Made by a program: the position numbers and the translations under genes. Positions 1 through 64,000 of a stretch of 64,000 nt of DNA are shown here, one piece after another. Each line of letters opens with the position of its first letter. Positions within the stretch are counted from its first letter, which is position 1. This DNA comes from an uncultured Verrucomicrobiales bacterium (lineage in GTDB: Bacteria; Verrucomicrobiota; Verrucomicrobiia; Verrucomicrobiales; Akkermansiaceae): assembly GCA_949373085.1 (NCBI GenBank), contig CASICJ010000002.1, positions 62,001-126,000 on the forward strand, given 5' to 3'. The notes under the pieces are model-generated. The model had not been told where the DNA came from and made no database searches. It saw only the letters and a program-made list of their open reading frames with translations.

Positions 1-498
1 ACGACCGGACCGCGGCGAAAGCCGAGCATTCATCAAACCAATCGGAATTCCTAGGCGGTGAGTTTCATAGATGAGATTCGGCCAAATCTCTGACTCCACC
101 ATCACAACTACACGAGGCTCTAATCGCTTCATAACACGGCGGATCAAGAAGCCCAAGTCAAGCGGCGCATAAATCACCCGCACATCTTCAGGTGCCTTAT
201 CCCGAGCCACCGCCATTCCGGTCGCTGTGGTTGGGACTAGCACAAAATGATCGTCCGTTTCTTTCTGCCATTTCGCAATCACCTTTAGCGCGAGTAGCAC
301 CTCTCCAACGCTCACCGCGTGAATATAAACTGCCCCAGTGCGTTCAAACTCCACTTCCCTCCGGTAGGTTCCTATTCGCTCAAGCAACCCACTCCCCCAA
401 CCATCACGACGCAACATCTTCAACATCCAAAAAGGCGCAACAAAGATCGCTACCAGCGGATAGAAAATTCTCCAAATGAATATTACCAAAGTCCTCAT
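1..498 (-). CDS. waaA: 3-deoxy-D-manno-octulosonic acid (Kdo) transferase, N-terminal part (3' end outside window)
   Basis: Transfers Kdo from CMP-Kdo to lipid IVA at the inner membrane, the first step of LPS core assembly. Read on the minus strand from the ATG at 498, the frame stays open for 166 codons to the window edge. A membrane anchor (about residues 4-25) is followed by HAVSVGEV, whose Glu (about residue 66) is the catalytic base position of the family. Then come the PTTATG loop, ESEIWPN (about residue 135) and NARLS. All are hallmarks of the WaaA/KdtA GT-B N-terminal domain. The start lies one base downstream of the rsmD stop, so the two are cotranscribed. The CMP-Kdo-binding C-terminal domain is not in the window. 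Confidence 0.93.
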   Translation of the reverse strand, partial: MRTLVIFIWRIFYPLVAIFVAPFWMLKMLRRDGWGSGLLERIGTYRREVEFERTGAVYIHAVSVGEVLLALKVIAKWQKETDDHFVLVPTTATGMAVARDKAPEDVRVIYAPLDLGFLIRRVMKRLEPRVVVMVESEIWPNLIYETHRLGIPIGLMNARLSPRSGR

Positions 499-499
499 T

Positions 500-1042
500 T
501 CAAGATTCCAACTGATAAATTGCAATTCGGCTTCGGCCATAATCCCTGCTTTGAACGAGTACTAATTCTCTAGTATCAGGAAGTTCTCCCGCCGCTTCAT
601 GCTCCAAGATCAAAAAACCATCCTTCGACAACCATTGCTCCCAGCCTTCGATCGTAATTAAATCACGTGCCAGATCACTCAACCCATCAGCGTAGGGAGG
701 ATCAGCAAAAATCAAATCGTAACTCGTTCTTTCGCTACGTAGAAAAGCTCCTACATCGCGCTGAATGACTCTTCCGTCTTTTCCAGTCTTGTTCAAGTTC
801 TCTGCGATAACCCGACATGCCCCGCGATTCTTTTCCACAAAAGTACACGAAGCCCCACCCCGGCTCAAAGCCTCTATCCCAAGAGCACCCGACCCCGCAT
901 AAAGATCAAGAACTCGCGCGTTAGGAATCATAGCCGTAAGTATCCCGAACACCGACTCCCGGACGCGATCCGTAGTCGGACGCGAAACTTCACGCGGAAC
1001 CTTTAGGGGGTGCCCCTTTGCTGAACCGGCAATAATTCTCAT
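500..1042 (-). CDS. rsmD: 16S rRNA (guanine-N2)-methyltransferase RsmD
   Basis: SAM-dependent methylation of G966 in 16S rRNA. The 180-aa protein has the family start MRIIAG, a TTDRVRESVF segment, the SAM-binding LDLYAGSGALGIEALSRG motif (about residues 45-62) and the catalytic DPPY (about 115). This is the usual length for RsmD. Its ATG overlaps the stop of the upstream AsmA-like gene by 4 nt (ATGA), and its stop is one base before waaA. This implies translational coupling inside the minus-strand operon. Confidence 0.95.
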   Translation of the reverse strand: MRIIAGSAKGHPLKVPREVSRPTTDRVRESVFGILTAMIPNARVLDLYAGSGALGIEALSRGGASCTFVEKNRGACRVIAENLNKTGKDGRVIQRDVGAFLRSERTSYDLIFADPPYADGLSDLARDLITIEGWEQWLSKDGFLILEHEAAGELPDTRELVLVQSRDYGRSRIAIYQLES

Positions 1043-2505
1043 GGTAAGTTAGGAAGATCGGCATTCTGGCGACCTAGGACTTCTTCTGCAGTGTCAAAAA
1101 AAGGAACCCAGGAACGATCCTCGCCAAGGTCCATCATCAATGCCCCGTTACGAGCTTCAATCCGAATATCCCGAAATGCGCGATCTGGAGTAATTAACGG
1201 CTGAAAGTCCATAAGCAGGTTCCGAGAAGCCATCCTCACCCTTTTCGCATGGGATTGTGCCCTTTCGGGGCTCGAAACAACCCGCAACGTTGCTGACGCC
1301 TCTCCCGCAGCCGTTGCAAAACCATTCATTAGGATGGCGTCCTCATCACCAATAGCCCGCACATCTTTAGCCACTACTCCTGCGAATGTAGCAACGAAGC
1401 TGGCTGTTCCGCGATTAAATCTAACTTTACCTTCATCCCGCGGATCATTAATTACCATCTTTCCAAAGCGGGTGAAACTACTCCCGCTGAAGGTCGAAGG
1501 AAACAATAAGTAACCTCGCAATCGATTTTTTGAACTCAAATTAGACACTGAGAGCGGTGATTTCTGCTCTCGAAAAACCGAACTTAAATCAACCTGCTGA
1601 TCTGGAAGGCTAACCTGTAAACCGACGGGAAAACCAGCCGCTAGCTTCACGGCTGCCGACAGCTCAAAATTCAAGCCAAATACTTTAAGCGAATGCTCCA
1701 TGACCGCGAGCGAACGATCTCCCCAGACCACGGGGATCGTCAATCCCACTTCTGAAATTCCTTCTGCAATCCTAATTTCTCCACATGAAATCTCTCCCTC
1801 ACGAGTACTTCCCCAAAGAGGAATCTGTCCCTGGATTTGGTCTAAAGTTAGTGAAAGATCGGGAACTCGCTCCGAAAAGATCCTCAGTTTGGCATCAGAA
1901 AAAATAATCTCTCCCTCAAAATTCTCAACTGGTATTGGCCTTACGTTTGAACCATCCTCTTCGGCTGGCACGTCGCTCTGGACTAATGGCAATTCTTCGG
2001 TTTTCTGATGTTCTGGTTGACTTTCAGGATCTAAATGAGGTCTCTCTTCTTGATCGGCCGGCTGTTCAAGCAGCCCAGACTTTGAAGAATTCTCCGTGGA
2101 TATTGCAACAATTTCACTAACTGTTTCAATCGCAACATCAACATCAAGCTGATTAAACTCAAGTCGATCCCAACGCCTCTTTCCCTTCAGCAAGGAAAAC
2201 CACGACACATCAATACGAATCTCCCGAACCTTAAAAAAAGGGTTTTTCTGCCCTAATTTAGAAGGAACAAAAAATTGGACCTTGCTCACCGTCACACCCA
2301 TCCAAGGCGACCACGTTACACTTTCCAATTGGCAAGGTAAGCCTGTTTTTTGCTCTATCTTGTTGGAAATAATCTGAGTTCCCAGCCCCGTAGAAAAAAA
2401 CAGGTTCATACATGCCCAAGCAAGTAGCGGAATTACCCCCCACGTACGCAATGGAAGTCTAAGAACACGCTTTTTCAGAAGATTCACAAGCCTGGACCCC
2501 CTCAA
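1039..2505 (-). CDS. AsmA-like membrane-anchored protein of unknown function
   Basis: A 488-aa protein with one N-terminal transmembrane segment (about residues 19-40). The next stretch (QKTGLPCQLESVTW, then WMGVTVSKVQF) resembles the N-terminal module of AsmA/TamB-type proteins, which are anchored in the inner membrane with a beta-rich periplasmic part. An acidic, Gln/Pro-rich linker lies near residues 140-190, followed by a beta-strand-rich C-terminal half. It overlaps rsmD by 4 nt and follows the preceding gene by 3 nt. A role in envelope lipid transport or assembly is inferred from the fold resemblance and from waaA downstream. The exact family is not certain. Confidence 0.7.
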   Translation of the reverse strand: MRGSRLVNLLKKRVLRLPLRTWGVIPLLAWACMNLFFSTGLGTQIISNKIEQKTGLPCQLESVTWSPWMGVTVSKVQFFVPSKLGQKNPFFKVREIRIDVSWFSLLKGKRRWDRLEFNQLDVDVAIETVSEIVAISTENSSKSGLLEQPADQEERPHLDPESQPEHQKTEELPLVQSDVPAEEDGSNVRPIPVENFEGEIIFSDAKLRIFSERVPDLSLTLDQIQGQIPLWGSTREGEISCGEIRIAEGISEVGLTIPVVWGDRSLAVMEHSLKVFGLNFELSAAVKLAAGFPVGLQVSLPDQQVDLSSVFREQKSPLSVSNLSSKNRLRGYLLFPSTFSGSSFTRFGKMVINDPRDEGKVRFNRGTASFVATFAGVVAKDVRAIGDEDAILMNGFATAAGEASATLRVVSSPERAQSHAKRVRMASRNLLMDFQPLITPDRAFRDIRIEARNGALMMDLGEDRSWVPFFDTAEEVLGRQNADLPNLP

Positions 2506-2508
2506 TTC

Positions 2509-3222
2509 CTATTTGAGCGGAAAACGAATCACTCGACTGACATCCTCCAGCACCGTGTTATTTGCCGTAATATCCTGGAGACGATAAACAAGAAACCCAG
2601 ATTTTCCGTCGGCGGATTTTCCAAGAGCCAGATTCTCTTTAGTCTTCCCCAACGGCGTTTCCTCCTCAAACCTCCACTCGACTCCCTTCCATTCGCCAAG
2701 AATGGTTTCCTCGCCAGCATCGATATCATCGATCCGCTTCATGATACCGTTAGTCGAACGAAACACATCGTTCTTTTCGTCATATCGAAGCAAAGAAATC
2801 ATTGCTCCTGTTCCCGATAATCTAAAGCTCCACTTGCCGCGCCGCAGTTCAAGAAGAACCCCGATCTTCTCTAAAACTTTAAATTCCCGCTTGCCCCAAA
2901 GTTTTAGGTATTCCTGATACTGGGCAGTCGTTAAATTGAGATTTTTGTGAAAGGGAAGCGGAACCCCCGGCTTAGCATTCTTTGAATATTCCTCATACCA
3001 CTCGGGGTCGTTTTTTGCGCCTTCCTTGACCAGCTTTATATATTTCTGGATGTCCTCCGGTGGGGTCACCACCACCCTTTCACCCTCATAAAGTTTGTTT
3101 GGCTCAAGAATTTTCGTGAAAGTCTCGGGTGCTGTAACCTGCGCAAAAGCCCCAGCTGGAAATAGCATCACAAACGAAATGGCGAGAAAACTAATCACCC
3201 GTCTAATGTATTGTTTCATCAT
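2509..3222 (-). CDS. Secreted hypothetical protein
   Basis: A 237-aa protein with a clear signal peptide: basic start, hydrophobic stretch to about residue 25, and AFAQ cleavage region. The mature part is charged and has repeated Trp/Lys-rich strands (WYEEY, KLWGKREFKVL, GEWKGVEWRFEEE), but I recognise no family. It begins inside the stop region of a small upstream ORF (overlap 3219-3222) and ends 3 nt before the AsmA-like gene. A periplasmic or outer-membrane-associated location is inferred from the signal peptide only. Confidence 0.7.
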   Translation of the reverse strand: MMKQYIRRVISFLAISFVMLFPAGAFAQVTAPETFTKILEPNKLYEGERVVVTPPEDIQKYIKLVKEGAKNDPEWYEEYSKNAKPGVPLPFHKNLNLTTAQYQEYLKLWGKREFKVLEKIGVLLELRRGKWSFRLSGTGAMISLLRYDEKNDVFRSTNGIMKRIDDIDAGEETILGEWKGVEWRFEEETPLGKTKENLALGKSADGKSGFLVYRLQDITANNTVLEDVSRVIRFPLK

Positions 3223-3413
3223 TCTAAATTATTGTCTCTTTCAATTGCATTGGGCCCTTGGTCCGGTGGGACACAATCATATAACTTTGGACAAGTAAAC
3301 TGACACCTTCGTTCACTATTTCCGATACCAAAAATAAAAACAGCCTCTTCACTTTCAACAAAACCCGACGGGGCCAAAAAAATCGCCCCAAGAACGATTG
3401 CCAACAATTGCAA
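3219..3413 (-). CDS. Possible small exported protein (64 aa, TTG start)
   Basis: The frame starts at TTG 3413 with a hydrophobic signal-like segment (MQLLAIVLGAIFLAP) followed by a short Cys-containing tail (RRCQFTCPKLYDCVP, three Cys). Its stop overlaps the start of the 237-aa gene by 4 nt (ATGA), the same arrangement as elsewhere in this operon, which is the best argument that it is translated. There is no clear SD and the start codon is weak. A GTG-initiated ORF in another frame (3224-3451) covers the same bases but lacks this coupling and looks less protein-like. Confidence 0.4.
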   Translation of the reverse strand: MQLLAIVLGAIFLAPSGFVESEEAVFIFGIGNSERRCQFTCPKLYDCVPPDQGPNAIERDNNLE

Positions 3414-3420
3414 AAAACCA

Positions 3421-3585
3421 CTATGAAAGTAATCTCGCAGGCTCCACGCACAGCTTACTTAAGCCCCATGGACATACCCCAAAAAAAGCTGCATTTACTT
3501 GATCGGCATTGAGAAAAAGATAAGGCACCATGACGGATCCGGCAATGGTCGTTTGCTCTTCCAATTCGGCTTCTTCCAGATTCAT
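3421..3585 (-). CDS. Possible small protein (54 aa)
   Basis: The ATG at 3585 opens a frame of 54 codons beginning MNLEEAELEEQTTIAG, with an acidic N-terminus and then a short apolar stretch (GSVMVPYLFLN). It sits 11 nt after the stop of the 374-aa gene and 7 nt before the next small ORF, filling an otherwise empty gap in a run where all other genes abut. No family is recognised. Support is mainly positional. Confidence 0.35.
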   Translation of the reverse strand: MNLEEAELEEQTTIAGSVMVPYLFLNADQVNAAFFGVCPWGLSKLCVEPARLLS

Positions 3586-3596
3586 AAGCAAAACGT

Positions 3597-4721
3597 CTAT
3601 TTGGATGATTTGTTCTCAGTAATTTCCTGCGGATTATGAGGAAACGCCCACTTTGTGGATTCAAGTCCCTCAATCAACATTGAACGGGTAGCCTTACTTC
3701 CCTCTAAAAATCTTGCCTTGATGATTGCGGCCTTTCGATAGTCATCCGTTAGAAGCGGAAATTCTTTCAGGAACTCCCGCTCCAAGGTAGTTCCCTTTTT
3801 AACAAAGCCATAAAGAGTAGTCTCCGATCCACGGAAGTTTAATCGAAAGCAATCATACTCGCTCTCATCCGAGAATTCATAAGTATAGAAATTATCTCTC
3901 TGAGCATAAACCCTCAACTCCATCAAATCCGTTGGACGCGATTTGGCTAGGTCTTCTGGGTCCATTGGAAGATAACACACATAGGATTCCCAATCTACGA
4001 GCATTCCACCGGGCCGGTCTTCGATAAGGATGGGAACACCCTCCTCTTGTTCCTTGACCTTCACTTCTAGAGCTATGAATGGTATATTCTCTAGCGAAAC
4101 GCTATGATACTTCTTCGTGCTTTTGAATGCTAGGGGCTCAATTGGATTACGCGCGTAATAAGACTCCATCAGCGGAGTAACCCTTTCCGGATGCCTAACC
4201 CATTTAACCATCTCTTCAAGCGACTCAGCATCCAGAAATTCAGTTAAAACCTTCTCCATTTTATTAAAATGAATTTCCGCTGCCAGTCGTTCATTCTTAT
4301 TCGCATCCGCACCTTTAGACCTTTCCAGGTCCCGACCCACCAGTTGATTCGCAACTTTCACATCTATCAAATCGTCTCCGGAATCGCCTATGTTAGTTTG
4401 GAAAATTACCCAGCCCAACACGCAAAATAAACCAACAACCAATAAAACAAACCAACCCATCGGAACCAGGTCAGCATCAGCCCCCTTTTCAAACTCCGAC
4501 CACTCCCCTTCCGGATCAAATAAATTTTCCGTATCAGGAATTTCCTCAGAAGAATTTTCTTGAGGAGTAGATTCTATTTCTGGAGCCAGAACAGCTTCGG
4601 ACATCCCCCCCTTTTTCTTCAATGGCCCCACCCTCTCTACGTCCAAACGAACAACCTCCGTAGGCACCTCATCGACAACCCTAATCTGGTTTTTCCTGCT
4701 TTCCTTCGACCCTTCTGCCAT
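3597..4721 (-). CDS. Single-pass membrane protein of unknown function
   Basis: A 374-aa protein with a charged, acidic cytoplasmic N-terminus of about 87 residues, one transmembrane helix (about residues 88-108, WFVLLVVGLFCVLGWVIF) and an extracytoplasmic domain of about 265 residues. No signal peptide, so an N-in/C-out topology is likely. I do not recognise a family. It is the first gene of the minus-strand run ending in rsmD and waaA, and is divergent from the glycosyltransferase at 4801, so the promoter should lie in 4722-4800. Confidence 0.75.
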   Translation of the reverse strand: MAEGSKESRKNQIRVVDEVPTEVVRLDVERVGPLKKKGGMSEAVLAPEIESTPQENSSEEIPDTENLFDPEGEWSEFEKGADADLVPMGWFVLLVVGLFCVLGWVIFQTNIGDSGDDLIDVKVANQLVGRDLERSKGADANKNERLAAEIHFNKMEKVLTEFLDAESLEEMVKWVRHPERVTPLMESYYARNPIEPLAFKSTKKYHSVSLENIPFIALEVKVKEQEEGVPILIEDRPGGMLVDWESYVCYLPMDPEDLAKSRPTDLMELRVYAQRDNFYTYEFSDESEYDCFRLNFRGSETTLYGFVKKGTTLEREFLKEFPLLTDDYRKAAIIKARFLEGSKATRSMLIEGLESTKWAFPHNPQEITENKSSK

Positions 4722-4800
4722 CTTTCCTCGTCAGGGTGCCCTCAAATGAGTGTCGACGCAACTCCAGATCCCCTCTAGATCTCATTCAACAATTGAACGC

Positions 4801-5892
4801 GTGAAGCCCAAAATTCTAATTCTCTCTGCAAGCTTTGGCGATGGGCACAACAGCGCGGCCCGTCACCTCGCCGAGGCCCTGGAAGAAAAAGCGGAAATCT
4901 TGGTTGCTGACCCTTGCCACATCGGCAATCCAAGAATTAACGCATTCCTATGCAAAGCCTACCGGGAAATCACCACTTACACCCCTAAAATTTGGGCTTG
5001 GATGTATCGATCCACCGACCGTCAGGACTTCTCCCAGCCCCTACCCTTTATTGCCAAGACCGAGGACGCCGTTGCGAATCTGCTTACCAAATTCGAGCCT
5101 GATTTGGTCGTAAACACCTACCCACTTTACCCTTATATGGTTGAACGCCAATTCTCGGTAGGGCGCCGCGTTCCCATTGTCACTATTGTTACCGACTCTA
5201 TTGAAATTAATGCCGCCTGGACTCGTTCACCCAGTGACTACTTTCTCATCACTGACGATCACACCCGCGAAGGATTGATCACCAGAAATCTCGCCAAAGA
5301 GAAAATGAATATCACCGGCTTTCCAGTGAGCCCTCGCTTCGAGAGCCTCAGAAAAGTTCCGCCGAATGATCCCCTAAATCCCTTTCGTATTCTCTTCTTT
5401 CCCACTGCCCGCTCTCCGCACGTCACTGACATCATCAAGGCCGCTCTCAGTCACGAAAACCACATCACCGTTGTTCTCGGACGAAACGTCCGGCGACTTT
5501 ACCGTAAGGTCCAATCACTAAAAAAATCTTTTCCTGGGCGAATCCACATCAAAGGCTGGACTCACAAAGTCCCCGAGCTGCTCTCCTCGCACCACCTCGT
5601 TATTGGTAAAGCCGGGGGCGCTACTGTTCATGAGGCCATCGCCGCACAGTGCCCTATGCTAGTCCACCACATCGTGCCCGGACAGGAAGAAGGGAACATC
5701 GAACTTCTTGACCGTTTTCAAACTGGATCGCTTGCTACTTCAGCAAAGACTATCCGCGAATCCATCTCTAACCTTCTCGCCGACGATGCCACACTCTGGC
5801 GCGAGCAGAAAAACCGACTCAGCCAGCACGCACGCCCCTCCGCTGCACGTGACGCCGCCAACTTCATCTTATCCAAAGTCAAACCCTCATGA
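4801..5892 (+). CDS. MGDG synthase/UgtP-type glycosyltransferase (GT28-like)
   Basis: GT-B glycosyltransferase of the MurG/MGDG-synthase/processive diacylglycerol glucosyltransferase group, expected to glycosylate a lipid acceptor at the inner membrane. The N-terminal loop LSASFGDGHNSAA is the acceptor-domain signature of MGDG synthases. The donor-binding motif KAGGATVHEAIAAQCPMLV and the PGQEEGN segment lie near the C-terminus, and GFPVSPRF marks the inter-domain region. I chose GTG 4801 (MKPKILILSAS, about 363 aa) because the family begins here and because GTG 4750 would leave only 28 bp to the divergent neighbour. The longer 380-aa form cannot be excluded. It overlaps the next gene by 4 nt. 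Confidence 0.85.
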   Translation: MKPKILILSASFGDGHNSAARHLAEALEEKAEILVADPCHIGNPRINAFLCKAYREITTYTPKIWAWMYRSTDRQDFSQPLPFIAKTEDAVANLLTKFEPDLVVNTYPLYPYMVERQFSVGRRVPIVTIVTDSIEINAAWTRSPSDYFLITDDHTREGLITRNLAKEKMNITGFPVSPRFESLRKVPPNDPLNPFRILFFPTARSPHVTDIIKAALSHENHITVVLGRNVRRLYRKVQSLKKSFPGRIHIKGWTHKVPELLSSHHLVIGKAGGATVHEAIAAQCPMLVHHIVPGQEEGNIELLDRFQTGSLATSAKTIRESISNLLADDATLWREQKNRLSQHARPSAARDAANFILSKVKPS

Positions 5893-6491
5893 CCTTCCTT
5901 TTCGATATCGGAAACGTTCTCCTGAAACTCCACTTTCACCGGTTCCACCTCGCCATTCTAGGCTCTGAAAACGTCCCTTTACCCGCCGACCTAGCCAATC
6001 TCAAAGATCCTTATGAAACTGGAAGACTCTCAGATCAAGAATTTATAGAGCAATCACTCGCCATCCTCAATTATCCTCTCACCTCAGACGAATTCGTGGC
6101 AGCTTGGGAAGACATTTTCTCGCCTAACCTCCCGATGTGGGAGGTCATACACACTCTGAAGAAGCAAGGCCACCGCCTCATTCTCTTCTCAAACACTAAC
6201 GCGATCCATGCCCGCTCATTTCTCAAAACCTATCAGGACTTCAATCTCTTCGATCACCACCACTTTTCGCAGGAAATCGGGACTATCAAACCTCATCCCG
6301 AGTTCTATCAATCTGCCGTCGACAGTTATAATCTCGTTCCTAGCGAAACCCTCTACCTCGACGACCTCCCCGAAAATATTGCAAGTGGAAAAAAGTTCGG
6401 TTTTTCCTCTTGGCAATACGACCTAAATGACCATGAAGCCTGCATCGTCTGGCTCCAAACCCAAGGGATCACTCTTACAAAATCTTCCTGA
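5889..6491 (+). CDS. HAD-superfamily phosphatase (YihX-like)
   Basis: A 200-aa HAD-IA family hydrolase. Motif I is FDIGNVLL at residues 4-11; the DxGNV form, rather than DxDxT, is typical of the YihX sugar-phosphatase branch. Motif II is LFSNTNA (about residue 104), motif III is the Lys in GTIKPHPEFY (about 135), and motif IV is YLDDLPENI (about 155). It overlaps the upstream glycosyltransferase by 4 nt, so they are translationally coupled. A sugar-phosphate or prenyl/glycerol-phosphate substrate is plausible from context but not shown. Confidence 0.85.
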   Translation: MTFLFDIGNVLLKLHFHRFHLAILGSENVPLPADLANLKDPYETGRLSDQEFIEQSLAILNYPLTSDEFVAAWEDIFSPNLPMWEVIHTLKKQGHRLILFSNTNAIHARSFLKTYQDFNLFDHHHFSQEIGTIKPHPEFYQSAVDSYNLVPSETLYLDDLPENIASGKKFGFSSWQYDLNDHEACIVWLQTQGITLTKSS

Positions 6492-6581
6492 ACTTAAACC
6501 TTGATCTAGCCAACCAGACAAACCGCAGCCAAGCGATCTAGCCTATTAATCGTTAGGCCGGAAACTTTGAAGGCCGGTCAC

Positions 6582-7559
6582 TTACTTCACAAACGCAGCT
6601 TCGCGTTTCTCGTCGATACGAGCTGGCTTTAACTTTTCCCAATCGCTTGGATTTGGGAGTTTGAGCCGCTTCATGTTCTTGCCATAGCTATCAAGATTCT
6701 CATTAAGACCATTTTCGGTCAGTGGCTTAGATTTCACTCCACCTTCAGGAACTTCAATCCCTGCAGACCAAATCAAAGCGTTGAGAACCACTGTGCGAAA
6801 CCCATCTACCGCCCAACCATGATGATAGTGCCCTCCAGTAAAACCAACCCCGCGACCGCCATTAGGGCGCTCGTAGCCCCACATGAGAGCGTGCTCTTTA
6901 TCTAGACCATCAACTCCATGCTGATTCCAAAGGTTGATGTATCGATACATGTTCTCACGAGTCGGTGTTGCCGTTACTAAATCAAGCACCTTATCACGTT
7001 CATCGATGAAACGCATGTTGTAGTAAAACTCGTCGAGACAAGTCACCGTTTTAGGAACACCATTCCCAATTTCATGATCTTGTTTAACCTTCATATCAGC
7101 AACCCAGTGAGGATTAACTGACCAATCCGACTCCATTGCACCACCGATCCAGGGCTGGAAATACTTTTTACCCATCTGCGGATTTGGGTGAACGGCGTAG
7201 TGCATAAAGACCATACCGACGCCCTTTTTCGCTAGAGAATCAAGATACTCCCACTCACCCGCAATACCACTCACACTGTCGGCGAAAATAAAAATGGAGT
7301 CCGCATCTTCAAGAACCGACTTATCCTTAGGCCAATCTTTCCCGACAACTATTGCTTCAACACGGAGACCGCTTTCATTATTCAGTGCCTTTGCAAGAAG
7401 CATGCAACCGGCCCTGAATTCATGCTCTCCTGATGCGTGGCTGCGGCTGCCCGCGATCAATACAATCTTTTTTTTCGTTGCCACCTCTTTCTTGGCTGAC
7501 AAAAACAACGGACTGGCGAGCGCCAGTAGGAGTGGGATTATAAGTGCAAAACGTTTCAT
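6582..7559 (-). CDS. Secreted ThuA-like domain protein
   Basis: A 325-aa protein with an N-terminal signal peptide (about 22 residues), then a class I glutamine-amidotransferase-like ThuA fold. It reads VLIAG-type strand 1, the SRSHASGEHEFRAGC segment, DSIFIFADS, VGMVFMHYAVH, and a late RGVGFTGGHYHHGW motif. ThuA-like secreted proteins are very common in Verrucomicrobiota and Planctomycetota, usually beside sulfatases and carbohydrate-catabolic genes; their biochemical role is unsettled. It lies 70 bp downstream of the sulfatase on the same strand, and the pair probably acts on extracellular or periplasmic glycans. Confidence 0.85.
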   Translation of the reverse strand: MKRFALIIPLLLALASPLFLSAKKEVATKKKIVLIAGSRSHASGEHEFRAGCMLLAKALNNESGLRVEAIVVGKDWPKDKSVLEDADSIFIFADSVSGIAGEWEYLDSLAKKGVGMVFMHYAVHPNPQMGKKYFQPWIGGAMESDWSVNPHWVADMKVKQDHEIGNGVPKTVTCLDEFYYNMRFIDERDKVLDLVTATPTRENMYRYINLWNQHGVDGLDKEHALMWGYERPNGGRGVGFTGGHYHHGWAVDGFRTVVLNALIWSAGIEVPEGGVKSKPLTENGLNENLDSYGKNMKRLKLPNPSDWEKLKPARIDEKREAAFVK

Positions 7560-7629
7560 GAATTCTTAAGTTAACTACGAAGGATTTTTCCTCTCCCTTC
7601 CAGAAAGAAATACCCGAAATTAAACCTCA

Positions 7630-9024
7630 CTAATGTAAAGCCTTATACTCTCCAAACTCGAGACTATCACCGTGAAGTTTAGCCTCTAATTTGAGCGCTT
7701 TGAAGAGCCTTCTCGCAATATTTTTACCTTTTCCTTTTTGGAGTAAATCTACTGTCTCCTGAGGATCTGTTCCAAGATCATAAAGGCGAGCAATTCCACC
7801 ACCCGGATACAGAATCAACTTATAGCCTTCTTTGGTTAGCGCACGCTGAGCATCCTTTAGATACGCCGAGTAAATCTGATCACGACCACTCGATTCGCCC
7901 CTAAGAATGGGGATGTAGCTCTGATATTGAATATGCTCTGGAATCTCGACCCCTGCGACTTCAAGCGCAGTCGGAACCGAGTCCTGAATGTAGATCGGAG
8001 CAGAAATCCTCTTTCCCGCTTCAACTTCCGGCCCCACAACAACGTAAGGAACCCTGATGCTGTGATCATACATGTTCTGCTTTCCAAGAAGACCATGATG
8101 ACCACAACCGAGACCGTGGTCGGCAGTAAACACAATGTAAGTATTCTCAAGTTGACCATTTTTTTCCAGAGCATCCAGAACGCGCCCAATTTGGGTGTCC
8201 ATGTGCGTGATTAAGGCGAAGTATTCACGCCGGGCCACTTGGACCGAACGCTTGGTCCTCGGCATTGGTGCAAGCTTCTCATCACGAAGACTATGCGGAG
8301 CCTTCATCACTTTACGGTGAGGATAGGCATCGAGAAAATTTTCAGGTACTTTAATGTCTGAAACCGGATAGATGTCGAGATACTCCTGAGGAGACTGACG
8401 AGGATCGTGTGGAGCATTAAAAGCCAAGTAGAAGAAAAACGGCTTATCGTCCTTTTTCGCCATATTGAGATACCTTACTGCAGTGTCAGCCTCCACTTCC
8501 GACCAGTGTTTTCCACCCTTCCAGAACCCGTTGTTGGCCTTATCAGCAGGATCCCAAATATCTTTCTTTCCTTTAAGAGGACGATTGTATCCCGTCTTCA
8601 CCTGATTGGGCATGCCAGGACGAACATCCCCAACGTGGTCAAAAAGCTCATCAGCTTTCATTCGAACATGCCATTTCCCAGTCATGTAGGTGGTGTAACC
8701 AGCATCGCTCATCAATTGCGGCCAGAGACGTCGCTTACCCATCGTTTTCTCTTCCTCCTGTGCATACCAGAGATGACGCCCCGTCATCATCATATTCCGG
8801 CTGGCCACGCAAATTGCACCATTCCAACCGCCAGAATTATAGGCGTGGGTAAATTGAGTCCCCGAGCTGAACAACTTATCTAGGTTAGGAGTCTTCACTT
8901 CCGTCATACCAAGAGACCCGATCGCCTCATAGGTCATATCATCAGCAAAAATGAAAAGAACATTTGGCTTCTCAGAAGCCGACACGAAGGAGATCAGGGC
9001 AAAAAACGGAGCAAAAACACGCAT
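7630..9024 (-). CDS. Secreted sulfatase (formylglycine-dependent)
   Basis: A 464-aa arylsulfatase-type enzyme with a short signal peptide (about 17 residues). The metal-binding FIFADDMT lies at residues 25-32. CVASR has Cys72 as the formylglycine precursor, fitting the C-x-A-x-R sulfatase consensus. GKWHV, APHDPR and FTADHGLGCGHHG supply the further metal and sulfate ligands. It likely removes sulfate esters from algal or animal polysaccharides in the periplasm. It needs a formylglycine-generating enzyme, which is not encoded here. It is cotranscribed with the ThuA-like gene downstream. Confidence 0.93.
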   Translation of the reverse strand: MRVFAPFFALISFVSASEKPNVLFIFADDMTYEAIGSLGMTEVKTPNLDKLFSSGTQFTHAYNSGGWNGAICVASRNMMMTGRHLWYAQEEEKTMGKRRLWPQLMSDAGYTTYMTGKWHVRMKADELFDHVGDVRPGMPNQVKTGYNRPLKGKKDIWDPADKANNGFWKGGKHWSEVEADTAVRYLNMAKKDDKPFFFYLAFNAPHDPRQSPQEYLDIYPVSDIKVPENFLDAYPHRKVMKAPHSLRDEKLAPMPRTKRSVQVARREYFALITHMDTQIGRVLDALEKNGQLENTYIVFTADHGLGCGHHGLLGKQNMYDHSIRVPYVVVGPEVEAGKRISAPIYIQDSVPTALEVAGVEIPEHIQYQSYIPILRGESSGRDQIYSAYLKDAQRALTKEGYKLILYPGGGIARLYDLGTDPQETVDLLQKGKGKNIARRLFKALKLEAKLHGDSLEFGEYKALH

Positions 9025-9118
9025 AGGAGAAGGTTACGCAGAAAATCGGAGCATTTTGACACTTAACATTCACTTTTTTCACTGGTAACACCCTCACGCC
9101 GACCACTGCGGGCACACG

Positions 9119-10309
9119 ATGAGTTGTTCTACCCCACCCACCTTCAATCATCGGCTCGAGTATTGTGCCTATCGCATCTTCGAGTGGATGCTCAAGATGA
9201 TGTCTTTGGAGACCGTTTTTAAACTTGGTGAATTCACAGGACGAATTGTTCATCGCTACAACTCAACTCGAAGGTATCAAGTCACCCGCAATCTTCGGCT
9301 CGCATTCGGTGACGAAAAATCGCGACACGAAATCTCACAGCTTACTGCAGAAGTTTTCGAACGCACCGGAGCTAACTTTTTAACTTCGCTCAAAATCCCT
9401 TTTTTAAGTGACGCCAAAATCCTAGCTAGACTGCACTTTGAAGGGCTCGACGATTTCTTCGCTACGACGCGCGAGGGTGGCATTGTCATGGTCTCTCCAC
9501 ATATGGGAAACTGGGAACTCCTTGCCCAAGCCATCTTCCTAGTCGATGGGGATTTTAGAGTCGGAACACACTATCGACCCCTTAATAATTCTCTAATTAA
9601 TGCCGTCGTCGAACGACGTAGAAAACGACGGGGACTGAAACTTTTCGCAAAACGTTCCTCGACCCATCGCCTCTCGAGCTTTGTAAGAGATGGTGGAGCT
9701 ATGGGTATCCTGGCGGACCAACGGGTTGGCGACCGCGGAGCCGCCTGTCTGTTTTTTGGTCGCCCCACTACCTGTTCACCACTCCCCCATCTAATCGCCA
9801 AACGAGGGAAAGTTCTCCTGACGAGTCTCTCATGCGAGACAGTCGGAATCGCGCGTTGGAAAATCTCCTTCCGGCATATCCCAATACTATCCGCTCAAGC
9901 ATGCGCAGATAGTATCGAAGAGGACTGGCGACGATCACCTGTTGATGTCTTTTGGTTCGAAGACCGCTGGCGCCTCCAGGGAAACGATCCAATTTCCTTC
10001 CTCAATAAGTATAAAGACGATCTCGAAATACCCCGTCCACTTCGAGCAGTGAACCTCGCTAAGGAAGAAAAAAAACTTCCCTATCCAGACCGCTTGATCA
10101 CCCAAGAACATTACGAGATCGACTTCAATCAGAGCGACCAATCCCTTCGCGAAATACTCAACGAAATCTCAAATCGTGGAGCGAATCCAGTGGATATCTT
10201 CCTAGCTCCGCATTCTCAATTGGGTCGCGTCAAAAAACTCTCCGGAAAAACAACCACCCTAGCCGCCGAAAAGAATTACCTTCCAGAGACCACCCCTACT
10301 GAAAAATAG
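9119..10309 (+). CDS. Lipid A biosynthesis acyltransferase (LpxL/HtrB-like) with C-terminal extension
   Basis: Late acyltransferase adding a secondary acyl chain to Kdo-lipid A at the inner membrane. The core spans about residues 20-305. It carries the catalytic HX4E motif in SPHMGNWE (about residue 127), then GILADQRVG and the RCVFFG-like ACLFFGRPTT region. The DVFWFEDRW segment is the usual late motif. About 85 residues follow that I cannot assign to the family (ITQEHYEIDFNQSDQ...), so the 396-aa length exceeds the usual roughly 300. It is divergent from the sulfatase across a 94-bp gap. Confidence 0.88.
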   Translation: MSCSTPPTFNHRLEYCAYRIFEWMLKMMSLETVFKLGEFTGRIVHRYNSTRRYQVTRNLRLAFGDEKSRHEISQLTAEVFERTGANFLTSLKIPFLSDAKILARLHFEGLDDFFATTREGGIVMVSPHMGNWELLAQAIFLVDGDFRVGTHYRPLNNSLINAVVERRRKRRGLKLFAKRSSTHRLSSFVRDGGAMGILADQRVGDRGAACLFFGRPTTCSPLPHLIAKRGKVLLTSLSCETVGIARWKISFRHIPILSAQACADSIEEDWRRSPVDVFWFEDRWRLQGNDPISFLNKYKDDLEIPRPLRAVNLAKEEKKLPYPDRLITQEHYEIDFNQSDQSLREILNEISNRGANPVDIFLAPHSQLGRVKKLSGKTTTLAAEKNYLPETTPTEK

Positions 10310-10478
10310 AGCTTTAATGCATCAGAGCCAGCCTTAGCCAAATTATCTTACCTAGAGAACGTCTTAATCGAAGACGCTGAAATTACTATGGAACAATCTA
10401 CTACTTAGTTTTTAGCCAATATCTAAGACCACCAGTTTCCACTCGAAAAACATCCGCTACCCAAGGAGTTAGCAAAAG
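10310..10478. other. Convergent intergenic gap with a small hairpin
   Basis: 169 bp between two convergent genes. A 6-bp-arm inverted repeat (CGTCTT, 5-nt loop, AAGACG) lies at 10360-10376 with no T tract on either side, so it is a weak terminator candidate at best. No open frame of note. Confidence 0.4.
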
Positions 10479-12629
10479 CTACGCAAAGAAATAAACCGGA
10501 GAATCTCCGACTTCCTTGATCTCAATTGATTCACCAGAGGCATTCAAAGCATACTTAAAATCGACTGGCCATGGTCCGGAGTAACTTCTCCCATTGCACC
10601 ACATCATAAGGATTTTCTCATCGTCCCGCTCAAAGCACAGCGCGTAAACGTCGTCTACCATTTCCAATTTCTCCACAAAGATTGCCGAGCCTAACTGCTC
10701 CAGAAAGACACGAAGCATATTATAAGCAATTCGTTTACGCCATCCGCCTTCGGCTCGCTCATCCACTAATCCGAATCCGTGAGCCACCAAACGCCACCAG
10801 TAAACTCTGTCTACAAAACCTGAACACACCGAGATTACCAGATATCTCAGCATGTAGACCCCATAGTCGAATTCACTCACACTAAGGGGATGCTCCGGCG
10901 CACCAGCATCCACATGGGTTGCTGTTACTGGGGACCAAATACCCGCTCCTTCGAGGGGCCAATTCACCTCCGAGATGATCACTTGGTCATCACAAGCAGG
11001 AACTACCTTCGCAATCGCTCGCAGTAATCCGCATTTCTCAAGAGTACTAAATTTTCCCTGAAAATTCTCCGGTGCTCCCCGCCGATCCACATAGAGATGA
11101 TGAGATAAGGCCCCATACCTCAGCCCATCCGGGGCACTTTCCAAAGCTGAAAGGACATAATGATACTCGAAATCAATACAAGCGGGGCCCGTGAAAGTGA
11201 TTTCAGGGAACTTCTCCTGCAACTGCACAACTGGCGACAACAAAGCAGCCTGGTCACCTGGTCCATGGACACCCCACTTCATACGGTTTACCGCATGACA
11301 AATTTCAACAGCCGTCACAACCTCACCAACTTCCTCTAGTACAAAACTTAAAAACTTAGCCCACGAATCTGGCTCGTTGACCGCCCCACGGTCCTGAACC
11401 ATTGCTATCATCACCTGGTGTCCAGAAGCAGCCAGGCTCTTCACCTGAGCCACCCCCTCCTTCCAATGTGACATCCCTTCGTGGTGACAAAAGCGCAAGA
11501 GAACCGACACCCCTTCCAACTCCTTCAATAAATCCACCTGGGAATTAAAATCCAGATCCTTCGATTCGAGCGCCACTCCAAATCGCCCCTTTAAATTGAT
11601 CCGGTTCTGGTAGGCCAATGGAAGTTGCCTGCGGTATTCACGCCAGACTTTCCCCGCAAATTTCAAAACTGACCACGCAACCTTATAATGTCTCGCTAGA
11701 GAATAATATCGCTTCCTCTCATATCTTTCCATCGTGATCGATGCCTGCGCCGATTCACGGTCCCAAATCCAAATATCCTGCACCTCGGGATAACTCCCAA
11801 CAGCCCCCCGAGACCGTTTGCGAAATGGATGCCGCCACTTACGGCTTCGCTCCCACCACTCAAAACCCCTCCGGCGAAAAATCATCTCTTTTGTAAATTC
11901 CCTGGGTAGATTCCCTCCCCAATAAATCCTCGCCAACACATTAAGGAACGCTGAAGGCAGCCGTATCCTCGAAAAATCCTGTGCTCGCTCTTTTAAGCTC
12001 AAATCCTCCCTGATCCGTCCCCGATTTAGGTCAATAAACTGAACCTCTCCCCACTCCCCGTCGGAGGACACCTGAAATTCCATGTTTTGATTGCCAAGGT
12101 CCCGATGCCAAAATCCCAAATCATGCATTCGTCGAATCGCGGAAGCGATATGACCTAGTCTTTCTACCAAAAATCGACAATCCGCCCTTTCTTGGTAGGC
12201 CTGGATCAGCGAATCCTTAAAACTGACTAAGGATTCAACGTAATCCGAAAGATAAAAACTCTCCACCAAACGCGAACCTTCCCAACAATCGAAATAGGCA
12301 ATAGGTTGAGGCGTTCCAACCCCACGACTTTTTAAAAAAGTGGCAGCCTTAAACGAACGCTCAGCCTTACTTCCCTTCCTGAAGTCATAACGATCTTTCA
12401 AAAAACCTTGCCTACCAAAGGCCTTCACAGCCACCTTTAAACGCTTCCCATCCTTTTCCAAATCAAGCACTACCACCCGGTGTCTCCCATCGGATAAAAC
12501 CCCATTCTTGGCAAGTCTGGCTCGCTCCCCAAATCCCCCCAGAGACTCTTCGTCAAAGAATGATTTAAAATCAGAGAACACCTGTCCTTGGAGCTTCCCC
12601 ACTGAAAGTTTCTCCACGCCTCGGTTCAT
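10479..12629 (-). CDS. WaaP/InaA-type lipopolysaccharide kinase fused to a glycosidase-like TIM-barrel domain
   Basis: An unusual two-domain protein. The N-terminal half is a eukaryotic-like kinase fold of the Kdo/LPS core kinase group: VAVKAF supplies the ATP-binding Lys, HRDLGNQN is the catalytic loop and FIDLNRGR takes the place of the DFG segment. The C-terminal half (from about residue 345 in this numbering) resembles clan GH-A glycosidases. EICHAVNR has an acid/base-like Glu before Asn, and ISEVNWPL near residue 552 holds a nucleophile-like Glu at a strand end. I used ATG 12629; a GTG at 12746 would add 39 residues and leave 17 bp to the divergent kinase gene. It presumably phosphorylates a core heptose or Kdo, and the glycosidase-like half may be non-catalytic. 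Confidence 0.78.
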   Translation of the reverse strand: MNRGVEKLSVGKLQGQVFSDFKSFFDEESLGGFGERARLAKNGVLSDGRHRVVVLDLEKDGKRLKVAVKAFGRQGFLKDRYDFRKGSKAERSFKAATFLKSRGVGTPQPIAYFDCWEGSRLVESFYLSDYVESLVSFKDSLIQAYQERADCRFLVERLGHIASAIRRMHDLGFWHRDLGNQNMEFQVSSDGEWGEVQFIDLNRGRIREDLSLKERAQDFSRIRLPSAFLNVLARIYWGGNLPREFTKEMIFRRRGFEWWERSRKWRHPFRKRSRGAVGSYPEVQDIWIWDRESAQASITMERYERKRYYSLARHYKVAWSVLKFAGKVWREYRRQLPLAYQNRINLKGRFGVALESKDLDFNSQVDLLKELEGVSVLLRFCHHEGMSHWKEGVAQVKSLAASGHQVMIAMVQDRGAVNEPDSWAKFLSFVLEEVGEVVTAVEICHAVNRMKWGVHGPGDQAALLSPVVQLQEKFPEITFTGPACIDFEYHYVLSALESAPDGLRYGALSHHLYVDRRGAPENFQGKFSTLEKCGLLRAIAKVVPACDDQVIISEVNWPLEGAGIWSPVTATHVDAGAPEHPLSVSEFDYGVYMLRYLVISVCSGFVDRVYWWRLVAHGFGLVDERAEGGWRKRIAYNMLRVFLEQLGSAIFVEKLEMVDDVYALCFERDDEKILMMWCNGRSYSGPWPVDFKYALNASGESIEIKEVGDSPVYFFA

Positions 12630-12763
12630 CCTGCCGCAAAGTTTACAAAGCAGTCGAAAAAAAACAATCCGGTTTCTTCCATTCCACTTTCCACTCGACC
12701 CCAAAGGATCCGAACGATAAATTTTAACCCTGAGATTTTCTCCCACCAGAGTTAATTACAATA

Positions 12764-13420
12764 GTGAACCAGAACCTTATCAACCTATCCTCTGACTCCC
12801 AAATTATTGGCGAGGGATTCTTCTGCACTTGCTACCTCCACCCAGAAGACAACTCTATCTGCATCAAACTTCCGACCACTCATAAAAAGGCACGAAAACG
12901 TCAAAAGGCAGACGAAGCCTACTATCGAAAGCTTCATAAAACCAAAGCGGATTTAACTTATATTAGTGATTATCTGGGCTCCTGCCAAACCAGCCTCGGC
13001 CCCGGCCATCTCTACCAATATATCAAAGATAAAAATGGCAAGACTTCAAAAACTCTGAATCACTATATCGCAAACTATCCCCAAAAAACGGAGGAGCTTT
13101 GCAGCCATCTTGCCAAGCTGGGCCACTACCTCCTAGAAAACTATATTCTTGTTAGTGACCTCCACGGCAACAACATCGTTTTCCAGCATCTCAGCGAAAA
13201 CTCAAAAAAACTCATGATCGTAGACGGAATTGGCGATCGCGTTATTTTCACCGCCCCTAACTTTTTCAACTCGATTAAATCAGATAAAATCATTCGCCGG
13301 TGGAATAAATTTATCAGGCGAATCCAAACTGATCATCCATCTGCTTCTCTGCCAAAAGAAAAACTTTATTTGGGGAATAAAGCCCTTACGGACCCAAAAA
13401 CTGTCAATCGAGCTTACTAA
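12764..13420 (+). CDS. YrbL-like kinase-fold protein
   Basis: A 218-aa protein resembling the YrbL family (PhoP-regulated protein in enterobacteria), a divergent member of the protein-kinase-like fold. It has a Gly-rich start (IIGEGFFCTCYLHPEDNSIC), an ICIKLP strand with the ATP-site Lys, a catalytic-loop-like VSDLHGNNIVF and a metal-loop-like MIVDGIGD. It begins at GTG 12764, divergent from the LPS-kinase fusion. YrbL proteins are known but their substrate is not. Placement among LPS kinase, exporter and kdsD genes suggests an envelope role. Confidence 0.75.
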   Translation: MNQNLINLSSDSQIIGEGFFCTCYLHPEDNSICIKLPTTHKKARKRQKADEAYYRKLHKTKADLTYISDYLGSCQTSLGPGHLYQYIKDKNGKTSKTLNHYIANYPQKTEELCSHLAKLGHYLLENYILVSDLHGNNIVFQHLSENSKKLMIVDGIGDRVIFTAPNFFNSIKSDKIIRRWNKFIRRIQTDHPSASLPKEKLYLGNKALTDPKTVNRAY

Positions 13421-13452
13421 ACGCCTCTCACAGACTCGACTGGTATTCTCTA

Positions 13453-15198
13453 CTAAGCCTCCGCCCGCTCCGAAATAATTTCCCCTTGATCAAGCTCGAT
13501 CACACGGCTTGCAATTTTGGTAGTAGAAAGGCGATGAGCGATTAACAAGGTCGTGCGACCCTTCACCAAGTCAGCTAGAGCCGACTGAATAATTGCTTCA
13601 CTTTCATTATCAAGCGCACTAGTCGCTTCATCCAAAAGGAGAATTGGCGCATCCTTTAGAAATGCTCTCGCAATAGCAATCCGTTGTCGTTGTCCCCCGG
13701 AGAGACTTCTTCCCATTTCAGAAACCGGCGTATCGTAACCTTGCTCCTGTTTGAGAATGAACTCATGCGCATTTGCTTTTTTAGCAGCACTTATCACTTC
13801 TTCTTCACTAGCATCGAGACGACCAAGAAGAATATTTTCCTGAATCGTCCCTTTAAATAACACAGCAGTTTGGGAAACCACCGCAACCCGGTCACGAAGC
13901 TCACTCTTGGACCATTTTCTCACATCCAGACCACTCACCGAAACACTTCCCGACTTCACGTCGTAAAAACGCGGAATCAAATTGAAGAGACTTGATTTCC
14001 CCCCTCCACTCGGACCAATCAAAGCCACGCATTGGCCGGGCTCAATCGTAAGATTAATTCCACGTAGAATGAGCTCATCACCATAACCAAAGGACACATC
14101 CTTGAAAACAACACGACTTTCAAAACTCTCTGGGGTCTCAGGACACTCAGGATCATCCAGATGATCAACAGCCAAGGAAATCTCCTCTAATCGATCAAGA
14201 GAAGCATCAGCTTGGCGCAAGTTAGCCTGAATCGCGCCCAACTTTTTCACAGGCTCATAGCACAGATATAACGCCATCGCGATAGCCATAAAACTGGAAA
14301 GCCTCATCCCTTGTTGCGCTCCCAGATAGATCGCTACCGTCAAGCCAAGCACCGATACAAATTCCACCGACGGTGAAATTAGCTGCTTGTATTTCACAAC
14401 CTTCATCGAATAACGGAGCACCCCCTGAATTCGATTACGAAATTTTTGCACGACCGATCCCTGCAGATTATAGGCCCGAATCTCAAGTGGCGCCTGAATC
14501 GACTCAGAAATCTGCCCACTTAAATCGCCAGCATTAGCCTGTAATTTGCGGGCTTTTCCACCCAAACGTTTCGCAATTGCGCGCAGTGGGAGAATACACA
14601 AAGGAATCGAGAAAATCGAAAAGAGAACCAGAGAAGCGCCTTGGTTAGAAGCCGCTTCTGAGATCAAAAACACCAGCGCAGCGATTAGGACCGCGGGCTG
14701 CTTAATAATATCAACTGCCACTTTACCCACCGTCGAACGTACGACTTCAGCATCTCCCACAAGCCGCGCAAGTAAATCCCCCGCCTGTCGCTTCTGAAAA
14801 AACGCGATAGGCAAGGTTTGTAGCCTAGTGAAAACCTCGTCGCGGATCTGCTCCAAAAAACGATACCCACAATAACTCATCAGATAGGTATTTAGAAACC
14901 CACCAATCGCACGAAAGAAAAACATTAATGGAAGCCACGCACAGGCAACAGGAAGCAACCACTCACCCGGCAACTGATCGAACCAACCCATCAACCCTTC
15001 CACAAAGAAGCTGTTTTCCAGCTCTCCTTCCCCAAGATCAACCTGGTCGTCTTTAAAAATTAGAGGGAAGACCACCTTCGCTGCAAGCGGCAGCCCTGCT
15101 CCAGTCGCCAAAGCGTAGACCAGCCCGGACAAAACGCTTCCAAGAAGCTGCCATTTGACCGGTTTAAAGTATTTGAAATAAGGCAGAAAGCGCTTCAT
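13453..15198 (-). CDS. msbA: ABC exporter, MsbA-like lipid A flippase candidate
   Basis: A 581-aa half-transporter with a fused six-helix type-1 exporter domain (about residues 15-335) and nucleotide-binding domain (about 360-581). It shows Walker A GPSGGGKSS (about 395), Q-loop VSQT (about 441), signature SLSGGQRQR (about 498), Walker B ILLLDEATSALD (about 519) and H-loop IAHRLST. These mark an active ATPase. The assignment to MsbA, which flips lipid A-core across the inner membrane, rests on length, architecture and the neighbouring LPS genes (acyltransferase, LPS kinase, kdsD). A drug or peptide exporter of the same family cannot be excluded. Confidence 0.85.
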   Translation of the reverse strand: MKRFLPYFKYFKPVKWQLLGSVLSGLVYALATGAGLPLAAKVVFPLIFKDDQVDLGEGELENSFFVEGLMGWFDQLPGEWLLPVACAWLPLMFFFRAIGGFLNTYLMSYCGYRFLEQIRDEVFTRLQTLPIAFFQKRQAGDLLARLVGDAEVVRSTVGKVAVDIIKQPAVLIAALVFLISEAASNQGASLVLFSIFSIPLCILPLRAIAKRLGGKARKLQANAGDLSGQISESIQAPLEIRAYNLQGSVVQKFRNRIQGVLRYSMKVVKYKQLISPSVEFVSVLGLTVAIYLGAQQGMRLSSFMAIAMALYLCYEPVKKLGAIQANLRQADASLDRLEEISLAVDHLDDPECPETPESFESRVVFKDVSFGYGDELILRGINLTIEPGQCVALIGPSGGGKSSLFNLIPRFYDVKSGSVSVSGLDVRKWSKSELRDRVAVVSQTAVLFKGTIQENILLGRLDASEEEVISAAKKANAHEFILKQEQGYDTPVSEMGRSLSGGQRQRIAIARAFLKDAPILLLDEATSALDNESEAIIQSALADLVKGRTTLLIAHRLSTTKIASRVIELDQGEIISERAEA

Positions 15199-15285
15199 CG
15201 ACGCTACAAAGCGTAGCTCAATCCCTCCGAATCAGCCAGACTTACTTGGGTTGACCAGAAGCAGCTCATAAGTCACTCTCCCGTT

Positions 15286-16257
15286 GTGGATTTGATCGAA
15301 AAAGCCCGGACGGTCGTAGGAATTGAGACCTCACAGCTCAACCGGCTGGCTGAAAGACTCGATGAAAGCTTTAGTAAAGCTGTTGGTTCACTGGAGGAAA
15401 CCCTCAAGGCAGGGCATAAAATCGTCGTCATCGGAGTCGGTAAATCCGAGCACATTGGAAACAAGTTTGTCGCCACCTTAAATAGCACTGGCGCTACGAC
15501 CGTAAGCCTCAATTGTCAAAATGCTCTGCACGGCGATCTTGGTATGCTTTCGGTTGGAGATCTTGTCATCGGCCTCAGTCATTCTGGAGAAACCTCAGAA
15601 ATGATTAGTTTGCTCCCTCACGTCAAAAAACGAGCGTCACAAATTATTACTATTACCGGAGATCCAAAATCCACTTTGGCCAAACACAGTGACGTCGTCC
15701 TTGATACCCATGTCGAGCAAGAGGCCTGCCCTCTCCAGCTCGCACCCACTTCAAGTTCGACCAACATGCTCGTTCTTTGCGACGCACTCGCCATGGTTCT
15801 CCTTGAAAAACGGGGCTTCCACTCCAAGGATTTTGCCGAACTACATCCTGGTGGCAGCCTAGGAAAGTACCTTCTAAGTCGGGTCTCCGACATCATGCGT
15901 AGCGGTTCAACTTTCGCGAAAGTCCACACCACTTCTCTCGTCCAAGAAAGCGTTCTCGCGATGCTAGAATGCCGGGCTGGAGCCGCTGTCATTATTGACT
16001 CTAACGGTAAACTAGCCGGCATTTTCACCCACGGAGACTTTGTTCGAGGCTATCAAACGAACCGGGAGATCGGAGATACTCCTGTCTCTGATCATATGAC
16101 CACTGACCCAATTACCGTTCACGAAAACGACCTCGCAGCGGAAGTTGTTCGCATCCTTCGTGAACATCGCATTGATGATCTCGTCGTTATCAATAATGCC
16201 GGTGAAGGAATCGGCCTAGTTGACGCTCAAGATTTATCCCGCCATGGACTGAGCTAA
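15286..16257 (+). CDS. kdsD: Arabinose-5-phosphate isomerase KdsD/KpsF
   Basis: Converts ribulose-5-phosphate to arabinose-5-phosphate, the first committed step to Kdo. The 323-aa protein has an N-terminal SIS domain with GVGKSEHIGNK (about residue 47), HGDLGMLS, SHSGETSE, and the AELHPGGSLGK motif (about 180). A CBS-domain pair (about 205-323) contains VSDIMRSGS and VSDHMTTDP. The start is GTG 15286, in frame with the family start. Together with waaA at the left edge it supplies both ends of Kdo use. Confidence 0.94.
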   Translation: MDLIEKARTVVGIETSQLNRLAERLDESFSKAVGSLEETLKAGHKIVVIGVGKSEHIGNKFVATLNSTGATTVSLNCQNALHGDLGMLSVGDLVIGLSHSGETSEMISLLPHVKKRASQIITITGDPKSTLAKHSDVVLDTHVEQEACPLQLAPTSSSTNMLVLCDALAMVLLEKRGFHSKDFAELHPGGSLGKYLLSRVSDIMRSGSTFAKVHTTSLVQESVLAMLECRAGAAVIIDSNGKLAGIFTHGDFVRGYQTNREIGDTPVSDHMTTDPITVHENDLAAEVVRILREHRIDDLVVINNAGEGIGLVDAQDLSRHGLS

Positions 16258-16267
16258 GCCAATGACC

Positions 16268-17593
16268 TTACTTGGCTGACAGATCGACCTTCACTAACTC
16301 CTTATCATTTCTCAGATAGGCAGCTTTTCCTGCAAAGGCAGGCCCACTCCAAACAACTGGACGACTGTAGGCCTCGTTGGTGGGCTCAAGGACATGTTGG
16401 CGTCCAATTTCACGATATCCCTCACGAGAGAGCTGCGCCAAAATTAGATCTCCATTTTCATTGAAGATCCAATAATTTCCAGACTCCTCGTGACGCGTCA
16501 GATATGCCGTGCCATGACTTCCGCCTTTTAAACGATGCTCCTCGGCGACTGTAGGCTGCATCGTTGACCAGAATCTCTCTCCATTTTCTACCGATGCCGC
16601 AACCAACTGGCTGGATCGGACATCACATCCATAAATAACACCATCATGGATCAGCGGAGTACTATTACAGCAATAGAGAGCAGTTTTGGGTTTCCCCCGC
16701 CATATAAACTTTGCGGTCGGTTCATCTTCACCCAGCTCAATCATAGCGCCAACCCGACCGATCCCACTCGCAAAAATTTTATTGCCTACAAGTCGCGGCG
16801 TCATCACTGACATTCCATAAATGGGCTTGAGTGGAAGTTCCCAGTACTTTTCTCCTGTCTTGGGATTTAGGGAATTAATTGCCTCTGGATGCCAAATCAA
16901 GAGTTGCTCCGTTCTACCGACTTTCACCAGTGAGGGAGGACAATACCCTTGGCTTCTCGCATCAAGCGCCTTCCACTTCACCTCGCCAGTCATGGCATCA
17001 AACGCCACCGCAACACTCCCCTCTCCACCAACGAGACAATACAAAGTATCGTCGACCACCAGTGGATGAGCGGAGAAACCCCAAATGGGAAGCCCTGCAT
17101 CAAAATCTTTTTGAAAATTCTTTTCCCACTTCTTAGCACCAGTCTTAGCATCGAGCGCAACAAGATCTCCCATCCCGCCTAGAAAATAGACCAAGCCATT
17201 TGCAATGGTAGGAGTCGCACGCGGCCCTCCGGGATACGAGAGCCTATAAGTCCGGCTTTCTTCATACTTCCAAATCTCTTCTCCTGTCACGGCATCTAGA
17301 CAAAGCAATCTCTCTCTTCCTTGCCACGTTACGGCTCTCCCAGGATTATTCACCAATTCGCCCTCAGAGCGCTGGTAGTCAGATACATAAACTCTACCAC
17401 CGGCTACCGCAGGCCCTGAGTATCCCCAACCGACCGGAACCCGCCACACCACAGGAGCACCAGACTCCGGCAGATCTGTCCTAATCCCTTTTTCCCGCCA
17501 TACCCCATCCGCTTTCTCACCCATCCAACGGGGCCAATCATCAGCAGAGGCACCTAGAATAGCGGTAAGATACAATACAATTAAAAGTTTCAT
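16268..17593 (-). CDS. Secreted PQQ-like beta-propeller repeat protein
   Basis: A 441-aa protein with a short signal peptide (MKLLIVLYLTAILGASA) and repeated blades of the form AVTGEEIWKYE, DAKTGAKKWEKNF, DAMTGEVKWKA, NPKTGEKYWELPL. These are typical of outer-membrane-protein-assembly BamB-like or PQQ-dehydrogenase-like propellers. Such outer propeller proteins are abundant in Verrucomicrobiota and often have no assigned enzyme activity. I chose ATG 17593, since it starts the signal peptide and has GGAG just upstream; an in-frame GTG lies at 17617. Convergent with kdsD with a 10-bp gap. Confidence 0.85.
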   Translation of the reverse strand: MKLLIVLYLTAILGASADDWPRWMGEKADGVWREKGIRTDLPESGAPVVWRVPVGWGYSGPAVAGGRVYVSDYQRSEGELVNNPGRAVTWQGRERLLCLDAVTGEEIWKYEESRTYRLSYPGGPRATPTIANGLVYFLGGMGDLVALDAKTGAKKWEKNFQKDFDAGLPIWGFSAHPLVVDDTLYCLVGGEGSVAVAFDAMTGEVKWKALDARSQGYCPPSLVKVGRTEQLLIWHPEAINSLNPKTGEKYWELPLKPIYGMSVMTPRLVGNKIFASGIGRVGAMIELGEDEPTAKFIWRGKPKTALYCCNSTPLIHDGVIYGCDVRSSQLVAASVENGERFWSTMQPTVAEEHRLKGGSHGTAYLTRHEESGNYWIFNENGDLILAQLSREGYREIGRQHVLEPTNEAYSRPVVWSGPAFAGKAAYLRNDKELVKVDLSAK

Positions 17594-17743
17594 ATCTCCA
17601 GAATCCCTCCCTCCCACAAAAAGTCAACCCAGCTTCAGCTGAGAGATTTTTTCAGCTCCATCAAATAAAGCTATCCCTAGAATCAGCCTTTGGCCTTGCC
17701 TTCACCGTTACGCGGTGTTGAATCCTCTCAAGCCATAGCCACA

Positions 17744-18244
17744 GTGAACGCATTCGAAATCTATCAGAAAATCGACCCTTCCCCCATCAGCGACATGTTT
17801 CTCTGGATTCGGGAAAACGACCGTCAACTTTACAAATCGTCGATCGCGACCCTCACCGCAAACCGGAATCTCCGGCCTGTCTTCGTTGAGAAAAAATCGG
17901 TCACAGAGCAAATCACTTGGCTTCATAAGACCCTGAAACTGAAAACTAGTGATACCATTGGCGAACATCTCTTTCAGGTTTACTTCATGAAAGGACAGCA
18001 AGAGCTTCTAATTAGATTCTGCGATGGCCTGGGAATCGAGCATGATGGAGAAGGCTCAGTCGAAGGAGCTCTCCCCGAAACTCTTGATGATGAAAAACTT
18101 AAATCCACCATCGATAGCCTGATCGAAGCACACGACTCCAAATTGGTGACTCTTTACCTCTGGATCTTTAATCTGCAGACCCCAAATGGGTGGGCGAACC
18201 TTGCCAAGACGCTCGAAAGCGACGAGCGACTCATCCTAGCTTAA
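17744..18244 (+). CDS. Hypothetical helical protein
   Basis: About 166 aa from GTG 17744 (MNAFEIYQKIDPSPISDMF). Upstream in-frame codons from 17690 look non-native. No signal peptide or membrane helix. It is rich in helix-forming segments and has a distinctive FLWIRENDRQLYKSSIATL block and a DSLIEAHDSKLVTLYLWIF block. I do not recognise the family. It overlaps the end of the convergent aminotransferase by 4 nt. Confidence 0.65.
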   Translation: MNAFEIYQKIDPSPISDMFLWIRENDRQLYKSSIATLTANRNLRPVFVEKKSVTEQITWLHKTLKLKTSDTIGEHLFQVYFMKGQQELLIRFCDGLGIEHDGEGSVEGALPETLDDEKLKSTIDSLIEAHDSKLVTLYLWIFNLQTPNGWANLAKTLESDERLILA

Positions 18245-19485
18245 GAGGCATCTAAGAGCCGCCGCACTGCGGCAAGCGCATAATCTAACTCCCCTTCCGA
18301 GATCTGGAAGGGGGGCGTGAAAGATAGAACGTTCCCTGCCGGTCCATCCGCCAAAAAGAGTATTCCTTCAGCTAAAAGTAAGGTCAACAACCCACCGGCT
18401 GGACGATTCAATTCCAGCCCCCACATCAAGCCACGACCACGCACCTCTCGAACCGCTTCGTGATCAAATGCCTGCAGCGCCCTAGAAAGCCTTTCTGAAG
18501 ATTCTTCCACCAATCGAATTGTTACGTCCCTCTCAAAAATCTCCAGCGATTTCAATGCCATGGCACAGCCTACCGGATGTCCCAAAAAAGTACTGGTATG
18601 CAACGCCTCCCCGGGACTTTTTGGCCACTGGTCCATAACTTCTTCTTTGCCAACACAAGCCGAAATCGGAAAGCCTCCACTCATCGCTTTTCCAACACAA
18701 ATTAAATCGGGGACTACTCCTTCCCACTCACTGGCGAACCACTTCCCAGTGCGATAAAAACCAGTGTAAATTTCATCAAAAATCAAGAGAGCATTGTGCG
18801 CGTCACACCAATTTCTCAGTGCTAATAAAAATCCGGCGGGAGGAATCACCTTACCCCCACGTCCTTGAATAGGCTCTACTAAAACCGCCCCTATCTCATC
18901 ATCGTCGGGCAGCTCAAACGAACCGTATTTCACCCGATTGGTCACCTCCGCTAACTGATCTACAAAAGGACCGCGAAACTTTTCGAGATCAGTGCCGAGC
19001 AAACTTCCATAACCTAATCCATGGTAACCATCAGTAAAAGCCATCACCCTGCGCTTTCCAGTCGCCAATCGAGCCGTTTTGAGCGCCGTTTCCACCGCTT
19101 CAAATCCTGAATTTGAAAGAACTACTTTCCCCGAACCAGCACCCCATTTCTCGAAAGTTAATTTCGAAAGTCGTTCGCATAAATCAACCTTTAAAGCAGT
19201 TGGATGAACATCGCCCATACCATGGAGCAGTTGCTCGCTTTGCTCCTTCATGGCCTCCACGATTTCAGGATGCCGATGCCCAAGCCCTGCAACCCCAAAA
19301 GCACTCGTGAAGTCCAAGAAACGATTCCCATCTGCATCCCACACGTTCACGCCTTTCGCTTTGTCCCAAAAAACCGGCCACGAATGATCCATATAAGTCA
19401 CATTGCGACTTTCATGCTCACGAAGCCTTGCCGCCAACGCCAGCGAGCGAGGACCAGGAATACTTGTAATTATTTCAGGAATCAT
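18241..19485 (-). CDS. Class III (PLP) aminotransferase
   Basis: A 414-aa fold-type I enzyme of the acetylornithine/4-aminobutyrate aminotransferase class. Motifs: DADGNRFLDFTSAFGVAGLG (N-terminal), SNSGFEAVETALKTAR (PLP phosphate contact), LLIFDEIYTGFYRTG (Asp binding the pyridine nitrogen), and CVGKAMSGGFPISA with the PLP Lys. Substrate cannot be fixed from sequence alone. It overlaps the rhomboid gene by 4 nt (ATGA) and is the third gene of the secG-rhomboid-aminotransferase unit. Confidence 0.88.
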   Translation of the reverse strand: MIPEIITSIPGPRSLALAARLREHESRNVTYMDHSWPVFWDKAKGVNVWDADGNRFLDFTSAFGVAGLGHRHPEIVEAMKEQSEQLLHGMGDVHPTALKVDLCERLSKLTFEKWGAGSGKVVLSNSGFEAVETALKTARLATGKRRVMAFTDGYHGLGYGSLLGTDLEKFRGPFVDQLAEVTNRVKYGSFELPDDDEIGAVLVEPIQGRGGKVIPPAGFLLALRNWCDAHNALLIFDEIYTGFYRTGKWFASEWEGVVPDLICVGKAMSGGFPISACVGKEEVMDQWPKSPGEALHTSTFLGHPVGCAMALKSLEIFERDVTIRLVEESSERLSRALQAFDHEAVREVRGRGLMWGLELNRPAGGLLTLLLAEGILFLADGPAGNVLSFTPPFQISEGELDYALAAVRRLLDAS

Positions 19486-20663
19486 GACGCGCGTATTATC
19501 ATGATAAGAATTGCCCCAATCGCTGAGGATCCGATCAAAAAGACCCCAACACCTCCGATCAGAAAATCGCGCTTTAAGATCATCGGCCGATGAGGTGATG
19601 ATGATCTAGGAAAAACCACAAATGCATAAATAGCTCCTGTCACCAGTCCCCCTAGATGGGCTGCATTATCAACAAACTTGAATCCCAGCGTTCCAATCAC
19701 GATCAGTGATACAAGAATTCCAGCCAACCTACGACGTGCAGATCTTGGAACAATCGAGCGATGAAGCGTTTCGAAAACCAGCAAAAATCCAAGCAGCCCA
19801 CAAACCACTCCAGAAACCCCCACCGAAGTCTGGATCGGTAGCCAGGAAATAGTTGCCCAGCCTGCGCCGATAATACTGAGGAAGAAGGCAGCAGCAAGAT
19901 GGGGCCAGCGGGCTAGAGTTTCGACACGTCGACTCAAATACCAGAGAGCGCTCACATTAAGGATGAAGTGGATCAGATTACCGTGGAGAAAAGCCGCGGT
20001 AAAAAGCCGCCAGTTTTCTCCTGCTAAATAGCGAGGCTTAACTAATCCAGCCTCGGAGATACCGAGACCAGGAGTTACGAACTGAGCCCCACCAACCAAC
20101 ACGACCAGCACAAGAAAAAGGACAGAGAAAGGAGTGCGCTGATTTTCCATCCAAAGCTCGAAACGCGCCTCCGGGACCTGATCTCTAATTTGGTCCCGCG
20201 TTAGGCGCTTAGCCACAGCGCGCCCCTTCCGAGCCTCCCACCAAGGGCGGGCTGTAAAATAAAGAAACCCAAAAATTGTCAGAACCAAAAATTGAATCCC
20301 AGGAAAATTAAACGGAGAAATTCCCTTTAAAAAGCAATACAAACCATAGAGGACTGCAATCCCAGTTAGCGGCGCCGTACGCCGAGCATAATCTTCATCT
20401 TCGGCAGCAAAAATAAGGCACCTTTTTTTTAGCGAGCCAGCCAGTTTCGGGACCTCCTCAGGCGCAACCAATCGGTCACTTTCCGGTGTCCAAATCCAAT
20501 CCAACCGACCTTTACCGACCTCTAAGTGAGCTTTTAGCTCATCTAGCGATTCGAATGAACGGCTTATCTTTGAGTGATCAACAACCCCAAACTTGCTGGT
20601 ATCTGGCCGGATTGGAAAGGCATCATCGCGGGCCCAAGCTGGCAAAGCTGGCTCGCTCATCAT
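19482..20663 (-). CDS. Rhomboid-family intramembrane serine protease with N-terminal extension
   Basis: About 393 aa from the ATG at 20663 (MMSEPALPAW), 7 nt after the secG stop. A soluble N-terminal region of roughly 95 residues precedes two membrane segments. The rhomboid core then follows, with HGNLIHFILN (about 228), the catalytic serine in VGVSG (about Ser284) and the catalytic histidine in AAHLGG (about His336). Both dyad residues are present, so it should be active. The order secG-rhomboid-aminotransferase with overlaps indicates one transcript. Confidence 0.88.
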   Translation of the reverse strand: MMSEPALPAWARDDAFPIRPDTSKFGVVDHSKISRSFESLDELKAHLEVGKGRLDWIWTPESDRLVAPEEVPKLAGSLKKRCLIFAAEDEDYARRTAPLTGIAVLYGLYCFLKGISPFNFPGIQFLVLTIFGFLYFTARPWWEARKGRAVAKRLTRDQIRDQVPEARFELWMENQRTPFSVLFLVLVVLVGGAQFVTPGLGISEAGLVKPRYLAGENWRLFTAAFLHGNLIHFILNVSALWYLSRRVETLARWPHLAAAFFLSIIGAGWATISWLPIQTSVGVSGVVCGLLGFLLVFETLHRSIVPRSARRRLAGILVSLIVIGTLGFKFVDNAAHLGGLVTGAIYAFVVFPRSSSPHRPMILKRDFLIGGVGVFLIGSSAIGAILIMIIRAS

Positions 20664-20670
20664 CTCAAAA

Positions 20671-21222
20671 TTAGCCACCTGCCGGCACCTTGCTCTCTTC
20701 AGTTGAAGTGTCAGCACCATCAGCTGGCGCTTCCTCGGAACTCACCGGCACCTCTTTCGTTTCCTCAGGAGCTGTAGTTGCTTCCTCAGGGGCTGTAGTT
20801 GCTTCCTCGGAACTCACCGGCACCTCTTTCGTTTCCTCAGGGGCTGTAGTTGCTTCCTCAGGAGCTGGGACGACAACATTACTTGCGTTCCCAAGGACTG
20901 AACCTTCAGCCGCGGTCGTTTCCACTGGAGCGCTAGCCGCAGAACCTCCATCAGAAGCGTAGTTCTTGCCTTCAATGGCGTTTCTCTTTCCCATTAGGAT
21001 CCCAAGAACCAAAGAAAAGATGAAAAACAGGGTGCCAAGATAAACCGTCCCTTTTTGAAGAACATCAGTCGTTTTTGCACCAAAAGCAGCGTCGGTCATA
21101 CCAGCCCCAAATGCGGCACCGAGGCCTTCCTGCTTCGGGCGTTGCATGAGGATCACGAGAATCAGCAAAAGGCTCACGACGACGTGAGCGATAACCACTA
21201 GTGTGATAGAAATGTCTAGCAT
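20671..21222 (-). CDS. secG: Preprotein translocase subunit SecG with repetitive C-terminal tail
   Basis: Small membrane subunit of SecYEG. The first 80 or so residues are standard SecG: an N-terminal helix, the cytosolic loop LMQRPKQEGLGAAFG, and a second helix (YLGTLFFIFSLVLGILMG). Beyond this the 183-aa protein carries about 100 extra residues of Ala/Thr/Glu/Pro/Val low-complexity sequence, including a 24-residue tandem repeat. It is disordered and acidic, with no predicted catalytic role. It is first in the unit with the rhomboid gene. Confidence 0.92.
   Translation of the reverse strand: MLDISITLVVIAHVVVSLLLILVILMQRPKQEGLGAAFGAGMTDAAFGAKTTDVLQKGTVYLGTLFFIFSLVLGILMGKRNAIEGKNYASDGGSAASAPVETTAAEGSVLGNASNVVVPAPEEATTAPEETKEVPVSSEEATTAPEEATTAPEETKEVPVSSEEAPADGADTSTEESKVPAGG
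20731..20867 (-). repeat. 72-bp tandem duplication inside secG
   Basis: A block of 65 bp at 20731-20795 recurs at 20803-20867 with only reciprocal A/G changes in the CAGG(A/G)GC positions. The period is 72 bp, or 24 codons, so the frame is kept. It encodes the PVSSEEATTAPEE-type tail repeats. The near-identity points to a recent duplication. Confidence 0.9.
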
Positions 21223-21332
21223 GGGAGGGCGGGACTCTACCGCCTCAACCCGACTTGTAAAGACGGAGTTTTAAGCAACGTCGCCTATTTTATTTAGGAA
21301 GTCCTAATAAGATTGACCAGGCTCATTCATCC

Positions 21333-21680
21333 CTAATTCGTCGACTTAATGATCTCGTTTTTCAAATTGAGCACATGACGAAGGGGGATGATCTGCTTGT
21401 CCGAGATTCCAAACGCCATAATCGTGACGCATTCGTCCTTCTTGATCAGGTGGGCGGCGCCCCCATTCATAATAATATGACCTGTCCCCGGATCACCGGC
21501 CTGAACGTAGGTTTCGAGACGACTCCCCGAAGTCATCGATGTCACGAGCACACGCTCACCCTCCCAAAGCCCAGCCGCTTCCATAAGATCAGTGGGAATC
21601 TCAATACTCCCTTCATAATCAATATCAGCCTGCTTGATTATGGCCCGGTGAAGCTTTGACTTAAGTTGAATACGCTGCAT
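21333..21680 (-). CDS. panD: Aspartate 1-decarboxylase
   Basis: Makes beta-alanine from L-aspartate for pantothenate synthesis. Starting at ATG 21680, the 115-aa protein begins MQRIQLKSKLHRA, matching the family start. The self-cleaving Gly24-Ser25 lies in ADIDYEGSI; cleavage yields the pyruvoyl group. The later GSRLETYV, GAAH and HVLNLKNEI fit the family. An in-frame ATG at 21716 would add 12 atypical residues. Same direction as secG, 110 bp upstream of it. Confidence 0.94.
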   Translation of the reverse strand: MQRIQLKSKLHRAIIKQADIDYEGSIEIPTDLMEAAGLWEGERVLVTSMTSGSRLETYVQAGDPGTGHIIMNGGAAHLIKKDECVTIMAFGISDKQIIPLRHVLNLKNEIIKSTN

Positions 21681-21775
21681 GGGATTGACGAAACGAGGAA
21701 TGACTGCCGCGGTCAAGCGGTGAAAAACTCCACGATTGAAAAAATACTGCTTACACTTAAGATTTCATAAGACTC

Positions 21776-22828
21776 ATGAGGAAATTGATGCCATTCATCA
21801 TCGGCTGTGCCGGGAGTTTTTTGCCTGCCCAAGAGACCGGGCCTGCCATTCCTCCCCTTGTGGCAAAAAAGGCACTTCAGTGGATGCAAAACTCAGACGC
21901 CTCCAAAAGAGCAGCCGCTTACCGCACCTTTCAGCTTTACGGTGATAAGGGAAGCTCTAGCTACCGCCGCACTCTCGAAAAAGCACGGGCTCTTCACGGA
22001 AACAAACTCGCAGATATCCTCAGCGACGAACGATCAAACCCTTTCTTGGATCTTCCTGATGTTTCGGAAAAATTGAAGAGTCATCGCGCACGTATCTACA
22101 AGCTCATTAAAACCGACTACAAAAAACAGCCAGATAAAGTAACGATGTTACGTCGTGAGGTCGAAATGCTACAAAAAATTAACGGGCGGGCTCGTATGAT
22201 TGCAGAGAACGATCCTGCAACTCTCGATAAGGCAGTCAAGGTCATCGCAACAGCTCTTGCCGAAGTTTCCCGCGAAGTAAATATCATCGACGAGACCGAG
22301 TTCGTCCGCAAAAAGCTCGACCTTGATGGCGCACTCATGTCAATTTACGAAGGCGAAATTCACCTCAATAATAGGAAAGTAATCACGAATATTCGTAAGG
22401 AAATCGAATCACTAGTTTCGGCGCGGCTAGACAACAATGCCTCCGCATGGGCCAGTGTCTCTCAAAAAGATTTCGCTAACTATCTCAACGAATTTCGTTC
22501 GTTATTTGCGCTCACTCCACTCCGCCTCGAGGAAAAACTCTCTGATGCTGCAGTTGGGCATTCAAGGGATATGGCTTCGATGGGATTTTTCGCCCACCAA
22601 TCTCCCATTCCCAAAAAAAAATCGCCGGGTGACCGAGCTGAACTTGCTGGGTTCAAACATCGCTGGTCTGGAGAAAATATTTTTATGGGGTCCTCTTCAC
22701 CAGTCGCTGCTTACGATGCTTGGTTCGGCTCCGATGGACATCGCTTCATCATGTTTGCAAACGGTCCTGATCTTATAGGAATTGGACCATATGAAAGACA
22801 CTGGACCATGATGACCGGCAGAAAATAG
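21776..22828 (+). CDS. Secreted CAP (SCP/PR-1-like) domain protein
   Basis: A 350-aa protein with a short signal peptide (to about residue 19), a charged helical middle region rich in Lys/Arg/Glu (about 30-225), and a C-terminal CAP domain (about 235-350). The CAP domain shows LSDAAVGHSRDMASMGFFAH, GENIFMG, AYDAWFGSDGHRFIM and IGIGPYERHWTMM. The two His residues (GHS and GHR) correspond to the conserved CAP pocket. Function in bacteria is unknown. It lies 12 bp upstream of rnc, probably in one operon. Confidence 0.85.
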   Translation: MRKLMPFIIGCAGSFLPAQETGPAIPPLVAKKALQWMQNSDASKRAAAYRTFQLYGDKGSSSYRRTLEKARALHGNKLADILSDERSNPFLDLPDVSEKLKSHRARIYKLIKTDYKKQPDKVTMLRREVEMLQKINGRARMIAENDPATLDKAVKVIATALAEVSREVNIIDETEFVRKKLDLDGALMSIYEGEIHLNNRKVITNIRKEIESLVSARLDNNASAWASVSQKDFANYLNEFRSLFALTPLRLEEKLSDAAVGHSRDMASMGFFAHQSPIPKKKSPGDRAELAGFKHRWSGENIFMGSSSPVAAYDAWFGSDGHRFIMFANGPDLIGIGPYERHWTMMTGRK

Positions 22829-22840
22829 CCCTTTCCTAAC

Positions 22841-23521
22841 GTGAGCATAGAAGAACGGCTAAATTACACATTTAAGAGTCAGACGCTTTTAAATGAGGCT
22901 TTGTCACACCCCAGTCTTTCTTCAGAAATTCGTCCAGCGCCGCCCGACAACCAAAGACTTGAATACCTAGGTGATGCTGTTGTCGAGCTCGCCATTAGCA
23001 CTCATCTTTACCACCGTTTCCCTGAGTTCCAGGAAGGTGTCCTCACCAAACTGCGTGCTTCAGTAGTTTCAAAACCAGCGCTCGCCACAGCAGCGCGCAC
23101 CATTGATTTGGGCAGCGCACTTTTTATGAGTAATGGCGAATCCGGAAGCGGCGGCCGTAATCGGGATTCTAACCTTGCCGATGCTCTTGAAGCAATCATT
23201 GGCGCGATCTATTTAGACAGCGGTCTTGAGGCAGCAAAAGAGGTGAGCTTACAACTCCTCAGCGACCAGCTTGAAACGCTAAACCCCAAAAGATCCCAAG
23301 GTAACGCCAAAGGCGAGCTTCAAGAAATCCTCCAGCAATTAACCCCAGAGGCACCTTTGTATGAAGTCATCTCGGAAGAGGGGCCACCCCATGACCGGAC
23401 CTTCGTCTGCGTGGTTACGTGGAAAGGCAAACCTTTGGGTCAGGGCTCTGGCCCTAGTAAGAAATCAGCCGAAGCAAAAGCCGCACAAGCTGCCCTCAAC
23501 TCTCAAATCTGGAAAAGCTAG
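22841..23521 (+). CDS. rnc: Ribonuclease III
   Basis: dsRNA endonuclease for rRNA and mRNA processing. The 226-aa protein starts at GTG. The RNase III domain has the signature [14 protein letters not shown] (about residues 36-49) and the [15 protein letters not shown] motif with the catalytic acidic residues (about 114-128). A C-terminal dsRNA-binding domain spans about residues 150-226 ([10 protein letters not shown], then [20 protein letters not shown]). Normal length. Its stop overlaps the convergent DUF1501 gene by 4 nt. Confidence 0.96.
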
Positions 23522-24975
23522 GCGAGAATCTTACTAATCACCTTCCTCGGCTCCACTCCGGTCAGTCGCTCGTCGAGACCCTGATGCCTCAGCGTAAACC
23601 GCTCGTGGTCGATCCCGAGGCAGTGGAGAGCCGTAGCGTTTATTTCATTAATATGCACCTTGTCCTTAACCGGATTGTAAGAAAAGTCATCTGTTTCACC
23701 GACTTCGGTTCCTCCTTTAATCCCTCCACCAGCCATCCACATGCAAAAGTTTTTTGGGTGATGATCTCTTCCATACGTTTCACGGCTTAGCTTGCCTTGC
23801 GAATAAACAGTCCGCCCAAATTCCCCCCCCCAGATCACGAGAGTTTCATCCAACATTCCTCGTTGCTTGAGATCCTTAAGCAATCCAGCGCAAGGCTGAT
23901 CAGTGTCCAGACATTGGTTCCCCAACTCATTCGGTAAATTTCCGTGAGAATCCCAACCACGATGCATGATCTGAACCACGCGCACCCCCTTTTCCACTAG
24001 ACGGCGGGCGAGAAGAGCACTTGAAGCAAAAGAGCCCGGTGTTTTTACACGATCCCCGTAAAGCCCCAAGGTCGACTCTTTCTCTTGGCTTAAGTCAGTC
24101 AACTCCGGCACGCTGGCCTGCATTCTAAAGGCCATTTCATATTGCGAAATACGAGTCTGAATATCCGGATCCCCAAACTTTTCAAAACCTCGTTGATTAA
24201 GTTTTCCTAAAGCATCAAGCATCGAGCGTCGATCCTGCCTGTCCACTCCTGGCGGGTTTTCAAGATGCAGAACCGGATCATTACCAGATCTCAAAACAAC
24301 GCCGCTATCCCTCCCTGGTAAAAATCCGGGCCCCCACATCCGACTAAATAGAGCTTGAGCATTCGAACCTTTTGGAAAGTTGGGTGTCAGAGCCACGAAA
24401 GCTGGAAGATCTTCAGTTTCTGCTCCCAGTCCATATGAAATCCATGACCCCATACTCGGCTTCCCCGGAACTTCGCTCCCGGTCATCACAAAAGTACAGG
24501 CCGGATCGTGATTAATTGCATTGGAATGCACTGCTTTCACCACTGCAATGTCATCCACCACCCCAGCAGTATGAGGTAACAACTCACTGACCCACCGCCC
24601 ACATTCACCATGCTGGGTGAACTTGAATTTTGAAGGTGCGACCGGAAAACGACCCTGACCACTGGTCATAGTGGTAATACGATTACCTAGAAAATCCTTC
24701 GGCAGATCTTTGTTAAATTGTTTGTGTAAATTCGGTTTATGATCCCAGGTATCAAGCTGCGAAGGTCCGCCATTCATATGCAAATAAATTACCGCCTTCG
24801 CCTTACCGGCAAAGTGAGGAAGTGCAGGTAGGCCAGGATGCATCGGAGACCCAGCTAGCGCGACACCACGAGAGGCCATCATTGACGCAAGTGCCACGCC
24901 TCCAAGTCGCATCCCGTTATCACCGAAAAACTGGCGGCGAGTTTGCAGAAGTTGATTTTCAAAAAACGGGTCCAT
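23518..24975 (-). CDS. DUF1501 protein (secreted, twin-arginine-like start)
   Basis: About 485 aa from ATG 24975 ([18 protein letters not shown]); a TTG at 24999 is the alternative. The [10 protein letters not shown] segment followed by an apolar stretch resembles a Tat signal. The remainder is DUF1501: [44 protein letters not shown], and [10 protein letters not shown]. The fold is sulfatase/alkaline-phosphatase-like. It pairs with the cytochrome/DUF1549/DUF1553 gene immediately upstream, as is usual in Planctomycetota and Verrucomicrobiota. A G9 run lies in the coding strand at 23823-23831. Confidence 0.9.
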
Positions 24976-24985
24976 ATCAGTGATG

Positions 24986-27900
24986 TCAATTACGGACAAT
25001 AGCCTCGTCCATGTTTAAAATTAAATTGGCCACCAAGGACCATGCAGCAAGCTGAGATGAATTTAGATCTTTTGCAGACTCGGATTCCCCAAAAGAAATG
25101 GCTTTTATCGCTTCCTCTGGTGCGCCCTGATATTTTTGAAATTGCCTTTCAAAGAAACGGATAATGATTTTCTTTTCCTCAATGCTTGGCAGCCTTGAAA
25201 CGACAGTTCTAAAGATAAAGTCTATCCTCTCTCCGCGATCACTCACGCTTTTCATAGCCCGTTCCCCCAATCCACGGGCGGCTTCAAAATGCTGCACATC
25301 ATTCATCAACTGTAAGGCCTGCAACGGTGTATTACTCCGCTCACGCTTCAAACAGAATTGCTCGCGAGCAGGAGCATCAAAGTTAGCGAACATCGGATGA
25401 GGAGCCGTCCGCTTAAAAAAAGTATAAACCGATCTCCGATATAAGTCAGCCCCATGCCCTTGTTTGTAAAAACGCGTGTTTGATCCCCCAAAAGCAACCG
25501 GCTCCCAAATGTTAGGGGGTTGATATGGCATGACACCTCGACCGCCCATCTCAAAGTTCATCAAGCCGCTTACAAACAAAGCCTGATCACGTAATTGTTC
25601 GGCATCGAGACGGAATCTCGGCCCACGAGCGAGGAAGCGATTTTCAGGATCATTATCCCATCTTGGGCTCGCGGCCGCACTTTTCTGTCGAAAAGTCCTC
25701 GTTAGTAGAATCTTACGCATGAGCGCTTTGACATCCCAGCCACTATCTTGAAAGTGCAGAGCCAAATAGTCTAACAACTTAGGATGGCTGGGAACCTCTC
25801 CCTGAGTGCCAAAATCATGACTAGTCTTGACCAAGCCAATTCCAAAAAGCTGCTGCCAAAAACGATTCACCACAACCCTAGCGGTCAGTGGATTCTCTCG
25901 AGCAACAAGCCACTTTGCAAGATCAAGACGGGTTGCTCGCTCCCCATCTTTAATTAACTTTGGTAGAACTGAAGGGACCCCAGGTTCCACCTTCTTGCCC
26001 GGTTGATTATACTCGCCACGTTTCATCACATAACTCTGGCGAGGTTTGGGTAAATCTCGATATACAAAAGTTGACGGCAAACTCTTTTCATAATTCCCCT
26101 GTTCACTCTTAATCTTTACCAACTCGGTTCGTTTTGCCTCAAATTCTTTTCCTAAAGTCCCGCAGATCCGTGCGAGATAGTAATCTTTCAGAAGAGCCAA
26201 CTCAGATGGTTTTCTTTCTTTCTCAACACCTTCTTGAAGCCACTGCCTCAAGGGTTCGGGGACTCCATTAACCTGCTTGGCTTTCCTCCATGCTAAAAAC
26301 GAAGCCTTAGGATCAGTCGTAGGATCCTCGCTTCCAAGGACACCAAAATGGTCAAAATAAGCGGTTCCTCCATGAACGGTAAAAGCAAACCCAACGATTT
26401 GCATTCCTGCCTTCAAACCCATTTTTTCACCAGGGACTTCTAGCCTTATCCACTTACCTGTCTCGGGCAATGGACCAGCGACGAATCGCTGACTCGTCCC
26501 CTTTTTGCCAAAATCAATAATATCCGCCCCCCAAACTGCTCGATGATTCCACGCCGACCCATGAAACTGAATCATCACTTCCTCCGGTGTATCCTTGGGG
26601 TCAAGATAGACGTGAAGAAAAAACCTAGACCCGCTAGGCACAGTCAAAGGAGCCGCACCCGATTCATAATAATCTTGGGCCATTTCTTTCCCTCCCCGCT
26701 TCAACGCCTTTTGCCCACTGAATACGGGCTGATCTACTAACGTCAGAGGATGACCAGAGCTTCCAACTTTCGCCCCATTTGGGAACTCATCTTCAAACCA
26801 AATAGCTTCCGTATCTTCAATCCGACCAGACGATTTATTCCCCGCTGGATCTTGGTATGAATTCCAAACTGGAAGCTTCTTCATTGATTGCACCACGCCA
26901 TTACTCAGTTTATTATACTCCGCAATTTTCGCCTCATAATTCTCAGACTTCACCTTGATTACCGGAGCAGTTAGCAGAGTGTTCCCATCCATTGCCGGAT
27001 CGGCATTCGAATTAAAAAATGCATACAGGGAATAAAACTCATTCTGGGAAATCGGGTCGTATTTATGATCGTGACAGGCCGCACATTGGGCTGTTAGCCC
27101 CAACCATACCTGCGCAGTAGTGCTCGCGCGATCCACCGCATAGCGAAAGATCAATTCCTCTTTAATGCTTCCACCCTCACCACTTGTCACATTGCAACGG
27201 TTAAAGCCAGTGGCTACCAGTTGATCTACCTTTGGATTCGGCAATAAATCGCCAGCCAGCTGCTCGACTGTAAAATCATCATAGGGGAGATTGTCATTGA
27301 ATGATTTGATCACCCAATCGCGATACGCCCACATCTGGCGCTCGTTATCTAAATGCATCCCGTGTGTATCACCATAACGCGCGGCATCTAGCCAATGCCG
27401 TGCCATTTCTTCTCCGTAACGAACAGAATCGAGATAGCGATCCACCATTCGCGCATAGGCTCCTTTCGATTGATCAGACAAAAAATCTTCTACCTCTTGA
27501 ATTGTCGGAGGCAATCCTGAGAGAGCGAAACTCACTCTCCGAATTAACACTTCTCGATCTGCTTCAGATGATGGTAGTAAATTATTCTCATTGAGAACAG
27601 ATTCCACAAATCGATCGATTACACTCCCCTGCCCCGGCGGAATGGCAGACATCACGGGAGGCTCAAAAGCCCAGTGTTTTTGGTATGATGCACCTTCTTC
27701 AATCCATCGCTTAATCAATTCTTTTTCCTCATTACTAAGCGCCTTATGCGAATCAGGCGGAGGCATCATCTCATCTTCGTCATTCGAGATAATCCTCAGC
27801 CAAGACTCACTTTCATCCGGTTTCCCCGCCACTAATGCTGACTTTCCACGACGCTTCTTCCGGAATGCTCCCTCCGGTATATCAAGCCGCAACTTAGCCT

Positions 27901-28051
27901 CACGTGAATCCTCGTCTATTCCATGACACGCAAAGCACTTGTCCGAAAGAATAGGACGGATGTCCTGGTTGAAGTTTAAGACCTCGCTTCCGTTTAAAAT
28001 AAGAGCCGAGCCTAATATCAAAAAAAAGCAAAAAGCATCCCGGTAATTCAC
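24986..28051 (-). CDS. Planctomycete-type cytochrome C (PSCyt1) - DUF1549 - DUF1553 protein
   Basis: About 1021 aa from GTG 28051, which starts a clean signal peptide ([19 protein letters not shown]); the frame is open further upstream to 28165. Domain order: a PSCyt1 haem-binding motif (DKCFACHG, CxxCH), DUF1549 ([20 protein letters not shown]), then a second CxxCH ([12 protein letters not shown]). A concanavalin-like insert (about 470-600) follows, then DUF1553 ([34 protein letters not shown]). These partner DUF1501 proteins and are typically found with sulfatases and polysaccharide genes in PVC bacteria. Role inferred: periplasmic oxidative glycan processing. Confidence 0.9.
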
Positions 28052-28216
28052 AATGTCTATTAGCAATAAAAATCCTCGAGCGAAAACCCAAAAATAAAGA
28101 TCGCTAGCAACCTCGCAAGTGACCCGAGGAAAAATTGCAAATATTAAGGGACTTCCAGAAATCATCCAGATGCCAGGAAAAAGTGATCCTAGTCATCTTT
28201 CATTCCTGCTCCTCAC

Positions 28217-28984
28217 TCAGTCTAAAATCCGGATCTCGTTTGCTTGTAGTATTTTTTCGATCCCAGTCACCGTCTGTAGTAGCAGTTCACCTTGGGACGA
28301 CACTCCGGCAACACGGCCTGTTCTAGTAATTCCTCCGACATCAAGCCGCACATTATTCCCATTCAAAACGCAACGCGCCGACCATGCATCAAGTAAATCC
28401 TCAAAATCCGATCCTATCTGGGCAAGCCTTACCTCTAATCGACGAAGACAACTAATGAGAACTTCCTCTCTCGAAATCTCCTCACCTAACTCTAGAGCAA
28501 GAGAAGTTGCAGGGTGGGAAACCTCATTTGGAAAAGACTTTACATTCACGTTCAATCCAACCCCCACCACCACAAAACTCGAATCAGCCTCAACCAAGAT
28601 TCCACAAATCTTTTTTCCTCCAACCCAAACATCGTTCGGCCACTTCACTCCAGAAGACACGCCAAACGAATCCAACCCCTCTGCAATTGCGAGACCCGCC
28701 GCTAGCGCAAATCGTGACCATAAAGTCGGGGCTTCTTTTGGCCTGAGGATCAAGGTGAAGGCTAACCCCTCACCTTTTGGACACAACCAAGATTGTCCTC
28801 GCCTACCCCGCCCAGAGGTCTGGTATTCAGTCAAAATTACGCTAAAATTGGGAGCTCCCTTAAAAGCAAGTTTTCGGGCTTCATCGTTTGTCGAACCACA
28901 CTCAGGCAAAAAAATCACCCGTTCACCCCACTCGGGTGAGAGTTCATTCAGGGTTTCCCCATTCCACCTCGCATCAATTTGCAT
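28217..28984 (-). CDS. birA: Biotin--[acetyl-CoA-carboxylase] ligase
   Basis: Attaches biotin to biotin-carboxyl-carrier proteins. From ATG 28984 it is about 255 aa. It has SGRGRRGQSWLCPKGEG (biotin/ATP loop, about residue 60), VKWPNDVWVGGKKICGILVE (about 105-124) and GVGLNVN. There is no N-terminal helix-turn-helix, so it is a class I, non-repressor ligase. The start overlaps the 3' end of nadC by 11 nt, implying coupling. A long plus-strand frame at 28119-29030 is its shadow. Confidence 0.94.
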   Translation of the reverse strand: MQIDARWNGETLNELSPEWGERVIFLPECGSTNDEARKLAFKGAPNFSVILTEYQTSGRGRRGQSWLCPKGEGLAFTLILRPKEAPTLWSRFALAAGLAIAEGLDSFGVSSGVKWPNDVWVGGKKICGILVEADSSFVVVGVGLNVNVKSFPNEVSHPATSLALELGEEISREEVLISCLRRLEVRLAQIGSDFEDLLDAWSARCVLNGNNVRLDVGGITRTGRVAGVSSQGELLLQTVTGIEKILQANEIRILD

Positions 28985-29861
28985 CGGACAAATCGGTAAA
29001 TTCAAGAGAAAGATCAAGCGCTATCGCTGAATGGGTTAAAGCACCCACTGAAATAAAATCCACTCCGGTTTTCGCAATCGCTGCGACTGTCTGTAAATCA
29101 ACCCCTCCACTTGCCTCTAATAAAGGCCACTTCCCTTCTCGCATCTCTACCGTCTTTCGCAGCGAATCATTATTCATGTTATCCAAAAGAATATAATCCA
29201 CTCCATCCAACTTCAGAAATACTTCAACCTGATCGAGCCGGTCAGCCTCTAATTCGACTTCCACACCGGGTTTATCAACACGCAATTGATTGATAGCCTT
29301 CTGCAAAGCCTCGATTCCCCCTTCGGCAACTAAATGATTATCCTTCACCATTGCCCGGTCATAGAGCCCCATTCTATGATTCGCTCCGCCGCCGGCAATA
29401 ACCGCCGCTTTTTCCAAAACCCGCCAACCCGGCGTTGTTTTTCGTGTATCAAGAATTTTTACTCCAGTCCCATCGACCGAATCCACAAATTGGCGCGTCT
29501 TGGTCGCCACACCCGAAAGTCGCTGTAGAAAATTTAAAGCAACCCGCTCAGCTGTCAGAAGGGAACGGGCTTTGCCGCGGACTTCGATGACGTATGCCCC
29601 CGGTCTCACGTGATTTCCACTCTCGAGGAGGACTTTGACCGAAGTTTCATCATCGACCCGTTTGAAAACCTCTTCGGCAACCTCCACCCCCGCAACCACA
29701 CCTTCAGATTTTGACAAGATTAACCCACGCGCCTCGCGGTACTCCGGAACAAAATAAGACGAAGTTACATCTCCGGGGCCGATATCTTCTGCCAACGCCA
29801 AATCAATCAAAGTAGAAGTTCTTTCGTCCACTCCAAAACCATAGCGAGGTGCCCCGCCCAT
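28974..29861 (-). CDS. nadC: Nicotinate-nucleotide pyrophosphorylase (quinolinate phosphoribosyltransferase)
   Basis: Converts quinolinate and PRPP to nicotinate mononucleotide in de novo NAD synthesis. The 295-aa protein has LALAEDIGPGDVTS, AERVALNFLQRLSG, ILDTRKTTPGWR (about 136), GGGANHRMGLYDRAMVKDNH (about 158-177), VEVELEADRLDQ and ILLDNM. It ends in ASGGVDLQTVAAIAKTGVD. All the binding Arg, Lys and His residues are present. First gene of the nadC-birA pair; divergent from the outer-membrane factor at 29931. Confidence 0.96.
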   Translation of the reverse strand: MGGAPRYGFGVDERTSTLIDLALAEDIGPGDVTSSYFVPEYREARGLILSKSEGVVAGVEVAEEVFKRVDDETSVKVLLESGNHVRPGAYVIEVRGKARSLLTAERVALNFLQRLSGVATKTRQFVDSVDGTGVKILDTRKTTPGWRVLEKAAVIAGGGANHRMGLYDRAMVKDNHLVAEGGIEALQKAINQLRVDKPGVEVELEADRLDQVEVFLKLDGVDYILLDNMNNDSLRKTVEMREGKWPLLEASGGVDLQTVAAIAKTGVDFISVGALTHSAIALDLSLEFTDLSDAN

Positions 29862-29930
29862 ACCAGCGTTTTGGCGGTGTTTTGTGACTGGTATCCTGCC
29901 AAAATCCGAAGCACATTGGGGCGCGCTTAA

Positions 29931-31325
29931 ATGTTGGTTACTTTTTCAAAACTCCCCACAACTCTTGCCCTCGGTATTACCGTTACTCTCGTCTCGTGCG
30001 AAGCCCTTAAAGGCCCCAAGGCAGTTGGCTCCAAGAAGCTCGACTTACCCGGAGCTTTTTCCCAAGCCAAATCCGGACAAAACGCAGAGATTTCAACCGG
30101 ATGGATTAAGGAGTTTCGCGACTCCCGTATGACCAAAATTGTTAGGGACGCCCTCGCGCACAACCAAGGGCTCAAGGCTGCAGCTTATCGCCTCAAGGCT
30201 GTCCGCGAAGGAACTATCATCGGCCGAGCCAGCCGACTTCCCTCAGTCAATGCCTCGACCTCATCCCGTAAAACAGTTAGCCAGGATATTTCCTCAAACG
30301 AGAACTATTCCATCTCTCTTAACGCCGTCTGGGAGCCTGACCTCTGGGGACGACTTCGTAATCTCGATTACTCTGCCCGCTCAAATTACGCCGCTTCGGT
30401 AGCCGACTTCCGGGGCGCTAGACTTTCACTTGCAGCAAACACCGCAAAGGCTTGGTGTAATCTTGTCACCTCGGAGCAACAACTCGAACTCGCCAAAACC
30501 AACGTCAAGTCGTTTAGCCAGGCTCTCATTGTTGTAGAGCGACGTTACAAGGCAAACACCCTTCGCTCCGTTGATGTCCAATTCGCCCGCAACAATGTCG
30601 CCAACTCCAAACGTAGCTTGAGCGTTCGGCAGCTCGGACGCGATAACGCCGCCCGGAATCTTGAAGTCCTGCTTGGGCGATATCCCACTGCCACAATCAG
30701 TTCATCGACCGACCTTCCCTACCTTTCAGAAAGCATCCCCATCGGCCTTCCATCCAAACTCCTCGAGCGACGCCCCGATCTCGAAGCTGCCCGCGCCCGC
30801 ATCTTTGCCTCAGCCCAGAATGCTGAAGCGGCTCGTAAGAGCCTTTTACCTAACCTTCGCCTGACAGGAGGCGCCTCAAATGGCTCAGATACCTTTAGAC
30901 GCGCCCTTGATCCAAATTTCTTAGTTTATTCAATAGCCTCATCCCTCGCACAGACCGTCTATCAAGGTGGCGCTCTTAGCGCGCGAGCACGTGCTGCTCT
31001 CGACCAAAATCGAGCCACAATCGAAGATTACACCCGCCTTGCTTTACTGGCCTTCCGCGAAGTCGAGTCCGCAATTGAAACAGACCGTTCGCTCACTGAA
31101 CAAGAACGCTATCTAAGACAAGAGGTCAAACAATCCCAGCTCGCTGTTAAACGAGCACTTTCTGATATCAGCCTTGGAATTGATGGAGCCTCTTTCCTAG
31201 AATACCTTGAAGCCCAACGGCGGGCAGAAGCCGCCGGCATCTCACTGATTCGGCTCAAGAACCAACGACTCCAAAACCGTATCGACCTCCATCTAGCCTT
31301 AGGCGGTGATTACTTGACCGAATAG
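29931..31325 (+). CDS. Outer-membrane efflux lipoprotein (OprM/NodT family)
   Basis: A 464-aa TolC-like channel protein. The lipobox LVSC gives Cys23 after a 22-residue signal. Two OEP halves follow, with LGRASRLPSVNAS and SLNAVWEPDLWGRLR in the first and KSLLPNLRLTGGASNG in the second. LPSKLLERRPDLEAARAR lies between them. No pump or adaptor gene is adjacent, so its partner is encoded elsewhere or is the second RND unit at 51.8-57.7 kb, which has its own outer-membrane factor. Confidence 0.9.
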   Translation: MLVTFSKLPTTLALGITVTLVSCEALKGPKAVGSKKLDLPGAFSQAKSGQNAEISTGWIKEFRDSRMTKIVRDALAHNQGLKAAAYRLKAVREGTIIGRASRLPSVNASTSSRKTVSQDISSNENYSISLNAVWEPDLWGRLRNLDYSARSNYAASVADFRGARLSLAANTAKAWCNLVTSEQQLELAKTNVKSFSQALIVVERRYKANTLRSVDVQFARNNVANSKRSLSVRQLGRDNAARNLEVLLGRYPTATISSSTDLPYLSESIPIGLPSKLLERRPDLEAARARIFASAQNAEAARKSLLPNLRLTGGASNGSDTFRRALDPNFLVYSIASSLAQTVYQGGALSARARAALDQNRATIEDYTRLALLAFREVESAIETDRSLTEQERYLRQEVKQSQLAVKRALSDISLGIDGASFLEYLEAQRRAEAAGISLIRLKNQRLQNRIDLHLALGGDYLTE

Positions 31326-31342
31326 CATTCCGTATCGGAATG
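31326..31342. repeat. Perfect 7-bp-arm inverted repeat after the efflux gene
   Basis: CATTCCGTATCGGAATG: arms CATTCCG/CGGAATG with a 3-nt loop, starting directly after the TAG stop. There is no T tract, so it is a possible operator or weak terminator rather than a classical one. Confidence 0.5.
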
Positions 31343-31454
31343 TCGTTCGTTCATCCCAACCCTAAAAAAGAAATCATCCTCATCGTCCTAGAGGTCGAAC
31401 CTCGCTGAAGGCGACCTTTTCGGACCAACCATACAAAATTCTAGGAGATTTTCC

Positions 31455-31496
31455 TTGCTCAGTTTCCTCCTTAACGCGAGTAACTCGCATTTATGA
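31455..31496 (+). CDS. Possible 13-residue leader ORF coupled to the outer-membrane protein
   Basis: TTG 31455 is preceded by AGGAG at 31443-31447 with 7-nt spacing, one of the best SD sequences in the window. The frame reads MLSFLLNASNSHL and stops at TGA 31494-31496, overlapping the ATG at 31493 (ATGA). The ATG itself has no SD. A 13-nt palindrome (GCGAGT-A-ACTCGC, 31476-31488) sits between them. Translational coupling or a leader-peptide switch is inferred; chance is possible. Confidence 0.4.
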   Translation: MLSFLLNASNSHL

Positions 31497-32644
31497 AGAT
31501 GCTGACCGCCTTAGCGATTTCCACGAGCCCCCTGCTTGCAGACATTAGTCTTGATCCCACCTTTCACTTTAATGGAATCATCGGAGACACCTCAGCCAAC
31601 TCGTTCAGCGAGATTGGAGGCCACGTCCACGATCCCAATGACAACTTTGCAGTTCAGGGTTTGGAGCCTGGGATGAACCTCCGGGTCGATGACTGGCTTG
31701 CTGGTTTCACCAACATTAACGTGTTTACGGATTCGAATCACGAGATTGATTGGGAGCTCGAAGAAGCTTTCCTAAAGTTCAAGAATCTCCCGGGAGGCTT
31801 TGAAATTCGTGGTGGGCGCATGTTCGCCCGAATGGGTCTCCAAAATAATCAGCACCTCCGCGCTTGGACTCTGGTCAATTCCAACCTTACGACTTCTCAG
31901 TTTCTTGGTGAGGAAGGCTTAATGAGCGAGGGAGTCGAGCTAACATGGCGAAAAGATTTCGATCGGGGATTCTTCGCAATCTCATCCAACTTCAGCAATA
32001 CCGATTCCCATCATCATCACAGTGATGAAGAGGGCCATAGAGAGGACGAGCATGGGCAATCATCCGAAGACGCTTTTATGGAAGACAGCGTATTCGTGAC
32101 TCGCGCGCTCCTCAGCTACAACTGGAATGATTTTCATCAAAATCGTCTAGGAATCAACACGGCATGGGGGGAAAACGGCTTTGGTCGTGACACCTCCATG
32201 CACTCGATCGACTACGTCTATACTTGGCGAGAAAATGGTATCGAATTGGGTGGACGGGAGTTCTCGATAGGGGCCGAATACTTCCATCGCGATATCGAGT
32301 GGATGGATGAAGACGACCCCATACTCCTCGGATCAACCTCACAGAACAGCTTAATGGCCTTCATCAATTACCGCTTCCATCCACAATGGATTGCCGGTCT
32401 TCGCTACGAATACCTTGAAGGAGCTAGCGGTGGGGCCGATATTCATCTAAGCGAAACCGAATACGCCTTCGAGTCCGCCGAGCGTGAACGCCTTACCCTT
32501 GCTCTAACCCGCGAATTCCGCCACAGCGACATCATGCTCTCCACCATCCGTTTGCAGTATTCCCACGATAACCTCGAGGAGGAAAATGCTGATTCTATTT
32601 GGCTGCAATTCGGCTGCAATTTCGGTGGTCCCGAGATCCGCTAG
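31493..32644 (+). CDS. Outer-membrane beta-barrel-like protein with His-rich loop
   Basis: A 383-aa protein with a short signal peptide (MKMLTALAISTSPLLAD) and repeated amphipathic strands typical of porin-like barrels (EIRGGRMFARMG, GVELTWRKDFDRGFFA, MAFINYRFHPQWIAGLRYEYLEG). It ends in a C-terminal strand. A loop near residues 172-188 reads HHHHSDEEGHREDEHG, a likely metal-binding patch. That loop makes zinc or other metal uptake a reasonable guess, but no zinc transporter gene or recognisable regulator box lies beside it. I do not assign a family. Confidence 0.75.
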   Translation: MKMLTALAISTSPLLADISLDPTFHFNGIIGDTSANSFSEIGGHVHDPNDNFAVQGLEPGMNLRVDDWLAGFTNINVFTDSNHEIDWELEEAFLKFKNLPGGFEIRGGRMFARMGLQNNQHLRAWTLVNSNLTTSQFLGEEGLMSEGVELTWRKDFDRGFFAISSNFSNTDSHHHHSDEEGHREDEHGQSSEDAFMEDSVFVTRALLSYNWNDFHQNRLGINTAWGENGFGRDTSMHSIDYVYTWRENGIELGGREFSIGAEYFHRDIEWMDEDDPILLGSTSQNSLMAFINYRFHPQWIAGLRYEYLEGASGGADIHLSETEYAFESAERERLTLALTREFRHSDIMLSTIRLQYSHDNLEEENADSIWLQFGCNFGGPEIR

Positions 32645-32665
32645 ATGACGTTCCTTGGTGACTTC

Positions 32666-32692
32666 GTTGAAGCTTAAAATGAGGGCTTCAAC
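32666..32692. terminator. Stem-loop downstream of the outer-membrane gene
   Basis: GTTGAAGC and GCTTCAAC form an 8-bp stem around an 11-nt loop, starting 22 bp after the stop. No run of T follows, so termination would be weak or Rho-assisted. Confidence 0.4.
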
Positions 32693-32775
32693 TACAAGTT
32701 GTTCCTTGAGGGGGAGAAAAAAAATTCTGATAAATCGTGATTGATCGAAAACAAATACCATTTCCAACTCAGAGA

Positions 32776-32804
32776 ACGACAAAAGACACCTATTATTTTA
32801 TAAT
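32776..32804 (+). promoter_or_regulatory. Putative sigma-70 promoter of pheT
   Basis: ACGACA (32776-32781, four of six matches to the -35 consensus), 17-bp spacer, and a perfect TATAAT (32799-32804). Predicted start near 32811, about 70 bp before the pheT ATG. The surrounding 235 bp between the two genes is AT-rich and holds no frame. Confidence 0.45.
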
Positions 32805-32879
32805 AAACACAATGCTAGGACGGGATTTCTTTGATTTTCGATTGAAAAAAACCTCGTGGACCTTTCTTCTCCCGATCTC

Positions 32880-35264
32880 ATGAACGTTTCGCTCACTTGG
32901 CTCAAAGAACGCCTCGACTTTGGCTCCCGCTCGCTCGAAGAAGTCTGCGGCCTCCTTACCTTTGCTGGCATCGAAATCGAAGGCCTCCAAGAAATAGGTG
33001 TCAAGAGCGACCAAATAGTGGTGGCCGAGATCAAAGAGGCAGTTCAACACCCTGACGCCGACCGCCTCAAAATCACTCAGATTGATGCCGGCGAAGGCTC
33101 GCTTCGCCAAATCGTCTGTGGAGCAACCAACTACAGAGTCGGTGACAAGGTCCCATGCTGCCTCCCCGGCGCCACCCTTCCCGGTGGATTCAAGATCGGC
33201 GAAACCAAAATGCGAGGTGTCGAGTCCAAAGGGATGCTCGCCGCCGGATCCGAAATCGGCCTCACAGACAAAGAAGACGGGCTCCTTATTCTCGATCCTA
33301 ATTTTAAAATCGGCTCTCCAGTTAAAGATTTTTTTGATTCGGATACACTCATCGAAGTAGAAATCACCCCAAATCGTCCTGACCTACTCTCCCACTCCGG
33401 CCTCGCCCGTGAACTCGCCGCGCTTCTTCACACCGGAACTAAGGCGGTTAAAAAATCACACGCCACAGAACTCGCCGAAGATTCCGGAGTTGTCACCGTC
33501 GATTCCGCGATTTGCCCATTCTACTCTGCCCTCAGTATTAAAGGAGTCAAAGTCTCTCCCAGCCCCGATTGGCTTGCCAAGAAACTCAAGGCGGTCGGCC
33601 TCCGCCCCATCAACAACATCGTTGATATCACAAACTACGTCCTCCACGAAATCGGCCAACCACTTCACGCCTTCGACGCTAGTAAAGTCGACGGCGCGAT
33701 CCATGTCCGCCAAGCTTCCGAAGGCGAGAAATTTAAAGCTCTCGACGAAGAGACTTACGAGCTCAAGGACATCGACTGCGTCATTTCTGACCAATCCAGC
33801 ACCCCTCTCGCTCTAGCCGGAGTGATGGGCGGACTTGAAAGCGGAGTGACCGACGGAACAACTGACATCCTCCTCGAATCAGCTTACTTCACCACTTCCG
33901 AAATCCGCCACACCTCGCGCCGACTCTTTCTTACATCAGATTCATCTTACCGCTTCGAACGCGGAGTTGACCCCCAACAAGTCCTCCCGGCCTCCTCACT
34001 CGCCGCAGCCCTAATCCTCGAAATCGCAGGTGGCGAAGTTGCTACACAGACTGCGACCGCCGGACAACTCCCAGGCGCCCTCCCCGCAGTCGAACTCGAT
34101 GTCGATCGAATGCTCCAACTCATGGACCAAAGCATCTCATTGGAAGACGCCGGAGCTATTCTTACTCGCCTCGGCCTTTCCTCACCCGATCTCAAGACCT
34201 GGAATATCCCAAGCTGGCGTGGCGATCTGGAACGCTCCGCTGACCTTGTCGAAGAAATCGCCCGCACCCACGGACTCGAAAATGTTCCGTCCCGCACCGG
34301 TGGAACTGCCGTAGACGAAAGCCAAATCGACCGCGACTACGATCGTCTCATCGACCTCAAAAAGAGCCTTGTCGCGCTTGGATTTTACGAGACCCAGACC
34401 ATCAAGCTCATCGCCGAAATCCAGCTCCGGGACTGCCTTCCGCTTCGTCCTCTGCAGGAGGGCGATCTCGTGAAAGTGGCCCGCCCTCTGAGCGAAGATC
34501 ATGCAATCCTGCGCCCAGCTCTCACTCCCGGACTACTCGCCGCGGCCGAAAACAACCTCCGCCAAGGCGCTAAAACCCTCCGCTTCTTTGAAGCCGGACG
34601 CCAATTTCGCAACGTTGGCGGCGGAAAAGCCTCCGACCTCGAAGCGGACTCCATCGGCCTTCTTCTTGGCGGTGAAGCCACCCCCCTTTCCTGGACTCGG
34701 GACGAAAATCGCCAACTCGATCTTTACGATCTGAAGGCCGCTATCCAAGCCACGCTAGGAAATCGCTCCATTCAATTCACAACACGCACTCGCGATGGTT
34801 TCCTCCTTAGCGGCGATATTCAACTCAGCGGCAAACCCATCGGCACCTTTGCCCAGGTCATGCCCTCCAGAGCTCGTGAGATCGGCTTCAAAGCCCCTAT
34901 CTACCTCGCTGAGCTCGATCAAAGAAAGGTCCTGGGAATCAAAAAAGATATGTTCCAAAGCGAGTCTCTTCCTCAATTTCCAGGATCGAGCCGCGACATC
35001 GCAATGGAGCTCCCCATGGAAACCAGTAATGCTGAAATCGAAAAAGCCCTAGGCAAACACAGCGACCCCCTTCTAGTTTCCGCCACTTGCTTCGACCAAT
35101 TCCATGACCCATCCGGAGAGAAGATGCCAGCTGACAAGCGCTCCATCGCCTACTCCTTTGGCTATCGCTCTAACAAGGGCACGATGAAGCAGAAGGAAAT
35201 CGACGATGCCCACGACAAACTTCGAGCGCACCTCGAGAAGTCACTCCCCGTGACCTTCCGCTAA
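32880..35264 (+). CDS. pheT: Phenylalanine--tRNA ligase beta subunit
   Basis: Beta subunit of the alpha2-beta2 synthetase. From ATG 32880 (MNVSLTWLKERL) it is about 794 aa, the normal length. The N-terminal tRNA-binding (EMAP) domain holds HPDADRLKITQID. The B3/B4 editing domain has EIGQPLHAFDASKV and ALAGVMGG, with SAYFTTSEIRHTSRR following it. B5 has LTRLGL and the IPSWRGDLERSADLVEEIAR motif. The C-terminal FDX-ACB domain ends in YSFGYRSNKGTMKQKEID. A GTG at 32856 is a weaker start. pheS is not adjacent, so the subunits are unlinked here. Confidence 0.96.
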   Translation: MNVSLTWLKERLDFGSRSLEEVCGLLTFAGIEIEGLQEIGVKSDQIVVAEIKEAVQHPDADRLKITQIDAGEGSLRQIVCGATNYRVGDKVPCCLPGATLPGGFKIGETKMRGVESKGMLAAGSEIGLTDKEDGLLILDPNFKIGSPVKDFFDSDTLIEVEITPNRPDLLSHSGLARELAALLHTGTKAVKKSHATELAEDSGVVTVDSAICPFYSALSIKGVKVSPSPDWLAKKLKAVGLRPINNIVDITNYVLHEIGQPLHAFDASKVDGAIHVRQASEGEKFKALDEETYELKDIDCVISDQSSTPLALAGVMGGLESGVTDGTTDILLESAYFTTSEIRHTSRRLFLTSDSSYRFERGVDPQQVLPASSLAAALILEIAGGEVATQTATAGQLPGALPAVELDVDRMLQLMDQSISLEDAGAILTRLGLSSPDLKTWNIPSWRGDLERSADLVEEIARTHGLENVPSRTGGTAVDESQIDRDYDRLIDLKKSLVALGFYETQTIKLIAEIQLRDCLPLRPLQEGDLVKVARPLSEDHAILRPALTPGLLAAAENNLRQGAKTLRFFEAGRQFRNVGGGKASDLEADSIGLLLGGEATPLSWTRDENRQLDLYDLKAAIQATLGNRSIQFTTRTRDGFLLSGDIQLSGKPIGTFAQVMPSRAREIGFKAPIYLAELDQRKVLGIKKDMFQSESLPQFPGSSRDIAMELPMETSNAEIEKALGKHSDPLLVSATCFDQFHDPSGEKMPADKRSIAYSFGYRSNKGTMKQKEIDDAHDKLRAHLEKSLPVTFR

Positions 35265-35451
35265 AACCCGCATTTTCGAATGTCGAATGAATAGCCAAGT
35301 TTCAGGGAAAGCGATTACCCTTGCGACCCAGGAAAAACCGGCCACTTATCCTTTACTTCCCTCTAATCCGATTCCGTCTTCATTACGGGGCGCGTTAAGT
35401 TAGCCGAAACCAGACCATCACTGCTTCGGAAGCCGCAGAAGATAGAAGTGA

Positions 35452-36171
35452 TTACTCTCCGTATCGGTAATGCCCCTTGATCGAGTAATCGAAGAGCTTC
35501 TTTTCCCACTGTGGACCGTTTCCTATATTGTGGACGACCCACTTCTCAGTTTTTTTGGCACCCGGACCTGGAACCACAATCCCAATATGCTTGTTCCCAT
35601 CTAATAATTGCCAAATAACAATATCACCAAAACCATAGTCTTCTGAATCTTGACTCACTCCTAAAAGCTGCCCTTTACGGGTGAAAAAACGCTGAAGGTT
35701 CTGAACTCGCCGATGGTCGATGTTGGTATCTGGCCCTTTGGAACCGAAGATCTGTGGATATGAGTAAAAGTTCTCTCTTAAATCGGCGTGAACATCGACT
35801 TGGAGATCGATTTCAAGACTCCGATACGCCCTCACGATCAAATCCTCTGCTTTCCCACGATTTGGAGCGATATCACCGTTAGGAAAATCAATTTTGAAAT
35901 ACGAACCATCGTAATTAACCTGGGCTTGTGTTCTCTCAAGAGCCGCCGCCGCCAATCGGGAGCCAAAATCGCCATCTGATTCAAGCGTCGTGATCGATTC
36001 ACGAACATTCGCGGAGGAAGTCAAGTCAGTTTGAGCGCGGAGGAAAGGGATTAAAGGGCGCAAAAAGAAACCGCCCAGAGCGACTGCAAAAGCAACGAGA
36101 AGCCACCCACCAAATGAGCTTCTGCGCTTTTTTTTCATCGGGGCAGCCCCGATATACTCAATTGGTCTCAT
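35452..36171 (-). CDS. DUF1287 protein with a membrane anchor, lacking the conserved Cys
   Basis: A 239-aa protein with an N-terminal membrane segment (about residues 22-45) and a DUF1287 domain (about 78-239). The domain carries the recognisable YDGSYFKIDFPNGDIAP, VRAYRSL, NIDHRRVQNLQRFF and GDIVIW segments. In the family as I know it, a G-x-C-[TS]-D motif precedes VIRAYR. Here the text reads GKAEDLIVRAYR, so the Cys is Ala (about residue 108). The domain function is unknown and a cysteine-hydrolase-like role is only suspected. Start at ATG 36171 or ATG 36138. Confidence 0.82.
   Translation of the reverse strand: MRPIEYIGAAPMKKKRRSSFGGWLLVAFAVALGGFFLRPLIPFLRAQTDLTSSANVRESITTLESDGDFGSRLAAAALERTQAQVNYDGSYFKIDFPNGDIAPNRGKAEDLIVRAYRSLEIDLQVDVHADLRENFYSYPQIFGSKGPDTNIDHRRVQNLQRFFTRKGQLLGVSQDSEDYGFGDIVIWQLLDGNKHIGIVVPGPGAKKTEKWVVHNIGNGPQWEKKLFDYSIKGHYRYGE
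36137..36153. repeat. Perfect inverted repeat at the DUF1287 start
   Basis: ATCGGGGC-A-GCCCCGAT, 8-bp arms around one base, abutting the internal ATG at 36138. If translation starts at 36138 this hairpin would mask the start. If it begins at 36171 the repeat is coding. Confidence 0.5.
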
Positions 36172-36277
36172 TAAACTTTTGTTTGATACTAAGAAGTCTC
36201 ATATATCTACGGGTGTGCCGAGTGAAAATCTGTCGTTCTTCTTGAGAAAAGAGATATTTTTTCATCTTGTATGATAC

Positions 36278-36883
36278 GTGAAGCGCATTCCGGTCATTTT
36301 TGCAGAAAGAACACCAACTTTTTCCGAGCTCGAGCGCTATGGCGTAGTTCTTTTAACGGATTGGTCGGGCTCGAAAATTACAAAATTTTCAAAATTTCTC
36401 TTCTGGATTGATCAAACTCATTTTCACTTTCTTGCAAGCCAAGAAGGCTGTTCTGGCTTAAACCATCCGGACAGCCGACCGGGGCACTACCAGCCCGAAC
36501 TTTGGAAATATGATGTCGCTGAATTCTTCCTCCTTTCATCGGATAAAAACCGATATCTCGAATTTAACCTTGCTCCTAACGGCGGATGGTGGTCGAGCGC
36601 ATTTCGCGCGCCATTAATACCTGCCCCAGGCCAACCCATGCCTATTCCTGATGTAAGGACCTCAGCAGAAGCGAATAGCGATAACTGGCGGGCTCGCGCC
36701 AGCATTCCTTTGTCATGGCTAGAAAATAACTATGGCTTCAGCAAATCGACATTCCTAAACGCGTGCTTCATCCTGAACTCACCTGATCAAATCTTTGTCA
36801 GTGCTGGTAATCTTGGCGATGGGGATCCCGATTACCACCGCCCGAAAAAATTTCCTCCCCTTGATCCGATCACTCTCGCGTGA
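36278..36883 (+). CDS. CBM9-like carbohydrate-binding domain protein
   Basis: A 201-aa single-domain protein starting at GTG. Segments LLTDWSGSKITKF, FWIDQTHFHFLASQ, WKYDVAEFFLLS, YLEFNLAPNGGWWSSAF and WRARASIPLSWL match the pattern of family 9-like carbohydrate-binding domains, where a conserved Trp/Asn surface contacts glycan ends. No signal peptide is visible, which is odd for a glycan binder. Followed by a GT9 gene 31 bp downstream; the GT9 frame is open upstream into this gene but its real start is after it. Confidence 0.72.
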   Translation: MKRIPVIFAERTPTFSELERYGVVLLTDWSGSKITKFSKFLFWIDQTHFHFLASQEGCSGLNHPDSRPGHYQPELWKYDVAEFFLLSSDKNRYLEFNLAPNGGWWSSAFRAPLIPAPGQPMPIPDVRTSAEANSDNWRARASIPLSWLENNYGFSKSTFLNACFILNSPDQIFVSAGNLGDGDPDYHRPKKFPPLDPITLA

Positions 36884-36914
36884 CATCTCACCTCATCCCC
36901 CCTATCTTGACCTC

Positions 36915-37910
36915 ATGCCCGAAACGTCTCAGGCCGTTCTTTCCCAGGACCGACCTTACCTCCAATTGAACGAAGGTTATTTGGCAATCGCTTCACCTGA
37001 TTCTATTGCGGAGGCTTGTTTTAGCATTCCTGCAGTTCGAGGAATTCAAGCCGTTCGGATTGTAGTCGTTGCAAACCGTGAGACTGCTCCATTATGGCGG
37101 AAAGTTGACAAAGTCAGTCGAGTCATTGAGCATTCTCGCTCTGATTCTGCCCGAAAAATCAGGAATCTAATCAGAGCATCTAATCTAAATATTGAGTCGA
37201 CGATTGCATGGGAAAATAGCTCCGCAGCGCAAGCATTTGCAAAAATTGGAGTCGAAAATCGCCTAGGCTTTCCCAATGAGAAGCTTGTCCGATATCTCAC
37301 TCGATCTATAGGGATCGCCCAAAAGCCAGGCCCCATAGTGCATCGTGTTCAGAGCTATCTCAACTTTGTCAAAAAACTAGGCTTTGACCCTTTTCATGCT
37401 GCTTATTTCGCTCCTCCACTAAGGCCTCAAGCACCGGAAATTCCGATTCTTGCGATCTCACCTGGATCCGATTTCGGAGATGCTGCCGAGTGGCCGATTG
37501 ATCGTTTCGCAGAATTAGCAAATGAGTTCTCCGGCAAATTTGATCTCGCCATCATTCCACACCCTGATCGACCAGAGCCCGCTTTCACTCTTGCAAAATC
37601 TCTCGGCAAACAAGTCTGCTCATCCGAAGGCACTGAGCTAATCAATTTCCTGGCGACCTGCCACGGTCTTATTGCCAGCGATAGTTCCATCCCGCACCTC
37701 GCTTCTTTCGTAGGCACACCTTCACTTGTCTTCTTTGGTCCGAACGAACCCGAGTGGCGACGACCTCTCGGTAAAATTCACCAAGTTATTCACGAACATG
37801 TAGCCTGTAGCGGCTGCCTCCTAAACAAGTGCCCCTTAGATCATCGCTGCATGACAGAGATCACGTCGGCTAAAGCGCTAACCGAAGCCCGCTCTCTTTT
37901 CGGCTTTTAA
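36915..37910 (+). CDS. Glycosyltransferase family 9 (heptosyltransferase-like)
   Basis: About 331 aa from ATG 36915 (MPETSQAVLSQDRPY). GT9 features include the LAISPGSDFGDAAEWPIDRFAELA donor-domain loop (about residues 178-200) and a DSSIPHLASFVGTPSLVFFGP motif (about 265). It ends with a C-terminal Cys cluster (HVACSGCLLNKCPLDHRC). The D-x-x-H-x-A-A signature has the variant DSSIPHLAS. It likely adds heptose or a related sugar to LPS core in the cytoplasm. The acceptor is unknown. Confidence 0.86.
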   Translation: MPETSQAVLSQDRPYLQLNEGYLAIASPDSIAEACFSIPAVRGIQAVRIVVVANRETAPLWRKVDKVSRVIEHSRSDSARKIRNLIRASNLNIESTIAWENSSAAQAFAKIGVENRLGFPNEKLVRYLTRSIGIAQKPGPIVHRVQSYLNFVKKLGFDPFHAAYFAPPLRPQAPEIPILAISPGSDFGDAAEWPIDRFAELANEFSGKFDLAIIPHPDRPEPAFTLAKSLGKQVCSSEGTELINFLATCHGLIASDSSIPHLASFVGTPSLVFFGPNEPEWRRPLGKIHQVIHEHVACSGCLLNKCPLDHRCMTEITSAKALTEARSLFGF

Positions 37911-37957
37911 ATAAGCAAATACTTTCTCCAGAGTGGCTGAAAATACACAGAGGTTTT

Positions 37958-38407
37958 TTAGTCAACCATTACATACTGAAGCAACAAGCCCTGAACGTGA
38001 CTGTAAAAGTTGTTGCGAAAATAAGCGGCACGCGCCGAGGAATCTTCGAACATTTTTGGATCTACCTCTTCGCGGGCCCCGAATTTGTATTTGTCCTCAA
38101 GAGCCAGACGAGCCTGATTCAAGGCACCATACCAGACATCAACGCTACCCTTCAGAATGTGAATTTCATCATCCTCTTCCTTGGCCCTCATTACCTCCTT
38201 AACTACCGTGATTCGCTGTTTTGAAAACTCCTCGGCTAGTTCAGGCGCCACAATTTCGTCCCACATAGAGTCCTCATCCATCAATCCAGCAAGCCTTCCC
38301 GCCAAATCCGAATCACTATCTCCCGCAATCCCAATCAGAAGGATCCAATCGTGCTCCGTTTCGGGCACTAGCTTCAATCCACCAGCCACTGTTGGTCCTA
38401 CTGTCAT
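37958..38407 (-). CDS. DUF2017-like protein
   Basis: A 149-aa soluble protein following clpS with a 4-nt overlap. In other bacteria DUF2017 proteins are encoded next to clpS, and the arrangement here plus the C-terminal ALNQARLALEDKYKFG helix make that the best assignment. Function unknown; a partner of the ClpS/ClpAP degradation system is a fair inference from repeated linkage. No catalytic motif is seen. Confidence 0.7.
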   Translation of the reverse strand: MTVGPTVAGGLKLVPETEHDWILLIGIAGDSDSDLAGRLAGLMDEDSMWDEIVAPELAEEFSKQRITVVKEVMRAKEEDDEIHILKGSVDVWYGALNQARLALEDKYKFGAREEVDPKMFEDSSARAAYFRNNFYSHVQGLLLQYVMVD

Positions 38408-38694
38408 TCTGCTCTATCAAGAGTGGCATGCAGTTGGGCGCTGTGAAGTTGGTTCACATACATTTCCGCTTTCTCACGATTCCCACTCCAAACAACGGCC
38501 CTACCTTTTTGATGCACGGCCATCATCAGCTCCTTCGCCTTCTCCCTTGAGAAACCAAAAATATTTATAAGGACGTGACTCACATACTCCATCAGGTTCA
38601 CCGGATCGTCTAGAACGACCACCTGCCAAGGCTTACCAGACTTTTTCTTAGTCCTCGTTTGAGTCTCGTGAACCGGGGCATCTACCGCATTCAT
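38404..38694 (-). CDS. clpS: ATP-dependent Clp protease adaptor ClpS
   Basis: N-end-rule adaptor that hands substrates to ClpA/ClpC. The 96-aa protein has a basic flexible start, WQVVVLDDPVNLMEYVSHVL (residues about 23-42, with the DDP/N-x-M binding pocket) and AKELMMAVHQKGRAVVW with the H-x-x-G-x-A motif. MYVNQLHSAQLHATL closes it. Lies 3 nt downstream of ispG on the same strand and overlaps the DUF2017 gene. Confidence 0.94.
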   Translation of the reverse strand: MNAVDAPVHETQTRTKKKSGKPWQVVVLDDPVNLMEYVSHVLINIFGFSREKAKELMMAVHQKGRAVVWSGNREKAEMYVNQLHSAQLHATLDRAE

Positions 38695-38697
38695 GAC

Positions 38698-40470
38698 CTA
38701 GACTTCCACAACTTGTTCTGGCGCATCTACCCAGCGCCCGTGTTCACGAATTAAATCCTGCAATCTCTCAACTGCGTCGCCTTCCGGGATATTAAATTTC
38801 ACGGCCTGCTTGCCGACATAAAGATTGATTTTACCTGGAGCTCCACCGACGTAACCGAAGTCAGCGTCTGCCATCTCGCCAGGTCCATTTACAATACATC
38901 CCATAACTGCAATCCTAACCCCTTTTAAATGTCCGGTGGCTTTACGAATTTTCTGAGTCGTCTCCTGAAGGTTAAACAAGGTGCGTCCACAGCTCGGGCA
39001 CGCTACATAGTCAGTCTTGAAAATTCGCGCACCCGCAGCCTGAAGAATATTATAGGAAAGTCGAAGTGATTGCCCCGGAGCTTCTTCGCCCTGCACCAGG
39101 ATTGCATCTCCAATTCCATCACAAATTAACGAGCCCAAATTCATCGAGGCTTTCAACAAGGCGGGAAGGAAATCAGCCAACCCATCGGTTGACGGAGCGA
39201 GAGTATCCTTAAGCAAAATCGAGTGTCGAACGTCAGCCTTGGCTGCCAATAGGCGGAAAGCGTAAATAGCCGGAAAGTCCAACCCATCTTTTACTGTCAG
39301 TAATCTCGACTCATCCGATTGATTAATTTCCGAGATCACCTCGTCTTCCCGAGGATCAAGCTCTACCAAACCCGAGTCCTCGTTAATAATTTCCGGCTTA
39401 AAATCGCCCATCTGGTCGATCTTGTGAGCCACCGAATCCCACTTCTTACGAGAGGTGAAAACGCGCATCAATTCCGTGCCGCCCAAAGCTATCCCGGACA
39501 CACGTTGAACCTTACTTTTTCGACGCTCATATTCGAAAGAATTCCAAGATTCCTTCACTCCAGTCTCAAATCCGCCCTCCGGGATTGCTTTTACCAAAGC
39601 CTGCGCCACCGGGACCTCATGCACTGCATCTTCAGTCAAACTCACGCGGATGGTGTCTCCTATTCCGTCCGCAAGTAAACTCCCAATGCCAATCGCGCTT
39701 TTAATGCGGCCATCCTCACCGTCACCCGCTTCTGTCACCCCCAAATGAAGCGGGTAATTCCAATCGGAACCTTCCGCTTCCAGCCGCGCCACCAACAGGC
39801 GATACGCTTCAATCATAACCTTTGGATTCGATGCTTTCATCGAAAAGACAAAATTATGAAAATTCTCCTCCCTCGCGATCCGCGCAAACTCCAGCGCACT
39901 TTCCACCATTCCAAGAGGAGTGTCACCGTAACGATTCATGATACGATCGGAGAGCGAACCATGATTGGTTCCGATTCTCACCGCACGGCCGAGGTCCTTA
40001 CAAAGAGCGACCAACGGTGCAAATTCCTCCTGAATCCGGCCCAACTCTTCTTCGTATTGCTCATCGGTATATTCCCGGATCTCAAACTTTTTTTTATCTA
40101 CGTAATTTCCTGGATTAACTCGCACTTTTTCCACCCACTTCGCAGCCTCAAAAGCCGCATCAGGCTTAAAATGAATATCCGCGACTAAGGGAACCCCGCA
40201 ATTAGCGGCCCGAACTCCATCACGGATATTCTCGAGATTTTGAGCATACTTTCGTGTTTGGGCCGTAATCCGAACTACCTCACATCCCGCATCAGCTAGC
40301 TGCAGCACCTCCTTAACACAGGCCTGAGTATCACGGGTATCCGAGGTGATCATCGATTGGACCACGACGGGATTACCGCCACCCACTTTCACGTTCCCAA
40401 CAGTCACCTCCCGTGACTCGCGACGGGAATAATTGAAGAGGTTTTTGCAGTAGCGTAATTCGGATGGCAT
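38698..40470 (-). CDS. ispG: 4-hydroxy-3-methylbut-2-en-1-yl diphosphate synthase (large-type IspG/GcpE)
   Basis: Fe-S enzyme reducing MEcPP to HMBPP in the MEP isoprenoid pathway. From ATG 40470 it is about 590 aa. The TIM barrel starts YCKNLFNYSRRESREV and holds VVQSMITSDTRDT. The C-terminal Fe-S domain carries CPSCGRTLF and VMGCIVNGPGEMADADFGYVGG with three Cys for the cluster. The length marks it as the large form, with an insert between barrel and Fe-S domain, as known in plants and chlamydiae. The ATG at 40521 would add 17 atypical residues. Confidence 0.94.
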   Translation of the reverse strand: MPSELRYCKNLFNYSRRESREVTVGNVKVGGGNPVVVQSMITSDTRDTQACVKEVLQLADAGCEVVRITAQTRKYAQNLENIRDGVRAANCGVPLVADIHFKPDAAFEAAKWVEKVRVNPGNYVDKKKFEIREYTDEQYEEELGRIQEEFAPLVALCKDLGRAVRIGTNHGSLSDRIMNRYGDTPLGMVESALEFARIAREENFHNFVFSMKASNPKVMIEAYRLLVARLEAEGSDWNYPLHLGVTEAGDGEDGRIKSAIGIGSLLADGIGDTIRVSLTEDAVHEVPVAQALVKAIPEGGFETGVKESWNSFEYERRKSKVQRVSGIALGGTELMRVFTSRKKWDSVAHKIDQMGDFKPEIINEDSGLVELDPREDEVISEINQSDESRLLTVKDGLDFPAIYAFRLLAAKADVRHSILLKDTLAPSTDGLADFLPALLKASMNLGSLICDGIGDAILVQGEEAPGQSLRLSYNILQAAGARIFKTDYVACPSCGRTLFNLQETTQKIRKATGHLKGVRIAVMGCIVNGPGEMADADFGYVGGAPGKINLYVGKQAVKFNIPEGDAVERLQDLIREHGRWVDAPEQVVEV

Positions 40471-40869
40471 ATGGTTATGCAGACTTCTATGGTAAAATTG
40501 CCCCGCCCGCAACGCCCACATTCCCTGATTGTGCTCATATAAGATTTACCGAACGGTCTCACCTTAAAGTTTTTATTCCAGTTTTACTGGCTACGGCCCA
40601 CCCTTTAACTGTGGACAACCCTCTCCAACAGTAACTTTTAAATAAGATCGAGAGATTTAGAGAGTCTAATAGGGGAGATCAGCCGCTCGGAGGGTATTGC
40701 TGGCTAGGGTAAGGTCAAAGCGACACAATGTCCCAACATCTTGGTCCACCAAATTATCAAATTGCACCTTCAACTTGATAATCTGACATTTCGCGAAAAC
40801 TGTCGCGCAATTATTCTCGCGATTTCCCTTCTTTATTTTTCGTGCCAAACAGATTACTTATAGTCAGCT
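40471..40869. other. Intergenic region with inverted repeats
   Basis: About 400 bp upstream of both ispG and the DUF6807 gene, so it should hold both promoters. A 12-bp-arm imperfect repeat (40753-40782) and three TCGCG elements (40791, 40803, 40817) are visible. A 60-codon minus frame at 40666-40848 looks unlike protein. I see no tRNA or known riboswitch. Confidence 0.5.
40753..40782. repeat. 12-bp inverted repeat, 6-nt loop
   Basis: ATTATCAAATTG and CAACTTGATAAT pair with one mismatch around CACCTT. Located 88 bp before the DUF6807 start codon, in AT-rich sequence without a T tract. Operator or RNA hairpin. Confidence 0.6.
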
Positions 40870-41775
40870 ATGAGATTAAACTTTCTCCTTATCACCGCCT
40901 TCCTCGCTCAATCCGCTTTCGCCGGCTTTCGTCAGGAAAAAACTGACTCCTCCCTAAAGATTTTTGACGGTGATACCCTGATCACGGAATACCGGACCGA
41001 TCATCATCTACCCTACCTCTATCCACTCGTAGGTCCCACCGGAGTTGGGCTCACTCGAAACTTCCCCATGAAAAAGAACGTAGTGGGTGAGCAACCAGAT
41101 CACCCCCACCATCGCTCTTTTTGGTTCACCCACGGTGACGTCAACGGACACGATTTCTGGCACTCAAAGGATCACAAATCAAATATCGTCCACAAGTCCT
41201 TCGGGAAATCCAAAGATGGGACATTTTCGGTCAGCCTTGAATGGCAGCAAGACAAGAAGACGATTCTTAAAGAAACTCGAATCTATAAATTTAGTAAACT
41301 CAGCGAAGAATCACTCGCAATCGAAGTCCACTCAACCCTGACTGCAGCGACCGAAGTGAAATTCGGCGACACTAAAGAAGGTTCCTTCGCCCTCCGCGTC
41401 TCCCCCTCCCTGCGGCACGAAGGCAAAGTCGCAAAAGGCCACATCGCCAACTCTGAAGGCCAAACCGACAAACAAGTATGGGGCAAGCGCGCGCGCTGGG
41501 TCAGCTACTATGGCCCAGACAGCTCCAATAAAGACGTCACAATTACTATGATGGACCACCCTTCAAACCATAATCACCCCACTTTCTGGCACGCCCGCAC
41601 CTATGGCCTTCTCACTGCAAACCCCTTTGGCGAAAAAAGCTTCACCAAAAAGGGAAACGGAAATTACATCCTCAAAAAAGATGATTCGTTCACCCAGAAA
41701 TACGCCCTCTTGATGCAGTCCGGAACTTTTAAAAAGGATTCTGTCGAAAAGGCCTACCAAGCCTTCGCGCAGTAG
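40870..41775 (+). CDS. Secreted DUF6807 (PmoA-type) protein
   Basis: A 301-aa protein with a signal peptide ending at AFAG. The remainder matches the DUF6807 family, previously labelled PmoA-like, common in Planctomycetota, Verrucomicrobiota and Bacteroidota. It has PYLYPLVGPTGVGLTR (about residues 55-70), the strongly conserved DHPHHRSFWFTHGDVNGHDFW block (about 77-97), and a late FWHARTYGLLTANPFG. The His cluster suggests metal or substrate binding. No methane monooxygenase relation is implied. Function unknown; often linked to sugar utilisation. Confidence 0.85.
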   Translation: MRLNFLLITAFLAQSAFAGFRQEKTDSSLKIFDGDTLITEYRTDHHLPYLYPLVGPTGVGLTRNFPMKKNVVGEQPDHPHHRSFWFTHGDVNGHDFWHSKDHKSNIVHKSFGKSKDGTFSVSLEWQQDKKTILKETRIYKFSKLSEESLAIEVHSTLTAATEVKFGDTKEGSFALRVSPSLRHEGKVAKGHIANSEGQTDKQVWGKRARWVSYYGPDSSNKDVTITMMDHPSNHNHPTFWHARTYGLLTANPFGEKSFTKKGNGNYILKKDDSFTQKYALLMQSGTFKKDSVEKAYQAFAQ

Positions 41776-41886
41776 CTGTAAAGCTCTGGCTCCGGAGTCC
41801 TCCCAAATTCACTATCGTCCGGAAGACCAACATCTTTTTGCCTTTTTGGCCAATTGGCAAAATAAACGCGATGAAAATTGTCGTAT

Positions 41887-41902
41887 TCTCGTCATAACGA
41901 GA
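41887..41902. repeat. Hairpin upstream of tamB
   Basis: TCTCGT-CATA-ACGAGA, perfect 6-bp arms, 13 bp before the tamB ATG. A further short palindrome GCCAATTGGC lies about 40 bp upstream. Either could be an operator; no promoter consensus is obvious. Confidence 0.4.
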
Positions 41903-41915
41903 GAGTTCCTGCACA

Positions 41916-44900
41916 ATGCCAATTCTAGCGGATAAAACTAAAGACACCCCAAAGCCCTATCGGCGTTGGAGAAGACGGATACTTTACCCTTTCTTTCTAA
42001 TCGTTGGCCTCCTGCTATTGGTAAACGGCCCCGGTTTTCGCTGGGGATTCGAAAAAATTATTTTACAACAATTGGCTACCCAAGGCCTTTCGGGAGACTT
42101 CAAACTCGGGGGGACAGCGCTCTCGGGATTTTCGATTCGTGATATCTCCGTTAAGGGAAAATCAACTATTCAAAGCGTTGAATCTGATTTAATTAAAGTT
42201 GGATGGTCATTCGGATCATTAATCGACAAGGAGCTAGAGTCTATCGTCCTCAATCGGATTCACATTATAATCGACCCAGAGGCTTCCAAAGCAGACATCT
42301 TACCTGGAAAACGGATCCAGGGATCAGCCTCATACACCAGTCTCACAGAGGACCTAAATCTAATCAAGAGCTTCATCCAGCCTGCCGAAATTTCAATCAT
42401 CGACCTTAAAGTTGAAGGCGGTGATATCGCCCAAGTTTCGCTGGGATCCTTCACTCATAAAGCTGGCGAGATTTACTATCTCATTTCGGATCTTCAATCA
42501 CGCGACCATCTCGACCGCAACATTTACAATCCGGAGTCCCTCCTGACTTGGAATGGGAGGGGCATTTTCATCGACCAAGTTACTTTTAACTCACAGCTTG
42601 CGATTCGAGACATTTCCTTCAAGCCAGAGAAATCAGCTTCAATGGTCATCTCAGTCGCCGGCAGCAAAGTCTCTGTAGAATCAGACCTTAAATCTTCTCA
42701 TCGAATTTCACTTGAATCGCCTTCCCTATCGATTCCTAGTCTGATCGGAATTGCGAAACCCGATCTTGAATCAGCAGGCGAAATCACAAAGCTCGAAATC
42801 GACACCGCCACTGGCTTGATCGCCTTCGAGGCTTCTGACCTGAGGTATGAAGATCAAGAAATCTCGCGTGCTTCAATCGACGCCAGCACAGAAGATCTCC
42901 TTTCGCCGTTTAACAAACCAATCAACATTCAAGTCGCAATTGATGACAACCTAAAAGCTGAGGGAGTCGTGGTTCTAGATCGCTCGATTCTTGATTCTGT
43001 AGCCGAGCTAGATCTCGTCATCGATTGGCCCAAATTCCCCACCATTAAGGCAGAACTTCAATACGATTCACGAGAGGTTCGCCTATTTGCCTCCACCCTT
43101 GATCACCTCAGAGCAACAGCTCAATTTCAGGTTGATCCACAAACCTACCAGGCCAAAATCTACTCAGAGATCAACGACGCAACGATTCTCAATGAGAATC
43201 TCAAAGGGCCTCTAAACTTCACCTCAACAGCCAAAGGTGATTTCAAAATGGCTAAGCACTCGGGCTCACTAAACCTATTTGAGCTGGGCTTCCATCCGCC
43301 CAACTTTCCGCAAGCCGTCACAAATGGGACGATCACCTGGAACTGGCCCACCAAGATTACGGTCGAACGCCTCGAAATGATTACCTCAGAGGGGGTCGCT
43401 GAGACCAAACTAAACTGGTCGAATGACACTCTTAAAGTTGACTCCCTTAAAATTTTTGAAAAAGACAATGAGCTCCTCTCCATTGAGGCAAACTTTCCAG
43501 TATCTCCCTCAACTCGCTCTCTTAATGACATCGTAGAATCGGAGAAAGAGATCTCCTTGAAGATCAAATCCAAACCTCTCAGCCTCGAACGGCTCTCATC
43601 ATTTTTCCCTATTCCAGCGGAACTTTCCGGGATTCTTCATACTGAAAAATTCGATCTTACCGGCAGCTTTGCTAATCCCTTACTGAGTGGATCAATCTCC
43701 CTGAAAGATTTCCAGTCAACTGCCACCCCAGAACTCCCTCCTGCCGAAATGGTAATTGATGTGCAGACTGAGGCTAAGAAACTTATTGTAGACGTCGAAG
43801 CAAAAGATTCCGTAGGACAAATACTCAAATTAGATGGAACCTTTCCGTTTATTCCCCGGAAATGGCTCAATCTAAAAATGATTCCGCTTGATTCACCTCT
43901 TACGCTAACAGCCAAAAACGACCAACTGGACCTCCGCCGCATCCAACCACTCACACCCTCTATTCCCAATATTATGGGAACACTTTCTCTAGATTTGAGA
44001 TTATCAGGCTCACTCATGGAACCTCGATTGGACGGCAATATTAACGCAAATAATCTCAATAGTAGCCTTCAGACTAACCTTTCGGACCTTGATTTAGACC
44101 TGGAACTTAAGACTACCAATCAAGAACTCACCCTTAATGGATTAGGAAAAAACGGAACTTCCAATTTAATGACGGTTTCCGGAAACCTACCTCTACAGCC
44201 AAAAACATGGTTGGGACTTCCAGAATCAGAGCCTGAAAAAGAATTCCTATTTGAAATAAAAGATGCCGAAGTCGATCTAAGCCAAGTTCAACCATTGGTG
44301 CCTAGGATCAAAGATGTTCAAGGGAGGTTAAAGCTGAATGTCAAAACCATTGGCACAATTTCCAACCCACAGTTTTCAGGGAATGCCGACTTAAGAATAA
44401 AAAAAATGCTCCTTGATGATTCTTCCGGATCGGAATTCCGTGATTCACGAATCATCCTCGAACTCGCGAATGACATCATAACGATAAATGATAGCTTTAT
44501 CATAGCATCCGGCGGCAAAGCTACCATCAGAGGATCCATTAACCTAACTTCAAAAGAGGACGATTTCGATCCTGTCTTCGACATTAGAGTAGAGGGAAAG
44601 GATATTCTTCTCTATCGCACCAAGGATTTAAATTTCCGCGGTCACCCTAGCCTCACAATTGTAGGCCCTTATTCGAAAGCTAAAATCGCAGGGACTCTCA
44701 AAATTGCTGACAGCCTCATATACAAGGATGTCGAAATCCTTCCCTTTGGCGTTCCCCGCACAACCGAAATCCCAAGACCAAACCTTCCCTCATTTTCTCG
44801 GAACCCCAGAATGGAGGATCAAATAATTTCACCTCCCTCCGGAATCATGGAATGGAAACTTGAGATTGATATCACCACCAAAGACCCCGTCCTTATACGA

Positions 44901-45509
44901 GGTAATCTTATAGATGGCCAGATCACCGGCAAAAAATTAAAACTCAGAGGAACGATCGGAGCGCCCAGAACCTCCGGTATTATAAGCGCTGAAAATCTTG
45001 TAGCTGACCTCCCTTTCAGCAAGTTAGAAGTGCAGTCAGGGTCAGTAACCCTGCGCCCCGATTCACCAACCAATCCTTACCTTGATCTCAAAGGAATCTC
45101 CAAAATCAATTCCTACCTCGTTCAAGTTTACGCATCGGGGACAGTTCAAAACCCTAAACTAGTCCTCACCTCGGACCCTCCGCTTCCCGAAAGTGAAATC
45201 ATGCTTCTTTTAGCTACCGGTTCCATGTCAACACAACTAGCAGACCAAGAGGTCGCCTCACAAAAAGCACTTCAATACCTTTTCGAAACCCTCCGTCGCA
45301 GAAACGGTGAAAAAGATAAGTCGGTCCTCCAAAGATTCCTCAAAAACTCCGGCCAAATCAAACTTTCACTCGGTGAAACCAATCAATACTCAGGTCAAAA
45401 TTTTTCCTCAGCAACCCTCAATCTTGACGATCGTTGGGATTTCACCACCCAAATCGATGAACAGGGACAAACGAGAGCTTTTCTCGTTTTCTCGGTTCGC
45501 TTTAAGTAA
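41916..45509 (+). CDS. tamB: Translocation and assembly module protein TamB
   Basis: A 1197-aa AsmA-like protein: charged N-terminus, transmembrane anchor (about residues 25-42), long beta-repeat groove (about 50-980) and a C-terminal DUF490 region. The C-terminal region holds TAKIAGTLKIADSL, PLPESEIMLLLATGSMSTQ and YSGQNFSSATLNLDDRWDFTTQ. TamB bridges the inner and outer membranes and works with an Omp85 protein in envelope biogenesis and anterograde lipid transport. The Omp85 partner gene lies 6 bp downstream. Confidence 0.9.
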   Translation: MPILADKTKDTPKPYRRWRRRILYPFFLIVGLLLLVNGPGFRWGFEKIILQQLATQGLSGDFKLGGTALSGFSIRDISVKGKSTIQSVESDLIKVGWSFGSLIDKELESIVLNRIHIIIDPEASKADILPGKRIQGSASYTSLTEDLNLIKSFIQPAEISIIDLKVEGGDIAQVSLGSFTHKAGEIYYLISDLQSRDHLDRNIYNPESLLTWNGRGIFIDQVTFNSQLAIRDISFKPEKSASMVISVAGSKVSVESDLKSSHRISLESPSLSIPSLIGIAKPDLESAGEITKLEIDTATGLIAFEASDLRYEDQEISRASIDASTEDLLSPFNKPINIQVAIDDNLKAEGVVVLDRSILDSVAELDLVIDWPKFPTIKAELQYDSREVRLFASTLDHLRATAQFQVDPQTYQAKIYSEINDATILNENLKGPLNFTSTAKGDFKMAKHSGSLNLFELGFHPPNFPQAVTNGTITWNWPTKITVERLEMITSEGVAETKLNWSNDTLKVDSLKIFEKDNELLSIEANFPVSPSTRSLNDIVESEKEISLKIKSKPLSLERLSSFFPIPAELSGILHTEKFDLTGSFANPLLSGSISLKDFQSTATPELPPAEMVIDVQTEAKKLIVDVEAKDSVGQILKLDGTFPFIPRKWLNLKMIPLDSPLTLTAKNDQLDLRRIQPLTPSIPNIMGTLSLDLRLSGSLMEPRLDGNINANNLNSSLQTNLSDLDLDLELKTTNQELTLNGLGKNGTSNLMTVSGNLPLQPKTWLGLPESEPEKEFLFEIKDAEVDLSQVQPLVPRIKDVQGRLKLNVKTIGTISNPQFSGNADLRIKKMLLDDSSGSEFRDSRIILELANDIITINDSFIIASGGKATIRGSINLTSKEDDFDPVFDIRVEGKDILLYRTKDLNFRGHPSLTIVGPYSKAKIAGTLKIADSLIYKDVEILPFGVPRTTEIPRPNLPSFSRNPRMEDQIISPPSGIMEWKLEIDITTKDPVLIRGNLIDGQITGKKLKLRGTIGAPRTSGIISAENLVADLPFSKLEVQSGSVTLRPDSPTNPYLDLKGISKINSYLVQVYASGTVQNPKLVLTSDPPLPESEIMLLLATGSMSTQLADQEVASQKALQYLFETLRRRNGEKDKSVLQRFLKNSGQIKLSLGETNQYSGQNFSSATLNLDDRWDFTTQIDEQGQTRAFLVFSVRFK

Positions 45510-45515
45510 AACTCA

Positions 45516-47453
45516 ATGGTTCTCCGGATCACAATATTGATTCACCTTGCCACCTCAGCATTGATTCCCGGTGCACAGGTGGAATTCGTAGGCTTGCGAT
45601 CATTCACCTCAGAGAGTCTCTTGAAAGCGATCGCTGGTCGAATGGACTATATTCGTAAGCGAGAGGCCACCGATTCACGTGCCGACGATGCGGCCTACCT
45701 AGTCGAATCCTATCTGAAAACCCATGGCCTTCCAGATGCTGTGATTTCGGGGCAAAGAATCTCAGACAATACAATTCGCCTCATCATTGAGGAGAGGCTC
45801 TCACAGTTTCTAGGATCGATTAAAGTCACTGGATTCGATGACGTAGAGGCAATTCAAGGCCAATTCCAAGCGACGTTCCCCGAGACGGTTAAACGACGAG
45901 CCTTTGAATCCAAATTTATTGAGGAAGGCCTAGAGAGAGTTCGTGATCTTTTGCGTACAAATGGATACTGGGAAGGAACAGTCAAGGCAGTTCAAGAAAC
46001 TCGCCAAGCTAACGGCAAAATTCCATTCACTTTAAAGATCGAGAAAGGCCCGCTATTTATTCTCGGAACTCCTAATCTAGAGAGTCAAGTCAAGCCCTCG
46101 GGCGCTCTGAAAAAAATAGTCAGTGAAGCTAGAGGAGCAACAGCCACCGCTGAAAAAATCATTTTGCTTCGCCGCAACATTACCGAAGACTATCGCAGAC
46201 AAGGATATACCAACATCTCGCTGGTGATGTTAAAAGAAACCAGTGGCAAAAAACTCTTTCTTAATTTCCTAATCACACCGGGGAATAAATACATCGTTCG
46301 CTCATTCCAGGCCACTGGCTTCAACAAAACCAAACCCTCCAATATTCAGGACCGCTTGGGTAAACTGATCGGCGAAAACTTTGATGAAGAGTTGGCAAAC
46401 CAAGAGATCAAAAAACTCCTCTCGACAGGAGCATTTTCCAGTGTGCGCCTTGAGAAAACTCAAATTAACGACGCCGAACTAGATCTAACCCTTCATCTCA
46501 AGGAAGCCAAAGCGAGGGGATACTCTGTCGCTCTGGGATATGGATCGATCGAGGGTTACACCCTCGGCCTTCGCTACTTCGACCGTAATCCATGGGGAAG
46601 CTTATCAAATTTATCTGCCGTGGCTGAAATCACTTCGCTCGGTGGTTTGGGTGCAATTAGCCTCAGTAACCCGTTCTTTTTGGATCGAGATCTAAGGCTG
46701 GCTAACCGAGCGTTTCTCATTAATCGAGACTTCAACAACTATGATAAATTAGAAGGAGGGATTGGTAGTGACCTGACATGGAAATGGGGTGATGACTCCT
46801 CAATCACTGTTGGCCTGACTGTGTCCCAAACTTCGATCAACACACCGATTCCCAAGGAATTGGCCGGCCCACGAAACTACACTGTATCAAGACTTAGCCT
46901 ACAGCAGCTCTTTGATAGACGTAATAACTCCGCGCTGCCCTCAGACGGTTGGTTTGCTCGCCTCAATACATCGCTTGGCCTTTCAGATGGCGATAACACC
47001 ATTGGGTTTTTTGAGGTGGGAAGCCAAATTAGCTACTATCAAACACTGAGCGAAGATTCCTCTTACGCTTTAGGCTTGCGAGGAGGCTTCATTTCCCCAG
47101 GTGGCGAGAATCAAAGCCTGCCCATCGATCTACGAAAGTTCCTAGGTGGAGCAAACACCATCCGCTCCTTTCCCGAACTTAAGATGGGATCATCTTTCAA
47201 CGGAAACGCTTTAGGAGGAACAGAGTGGTGGCTCGCAAATGCCGAATACATGCATCATCTCGCCGGTCCATTTAAAGCCCTGGTCTTTGTCGATGCTGCG
47301 GGACTCGACTCCGAAGTAGAATTAGCTGCCGGCTTGGGAATTCGTATCAACCTACCAGTAGGACCCATTCGGCTGGAATACGGTCGATCTCTATCACAAG
47401 ACAGCGGAGAACCCGGTGGGACTTTCCACTTTGCTATCGGAACTACTTTTTAG
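45516..47453 (+). CDS. tamA: TamA/BamA-type Omp85 outer-membrane protein
   Basis: A 645-aa Omp85 protein with signal peptide (to about residue 21), POTRA-like repeats (about 22-330, including ISGQRISDNTIRLIIEERL and FQATGFNKTKPSNI), then a 16-stranded barrel. The barrel has SVALGYGSIEGYTLGLRYFDRN and the conserved FLGGANTIRSF-like segment (about 543-553). It ends in a Phe (FHFAIGTTF). Cotranscribed with tamB, which favours TamA over the general BamA. Confidence 0.9.
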   Translation: MVLRITILIHLATSALIPGAQVEFVGLRSFTSESLLKAIAGRMDYIRKREATDSRADDAAYLVESYLKTHGLPDAVISGQRISDNTIRLIIEERLSQFLGSIKVTGFDDVEAIQGQFQATFPETVKRRAFESKFIEEGLERVRDLLRTNGYWEGTVKAVQETRQANGKIPFTLKIEKGPLFILGTPNLESQVKPSGALKKIVSEARGATATAEKIILLRRNITEDYRRQGYTNISLVMLKETSGKKLFLNFLITPGNKYIVRSFQATGFNKTKPSNIQDRLGKLIGENFDEELANQEIKKLLSTGAFSSVRLEKTQINDAELDLTLHLKEAKARGYSVALGYGSIEGYTLGLRYFDRNPWGSLSNLSAVAEITSLGGLGAISLSNPFFLDRDLRLANRAFLINRDFNNYDKLEGGIGSDLTWKWGDDSSITVGLTVSQTSINTPIPKELAGPRNYTVSRLSLQQLFDRRNNSALPSDGWFARLNTSLGLSDGDNTIGFFEVGSQISYYQTLSEDSSYALGLRGGFISPGGENQSLPIDLRKFLGGANTIRSFPELKMGSSFNGNALGGTEWWLANAEYMHHLAGPFKALVFVDAAGLDSEVELAAGLGIRINLPVGPIRLEYGRSLSQDSGEPGGTFHFAIGTTF

Positions 47454-47507
47454 TCACGATCGAAAGCCGACAGGCGCTTCCCCCTTGTTTCTTTTGAATG
47501 ATCTATC

Positions 47508-47705
47508 ATGGCCATTTCAGGTTGCGATCAACAATTTATCGATCAGTGGAAAAATGAACCCGCCTCTCTTCTTCCCCTACTTCACGCATTTCATAATCGC
47601 GATGGCTACCTTTCTAATGATGCCATGAAAGCAATATCCGCCTGTGGACATGGCATGGCTGCACCCCACCTCACGGAATCACCAATAAACTATTTTCCGG
47701 AATAG
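47508..47705 (+). pseudogene. Truncated NuoE/FdsG-like fragment
   Basis: A 65-codon frame whose first half, FIDQWKNEPASLLPLLHAFH, then RDGYLSNDAMKAIS, matches the N-terminal pattern of NADH dehydrogenase subunit E or formate dehydrogenase gamma (x-PxxLLPxLHAxQ-x-x-GYxxxxAxxxIA). The rest of the family, including the four cluster Cys, is absent, and a TAG follows. After the stop the in-frame text VEAATYSNW is weakly like the family's V-x-x-A-T-F-Y segment before a second stop. I read it as a decayed remnant. No SD is present. Confidence 0.5.
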
Positions 47706-47975
47706 GTTGAAGCTGCAACGTATTCCAATTGGTAGTCTGGTCAAACCCCTTAAAACTAGGGTTTAACGCGGGGTTACTTTAGTTCACCGAAACAAGATTG
47801 AAATCTTTCCAATCTTTTACTTTCATCGAGGCGATTTTTTTGAGTTACTGAAAAGTGATCGGGAAAATAATCCAACCCGTTCTTCAATGCGCCCCGGGCG
47901 GTCCTCCTTTTTCGCAGGCAGTTCGTCGGGGGCGCTTTTTTATGCAGTTTGGACTGCAGGTGCCATACTAGGAAG
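47706..47975. other. Structured intergenic stretch
   Basis: 270 bp between the NuoE-like remnant and the end of the convergent threonine aldolase. It contains AAACCC/GGGTTT arms (47752-47773), GATTG/CAATC arms (47803-47822) and a strong GC stem at 47889-47941. No coding frame is convincing. It may hold a terminator or a small RNA; no known RNA family is recognised. Confidence 0.45.
47889..47941 (+). terminator. GC-rich long-loop stem followed by T6
   Basis: GCGCCCC (47889-47895) pairs with GGGGCGC (47929-47935) around a 33-nt loop, followed immediately by six T. The orientation suits plus-strand termination after the tamB-tamA unit. The unusually long loop leaves room for an inner helix and raises the option of a small RNA 3' end. 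Confidence 0.55.
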
Positions 47976-48986
47976 TCACCCTGTGCATGCCTCTTCGAAG
48001 CTCTTCACTACATGCTCGATATCCTTAGCGCAAATTCCCAAATGAGTAACGAGGCGTTGTTTCCCACCAGTGTATCCCCCAATTTTTATTCCCTTTGCTT
48101 CAAGCCTCCGTGACACAGCCGAACCATCCAAGTCGGACAGATCAACAAAGACCATGTTAGTCTGGATTGGATCCACCTTCAGCTTGGATACACAAGCTAG
48201 ACCCTGGCCCAACTTGCGGGCATTTTCGTGGTCCTCGACCAAGCGTTCGATATTATTTTCTAGAACATAAATTCCGGCTGCTGCCAACATTCCTGACTGA
48301 CGCATCCCCCCCCCGAGCATCTTGCGCCACCTTTTAGCCTCCTTAATAAAGCTAACTGAAGCGACAAGAACAGAACCCACTGGGGCTCCCAGCCCTTTGG
48401 ATAAACAAATTGATACCGACTCGAAAGGCTTCGCCAATTGAATAGCTGATATTTCTGTCGCAGTAGAAGCATTGAAGAGCCGAGCACCATCGAGGTGAAG
48501 TGATAGTTGATAATCACTAGCAAATGATTCAACCAATTTAAGATAATCAAACGGAAGAACCTTACCCCATGTTGTGTTTTCGAGACACAAAAGCTTTGTC
48601 CGCGCAAAATGGAAATCATCAGGTTTCACGAGTGCCGCGAGTTTATCCAGGGCCAACGTCCCATCTTTTTCCTGATCAAGGGATTGGGGTTGGATACTTC
48701 CAAAGACAGCTGCTCCCCCACCCTCGAAAAGATAGGTGTGAGCAGTTTGACCGACGAGATACTCATCTCCCCTCCCACAGTGAGAAAGCAAGGCACAGAG
48801 ATTACTCTGGGTCCCGCTTGGAACGAACATACCCGCTTCTTTGCCCAACATCTCCGCAGACATTTCTTCGAGTCGAGCCACAGTTGGATCACAGTCCATC
48901 ACATCATCTCCCACCTTCGCACGACACATAGCCTCCCTGATTTCAGGAGTCGGTTGGGTGACGGTATCACTCCGCAAATCGATCAT
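47976..48986 (-). CDS. ltaE: Low-specificity L-threonine aldolase
   Basis: PLP enzyme cleaving threonine or allo-threonine to glycine and acetaldehyde. The 336-aa protein starts MIDLRSDTVTQPTPEIREAM, the classic family start. It has FVPSGTQSNLCALLSHC (PLP phosphate), CLENTTWGKVLP, LHLDGARLFNAS (Asp and Arg) and SICLSKGLGAPVGSVL with the PLP Lys. A G9 run codes for the GGGM of MLGGGMRQSG at 48306-48314 and keeps the frame. Confidence 0.95.
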   Translation of the reverse strand: MIDLRSDTVTQPTPEIREAMCRAKVGDDVMDCDPTVARLEEMSAEMLGKEAGMFVPSGTQSNLCALLSHCGRGDEYLVGQTAHTYLFEGGGAAVFGSIQPQSLDQEKDGTLALDKLAALVKPDDFHFARTKLLCLENTTWGKVLPFDYLKLVESFASDYQLSLHLDGARLFNASTATEISAIQLAKPFESVSICLSKGLGAPVGSVLVASVSFIKEAKRWRKMLGGGMRQSGMLAAAGIYVLENNIERLVEDHENARKLGQGLACVSKLKVDPIQTNMVFVDLSDLDGSAVSRRLEAKGIKIGGYTGGKQRLVTHLGICAKDIEHVVKSFEEACTG

Positions 48987-49051
48987 ACATGACTCCTGCT
49001 CGTAAATAAGCCAGGAGCAAGCTCACAAGAAATTACTCCGAAATAGCCCAC

Positions 49052-49089
49052 AAAAAACAGCCCGTTACGAACACGTAACAGGACTGTTT
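49052..49089 (-). terminator. Rho-independent terminator of the FKBP operon
   Basis: On the minus strand AAACAG..GTTACG pairs with CGTAAC..CTGTTT in a long stem with two small mismatches and a 4-nt loop, followed by TTTTTT. It lies about 110 bp after the annotated FKBP stop and 40 bp after the stop of the out-of-frame tail. Confidence 0.8.
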
Positions 49090-49196
49090 CTGAATGATTC
49101 GAGGGAATGTTGAACTACTCGGCCGGCTTTATCCTCCCTTAGGCTTGGCCGGTTTCACCTCGATGGGCGGAGTCACAGCCTCGATCTTTTTGGGAG

Positions 49197-50819
49197 CTAC
49201 GCGGGGGTCACGATCGTAAAGAGTTCGATATCGAAAACCAACATTCCTGCGGGCTTACCCGGCTGATTATTGTAGGCAAGTTCAACGGGGATCCAAAAAC
49301 GCCTCTTCTCACCTTCAACCATCAACTGAACTCCTTCGGTCCAACCTTTGATCACCTGGTTCAAAGGGAATTGAGCCTGCTCATCTCGCTCGATCGAGTT
49401 ATCGAAGAGTTTCCCGTCGGTAGTCCAGCCTGCATAGTGGACCTTAACCGTGTCGGTTGCAGTCGGCTTGCGCTTACCCGTTCCCGCTTTGAGAACCTTG
49501 TAGGCGAGACCCGAAGCAGTTTTGTTTGCATCGGCTGGAGGCGCAGCCACATCCGCTGGGGCTTTGGGTGCAATTGGCTTTGGTTTGAACTCAACCAGCT
49601 CAAGGTCGAAAGTCAACGCGCCTTCGGGAGCTCCACGGCCTTTCGATTCGAAAGTAAGGTTCTCAGGAATCCAGACACGGCGACTCTCGCCTTTTTTCAT
49701 TGTCTTCAAAATTTCGGCCCATCCTTTGATTGGGGATTGGTCGAGAGAAAGAGCCATAGGACCACCCATTGTTTCACTAGAACCAATTGAAGCACCATTT
49801 GTGTCCCATCCTTTAAAATTCACCTTAAGAAGATCACCATCAGTTGGAGAAGCATCTCCTTCGCCAGCCTTAATAACCGTATAGGCTATTCCAGATTCCG
49901 TCTTAGTCGCATTTTCGGGGACAGCTGCAACATCTTTTGGAGCATTTGGATCCTTCGGTGGCGGTGGCGGCTTGGGAACTGAGCGGAAGTCAATCAACTC
50001 AAAGTCAAAAATCAAATCGCCCGTAGGAGCACCGGCAGGCGCTTCCCCCTCTTTACCGAAGGCAAGGCTCGCAGGAATCCAGAAGCGGCGCTTTTCCCCC
50101 TTTTTCATAAGCAGCAGACCCTCGGTCCATCCTTTGATATTCAGCTCGTTCAGTTTGAACTGCGCGGGCTGAGGATTACGGGTTGAGGTCGTCAGGAATT
50201 CCCCGTCGGCCTTCCAGCCCGTAAACTGAGTGGTTACGACATCTTCAGGTCCTGGAGTAAGATCACCTTCCCCGACTTTCAGAATCTTGGATTTTAGCCC
50301 GGACTCGGTAGCAAGAGCGTCGGCCGGAGCAACAAGTTCTTTAGGCGCTGCTGGAGGTTTGACAATCTCAAGCAGCTCCACGTCAAAAGTAAGATTACCA
50401 GCAACCCGTCCTTCGTCGCCATAGGCTAGATCAGAAGGAATCCAAAAGCGGCGCTTTTCTCCAACGACCATCAATTGGAGGCCTTCAGTCCAACCCTTGA
50501 TAACCCCATTGAGAGCGAACTCAGCGGGCTGTCCCCGCTGCAGCGAGCTATCGAACATCGTTCCGTCGGAAGCCTGCCATCCGGTGTAGTGAACTTTCAC
50601 CGTGTCAGTAGCAGAAGGCTTCTCTGTTCCGGTCCCCTTCTTCAAAACCAATGAGGCCAACCCAGACTGTGTTTTTGCAGCTTCAGCGGGAGCGGCTGCC
50701 ACGTTGGCAGGTGCCTTGAACTGATCGCCTGCCGGAGCTGCAGGCTCTTGAGCAATCGCAGTCAAACCGAGAGCGCCACTTAGTAAACCGGAAATCAGCC
50801 GGCGTTTTCTATTAATCAT
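49197..50819 (-). CDS. Exported protein with four FKBP-type peptidyl-prolyl isomerase domains (apparent frameshift at 3' end)
   Basis: About 540 aa from ATG 50819, with signal peptide MINRKRRLISGLLSGALG. Four FKBP domains follow, joined by Pro/Ala/Lys linkers. Domains 1 and 4 keep VKVHYTGW or VKVHYAGW, IKGWTEG and RRFWIP. Domains 2 and 3 have degenerate pockets (VTTQFTGW, LKVNFKGW, with ILKTMKKG replacing the usual GLxxM). The gene stops with IVTPA at TAG, next to a C5 run at 49203-49207. Adding one C extends the frame by 24 residues of linker-like sequence to TAA at 49129. It is the last gene of the RND-PKS operon, 35 bp after the PKS. Confidence 0.88.
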   Translation of the reverse strand: MINRKRRLISGLLSGALGLTAIAQEPAAPAGDQFKAPANVAAAPAEAAKTQSGLASLVLKKGTGTEKPSATDTVKVHYTGWQASDGTMFDSSLQRGQPAEFALNGVIKGWTEGLQLMVVGEKRRFWIPSDLAYGDEGRVAGNLTFDVELLEIVKPPAAPKELVAPADALATESGLKSKILKVGEGDLTPGPEDVVTTQFTGWKADGEFLTTSTRNPQPAQFKLNELNIKGWTEGLLLMKKGEKRRFWIPASLAFGKEGEAPAGAPTGDLIFDFELIDFRSVPKPPPPPKDPNAPKDVAAVPENATKTESGIAYTVIKAGEGDASPTDGDLLKVNFKGWDTNGASIGSSETMGGPMALSLDQSPIKGWAEILKTMKKGESRRVWIPENLTFESKGRGAPEGALTFDLELVEFKPKPIAPKAPADVAAPPADANKTASGLAYKVLKAGTGKRKPTATDTVKVHYAGWTTDGKLFDNSIERDEQAQFPLNQVIKGWTEGVQLMVEGEKRRFWIPVELAYNNQPGKPAGMLVFDIELFTIVTPA

Positions 50820-50854
50820 GTCGTGGGGAACGGTCATCTGAAGATGAGGATGTG

Positions 50855-51862
50855 TCAACGCCACATCTCACAAGAATGAGCCGCAAACCCCGCACCGAAA
50901 CTAGTCAACCAATAGCGAGAATCATTCTCTGATTGCTTCAAACGCTCCTCCAAAGCAAATAAAATGCAGGGACTAGAGCAATTTCCAGCATTTTTCAGAA
51001 CCGCGCGTGTTTCAGGCAAGTCCCATCCCATTCGCTTTTCAAGAGCTTCGATCACATCCCTCCCTCCAGTATGAGCGAGCACTTGATCCGGATCACCCTG
51101 CCGCTTCTTCCAAAGTTTTTCAACTGCATCTGCCGCCAATTCGGGAACCGTCCGATGAAGTTTATTCTCTAGCTTTCCACCAGAATTAATAAATCGGATT
51201 TTTTCCCTATGCTCTGGAACATGAATCGTGTCGAACTTACCCAACTTCCACCGCCCATCACCTTCTTCATCAGACCAAATCGCCGCTGAAGCACCATCAC
51301 CAAACAAACACATGCTGATGAGCACGCCGGGCTCTTCGTTCATGAAGAGGGCCGCCGAACAAATTTCGACCGCCACTGTCGCCACTTTTTTACCGGGATT
51401 TGCGGCCAGAAACCCCTCGGCAGCTCGCATCATCGGAAGGGCCGCGCCGCAGCCCAAGCCAACAATATCTTGAAGATACACATTATCTCTCATCCCCATA
51501 TTTTCGGCCACATGACTCGTGACCCCCGGACACAAATATCCTGTGCAGGTGCAAATAATAAGAGCGTCAATTTCGGACGGATCAACACCCGTTTTTTTAA
51601 GGGCCGCAATCGAAAGGGCTGGGGCCTCCCTTTCAAAATACTCATTGAGCTCCTGAGCCCCAACCTCAAACATCGCAGTTGGGCTATTAGTGCAAAAATG
51701 TCGTTGTGTAATCCCAGAGTCACCTAACAGCACCCTCTCCATAATTCCTTTCCCACGCTTACTTAGCGACTGATAGGAAGAACTCGACTGCGTGAATTCA
51801 AAACACTCTTTTTGGGTGTAAGTATTGGAAGGAAAGGCGCTCGCAAGAGCTTCAAGGAACAT
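50855..51862 (-). CDS. Type III polyketide synthase (chalcone/stilbene synthase-like)
   Basis: About 335 aa from ATG 51862 ([13 protein letters not shown]). It iteratively condenses malonyl-CoA on an acyl-CoA starter. The full catalytic triad is visible: Cys138 in [12 protein letters not shown], His264 in LAHTGGRDV, and Asn294 in GNCSS. Other hallmarks are [14 protein letters not shown] and [11 protein letters not shown]. The product (alkylpyrone, alkylresorcinol or similar) cannot be told from sequence. The start overlaps the end of the RND pump gene by 11 nt, so it is cotranscribed. No tailoring methyltransferase or oxidase is adjacent. Confidence 0.93.
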
Positions 51863-54800
51863 AACTTGAGCTTCCCTTAGTTTGCGAATTTTCCAAAGGT
51901 TTATTTTGGACGGTGAGCAACCGACTACCCATATTCCGAATATCTTCAAGAATTACATAGAGCGAAGGAACCAAGATAAGAGTAATAGCGGTCGCGAAGA
52001 GAATACCAAAGCCAAGCGAAACAGCCATTGGGATGAGAAACTTTGCCTGCATATCATCTTCCATCAACATCGGCATGAGGCCCGCAAAAGTCGTAAGGGA
52101 AGTCAGAAGGATCGGCCGGAATCGCCTCACTCCGGCATTACGAGCGGCATCCAAAATACTCGTTCCGCTCTTCCTATTACGATTCACGTAATCAACTAAC
52201 ACTAAGGAATCATTCACCACCACTCCAGCCAGAGCAACAATCCCACACATTGACATGATGCTCAAATTTAGCCCCATAAATATATGTCCGGCTACCGCAC
52301 CCACCATTCCAAATGGGATCACGCTCATCACAATCAAAGGCTGCAGATAGCTCTTAAGTGGAATTGCCATCAAAACATACATCAACAATAGAGCCCCGAC
52401 AAACCCGACTCCCATCTCACGAATACTGTCTCGTTGATCACTCTGCTCACCCTTGAAGGAATATCGCACACCTGGGAATTTTTCCGTAATCTCTTCGAGA
52501 ACCTCCTCAGTGTATTTTTCTACAATCTCATTTGCGTTATAACCTCTCGCGAGATCGACATCGGCCTTGAGGCTGATCGTGCGGAAACGATCCACACGAG
52601 TCACCGTAGCCGGCCCCAGACCGTATTCAGGGATCACAACATCAAGGAGCGCCACCTCTTTTCCCTCTGGAGTTCTTAATTTCATTTTCTCAAAATTGGC
52701 AAGTGACTCTCGTTCCGATTTGGGGTAGCGGACCATTACTTTGACTTCGTCACGACCGCGCTGCAGTCGCTGAACTTCATTGCCATAGAAGGCGTCGCGA
52801 ACCTGATTCATCACGATGTTCAGATCGAAACCTAAGGCCTTACCTTCCGGCGTAAGATCGCGGACGATTAACTCCTCCCGGCCAAGTCGATCAGAATTTG
52901 AAACATCAACTACTCCTTTGTAGTCATTACGCAAGCGCTCAGTCGCCCAAGTTGCAGCTGCTAACAATTGATCGTTATCCGGCCCAGTGAAATTAATATC
53001 AATAGCGTTACCACCTGCCGCCGTTTCTGCCCTGAACGAGAGAGAAACTACCTCTGGAATTTCACCAGCAAATTCCTGCCACATCGATTTTAATTCTTCA
53101 CTGGAGAAATCCCGATTCTTTGCGGCCGCGAGCTCAAGGGTGACTTCCCCTAAATGGCTGCCAGTGGGTGTAATAGGGTAAAACGCACCCTGAAATGGCT
53201 GCATCCCTGCCGTCGCAAGCTTATTAACCACAATAGAATTCCCATCGTTATCCTGCGTTGTTTTGCCAAGTTCAAGAGCTGCTGCTTCCAATCTCCTCAC
53301 CACCTTCTCGGTATTCAAAAAGGGGGCCCCAAAGGGCATTTCAAGTTTTGCAGATAGAATTTCGCCCTCCACTTTTGGAAAAAATACGAAGGGTACCCAA
53401 CCGGTTTTCACAAGCGAAACCGAAAGGATTACGAGGGCAATAAAAACAGTCCAAACCACGTAACGAAAATTCAAACACACCTTTAGGAACGGGGCATAAA
53501 TGACCTTCACAAATTGCTCAAGCCCCCCCGAAATTCTACGCTGTAAGCGAGTCAATGGATTAGAACTTGGAGTCGGGGATTGCGGCTTAAGAAGTGCGAG
53601 GTGAGCAGGCAGGACAAACTTTGATTGCAACAGAGAAAAACCCAAAACCGGAATTACCACCAAGGGAATATTAGGCCAAATCTTCCCACTTACTCCACTC
53701 AAAGCTAGCATTGGTGTGAAGGCAACCATAGTCGTAAGAATTCCAAAAATCACCACGATTCCCACTTCGTGCGTTCCCTTCCAACTCGCTTCCTTTGGAT
53801 GCTCACCTTTCTGAATACGAGTATAAACATTTTCGCCGACCACAATGGCATCATCCACCACGATCCCCAAAACAAGAATAAAGGCGAAAGCCGAAATCAT
53901 ATTGATCGAAATCCCAAGACCGGGCATCAACCAGAGACCACCAGCGAAGGAAACCGGAATTCCCAATGCCACCAGAAAAGCCAAACTTGGCCTCAAAAAA
54001 AGTGCCAACACGAAAAGAACTAGAATAAGTCCTATCCCAATATTACCTTTAAGAAGATCTAATCGGCCCTTAAGAATAACACTTTCATCATTCCAAACGT
54101 CGATTTCTACACCCTCAGGCTTCTCCAGTGAATCCACGTATTCCCGTGCAAGCTTGGCAATCGCTAAAGTATCTTGATTGGCTACACGAAAGACATTTAA
54201 CACGACTGCAGGGCGACCATTAAAAGTAGACACTAGTTCAATATCTTCGAAACCATCGATCACTGAAGCGACCTCACCCAAGCTCAAATCGGATCCATTA
54301 GGCATTTTTTTGACAGTCACTTCCCGAAACTCCTCGCCTCGGTATTTCCGGCCCAGGGCCCTCACCACAATCTCTCCTGAATTAGTTTTCACAGATCCAC
54401 TGGGAAGATCAAGCGAAGCGCCTCGAACAGCCCTCGCGATTTGCTGCAAGGTGAGATCGTATCGCCTAAGAGTATCCTCTGGAACTTCGATCGAAATTTC
54501 ATAAGGCCGAACCGATGCCAACTCCACTTTCTTGATGGTTTCCTGGCCTTTGAGCAGGCTCTGCACAAATCCTCCCGGATCGGCAAAAAACGCCTTTTTT
54601 TTCGATTCGAGCTTGGGCGTCGTATAGTTTAGCAAGCCATCACGAATTCCTTCAGCATAATTACGAAGGCTGCCTTCATCCGTATCAGCAGTAATGGCAA
54701 GACTAAGGATTTGCCGATTTACAACCAATTCTTCAAACTTCGGCTCCTCAGCTTTCTCAGCAAAATTATCAATAGCATCAACATTCGTTTGCACATCACC

Positions 54801-55118
54801 CATCACCTCGCGGGTATTGTAGCTGGTCTCAACCTCAATCGTAAGAGTCCCCGCATTTCTAACTGCAGTTGAGGTCATCTGCTTAATACCCTCAACCTCC
54901 GCAATCGCTTCCTCAATTGGAATAATCACTCCACTTATAACCTCCTCAGGAGTTGCATTCGGATAAGGAACACTGACGATAATTGCGTCAAAGGACGTCT
55001 CTGGAAAGACCTCCTTTCGGAGCTGAAACCATGCTGTGAAACCCGCAATTAAGACAGCCAGCATAAGAAAATTAGCCGCGACGTGATTGCAACTGAACCA
55101 TTTAATCGACTTCTGCAT
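51852..55118 (-). CDS. RND-family efflux pump permease (AcrB/HAE-like)
   Basis: A 1088-aa inner-membrane proton/substrate antiporter with twelve predicted helices and two large periplasmic loops. The N-terminal helix is followed by [20 protein letters not shown]. The TM4 proton-relay Asp pair is in [15 protein letters not shown] (Asp422-Asp423). The second half repeats the core ([21 protein letters not shown]). Full length, with the key charged pair present. It forms the pump of the tripartite system with the two upstream genes and shares a transcript with the PKS. Confidence 0.93.
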
Positions 55119-55122
55119 GATT

Positions 55123-56283
55123 TTATTTGGACTGATTTTTGCCCTCTTCCTGCCCGTCTACTTCCACCGCCTCCAAGGTCATTCCCGGAATTGGCATATC
55201 GACCTTCGTGAGAATAACCTTCTCACCACCAGCAACTCCTTGAGTTGCAAAAACGTAATCGGCATTTTGCCGAGCCACCATTAATTCACGCAGCTCCAAC
55301 TTATTCTCCCCATTAAGCACCAAAATCTGATTCCGTCCTCGAACCGCTGATCGAGGCACGCTGACTACTTTGGGTAAAACAGCACCTCCGACAGTAGCAT
55401 TTAAAAAAATCCCTGGCAAAGGTAACACAAATTGAGATCCGTGTTCCTCATTTGCAAAAATCCTTGCCAACACAAATGCGGAAAGAGTCTTTTGACCAAC
55501 TTCTCCCAGGTCCCACATGATCTCAGCATCCCACTCATATAATTCCCCCCCGATACTAGTAAAGAGAGTAACGTTTGTTTCCTTGGGAAGCTGAGCATAA
55601 TCGTCTAATGAAAACGGCAATCGGATCATAAGATTATTAGGATCATAAATCATCCCAAGTTGAGATCCAGGAACTACTGTTGCTCCAAGATTCAGGTTTG
55701 TTGACCTTACTCGGCAGTCAAAGGGAGCGACAATCTTAGTCCGAACCAAATCAGCTTCAGCCTTTTCCCTCGCTGCAATTGCTGCTGCGACCCGCGCATT
55801 TGCGCTTTTCAAAAACGGCACTCGTAAAACGAGATCACTCGCTATCTCCCCCCCCCCAATTTTCTTCCAATCCCTAGCCGCTTGGTTCGCCCGTGCCTCC
55901 TCCTGAACCAAAGCCAATTCCGCGTCAGCAAGAATCGACTCCGCCTGCGCAACCGCAGCTTGATAATTAATTGAATCAATTTCTGCTATAACGTGCCCCT
56001 TCTTGTAGATTGCTCCGGCCTCAAAGTTTTCGTCCACGACTTTGAGCCGACCTCCAATCGCTGCAGAAAGAACCGTGTCTCGGCGCGCCGTCACAACGCC
56101 TTCACTCTCGAGAGAAAATTTTAGATCATTTTCAGTAACTACCTCAACCTCAACAACAGGTATCGCTTCCACTCTTTTTTTCTTTTCAGCTTCGGGCGCA
56201 TTTTCCTTGAGAAGCTTAATTCCAAAAACAGTCAATCCAAGAACGGCGACTATAGCAACGATGGTTGTAATGACAGTTTTCAT
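55123..56283 (-). CDS. RND periplasmic membrane-fusion (adaptor) protein
   Basis: A 386-aa HlyD-like adaptor with an N-terminal membrane anchor (about residues 6-24). The lipoyl/barrel-sandwich part contains GVVTARRDTVLSAAIGGRL, a coiled hairpin of Ala/Glu-rich helices (about 105-180), the KIVAPFDCRVRSTNLNLGA segment and a beta-barrel domain. It ends in the membrane-proximal region (LVLNGENKLELRELMV). It links pump to outer-membrane factor. A G10 run (55848-55857) encodes IGGGEIAS in frame. It is 6 bp after the outer-membrane factor gene. Confidence 0.92.
   Translation of the reverse strand: MKTVITTIVAIVAVLGLTVFGIKLLKENAPEAEKKKRVEAIPVVEVEVVTENDLKFSLESEGVVTARRDTVLSAAIGGRLKVVDENFEAGAIYKKGHVIAEIDSINYQAAVAQAESILADAELALVQEEARANQAARDWKKIGGGEIASDLVLRVPFLKSANARVAAAIAAREKAEADLVRTKIVAPFDCRVRSTNLNLGATVVPGSQLGMIYDPNNLMIRLPFSLDDYAQLPKETNVTLFTSIGGELYEWDAEIMWDLGEVGQKTLSAFVLARIFANEEHGSQFVLPLPGIFLNATVGGAVLPKVVSVPRSAVRGRNQILVLNGENKLELRELMVARQNADYVFATQGVAGGEKVILTKVDMPIPGMTLEAVEVDGQEEGKNQSK
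55848..55857 (-). repeat. G10 homopolymer in the adaptor gene
   Basis: Ten consecutive G on the coding strand (AAA ATT, then G runs, GAG ATA). It is in frame as Gly-Gly-Gly. A one-base slip would stop translation of the adaptor and, by coupling, reduce pump and PKS expression. Confidence 0.9.
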
Positions 56284-56289
56284 AAAAAC

Positions 56290-57702
56290 TTAATTCTGAG
56301 CTCTATAATCTCCACCTAAAGCGAGATGAAGAGTAATTCGATTATCGAGGCGGAGCCTCCTAAGGGTAGTTTTTTGCGAAGCCAGATTGATCCGACTTCT
56401 CTGTGCAGTAATCAAGGTCAGGACTTCACCCACACCCCCTGCATATTCGCTGGCCGCCGCATCTGTCGCTTCCTCGGCAAATCTGAGTGCCTCAGTAATC
56501 GCCTGCTCCCGGGCAACCAAAAATTTCTCAGCTACCATCGCTTGCTCAACTTCACCGAATGCTTTGAGCACGGCGCTTTGGAGCTCAGCAAGATTCGCGC
56601 GATCATCCCCTTGGTATTTAGCATACTCTGCCCGCAACTTTCCACCCGACCAAATCGGCTGGGTCAGACCACCCGCTAGTGACCAAACCCCAAAATCAGA
56701 GTTGAAAATCGTTCGCATTGTATCGGTTGTCGTCCCAGCCCCACTCGTGAGGATAAAACTAGGATAAGAGGCCCGCTTAGCCTTCTTCACAAGACTACCA
56801 GACGAGGCGAAACGGCGTTCCGCTTCGAGAATATCCGGTCGACGCAAAAGCAACTCAGAAGGTAACCCTGATGGTGGTGTAGTCGGAACTTCAGGTAGAG
56901 AAACTGAACCCTTTAATACGCCTTTGGGATATCTCCCCAAAAGTAACTCCAATTGTCTAACCGCCTGCTCTCGTTCACCCTTTCGTCGGGCAATCAAAGC
57001 TTTGTTCGTCGCAACCTCACTCTCGGCCAATCGAACTTCGGCAGCAGATCCACCATCGGCAGCAAGAGCATTATTGTAACGATCGATCACGATATCTTTC
57101 GTCGCATTAAGGAGTTCCTGCGTTTCGATCGTTAGCATGATTTGCTCGCTAGCCTCGGCCAAAGCCAGCCAAGATCTCATCACCTGGGCTGCGAGAGAGG
57201 CTCGAGCAGCACGGTAGGAATTCCCTTCGGCTTGAGCGTCAGCTAAAAGGGCGGCTTGCTCCGATCGACGGAGTCCCCAAATGTCGGGTTCCCACGAAAC
57301 CGTCATATTAGCTCCGAAGTTGCTGAAGTTAGCCGAAGGAATCCCACCCTCGCCGCCAAGCGGTATACCGATAAAGAGTTGCTTCTGACGGCTTGTATTA
57401 AGGCCTGCTGAAACCTGAGGCTTCATCGCAGCTCCAGCCGACTTCGCAGAAGCAATGGCCCGATTGACCCTTTCGGCAGCAACCCGCATGTCAGGATTAC
57501 GACGAAAAGCTTCACTAACCAAGGCCTCGGCCTGGAACCCTCCAAGACGCCCAACCCAATTTGTATCAATTCCAGCCAAAGCTTCTGGGCTTGCCGACCA
57601 ACGCAATGGAACCCCCTTTTCAACTACGTCCATTCGCGATTCGGGAATACTTGCTGAACACCCAGCCAGCACGGCCGCTATAAAAAGGAGAATCTTTTTC
57701 AT
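56290..57702 (-). CDS. Outer-membrane efflux lipoprotein of the RND system
   Basis: A 470-aa TolC/OprM-like channel with lipobox VLAGC (Cys15). It has two OEP repeats (LGGFQAEALVSEAFRRNPDM, AKRASYPSFILTSGAG) and LLRRPDILEAERRF. The second of two such proteins in the window, it differs from the one at 29931 in being in the pump operon. The start overlaps the TetR stop by 4 nt (ATGA). Confidence 0.92.
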   Translation of the reverse strand: MKKILLFIAAVLAGCSASIPESRMDVVEKGVPLRWSASPEALAGIDTNWVGRLGGFQAEALVSEAFRRNPDMRVAAERVNRAIASAKSAGAAMKPQVSAGLNTSRQKQLFIGIPLGGEGGIPSANFSNFGANMTVSWEPDIWGLRRSEQAALLADAQAEGNSYRAARASLAAQVMRSWLALAEASEQIMLTIETQELLNATKDIVIDRYNNALAADGGSAAEVRLAESEVATNKALIARRKGEREQAVRQLELLLGRYPKGVLKGSVSLPEVPTTPPSGLPSELLLRRPDILEAERRFASSGSLVKKAKRASYPSFILTSGAGTTTDTMRTIFNSDFGVWSLAGGLTQPIWSGGKLRAEYAKYQGDDRANLAELQSAVLKAFGEVEQAMVAEKFLVAREQAITEALRFAEEATDAAASEYAGGVGEVLTLITAQRSRINLASQKTTLRRLRLDNRITLHLALGGDYRAQN

Positions 57703-58328
57703 TGTCTAAAACCTGCGTCGCAGAAATCGATAATGCGTTTGAGTGTAACTGAAAGTTTTTCATCACCTATTTTCCCATCACTAATCTTTTTGAGGATATC
57801 ACGGTGAGTTAGCGTGTTGGCAAGAACACCAAAGCAAAAATGAATACGCCAAAACACGTCATCGGCAGATAAGCCCGGACAAGCCTCCATAAAGGCCGGG
57901 ACATAGCGAGAGGCTACTTCGCGGAATTGTCCCATCACTTCCTCCGGTAGTTCATAAGAACGATCTCCCACCACCCGTCCCATCAACTTAGTAAAAAGCT
58001 TTTCACTAAGAGGACTATTTTGGATCTCCGAAAAGAGAGGCTCAAAAAATGCAGTAATAAGCTCGGTGACCGTCACCACTCCAAGCCCCTCAAGTTCTTT
58101 GATTCTTCGCAGGCGCTCGTCATTTACTGGCTTAGCCATACGAGCAACCACAGAGTCGATTAACCCCTCGCGGGACCCAAAGTGATACTTGACCGAAGCT
58201 ACATTGGCTCTTGCAAGTGTCGTAATTTCACGCACCGAAACTACTTCGAAACCTTTTTCAGCAAACAAAGCAGCAGCTGCCTCCATTAAGGCAACCCGTG
58301 TTCCATTTACGCTTTCTCTCTCCGCCAT
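57699..58328 (-). CDS. TetR-family transcriptional regulator
   Basis: About 209 aa from ATG 58328 (MAERESVNGTRVALMEAAA). The N-terminal HTH is classic TetR: LFAEKGFEVVSVREITTLA, then ANVASVKYHFGSREGLIDSV (about residues 18-56). The C-terminal ligand domain (about 65-209) resembles the CecR/YbiH group. First gene of the pump operon and translationally coupled to the outer-membrane factor. Two inverted repeats directly upstream make autorepression likely. Upstream codons to 58496 are non-native. Confidence 0.92.
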   Translation of the reverse strand: MAERESVNGTRVALMEAAAALFAEKGFEVVSVREITTLARANVASVKYHFGSREGLIDSVVARMAKPVNDERLRRIKELEGLGVVTVTELITAFFEPLFSEIQNSPLSEKLFTKLMGRVVGDRSYELPEEVMGQFREVASRYVPAFMEACPGLSADDVFWRIHFCFGVLANTLTHRDILKKISDGKIGDEKLSVTLKRIIDFCDAGFRQ

Positions 58329-58332
58329 TGAT

Positions 58333-58350
58333 TTCAAACAACTGTTTAAA
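58333..58350. promoter_or_regulatory. Putative TetR operator, box 1
   Basis: TTCAAACAACTGTTTAAA, imperfect dyad centred on AAACA-AC-TGTTT, ending 5 bp before the TetR ATG. On the minus strand it overlaps a TTTAAA/TAAACA -10 candidate. Confidence 0.65.
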
Positions 58351-58365
58351 TCGATTTGGGAAGAA

Positions 58366-58383
58366 TTCAAACGAATGTTTAAA
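58366..58383. promoter_or_regulatory. Putative TetR operator, box 2
   Basis: TTCAAACGAATGTTTAAA, 15 of 18 bases identical to box 1, starting exactly 33 bp away (about three helical turns). On the minus strand it covers a TTGAAT -35 candidate placed about 16 bp before the -10 candidate. It also lies just upstream of the divergent methyltransferase. Confidence 0.65.
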
Positions 58384-58478
58384 CTATTTTTCGTTCTTTG
58401 CGTGATGGAAGAACCAGGTTTCCAAAATTTGCTCGAAGCAAGACTTCCTTTCGATCTAATGCAAAGAGAGACTCGGCC

Positions 58479-59306
58479 GTGTTCGAACTCCACCAAGAAG
58501 ACTGTCTCGCAGGCATGAAACAGATATCGTCTAAATGCGTGGATCTTGTCGTTACCTCTCCTCCCTACAATTTAGGAATCAACTACAAAACCTATAAAGA
58601 CAAATTAGAATGCCATGACTTTATTGATTGGTGTCAAGATTGGGCTTCGGAAGTTCATCGTGTCATGAAAGAAGAAGCCTCCTTTTTTCTGAATTTAGGG
58701 GCGGCACCAAAAGATCCACTTCTTCCGCACCAACTCGTCCTCGCCCTCACCCGGAAAGAACCAAACTTCATCCTCCAGAATACCTTTCATTGGATCAAGT
58801 CCATCAGTATCGACACCCGAAAAGGAGAAACTATTTCCGCTGGTCACTTTAAGCCCATCAACTCAAAGCGTTTCGTAAACGACTGTCACGAATACGTCTT
58901 CCACCTTACCAAAACTGGTGAGGTTCCACTCGAAAGGCGCACCGCTGGAGTAGAATATGCTGACAAGTCCAACATCGCTCGATGGAGTCATACCGACGGC
59001 GAGGATAAACGCTGTCGGGGCAACAACTGGTTCATTCCCTACGAAACGATTCAGTCACGTAACAAAGAACGCCCCCACCCAGCGACCTTTCCTGTCGCCC
59101 TTGTCGAACAATGCATCCGTATTCATGGCCTCGAACGAACGAAGCACATACTCGACCCATTTACCGGAATTGGGACATCCGCTTTAGCTGCCCAAAGAAT
59201 GAAGATCGAAAAGTTCACTGGTTTTGATATCGACAGTGAATACCTAAAAACCGCCCGCGAAAGACTCGATATTGACGCCGTCAATAGTTCACAACACCTT
59301 CTGTAA
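58479..59306 (+). CDS. Orphan SPPY-type DNA methyltransferase
   Basis: About 275 aa from GTG 58479 (MFELHQEDCLAGM); a TTG at 58398 would add 27 residues and run into the operator region. Motif IV is VVTSPPYNLG (Ser27), which comes first. Motif I follows near the end as LDPFTGIGTSALAAQRM, so the order is IV then I (beta class). The SPPY form is typical of N4-cytosine methylases, and DPPY of N6-adenine, but is not decisive. GFDIDSEYL completes the fold. No restriction gene is adjacent, so a regulatory orphan is likely. Confidence 0.88.
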   Translation: MFELHQEDCLAGMKQISSKCVDLVVTSPPYNLGINYKTYKDKLECHDFIDWCQDWASEVHRVMKEEASFFLNLGAAPKDPLLPHQLVLALTRKEPNFILQNTFHWIKSISIDTRKGETISAGHFKPINSKRFVNDCHEYVFHLTKTGEVPLERRTAGVEYADKSNIARWSHTDGEDKRCRGNNWFIPYETIQSRNKERPHPATFPVALVEQCIRIHGLERTKHILDPFTGIGTSALAAQRMKIEKFTGFDIDSEYLKTARERLDIDAVNSSQHLL

Positions 59307-59311
59307 AACTC

Positions 59312-60115
59312 ATGCAAGAGCCCGTCCCCGAACCAGTCCAAGAATTCACCAAAATCGAATCCATCTTCATCCGCCATCGCAACTGTCTGATGGTCCGCGC
59401 CGAATTCACCCCCATCTTTACAGACTACTACCTCCACCTAATGGACATTGGAGAGCGCCACTCAGAAAATCTCGACACCACTCTTAAAGACCTTCTCGCG
59501 GTTCTCACCTTACACCTCACCGCCAGACCATGGGCTGAGACCATTGCATGGACCGCTAATCTCCGAGCTCCCCGCGTGAATTTCTTCGCCACCGGCTCTT
59601 CGGTTAACGAATACATCACCGGCCGTCTCTTTACCGAAGATGTCCGAGAACCTGATCGTAATTTTCTCTACTCCCAAACAACCACCCAGGGAAAAGAACC
59701 ACGCACCTCCACCATCGAAGTTGAAAAAGCTGATCCGCTTGAATGGCTACGGCACTTTTACGACCAGTCCGAGCAAAGACCTGGCCGCGCTTTCAAGCTC
59801 CCAAACGATACCTATGTACTGATTACAGCTCAACCTGATTTTGATGAGGAATGGTTCGAGGGCCTAAACGCTGAGCAAGTAGCCAAAATCACAGACGACC
59901 AACAAACAAAGGCCCTAGAAACAAGACAATTTAAATTTGGATGCGGATGCTCTCTTGAAAAAATCATCCCTACACTCAGCGCCTGGAAAGATAAACCTGA
60001 CGAACTTTTTGGTGATGAGCACAAGCTCGTCCTCCAATGCCCACGGTGTGCGAAAAAATACTTAATCAATCGAGATGATCTCGGCAACAAAACAGAGCAA
60101 AAGGATCAAGATTAG
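59312..60115 (+). CDS. Divergent Hsp33-like redox chaperone
   Basis: A 267-aa protein whose C-terminus carries the Hsp33 zinc redox-switch arrangement: FGCGCS (CxC, about residue 212) and QCPRCAKKY (CxxC, about 248), about 36 residues apart. The N-terminal part keeps a weak Hsp33 pattern (TLHLTARPWAETIAW, FATGSSVNEYITGRLF). Hsp33 is a cytoplasmic holdase activated by oxidative stress. Sequence divergence is clear, so function is by family only. Starts 5 bp after the methyltransferase stop. Confidence 0.75.
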   Translation: MQEPVPEPVQEFTKIESIFIRHRNCLMVRAEFTPIFTDYYLHLMDIGERHSENLDTTLKDLLAVLTLHLTARPWAETIAWTANLRAPRVNFFATGSSVNEYITGRLFTEDVREPDRNFLYSQTTTQGKEPRTSTIEVEKADPLEWLRHFYDQSEQRPGRAFKLPNDTYVLITAQPDFDEEWFEGLNAEQVAKITDDQQTKALETRQFKFGCGCSLEKIIPTLSAWKDKPDELFGDEHKLVLQCPRCAKKYLINRDDLGNKTEQKDQD

Positions 60116-60243
60116 GGTTATAGTTGAAAAAAACTTGACCAAACCCTCTCATTCGCGAAGAAACGCTTCCTGGCAGGGGACTCCTGCTTGACCCATAATA
60201 GGTGAGGTGTGTCCATTACATCCCTACTTCCCAGTTCTCCATC
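60116..60243. promoter_or_regulatory. rpoD upstream region
   Basis: 128 bp that must contain the rpoD promoter. Two TTGACC boxes (about 60136 and 60189) are the only -35-like elements; no convincing -10 lies at the right spacing, and no SD precedes ATG 60244. Assignment is tentative. Confidence 0.3.
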
Positions 60244-62136
<1,893 letters not shown>

Positions 62137-62145
62137 ATAAATTTT

Positions 62146-62179
62146 AAAAGCCCGCTGGTTTCAAAACCACGGGCTTTTT
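62146..62179 (+). terminator. Rho-independent terminator of rpoD
   Basis: AAAGCCCG..GGTTT / AAACC..CGGGCTTT stem with a 2-nt loop, followed by TTTTT, 9 bp after the rpoD stop. Confidence 0.92.
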
Positions 62180-62197
62180 GGAAATATCAATTTTCAA

Positions 62198-62584
62198 ATG
62201 CAGCATAACCAGTTCGAACATGCCGTTTCCTCAATCATTGAAAAGGAGAAGCGCTTCCAGCCCGGAGCTTACTTTCTTGTCAGGGAAGCTCTTGATTTCA
62301 CGGTCGATCGCCTTTCCAAGGCTTCCAACAATGAAAAACGTCATGTGAGCGGACACGAACTCCTTTTTGGATTCCGCGACTACGTTCTAAAGGAATATGG
62401 ACCAATGGGCGCCACCGTCCTTGAAGACTGGGGCATCAAAAAATGCCATCACGTCGGAGAAATTGTATTCATTTTCATCGAGCACGGTGTTTTTGGAAAA
62501 CAAGATTCCGACAAACTCGATGACTTTGGCGAAGCCTACGCTTTCGAGGAAGCTTTTAAGACACCTTTCCTCGTAAGGGCATAG
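62198..62584 (+). CDS. Minf_1886-family (Planctomycetota/Verrucomicrobiota-restricted) protein
   Basis: A 128-aa soluble protein. The pattern FQPGAYFLVREALDFTVD, then HVSGHELLFGFRDYVLKEYGP and VGEIVFIFIEHGVFGKQDSD, is one I recognise as a conserved Plancto-Verruco protein with no known function. It starts at ATG 62198, just after the rpoD terminator. It ends about 40 bp before the convergent esterase. Confidence 0.8.
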   Translation: MQHNQFEHAVSSIIEKEKRFQPGAYFLVREALDFTVDRLSKASNNEKRHVSGHELLFGFRDYVLKEYGPMGATVLEDWGIKKCHHVGEIVFIFIEHGVFGKQDSDKLDDFGEAYAFEEAFKTPFLVRA

Positions 62585-62626
62585 GACACAATACCCGCAC
62601 CGTAACAAGTGCTCTGGAAACCGTCT

Positions 62627-63679
62627 CTACTTCTTCCAGCCGCGCCAAAGCCACTTCATCATTTCAGGAAGTTTTGCCCCCGCTGCCTTTGATCCGTGAA
62701 AACACTTTCCGTAATGGAACTGATAATCGTAATCTGAGTATTTTAATGCTGCCGCCATCTGTTTATTAGCAAGAGGCCAGTTTCCATACTTATTATCGAG
62801 ATCGTTTTCACCCGCGAGAAGGTAAGCACGAATTGGCTTCTTTTCCGTCTTGCGTATCATCGGCGGATAATTGTGCCCACCCCGGATGTCAACAAAGGTC
62901 CCCACCCAAATCAAGGCCTTACCAAATGATTGCGGCTTCTCCCAGCAAACCGTCCAAGCGCAAATTCCGCCTGACGAACCACCTGCGATTCCTCGCATCT
63001 TGGGGCTATCGCTAATTGCATAGCTCTTCTCAACCTCGGGAATAATTTCCTCTAAAAGAAACCTCGCATAGGCATCCCCCAGCGAGTCGTATTCCATACT
63101 ACGATTTCTCGGTTTTTCCTTCAGACTCTGGTCTTTAAAGCGGCCAGGATTAATAAAGACTCCAAGAGTCACGGGCAGCTCACCATTTGCGATCAGATTA
63201 TCCATGACCGTTGTAGCCCTTAAATTTCCATTCGGATCGGCGTGCCGGAGCCCATCCTGAAACACCATCAGAGCAGCCGGTTTTGAGGCCTTATATTGAG
63301 CAGGCACATAGACCAAATACTCCCGCTCCGTTCCAGGATAGACCTTACTCTCATTCCAGGTGTATTTAGTCACCCTTCCCTGAGGAACTTTTTGCACCAG
63401 CGAATCCTTGGAATACTGGTAGCTCTCCACCTTCGCCACTCCTTTTTCCAGAACCTTCTCATCCCTATCACGGATCGACCATTCAATCATCTGAAAGTTC
63501 TCAAACAACTGATGCAAGCGACCATTTTTCAGATCTCCAATTCGCTTGCCGGTCTTTTCGTTGAAAACTGAAATCGCAGTGGGATTCTCGCTCACCCAAT
63601 ACACCATTAGTCCCTTTGTCCAGCTCTTGGCCGACATATTTCCGACTAAGCACAATAAAATCACTAGGAATCGCTTCAT
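62627..63679 (-). CDS. Secreted esterase (enterochelin-esterase/feruloyl-esterase-like)
   Basis: About 350 aa from ATG 63679, starting with signal peptide MKRFLVILLCLVGNMSA. An N-terminal beta domain (about 20-110) precedes an alpha/beta-hydrolase of the esterase D type. It has REYLVYVPAQY, LMVFQDG, and the nucleophile elbow GIAGGSSGG (Ser in GGSSG). The catalytic His is probably in HYGKCFHGS. It could act on polysaccharide acyl esters or siderophores; the substrate is unknown. Confidence 0.85.
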   Translation of the reverse strand: MKRFLVILLCLVGNMSAKSWTKGLMVYWVSENPTAISVFNEKTGKRIGDLKNGRLHQLFENFQMIEWSIRDRDEKVLEKGVAKVESYQYSKDSLVQKVPQGRVTKYTWNESKVYPGTEREYLVYVPAQYKASKPAALMVFQDGLRHADPNGNLRATTVMDNLIANGELPVTLGVFINPGRFKDQSLKEKPRNRSMEYDSLGDAYARFLLEEIIPEVEKSYAISDSPKMRGIAGGSSGGICAWTVCWEKPQSFGKALIWVGTFVDIRGGHNYPPMIRKTEKKPIRAYLLAGENDLDNKYGNWPLANKQMAAALKYSDYDYQFHYGKCFHGSKAAGAKLPEMMKWLWRGWKK

Positions 63680-63781
63680 CCTTGAAAGATGCCTTTTCTG
63701 GTCCTGGGCTGGCGAGTAAAGAAAGCAACTTACGATTAGACTTCCAAACTCCATCACTGCTTGCTCTTCTCAAAAGCAGCT

Positions 63782-64000
63782 ATGACCCGCCAAAAAGTCA
63801 TCGACTTGCTCGCCATGAGCAGATTCGCCAACCTCCCCACCGTTTGGTCAAATGGCCTTCTCGGAATTCTTATCGGAATAGGCATTTTCCAAGACCAAGC
63901 CCACATTTGCCCAACTTGCATTGCCATACTAGGAATTGCCCTTTCCTGTCTCTACCTTGGCGGATGTTTTTTCAACGATTGGCATGACCTCGACTTCGAC
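63782..64000 (+). CDS. UbiA-family prenyltransferase, N-terminal part (3' end outside window)
   Basis: The frame from ATG 63782 stays open to the window edge (73 codons). RFANLPTVWSNGLLGIL is a UbiA-type first helix. The second helix ends LGGCFFNDWHDLDFD, the ND-x-x-D-x-x-x-D diphosphate-binding motif. This marks a membrane prenyltransferase for quinone, haem or similar lipid synthesis. A two-Cys pair (CPTC) lies between the helices. Divergent from the esterase across about 100 bp. Confidence 0.82.
   Translation, partial: MTRQKVIDLLAMSRFANLPTVWSNGLLGILIGIGIFQDQAHICPTCIAILGIALSCLYLGGCFFNDWHDLDFD

Follow-up and report, generated by a model that had tools for sequence, protein, structure and literature searches.

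A WaaP/Kdo-type kinase fused to a GH39-like barrel with a seemingly lost acid/base residue in Verrucomicrobiota, a candidate lipopolysaccharide core kinase

Lipopolysaccharide (LPS)-core kinases are important for outer-membrane stability, and to our knowledge those characterized so far are small and have no second domain of a catalytic type. One of them, WaaP, is a soluble cytoplasmic kinase, and mutants in its residues K51, D163, H168, D188, and R191 do not support growth (PMC6147952). The GH39 protein PslG works inside the cell in polysaccharide (exopolysaccharide) synthesis, with E165 and E276 as catalytic residues (PMC9075953). Here, we describe a protein that combines a kinase of the WaaP type with a GH39-like barrel, encoded in a stretch of 64,000 nucleotides from an uncultured Verrucomicrobiales bacterium, which was analyzed as a whole and is referred to as the window. 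A literature search of open-licence PMC papers did not return a published description of this fusion.

As listed in Table 1, the fusion gene lies on the minus strand, and its 716 codons (plus stop) specify a WaaP/Kdo-kinase domain, a linker, a GH39-like barrel, and a C-terminal β domain. The frame runs from an ATG at 12629, which is common to close relatives and is the likely start judged from the sequence, to a stop at 10479, and an in-frame GTG at 12746 keeps it open upstream as a longer alternative. Inspection of the protein by eye revealed neither a signal peptide nor a membrane segment. AlphaFold modelled the whole protein with a pLDDT of 88.5 and a pTM of 0.84. The open reading frame, its coordinates, and the two motifs quoted in the original prediction, EICHAVNR and ISEVNWPL, are all present in the sequence, and the predicted kinase-barrel fusion proved to be real, as the two-domain protein recurs across Verrucomicrobiota, far beyond chance. 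A chimeric assembly was considered as well and ruled out, since the same fusion is found in many independent assemblies, one of them single-contig (G409), and in both domain orders.

Table 1. Position of the fusion gene, its predicted parts, and the neighboring genes in the window
Feature	Position	Strand	Basis or remark
WaaA (Kdo transferase), cut by the window edge	1..387	-	PF04413, E 1.1e-47 at G000:C2:61854-62387
Lipid A acyltransferase (LpxL family)	9119..10309	+	PF03279, E 5e-35
Whole fusion gene	10479..12629	-	
C-terminal β domain, residues 650-716	10482..10682	-	Predicted model
GH39-like (β/α)8 barrel, residues 344-646	10692..11600	-	Predicted model, fold comparison
Glu554, end of strand 7 (SEVNWP), on GH39 nucleophile	10968..10970	-	Model, register test
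Strand 4 and loop EICHAVNRMKWG, residues 442-453, Ala446 at the GH39 acid/base place	11271..11306	-	Alignment, register test
Linker motif W287-x-W289-D290-xx-S293-x-Q295	11745..11771	-	Row conservation
Kinase domain, residues ~44-266	11832..12500	-	PF06293 match at residues 76-222; WaaP best solved relative
Mg-binding motif DLNR with Asp200 and Arg203 (equivalents of WaaP D188 and R191)	12021..12032	-	Profile alignment
Catalytic loop HRDLGNQN, residues 175-182, with Asp177 and Asn182	12084..12107	-	Kinase alignment
Lys69, β3 ATP-binding Lys (equivalent of WaaP K51)	12423..12425	-	Kinase alignment
YrbL-family gene (PF10707), divergent from the fusion gene	12764-13420	+	
MsbA-like ABC exporter	13453..15198	-	
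SIS-CBS sugar-phosphate isomerase, KdsD type, Kdo pathway	15286..16257	+	SIS and CBS domains

The kinase motifs of the WaaP group that had been predicted for the N-terminal half were confirmed by a Pfam match to PF06293 (Kdo/WaaP; E 3.2e-11, 43.5 bits versus a cut-off of 21.3) and by the family profile, for which Pseudomonas WaaP (6dfl) scores best among solved structures (E 3.4e-10), with all protein kinases ranking behind it. The Kdo kinase KdkA model of NCBIfam (NF002475), which spans 241 kinase positions without a barrel, scores highest among the named kinase models (37 bits, E 1.6e-9), but this score is far under its equivalog cut-off of 142 bits, and the model for the heptose I kinase WaaP/RfaP scores 31 bits versus a cut-off of 170. 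The kinase is placed in the Kdo/WaaP superfamily, under neither of these two named kinases. Lys69, Asp177, Asn182, Asp200, and Arg203 align with K51, D163, H168, D188, and R191 of WaaP, so that the Lys, the HRD Asp, the Mg-binding Asp, and the DLxR arginine are shared between the two proteins. Conservation was counted in 52 kinase-barrel and 9 barrel-kinase rows; Lys69, Asp177, and Asn182 are kept in 49/52, 50/52, and 51/52 of the former and in 9/9 of the latter, Asp200 lies in the same range as Lys69 and Asp177 (49-51/52 and 9/9), and Arg203 is, like these four, conserved in nearly all relatives. The WaaP substrate residues Y165, H168, and R191 (PMC6147952) correspond to Gly179, Asn182, and Arg203, so the Arg alone is retained. 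Also, the αC Glu of WaaP is absent, position 92 being Ser or Ala, and unlike WaaP the protein carries a barrel. Because the motif residues are conserved, whereas Y165 and H168 are replaced and the αC Glu is gone, the kinase half, as a member of this superfamily, is probably active but differs in its substrate pocket.

The barrel half was searched against Pfam, NCBIfam, PHROGs, and PDB sequences without finding a family; there is no convincing Pfam family in any member, PF01229 (Glyco_hydro_39) matches 0/68 barrel members, and the family assignment came from fold comparison only. AlphaFold modelling of the barrel alone with 68 relatives (pLDDT 94.2, pTM 0.93) predicts eight alternating strands and helices followed by a β domain. 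Strand 4 of the model holds Glu442 and strand 7 holds Glu554, so that the TIM barrel and the two strand positions expected for the C-terminal half are both there. A (β/α)8 barrel with an accessory β domain is also the fold of GH39, and the closest structural matches of the predicted model are BcGH39 (5jvk; Z 33.4, 2.9 Å over 339 residues) and PslG (Z 32.7), followed by heparanase/glucuronidase, GH51, and GH30 enzymes (Z about 24-27). Thus, the whole domain resembles GH39 (PDB 4zn2, 9g17, and 5jvk) with Z about 33, but with only 16-17% sequence identity. A profile of GH39 enzymes from Verrucomicrobiota aligned to the barrel with a profile-profile E of 6e-7 and a probability of 92%; for the barrel-kinase subfamily the hhalign probability to GH39 was <1%, which is not significant by sequence. 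Since fold and sequence comparisons agree, GH39 is the nearest kin of the barrel.

In GH39 enzymes strand 4 reads (F)EVWNEPN, and the acid/base is the Glu of NEP. The stretch aligned to it reads VEICHAVN in the fusion family, and in the profile alignment Glu442 falls on the first GH39 Glu, four residues before the acid/base, His445 on the Asn, Ala446 on the acid/base itself, and Asn448 on the second Asn. The local posterior in strand 4 was low (0.13-0.24), and therefore a gapless register test was run directly. With Ala446 on the acid/base, residues 438-466 ranked 3 of 427 placements, and with Glu442 on the acid/base they ranked 157, while for strand 7 the placement of Glu554 on the GH39 nucleophile was the best of 434. 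Residues were then counted in 68 barrels, comprising kinase-barrel, split-gene, and barrel-kinase rows. At position 446 the residues found are Ala, Val, Thr, Cys, and Gly, with Glu in 0/68 barrels; as far as sequences can tell, the acid/base seems lost, with Ala446 in its place. Position 442 is Glu or Gln throughout, with Gln in five kinase-barrel and two split-gene rows. A GH39 sequence (L149) also has Gln at the equivalent position with NEP intact, indicating that the Glu found there is not catalytic. Position 554 is Glu in 57/57 kinase-barrel and split-gene rows and His, Asn, or Tyr (mostly His) in 11/11 barrel-kinase rows, thus Glu in 0/11. The original prediction of a clan GH-A catalytic pair therefore holds for the nucleophile in ISEVNWPL, since Glu554 is invariant in kinase-barrel proteins, but not for EICHAVNR as acid/base signature. 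Because the acid/base Glu is missing, the barrel, although GH39-like in its predicted fold, is not filed under GH39. An active retaining glycosidase was rejected as the main reading, as the acid/base position is never Glu.

The strand-to-helix loops, which form the former active-site face, have a mean majority fraction of 0.72 in the kinase-barrel rows, with 39 positions conserved to ≥90%, compared to 0.49 and 9 positions for the barrel helices and 0.29 for the C-terminal β domain, and the conservation level of the loops was reached by 0/10,000 random draws of positions. Conserved pocket residues are Gln412, Arg414, Asn448, Arg449, Lys451, Trp452, Asp486, Glu488, Asp515, Arg516, Arg517, Glu521, Trp557, and Trp612, and Asp486, Glu488, Glu521, Asn448, Arg449, Arg516, and Lys532 are kept by almost every row in either domain order. 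Such residues suit an anionic sugar ligand, and the pocket is under selection, which sets it apart from a decaying enzyme and makes binding the simplest reading. In the linker, W287, W289, D290, and Q295 are found in 52/52 and S293 in 51/52 kinase-barrel rows; this motif is gapped in 8/9 barrel-kinase rows and specific to kinase-barrel proteins.

Strong barrel matches were found in about 62 of 387 Verrucomicrobiota genomes (88 with weak matches), and the barrel is almost always tied to a kinase, either as kinase-barrel, the commonest arrangement, as barrel-kinase, or in adjacent genes. The barrel-kinase proteins form a deep sister clade (G101, G259, G333, G397, G498, and others), and the deepest split of the barrel tree matches domain order. 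In G208 and G261, kinase and barrel are separate, overlapping genes. The only barrels above 150 bits without a kinase are in L123, a 600-aa open reading frame with no kinase hit, and in L124, where the barrel is truncated at the contig end. The occurrence of two domain orders plus an adjacent-gene form makes a working partnership of kinase and barrel very likely, as judged from gene organization. Phyla beyond Verrucomicrobiota were covered by a contig pattern scan with close-relative reach only, which returned 14 Verrucomicrobiota loci, and a plasmid search gave one weak match, to the kinase only. In one kinase-barrel protein (L110:7434-10100 (+), G551), an N-terminal TsaE domain (PF02367) is encoded by the same frame. 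Frames of 1,020-1,360 aa that reach far upstream of the kinase (L077:9302-13390 (-), L088:7515-10577 (+), and L112:2094-5228 (-)) are either spurious or encode an extra N-terminal part.

Fusions of the same kinase family to other domains were found in this phylum. G516 (L124:4331-7426 (-)) encodes a GH2 of the β-galactosidase type fused to a C-terminal PF06293 kinase (P0002), with no evident signal peptide. Like our protein, it joins a TIM-barrel glycosidase to a PF06293 kinase, but the barrel is GH2 instead of GH39-like, its catalytic Glu pair is intact, and the order is barrel-kinase. Close GH2 homologues neighbor kinases in G498 and G423, and in G484 one immediately follows the kinase-barrel gene; both GH2 catalytic Glu are kept in 12/12. 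The barrel-kinase protein is present in 15/17 genomes bearing this GH2 subfamily versus 62/387 overall (hypergeometric 3e-11, uncorrected for kinship). In addition, a WaaP-family kinase fused to GT4 is located beside a kinase gene and a GH2 gene in G423 (L176:6227-8167 (+)). From these GH2 and GT4 fusions it follows that WaaP-family kinases in these bacteria repeatedly join sugar-handling domains. Tandem double WaaP-like kinases of about 510-530 aa were also observed (L032:5375-6934 (-), L129:9032-10612 (-), and L130:5608-7140 (-)); one in G259 has the barrel-kinase gene and a GT4 gene close by.

The neighbors of the fusion gene in the window are listed in Table 1. We take the isomerase to be KdsD from its SIS and CBS domain pair, and further to its right lies a GT9 heptosyltransferase-like gene. 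The YrbL neighbor is present in seven Akkermansiaceae-type loci. Across 75 loci, the recurrent neighbors are GT4, LpxL, MsbA-like, KdsD, GT2, GT9, and LpxK, and G484 has a compact cluster of kinase-barrel, GH2, GT4, GT4, LpxL, and GT9. At least one recognized lipid A/core or glycosyltransferase gene lies within 4 kb in 15/15 Akkermansiaceae-type loci and in 27/60 of the others, a raw count without a background rate. Since lipid A/core genes adjoin the fusion in separate families, the gene neighborhood supports the LPS core as its setting. In the source genome, which is 81% complete, the fusion protein is the sole PF06293 protein found, and WaaA is present as well, which fits this setting.

Our main reading, to which we assign a probability of roughly 0.6, is that the fusion protein is a cytoplasmic kinase for a sugar of the LPS inner core, and that its GH39-like barrel is disarmed and serves to grip the core oligosaccharide. 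The kinase, with Lys69, Asp177, Asn182, and Asp200, would transfer phosphate from ATP to Kdo or an early sugar of the core while the lipid A-core still lies on the cytoplasmic side of the inner membrane, prior to its flipping by MsbA. The barrel and β domain, with a charged, aromatic, and highly conserved pocket at the former active-site face and without the acid/base Glu, would present the core oligosaccharide to the kinase as a substrate-gripping module and not act as an ordinary glycosidase. The analysis shows directly the kinase family with its motifs, the predicted fold of the barrel, the conserved residues, the linkage of the two domains, and the genes around the fusion, while we infer that the LPS core is the substrate, that the barrel binds and does not catalyze, and which sugar receives the phosphate. 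The barrel probably holds a sugar chain without cutting it, because the pair of domains is conserved in both orders and half of the cutting machinery is seemingly lost. The likely LPS-core role suggested originally is supported by the kinase family and the lipid A/core neighbors, and so is the alternative of a binding scaffold, by the missing acid/base and the conserved pocket; with regard to recognition or trimming of the core sugar, recognition is more likely, while trimming by the ordinary retaining mechanism is unlikely as none of the 68 barrels has Glu at 446. Counting against the main reading are the low posterior of the strand-4 register, the non-significant sequence link of the barrel-kinase subfamily to GH39, the limited share of loci outside the Akkermansiaceae type with such neighbors (27/60), and the absent αC Glu. 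A chemical role is also hinted at by Glu554, which does not vary in the 57 barrels of the kinase-barrel and split-gene groups.

One rival, in line with the original prediction, is a bifunctional enzyme whose barrel works as a retaining glycosidase (acid/base Glu442, nucleophile Glu554) and trims the core phosphorylated by the kinase. The two Glu belong to strands 4 and 7 of the GH39-like barrel and occur together in 50/55 kinase-barrel rows, and some relatives have a cytoplasmic GH2 with intact Glu pair that is joined to a WaaP-like kinase or encoded next to one, indicating that kinase-glycosidase pairs exist in the phylum. However, the strand-4 register, the Gln substitutions at 442, and the replacement of Glu554 in every barrel-kinase row argue against this, and we consider it quite improbable. 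Non-classical catalysis, in which either Glu554 attacks a donor whose leaving group is good, as in myrosinase, or another conserved carboxylate (Asp486, Glu488, Asp515, or Glu521) does the chemistry, would account for the invariant Glu554 of the kinase-barrel clade and for the residues kept in both orders, but the loss of Glu554 throughout the barrel-kinase subfamily and a conserved pocket that is equally compatible with binding make it unlikely. An equally low likelihood is given to another substrate than the LPS core, i.e., phosphorylation of a capsule/exopolysaccharide intermediate or a protein. This would fit with the role in exopolysaccharide synthesis of PslG, a top structural match (PMC9075953), and with the GT4, GT2, and O-antigen ligase genes near some copies, but LpxL, LpxK, MsbA-like, KdsD, and GT9 recur as neighbors in distinct families, and the kinase family is Kdo/WaaP.

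A more speculative idea, which we regard as doubtful, is that the barrel does more than grip passively and is a new sugar-handling active site. Lacking an acid/base, it would rely on Glu554 to transfer or release sugars from donors with a good leaving group, e.g., a glycosyl phosphate, thereby coupling LPS-core phosphorylation to glycosyl transfer within one cytoplasmic protein; in that case, the fusions of the kinase to GH2 and to GT4 would represent parallel solutions. The barrel marks a sequence family without a Pfam model. A phylum-wide combination of a kinase and a degenerate glycosidase barrel would clearly exemplify the reuse of a glycoside hydrolase fold inside a biosynthetic kinase. 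It singles out core assembly as unusual in Verrucomicrobiota, the phylum to which the family of Akkermansia belongs, and the fusion would offer a handle on how LPS-core kinases recognize the core oligosaccharide.
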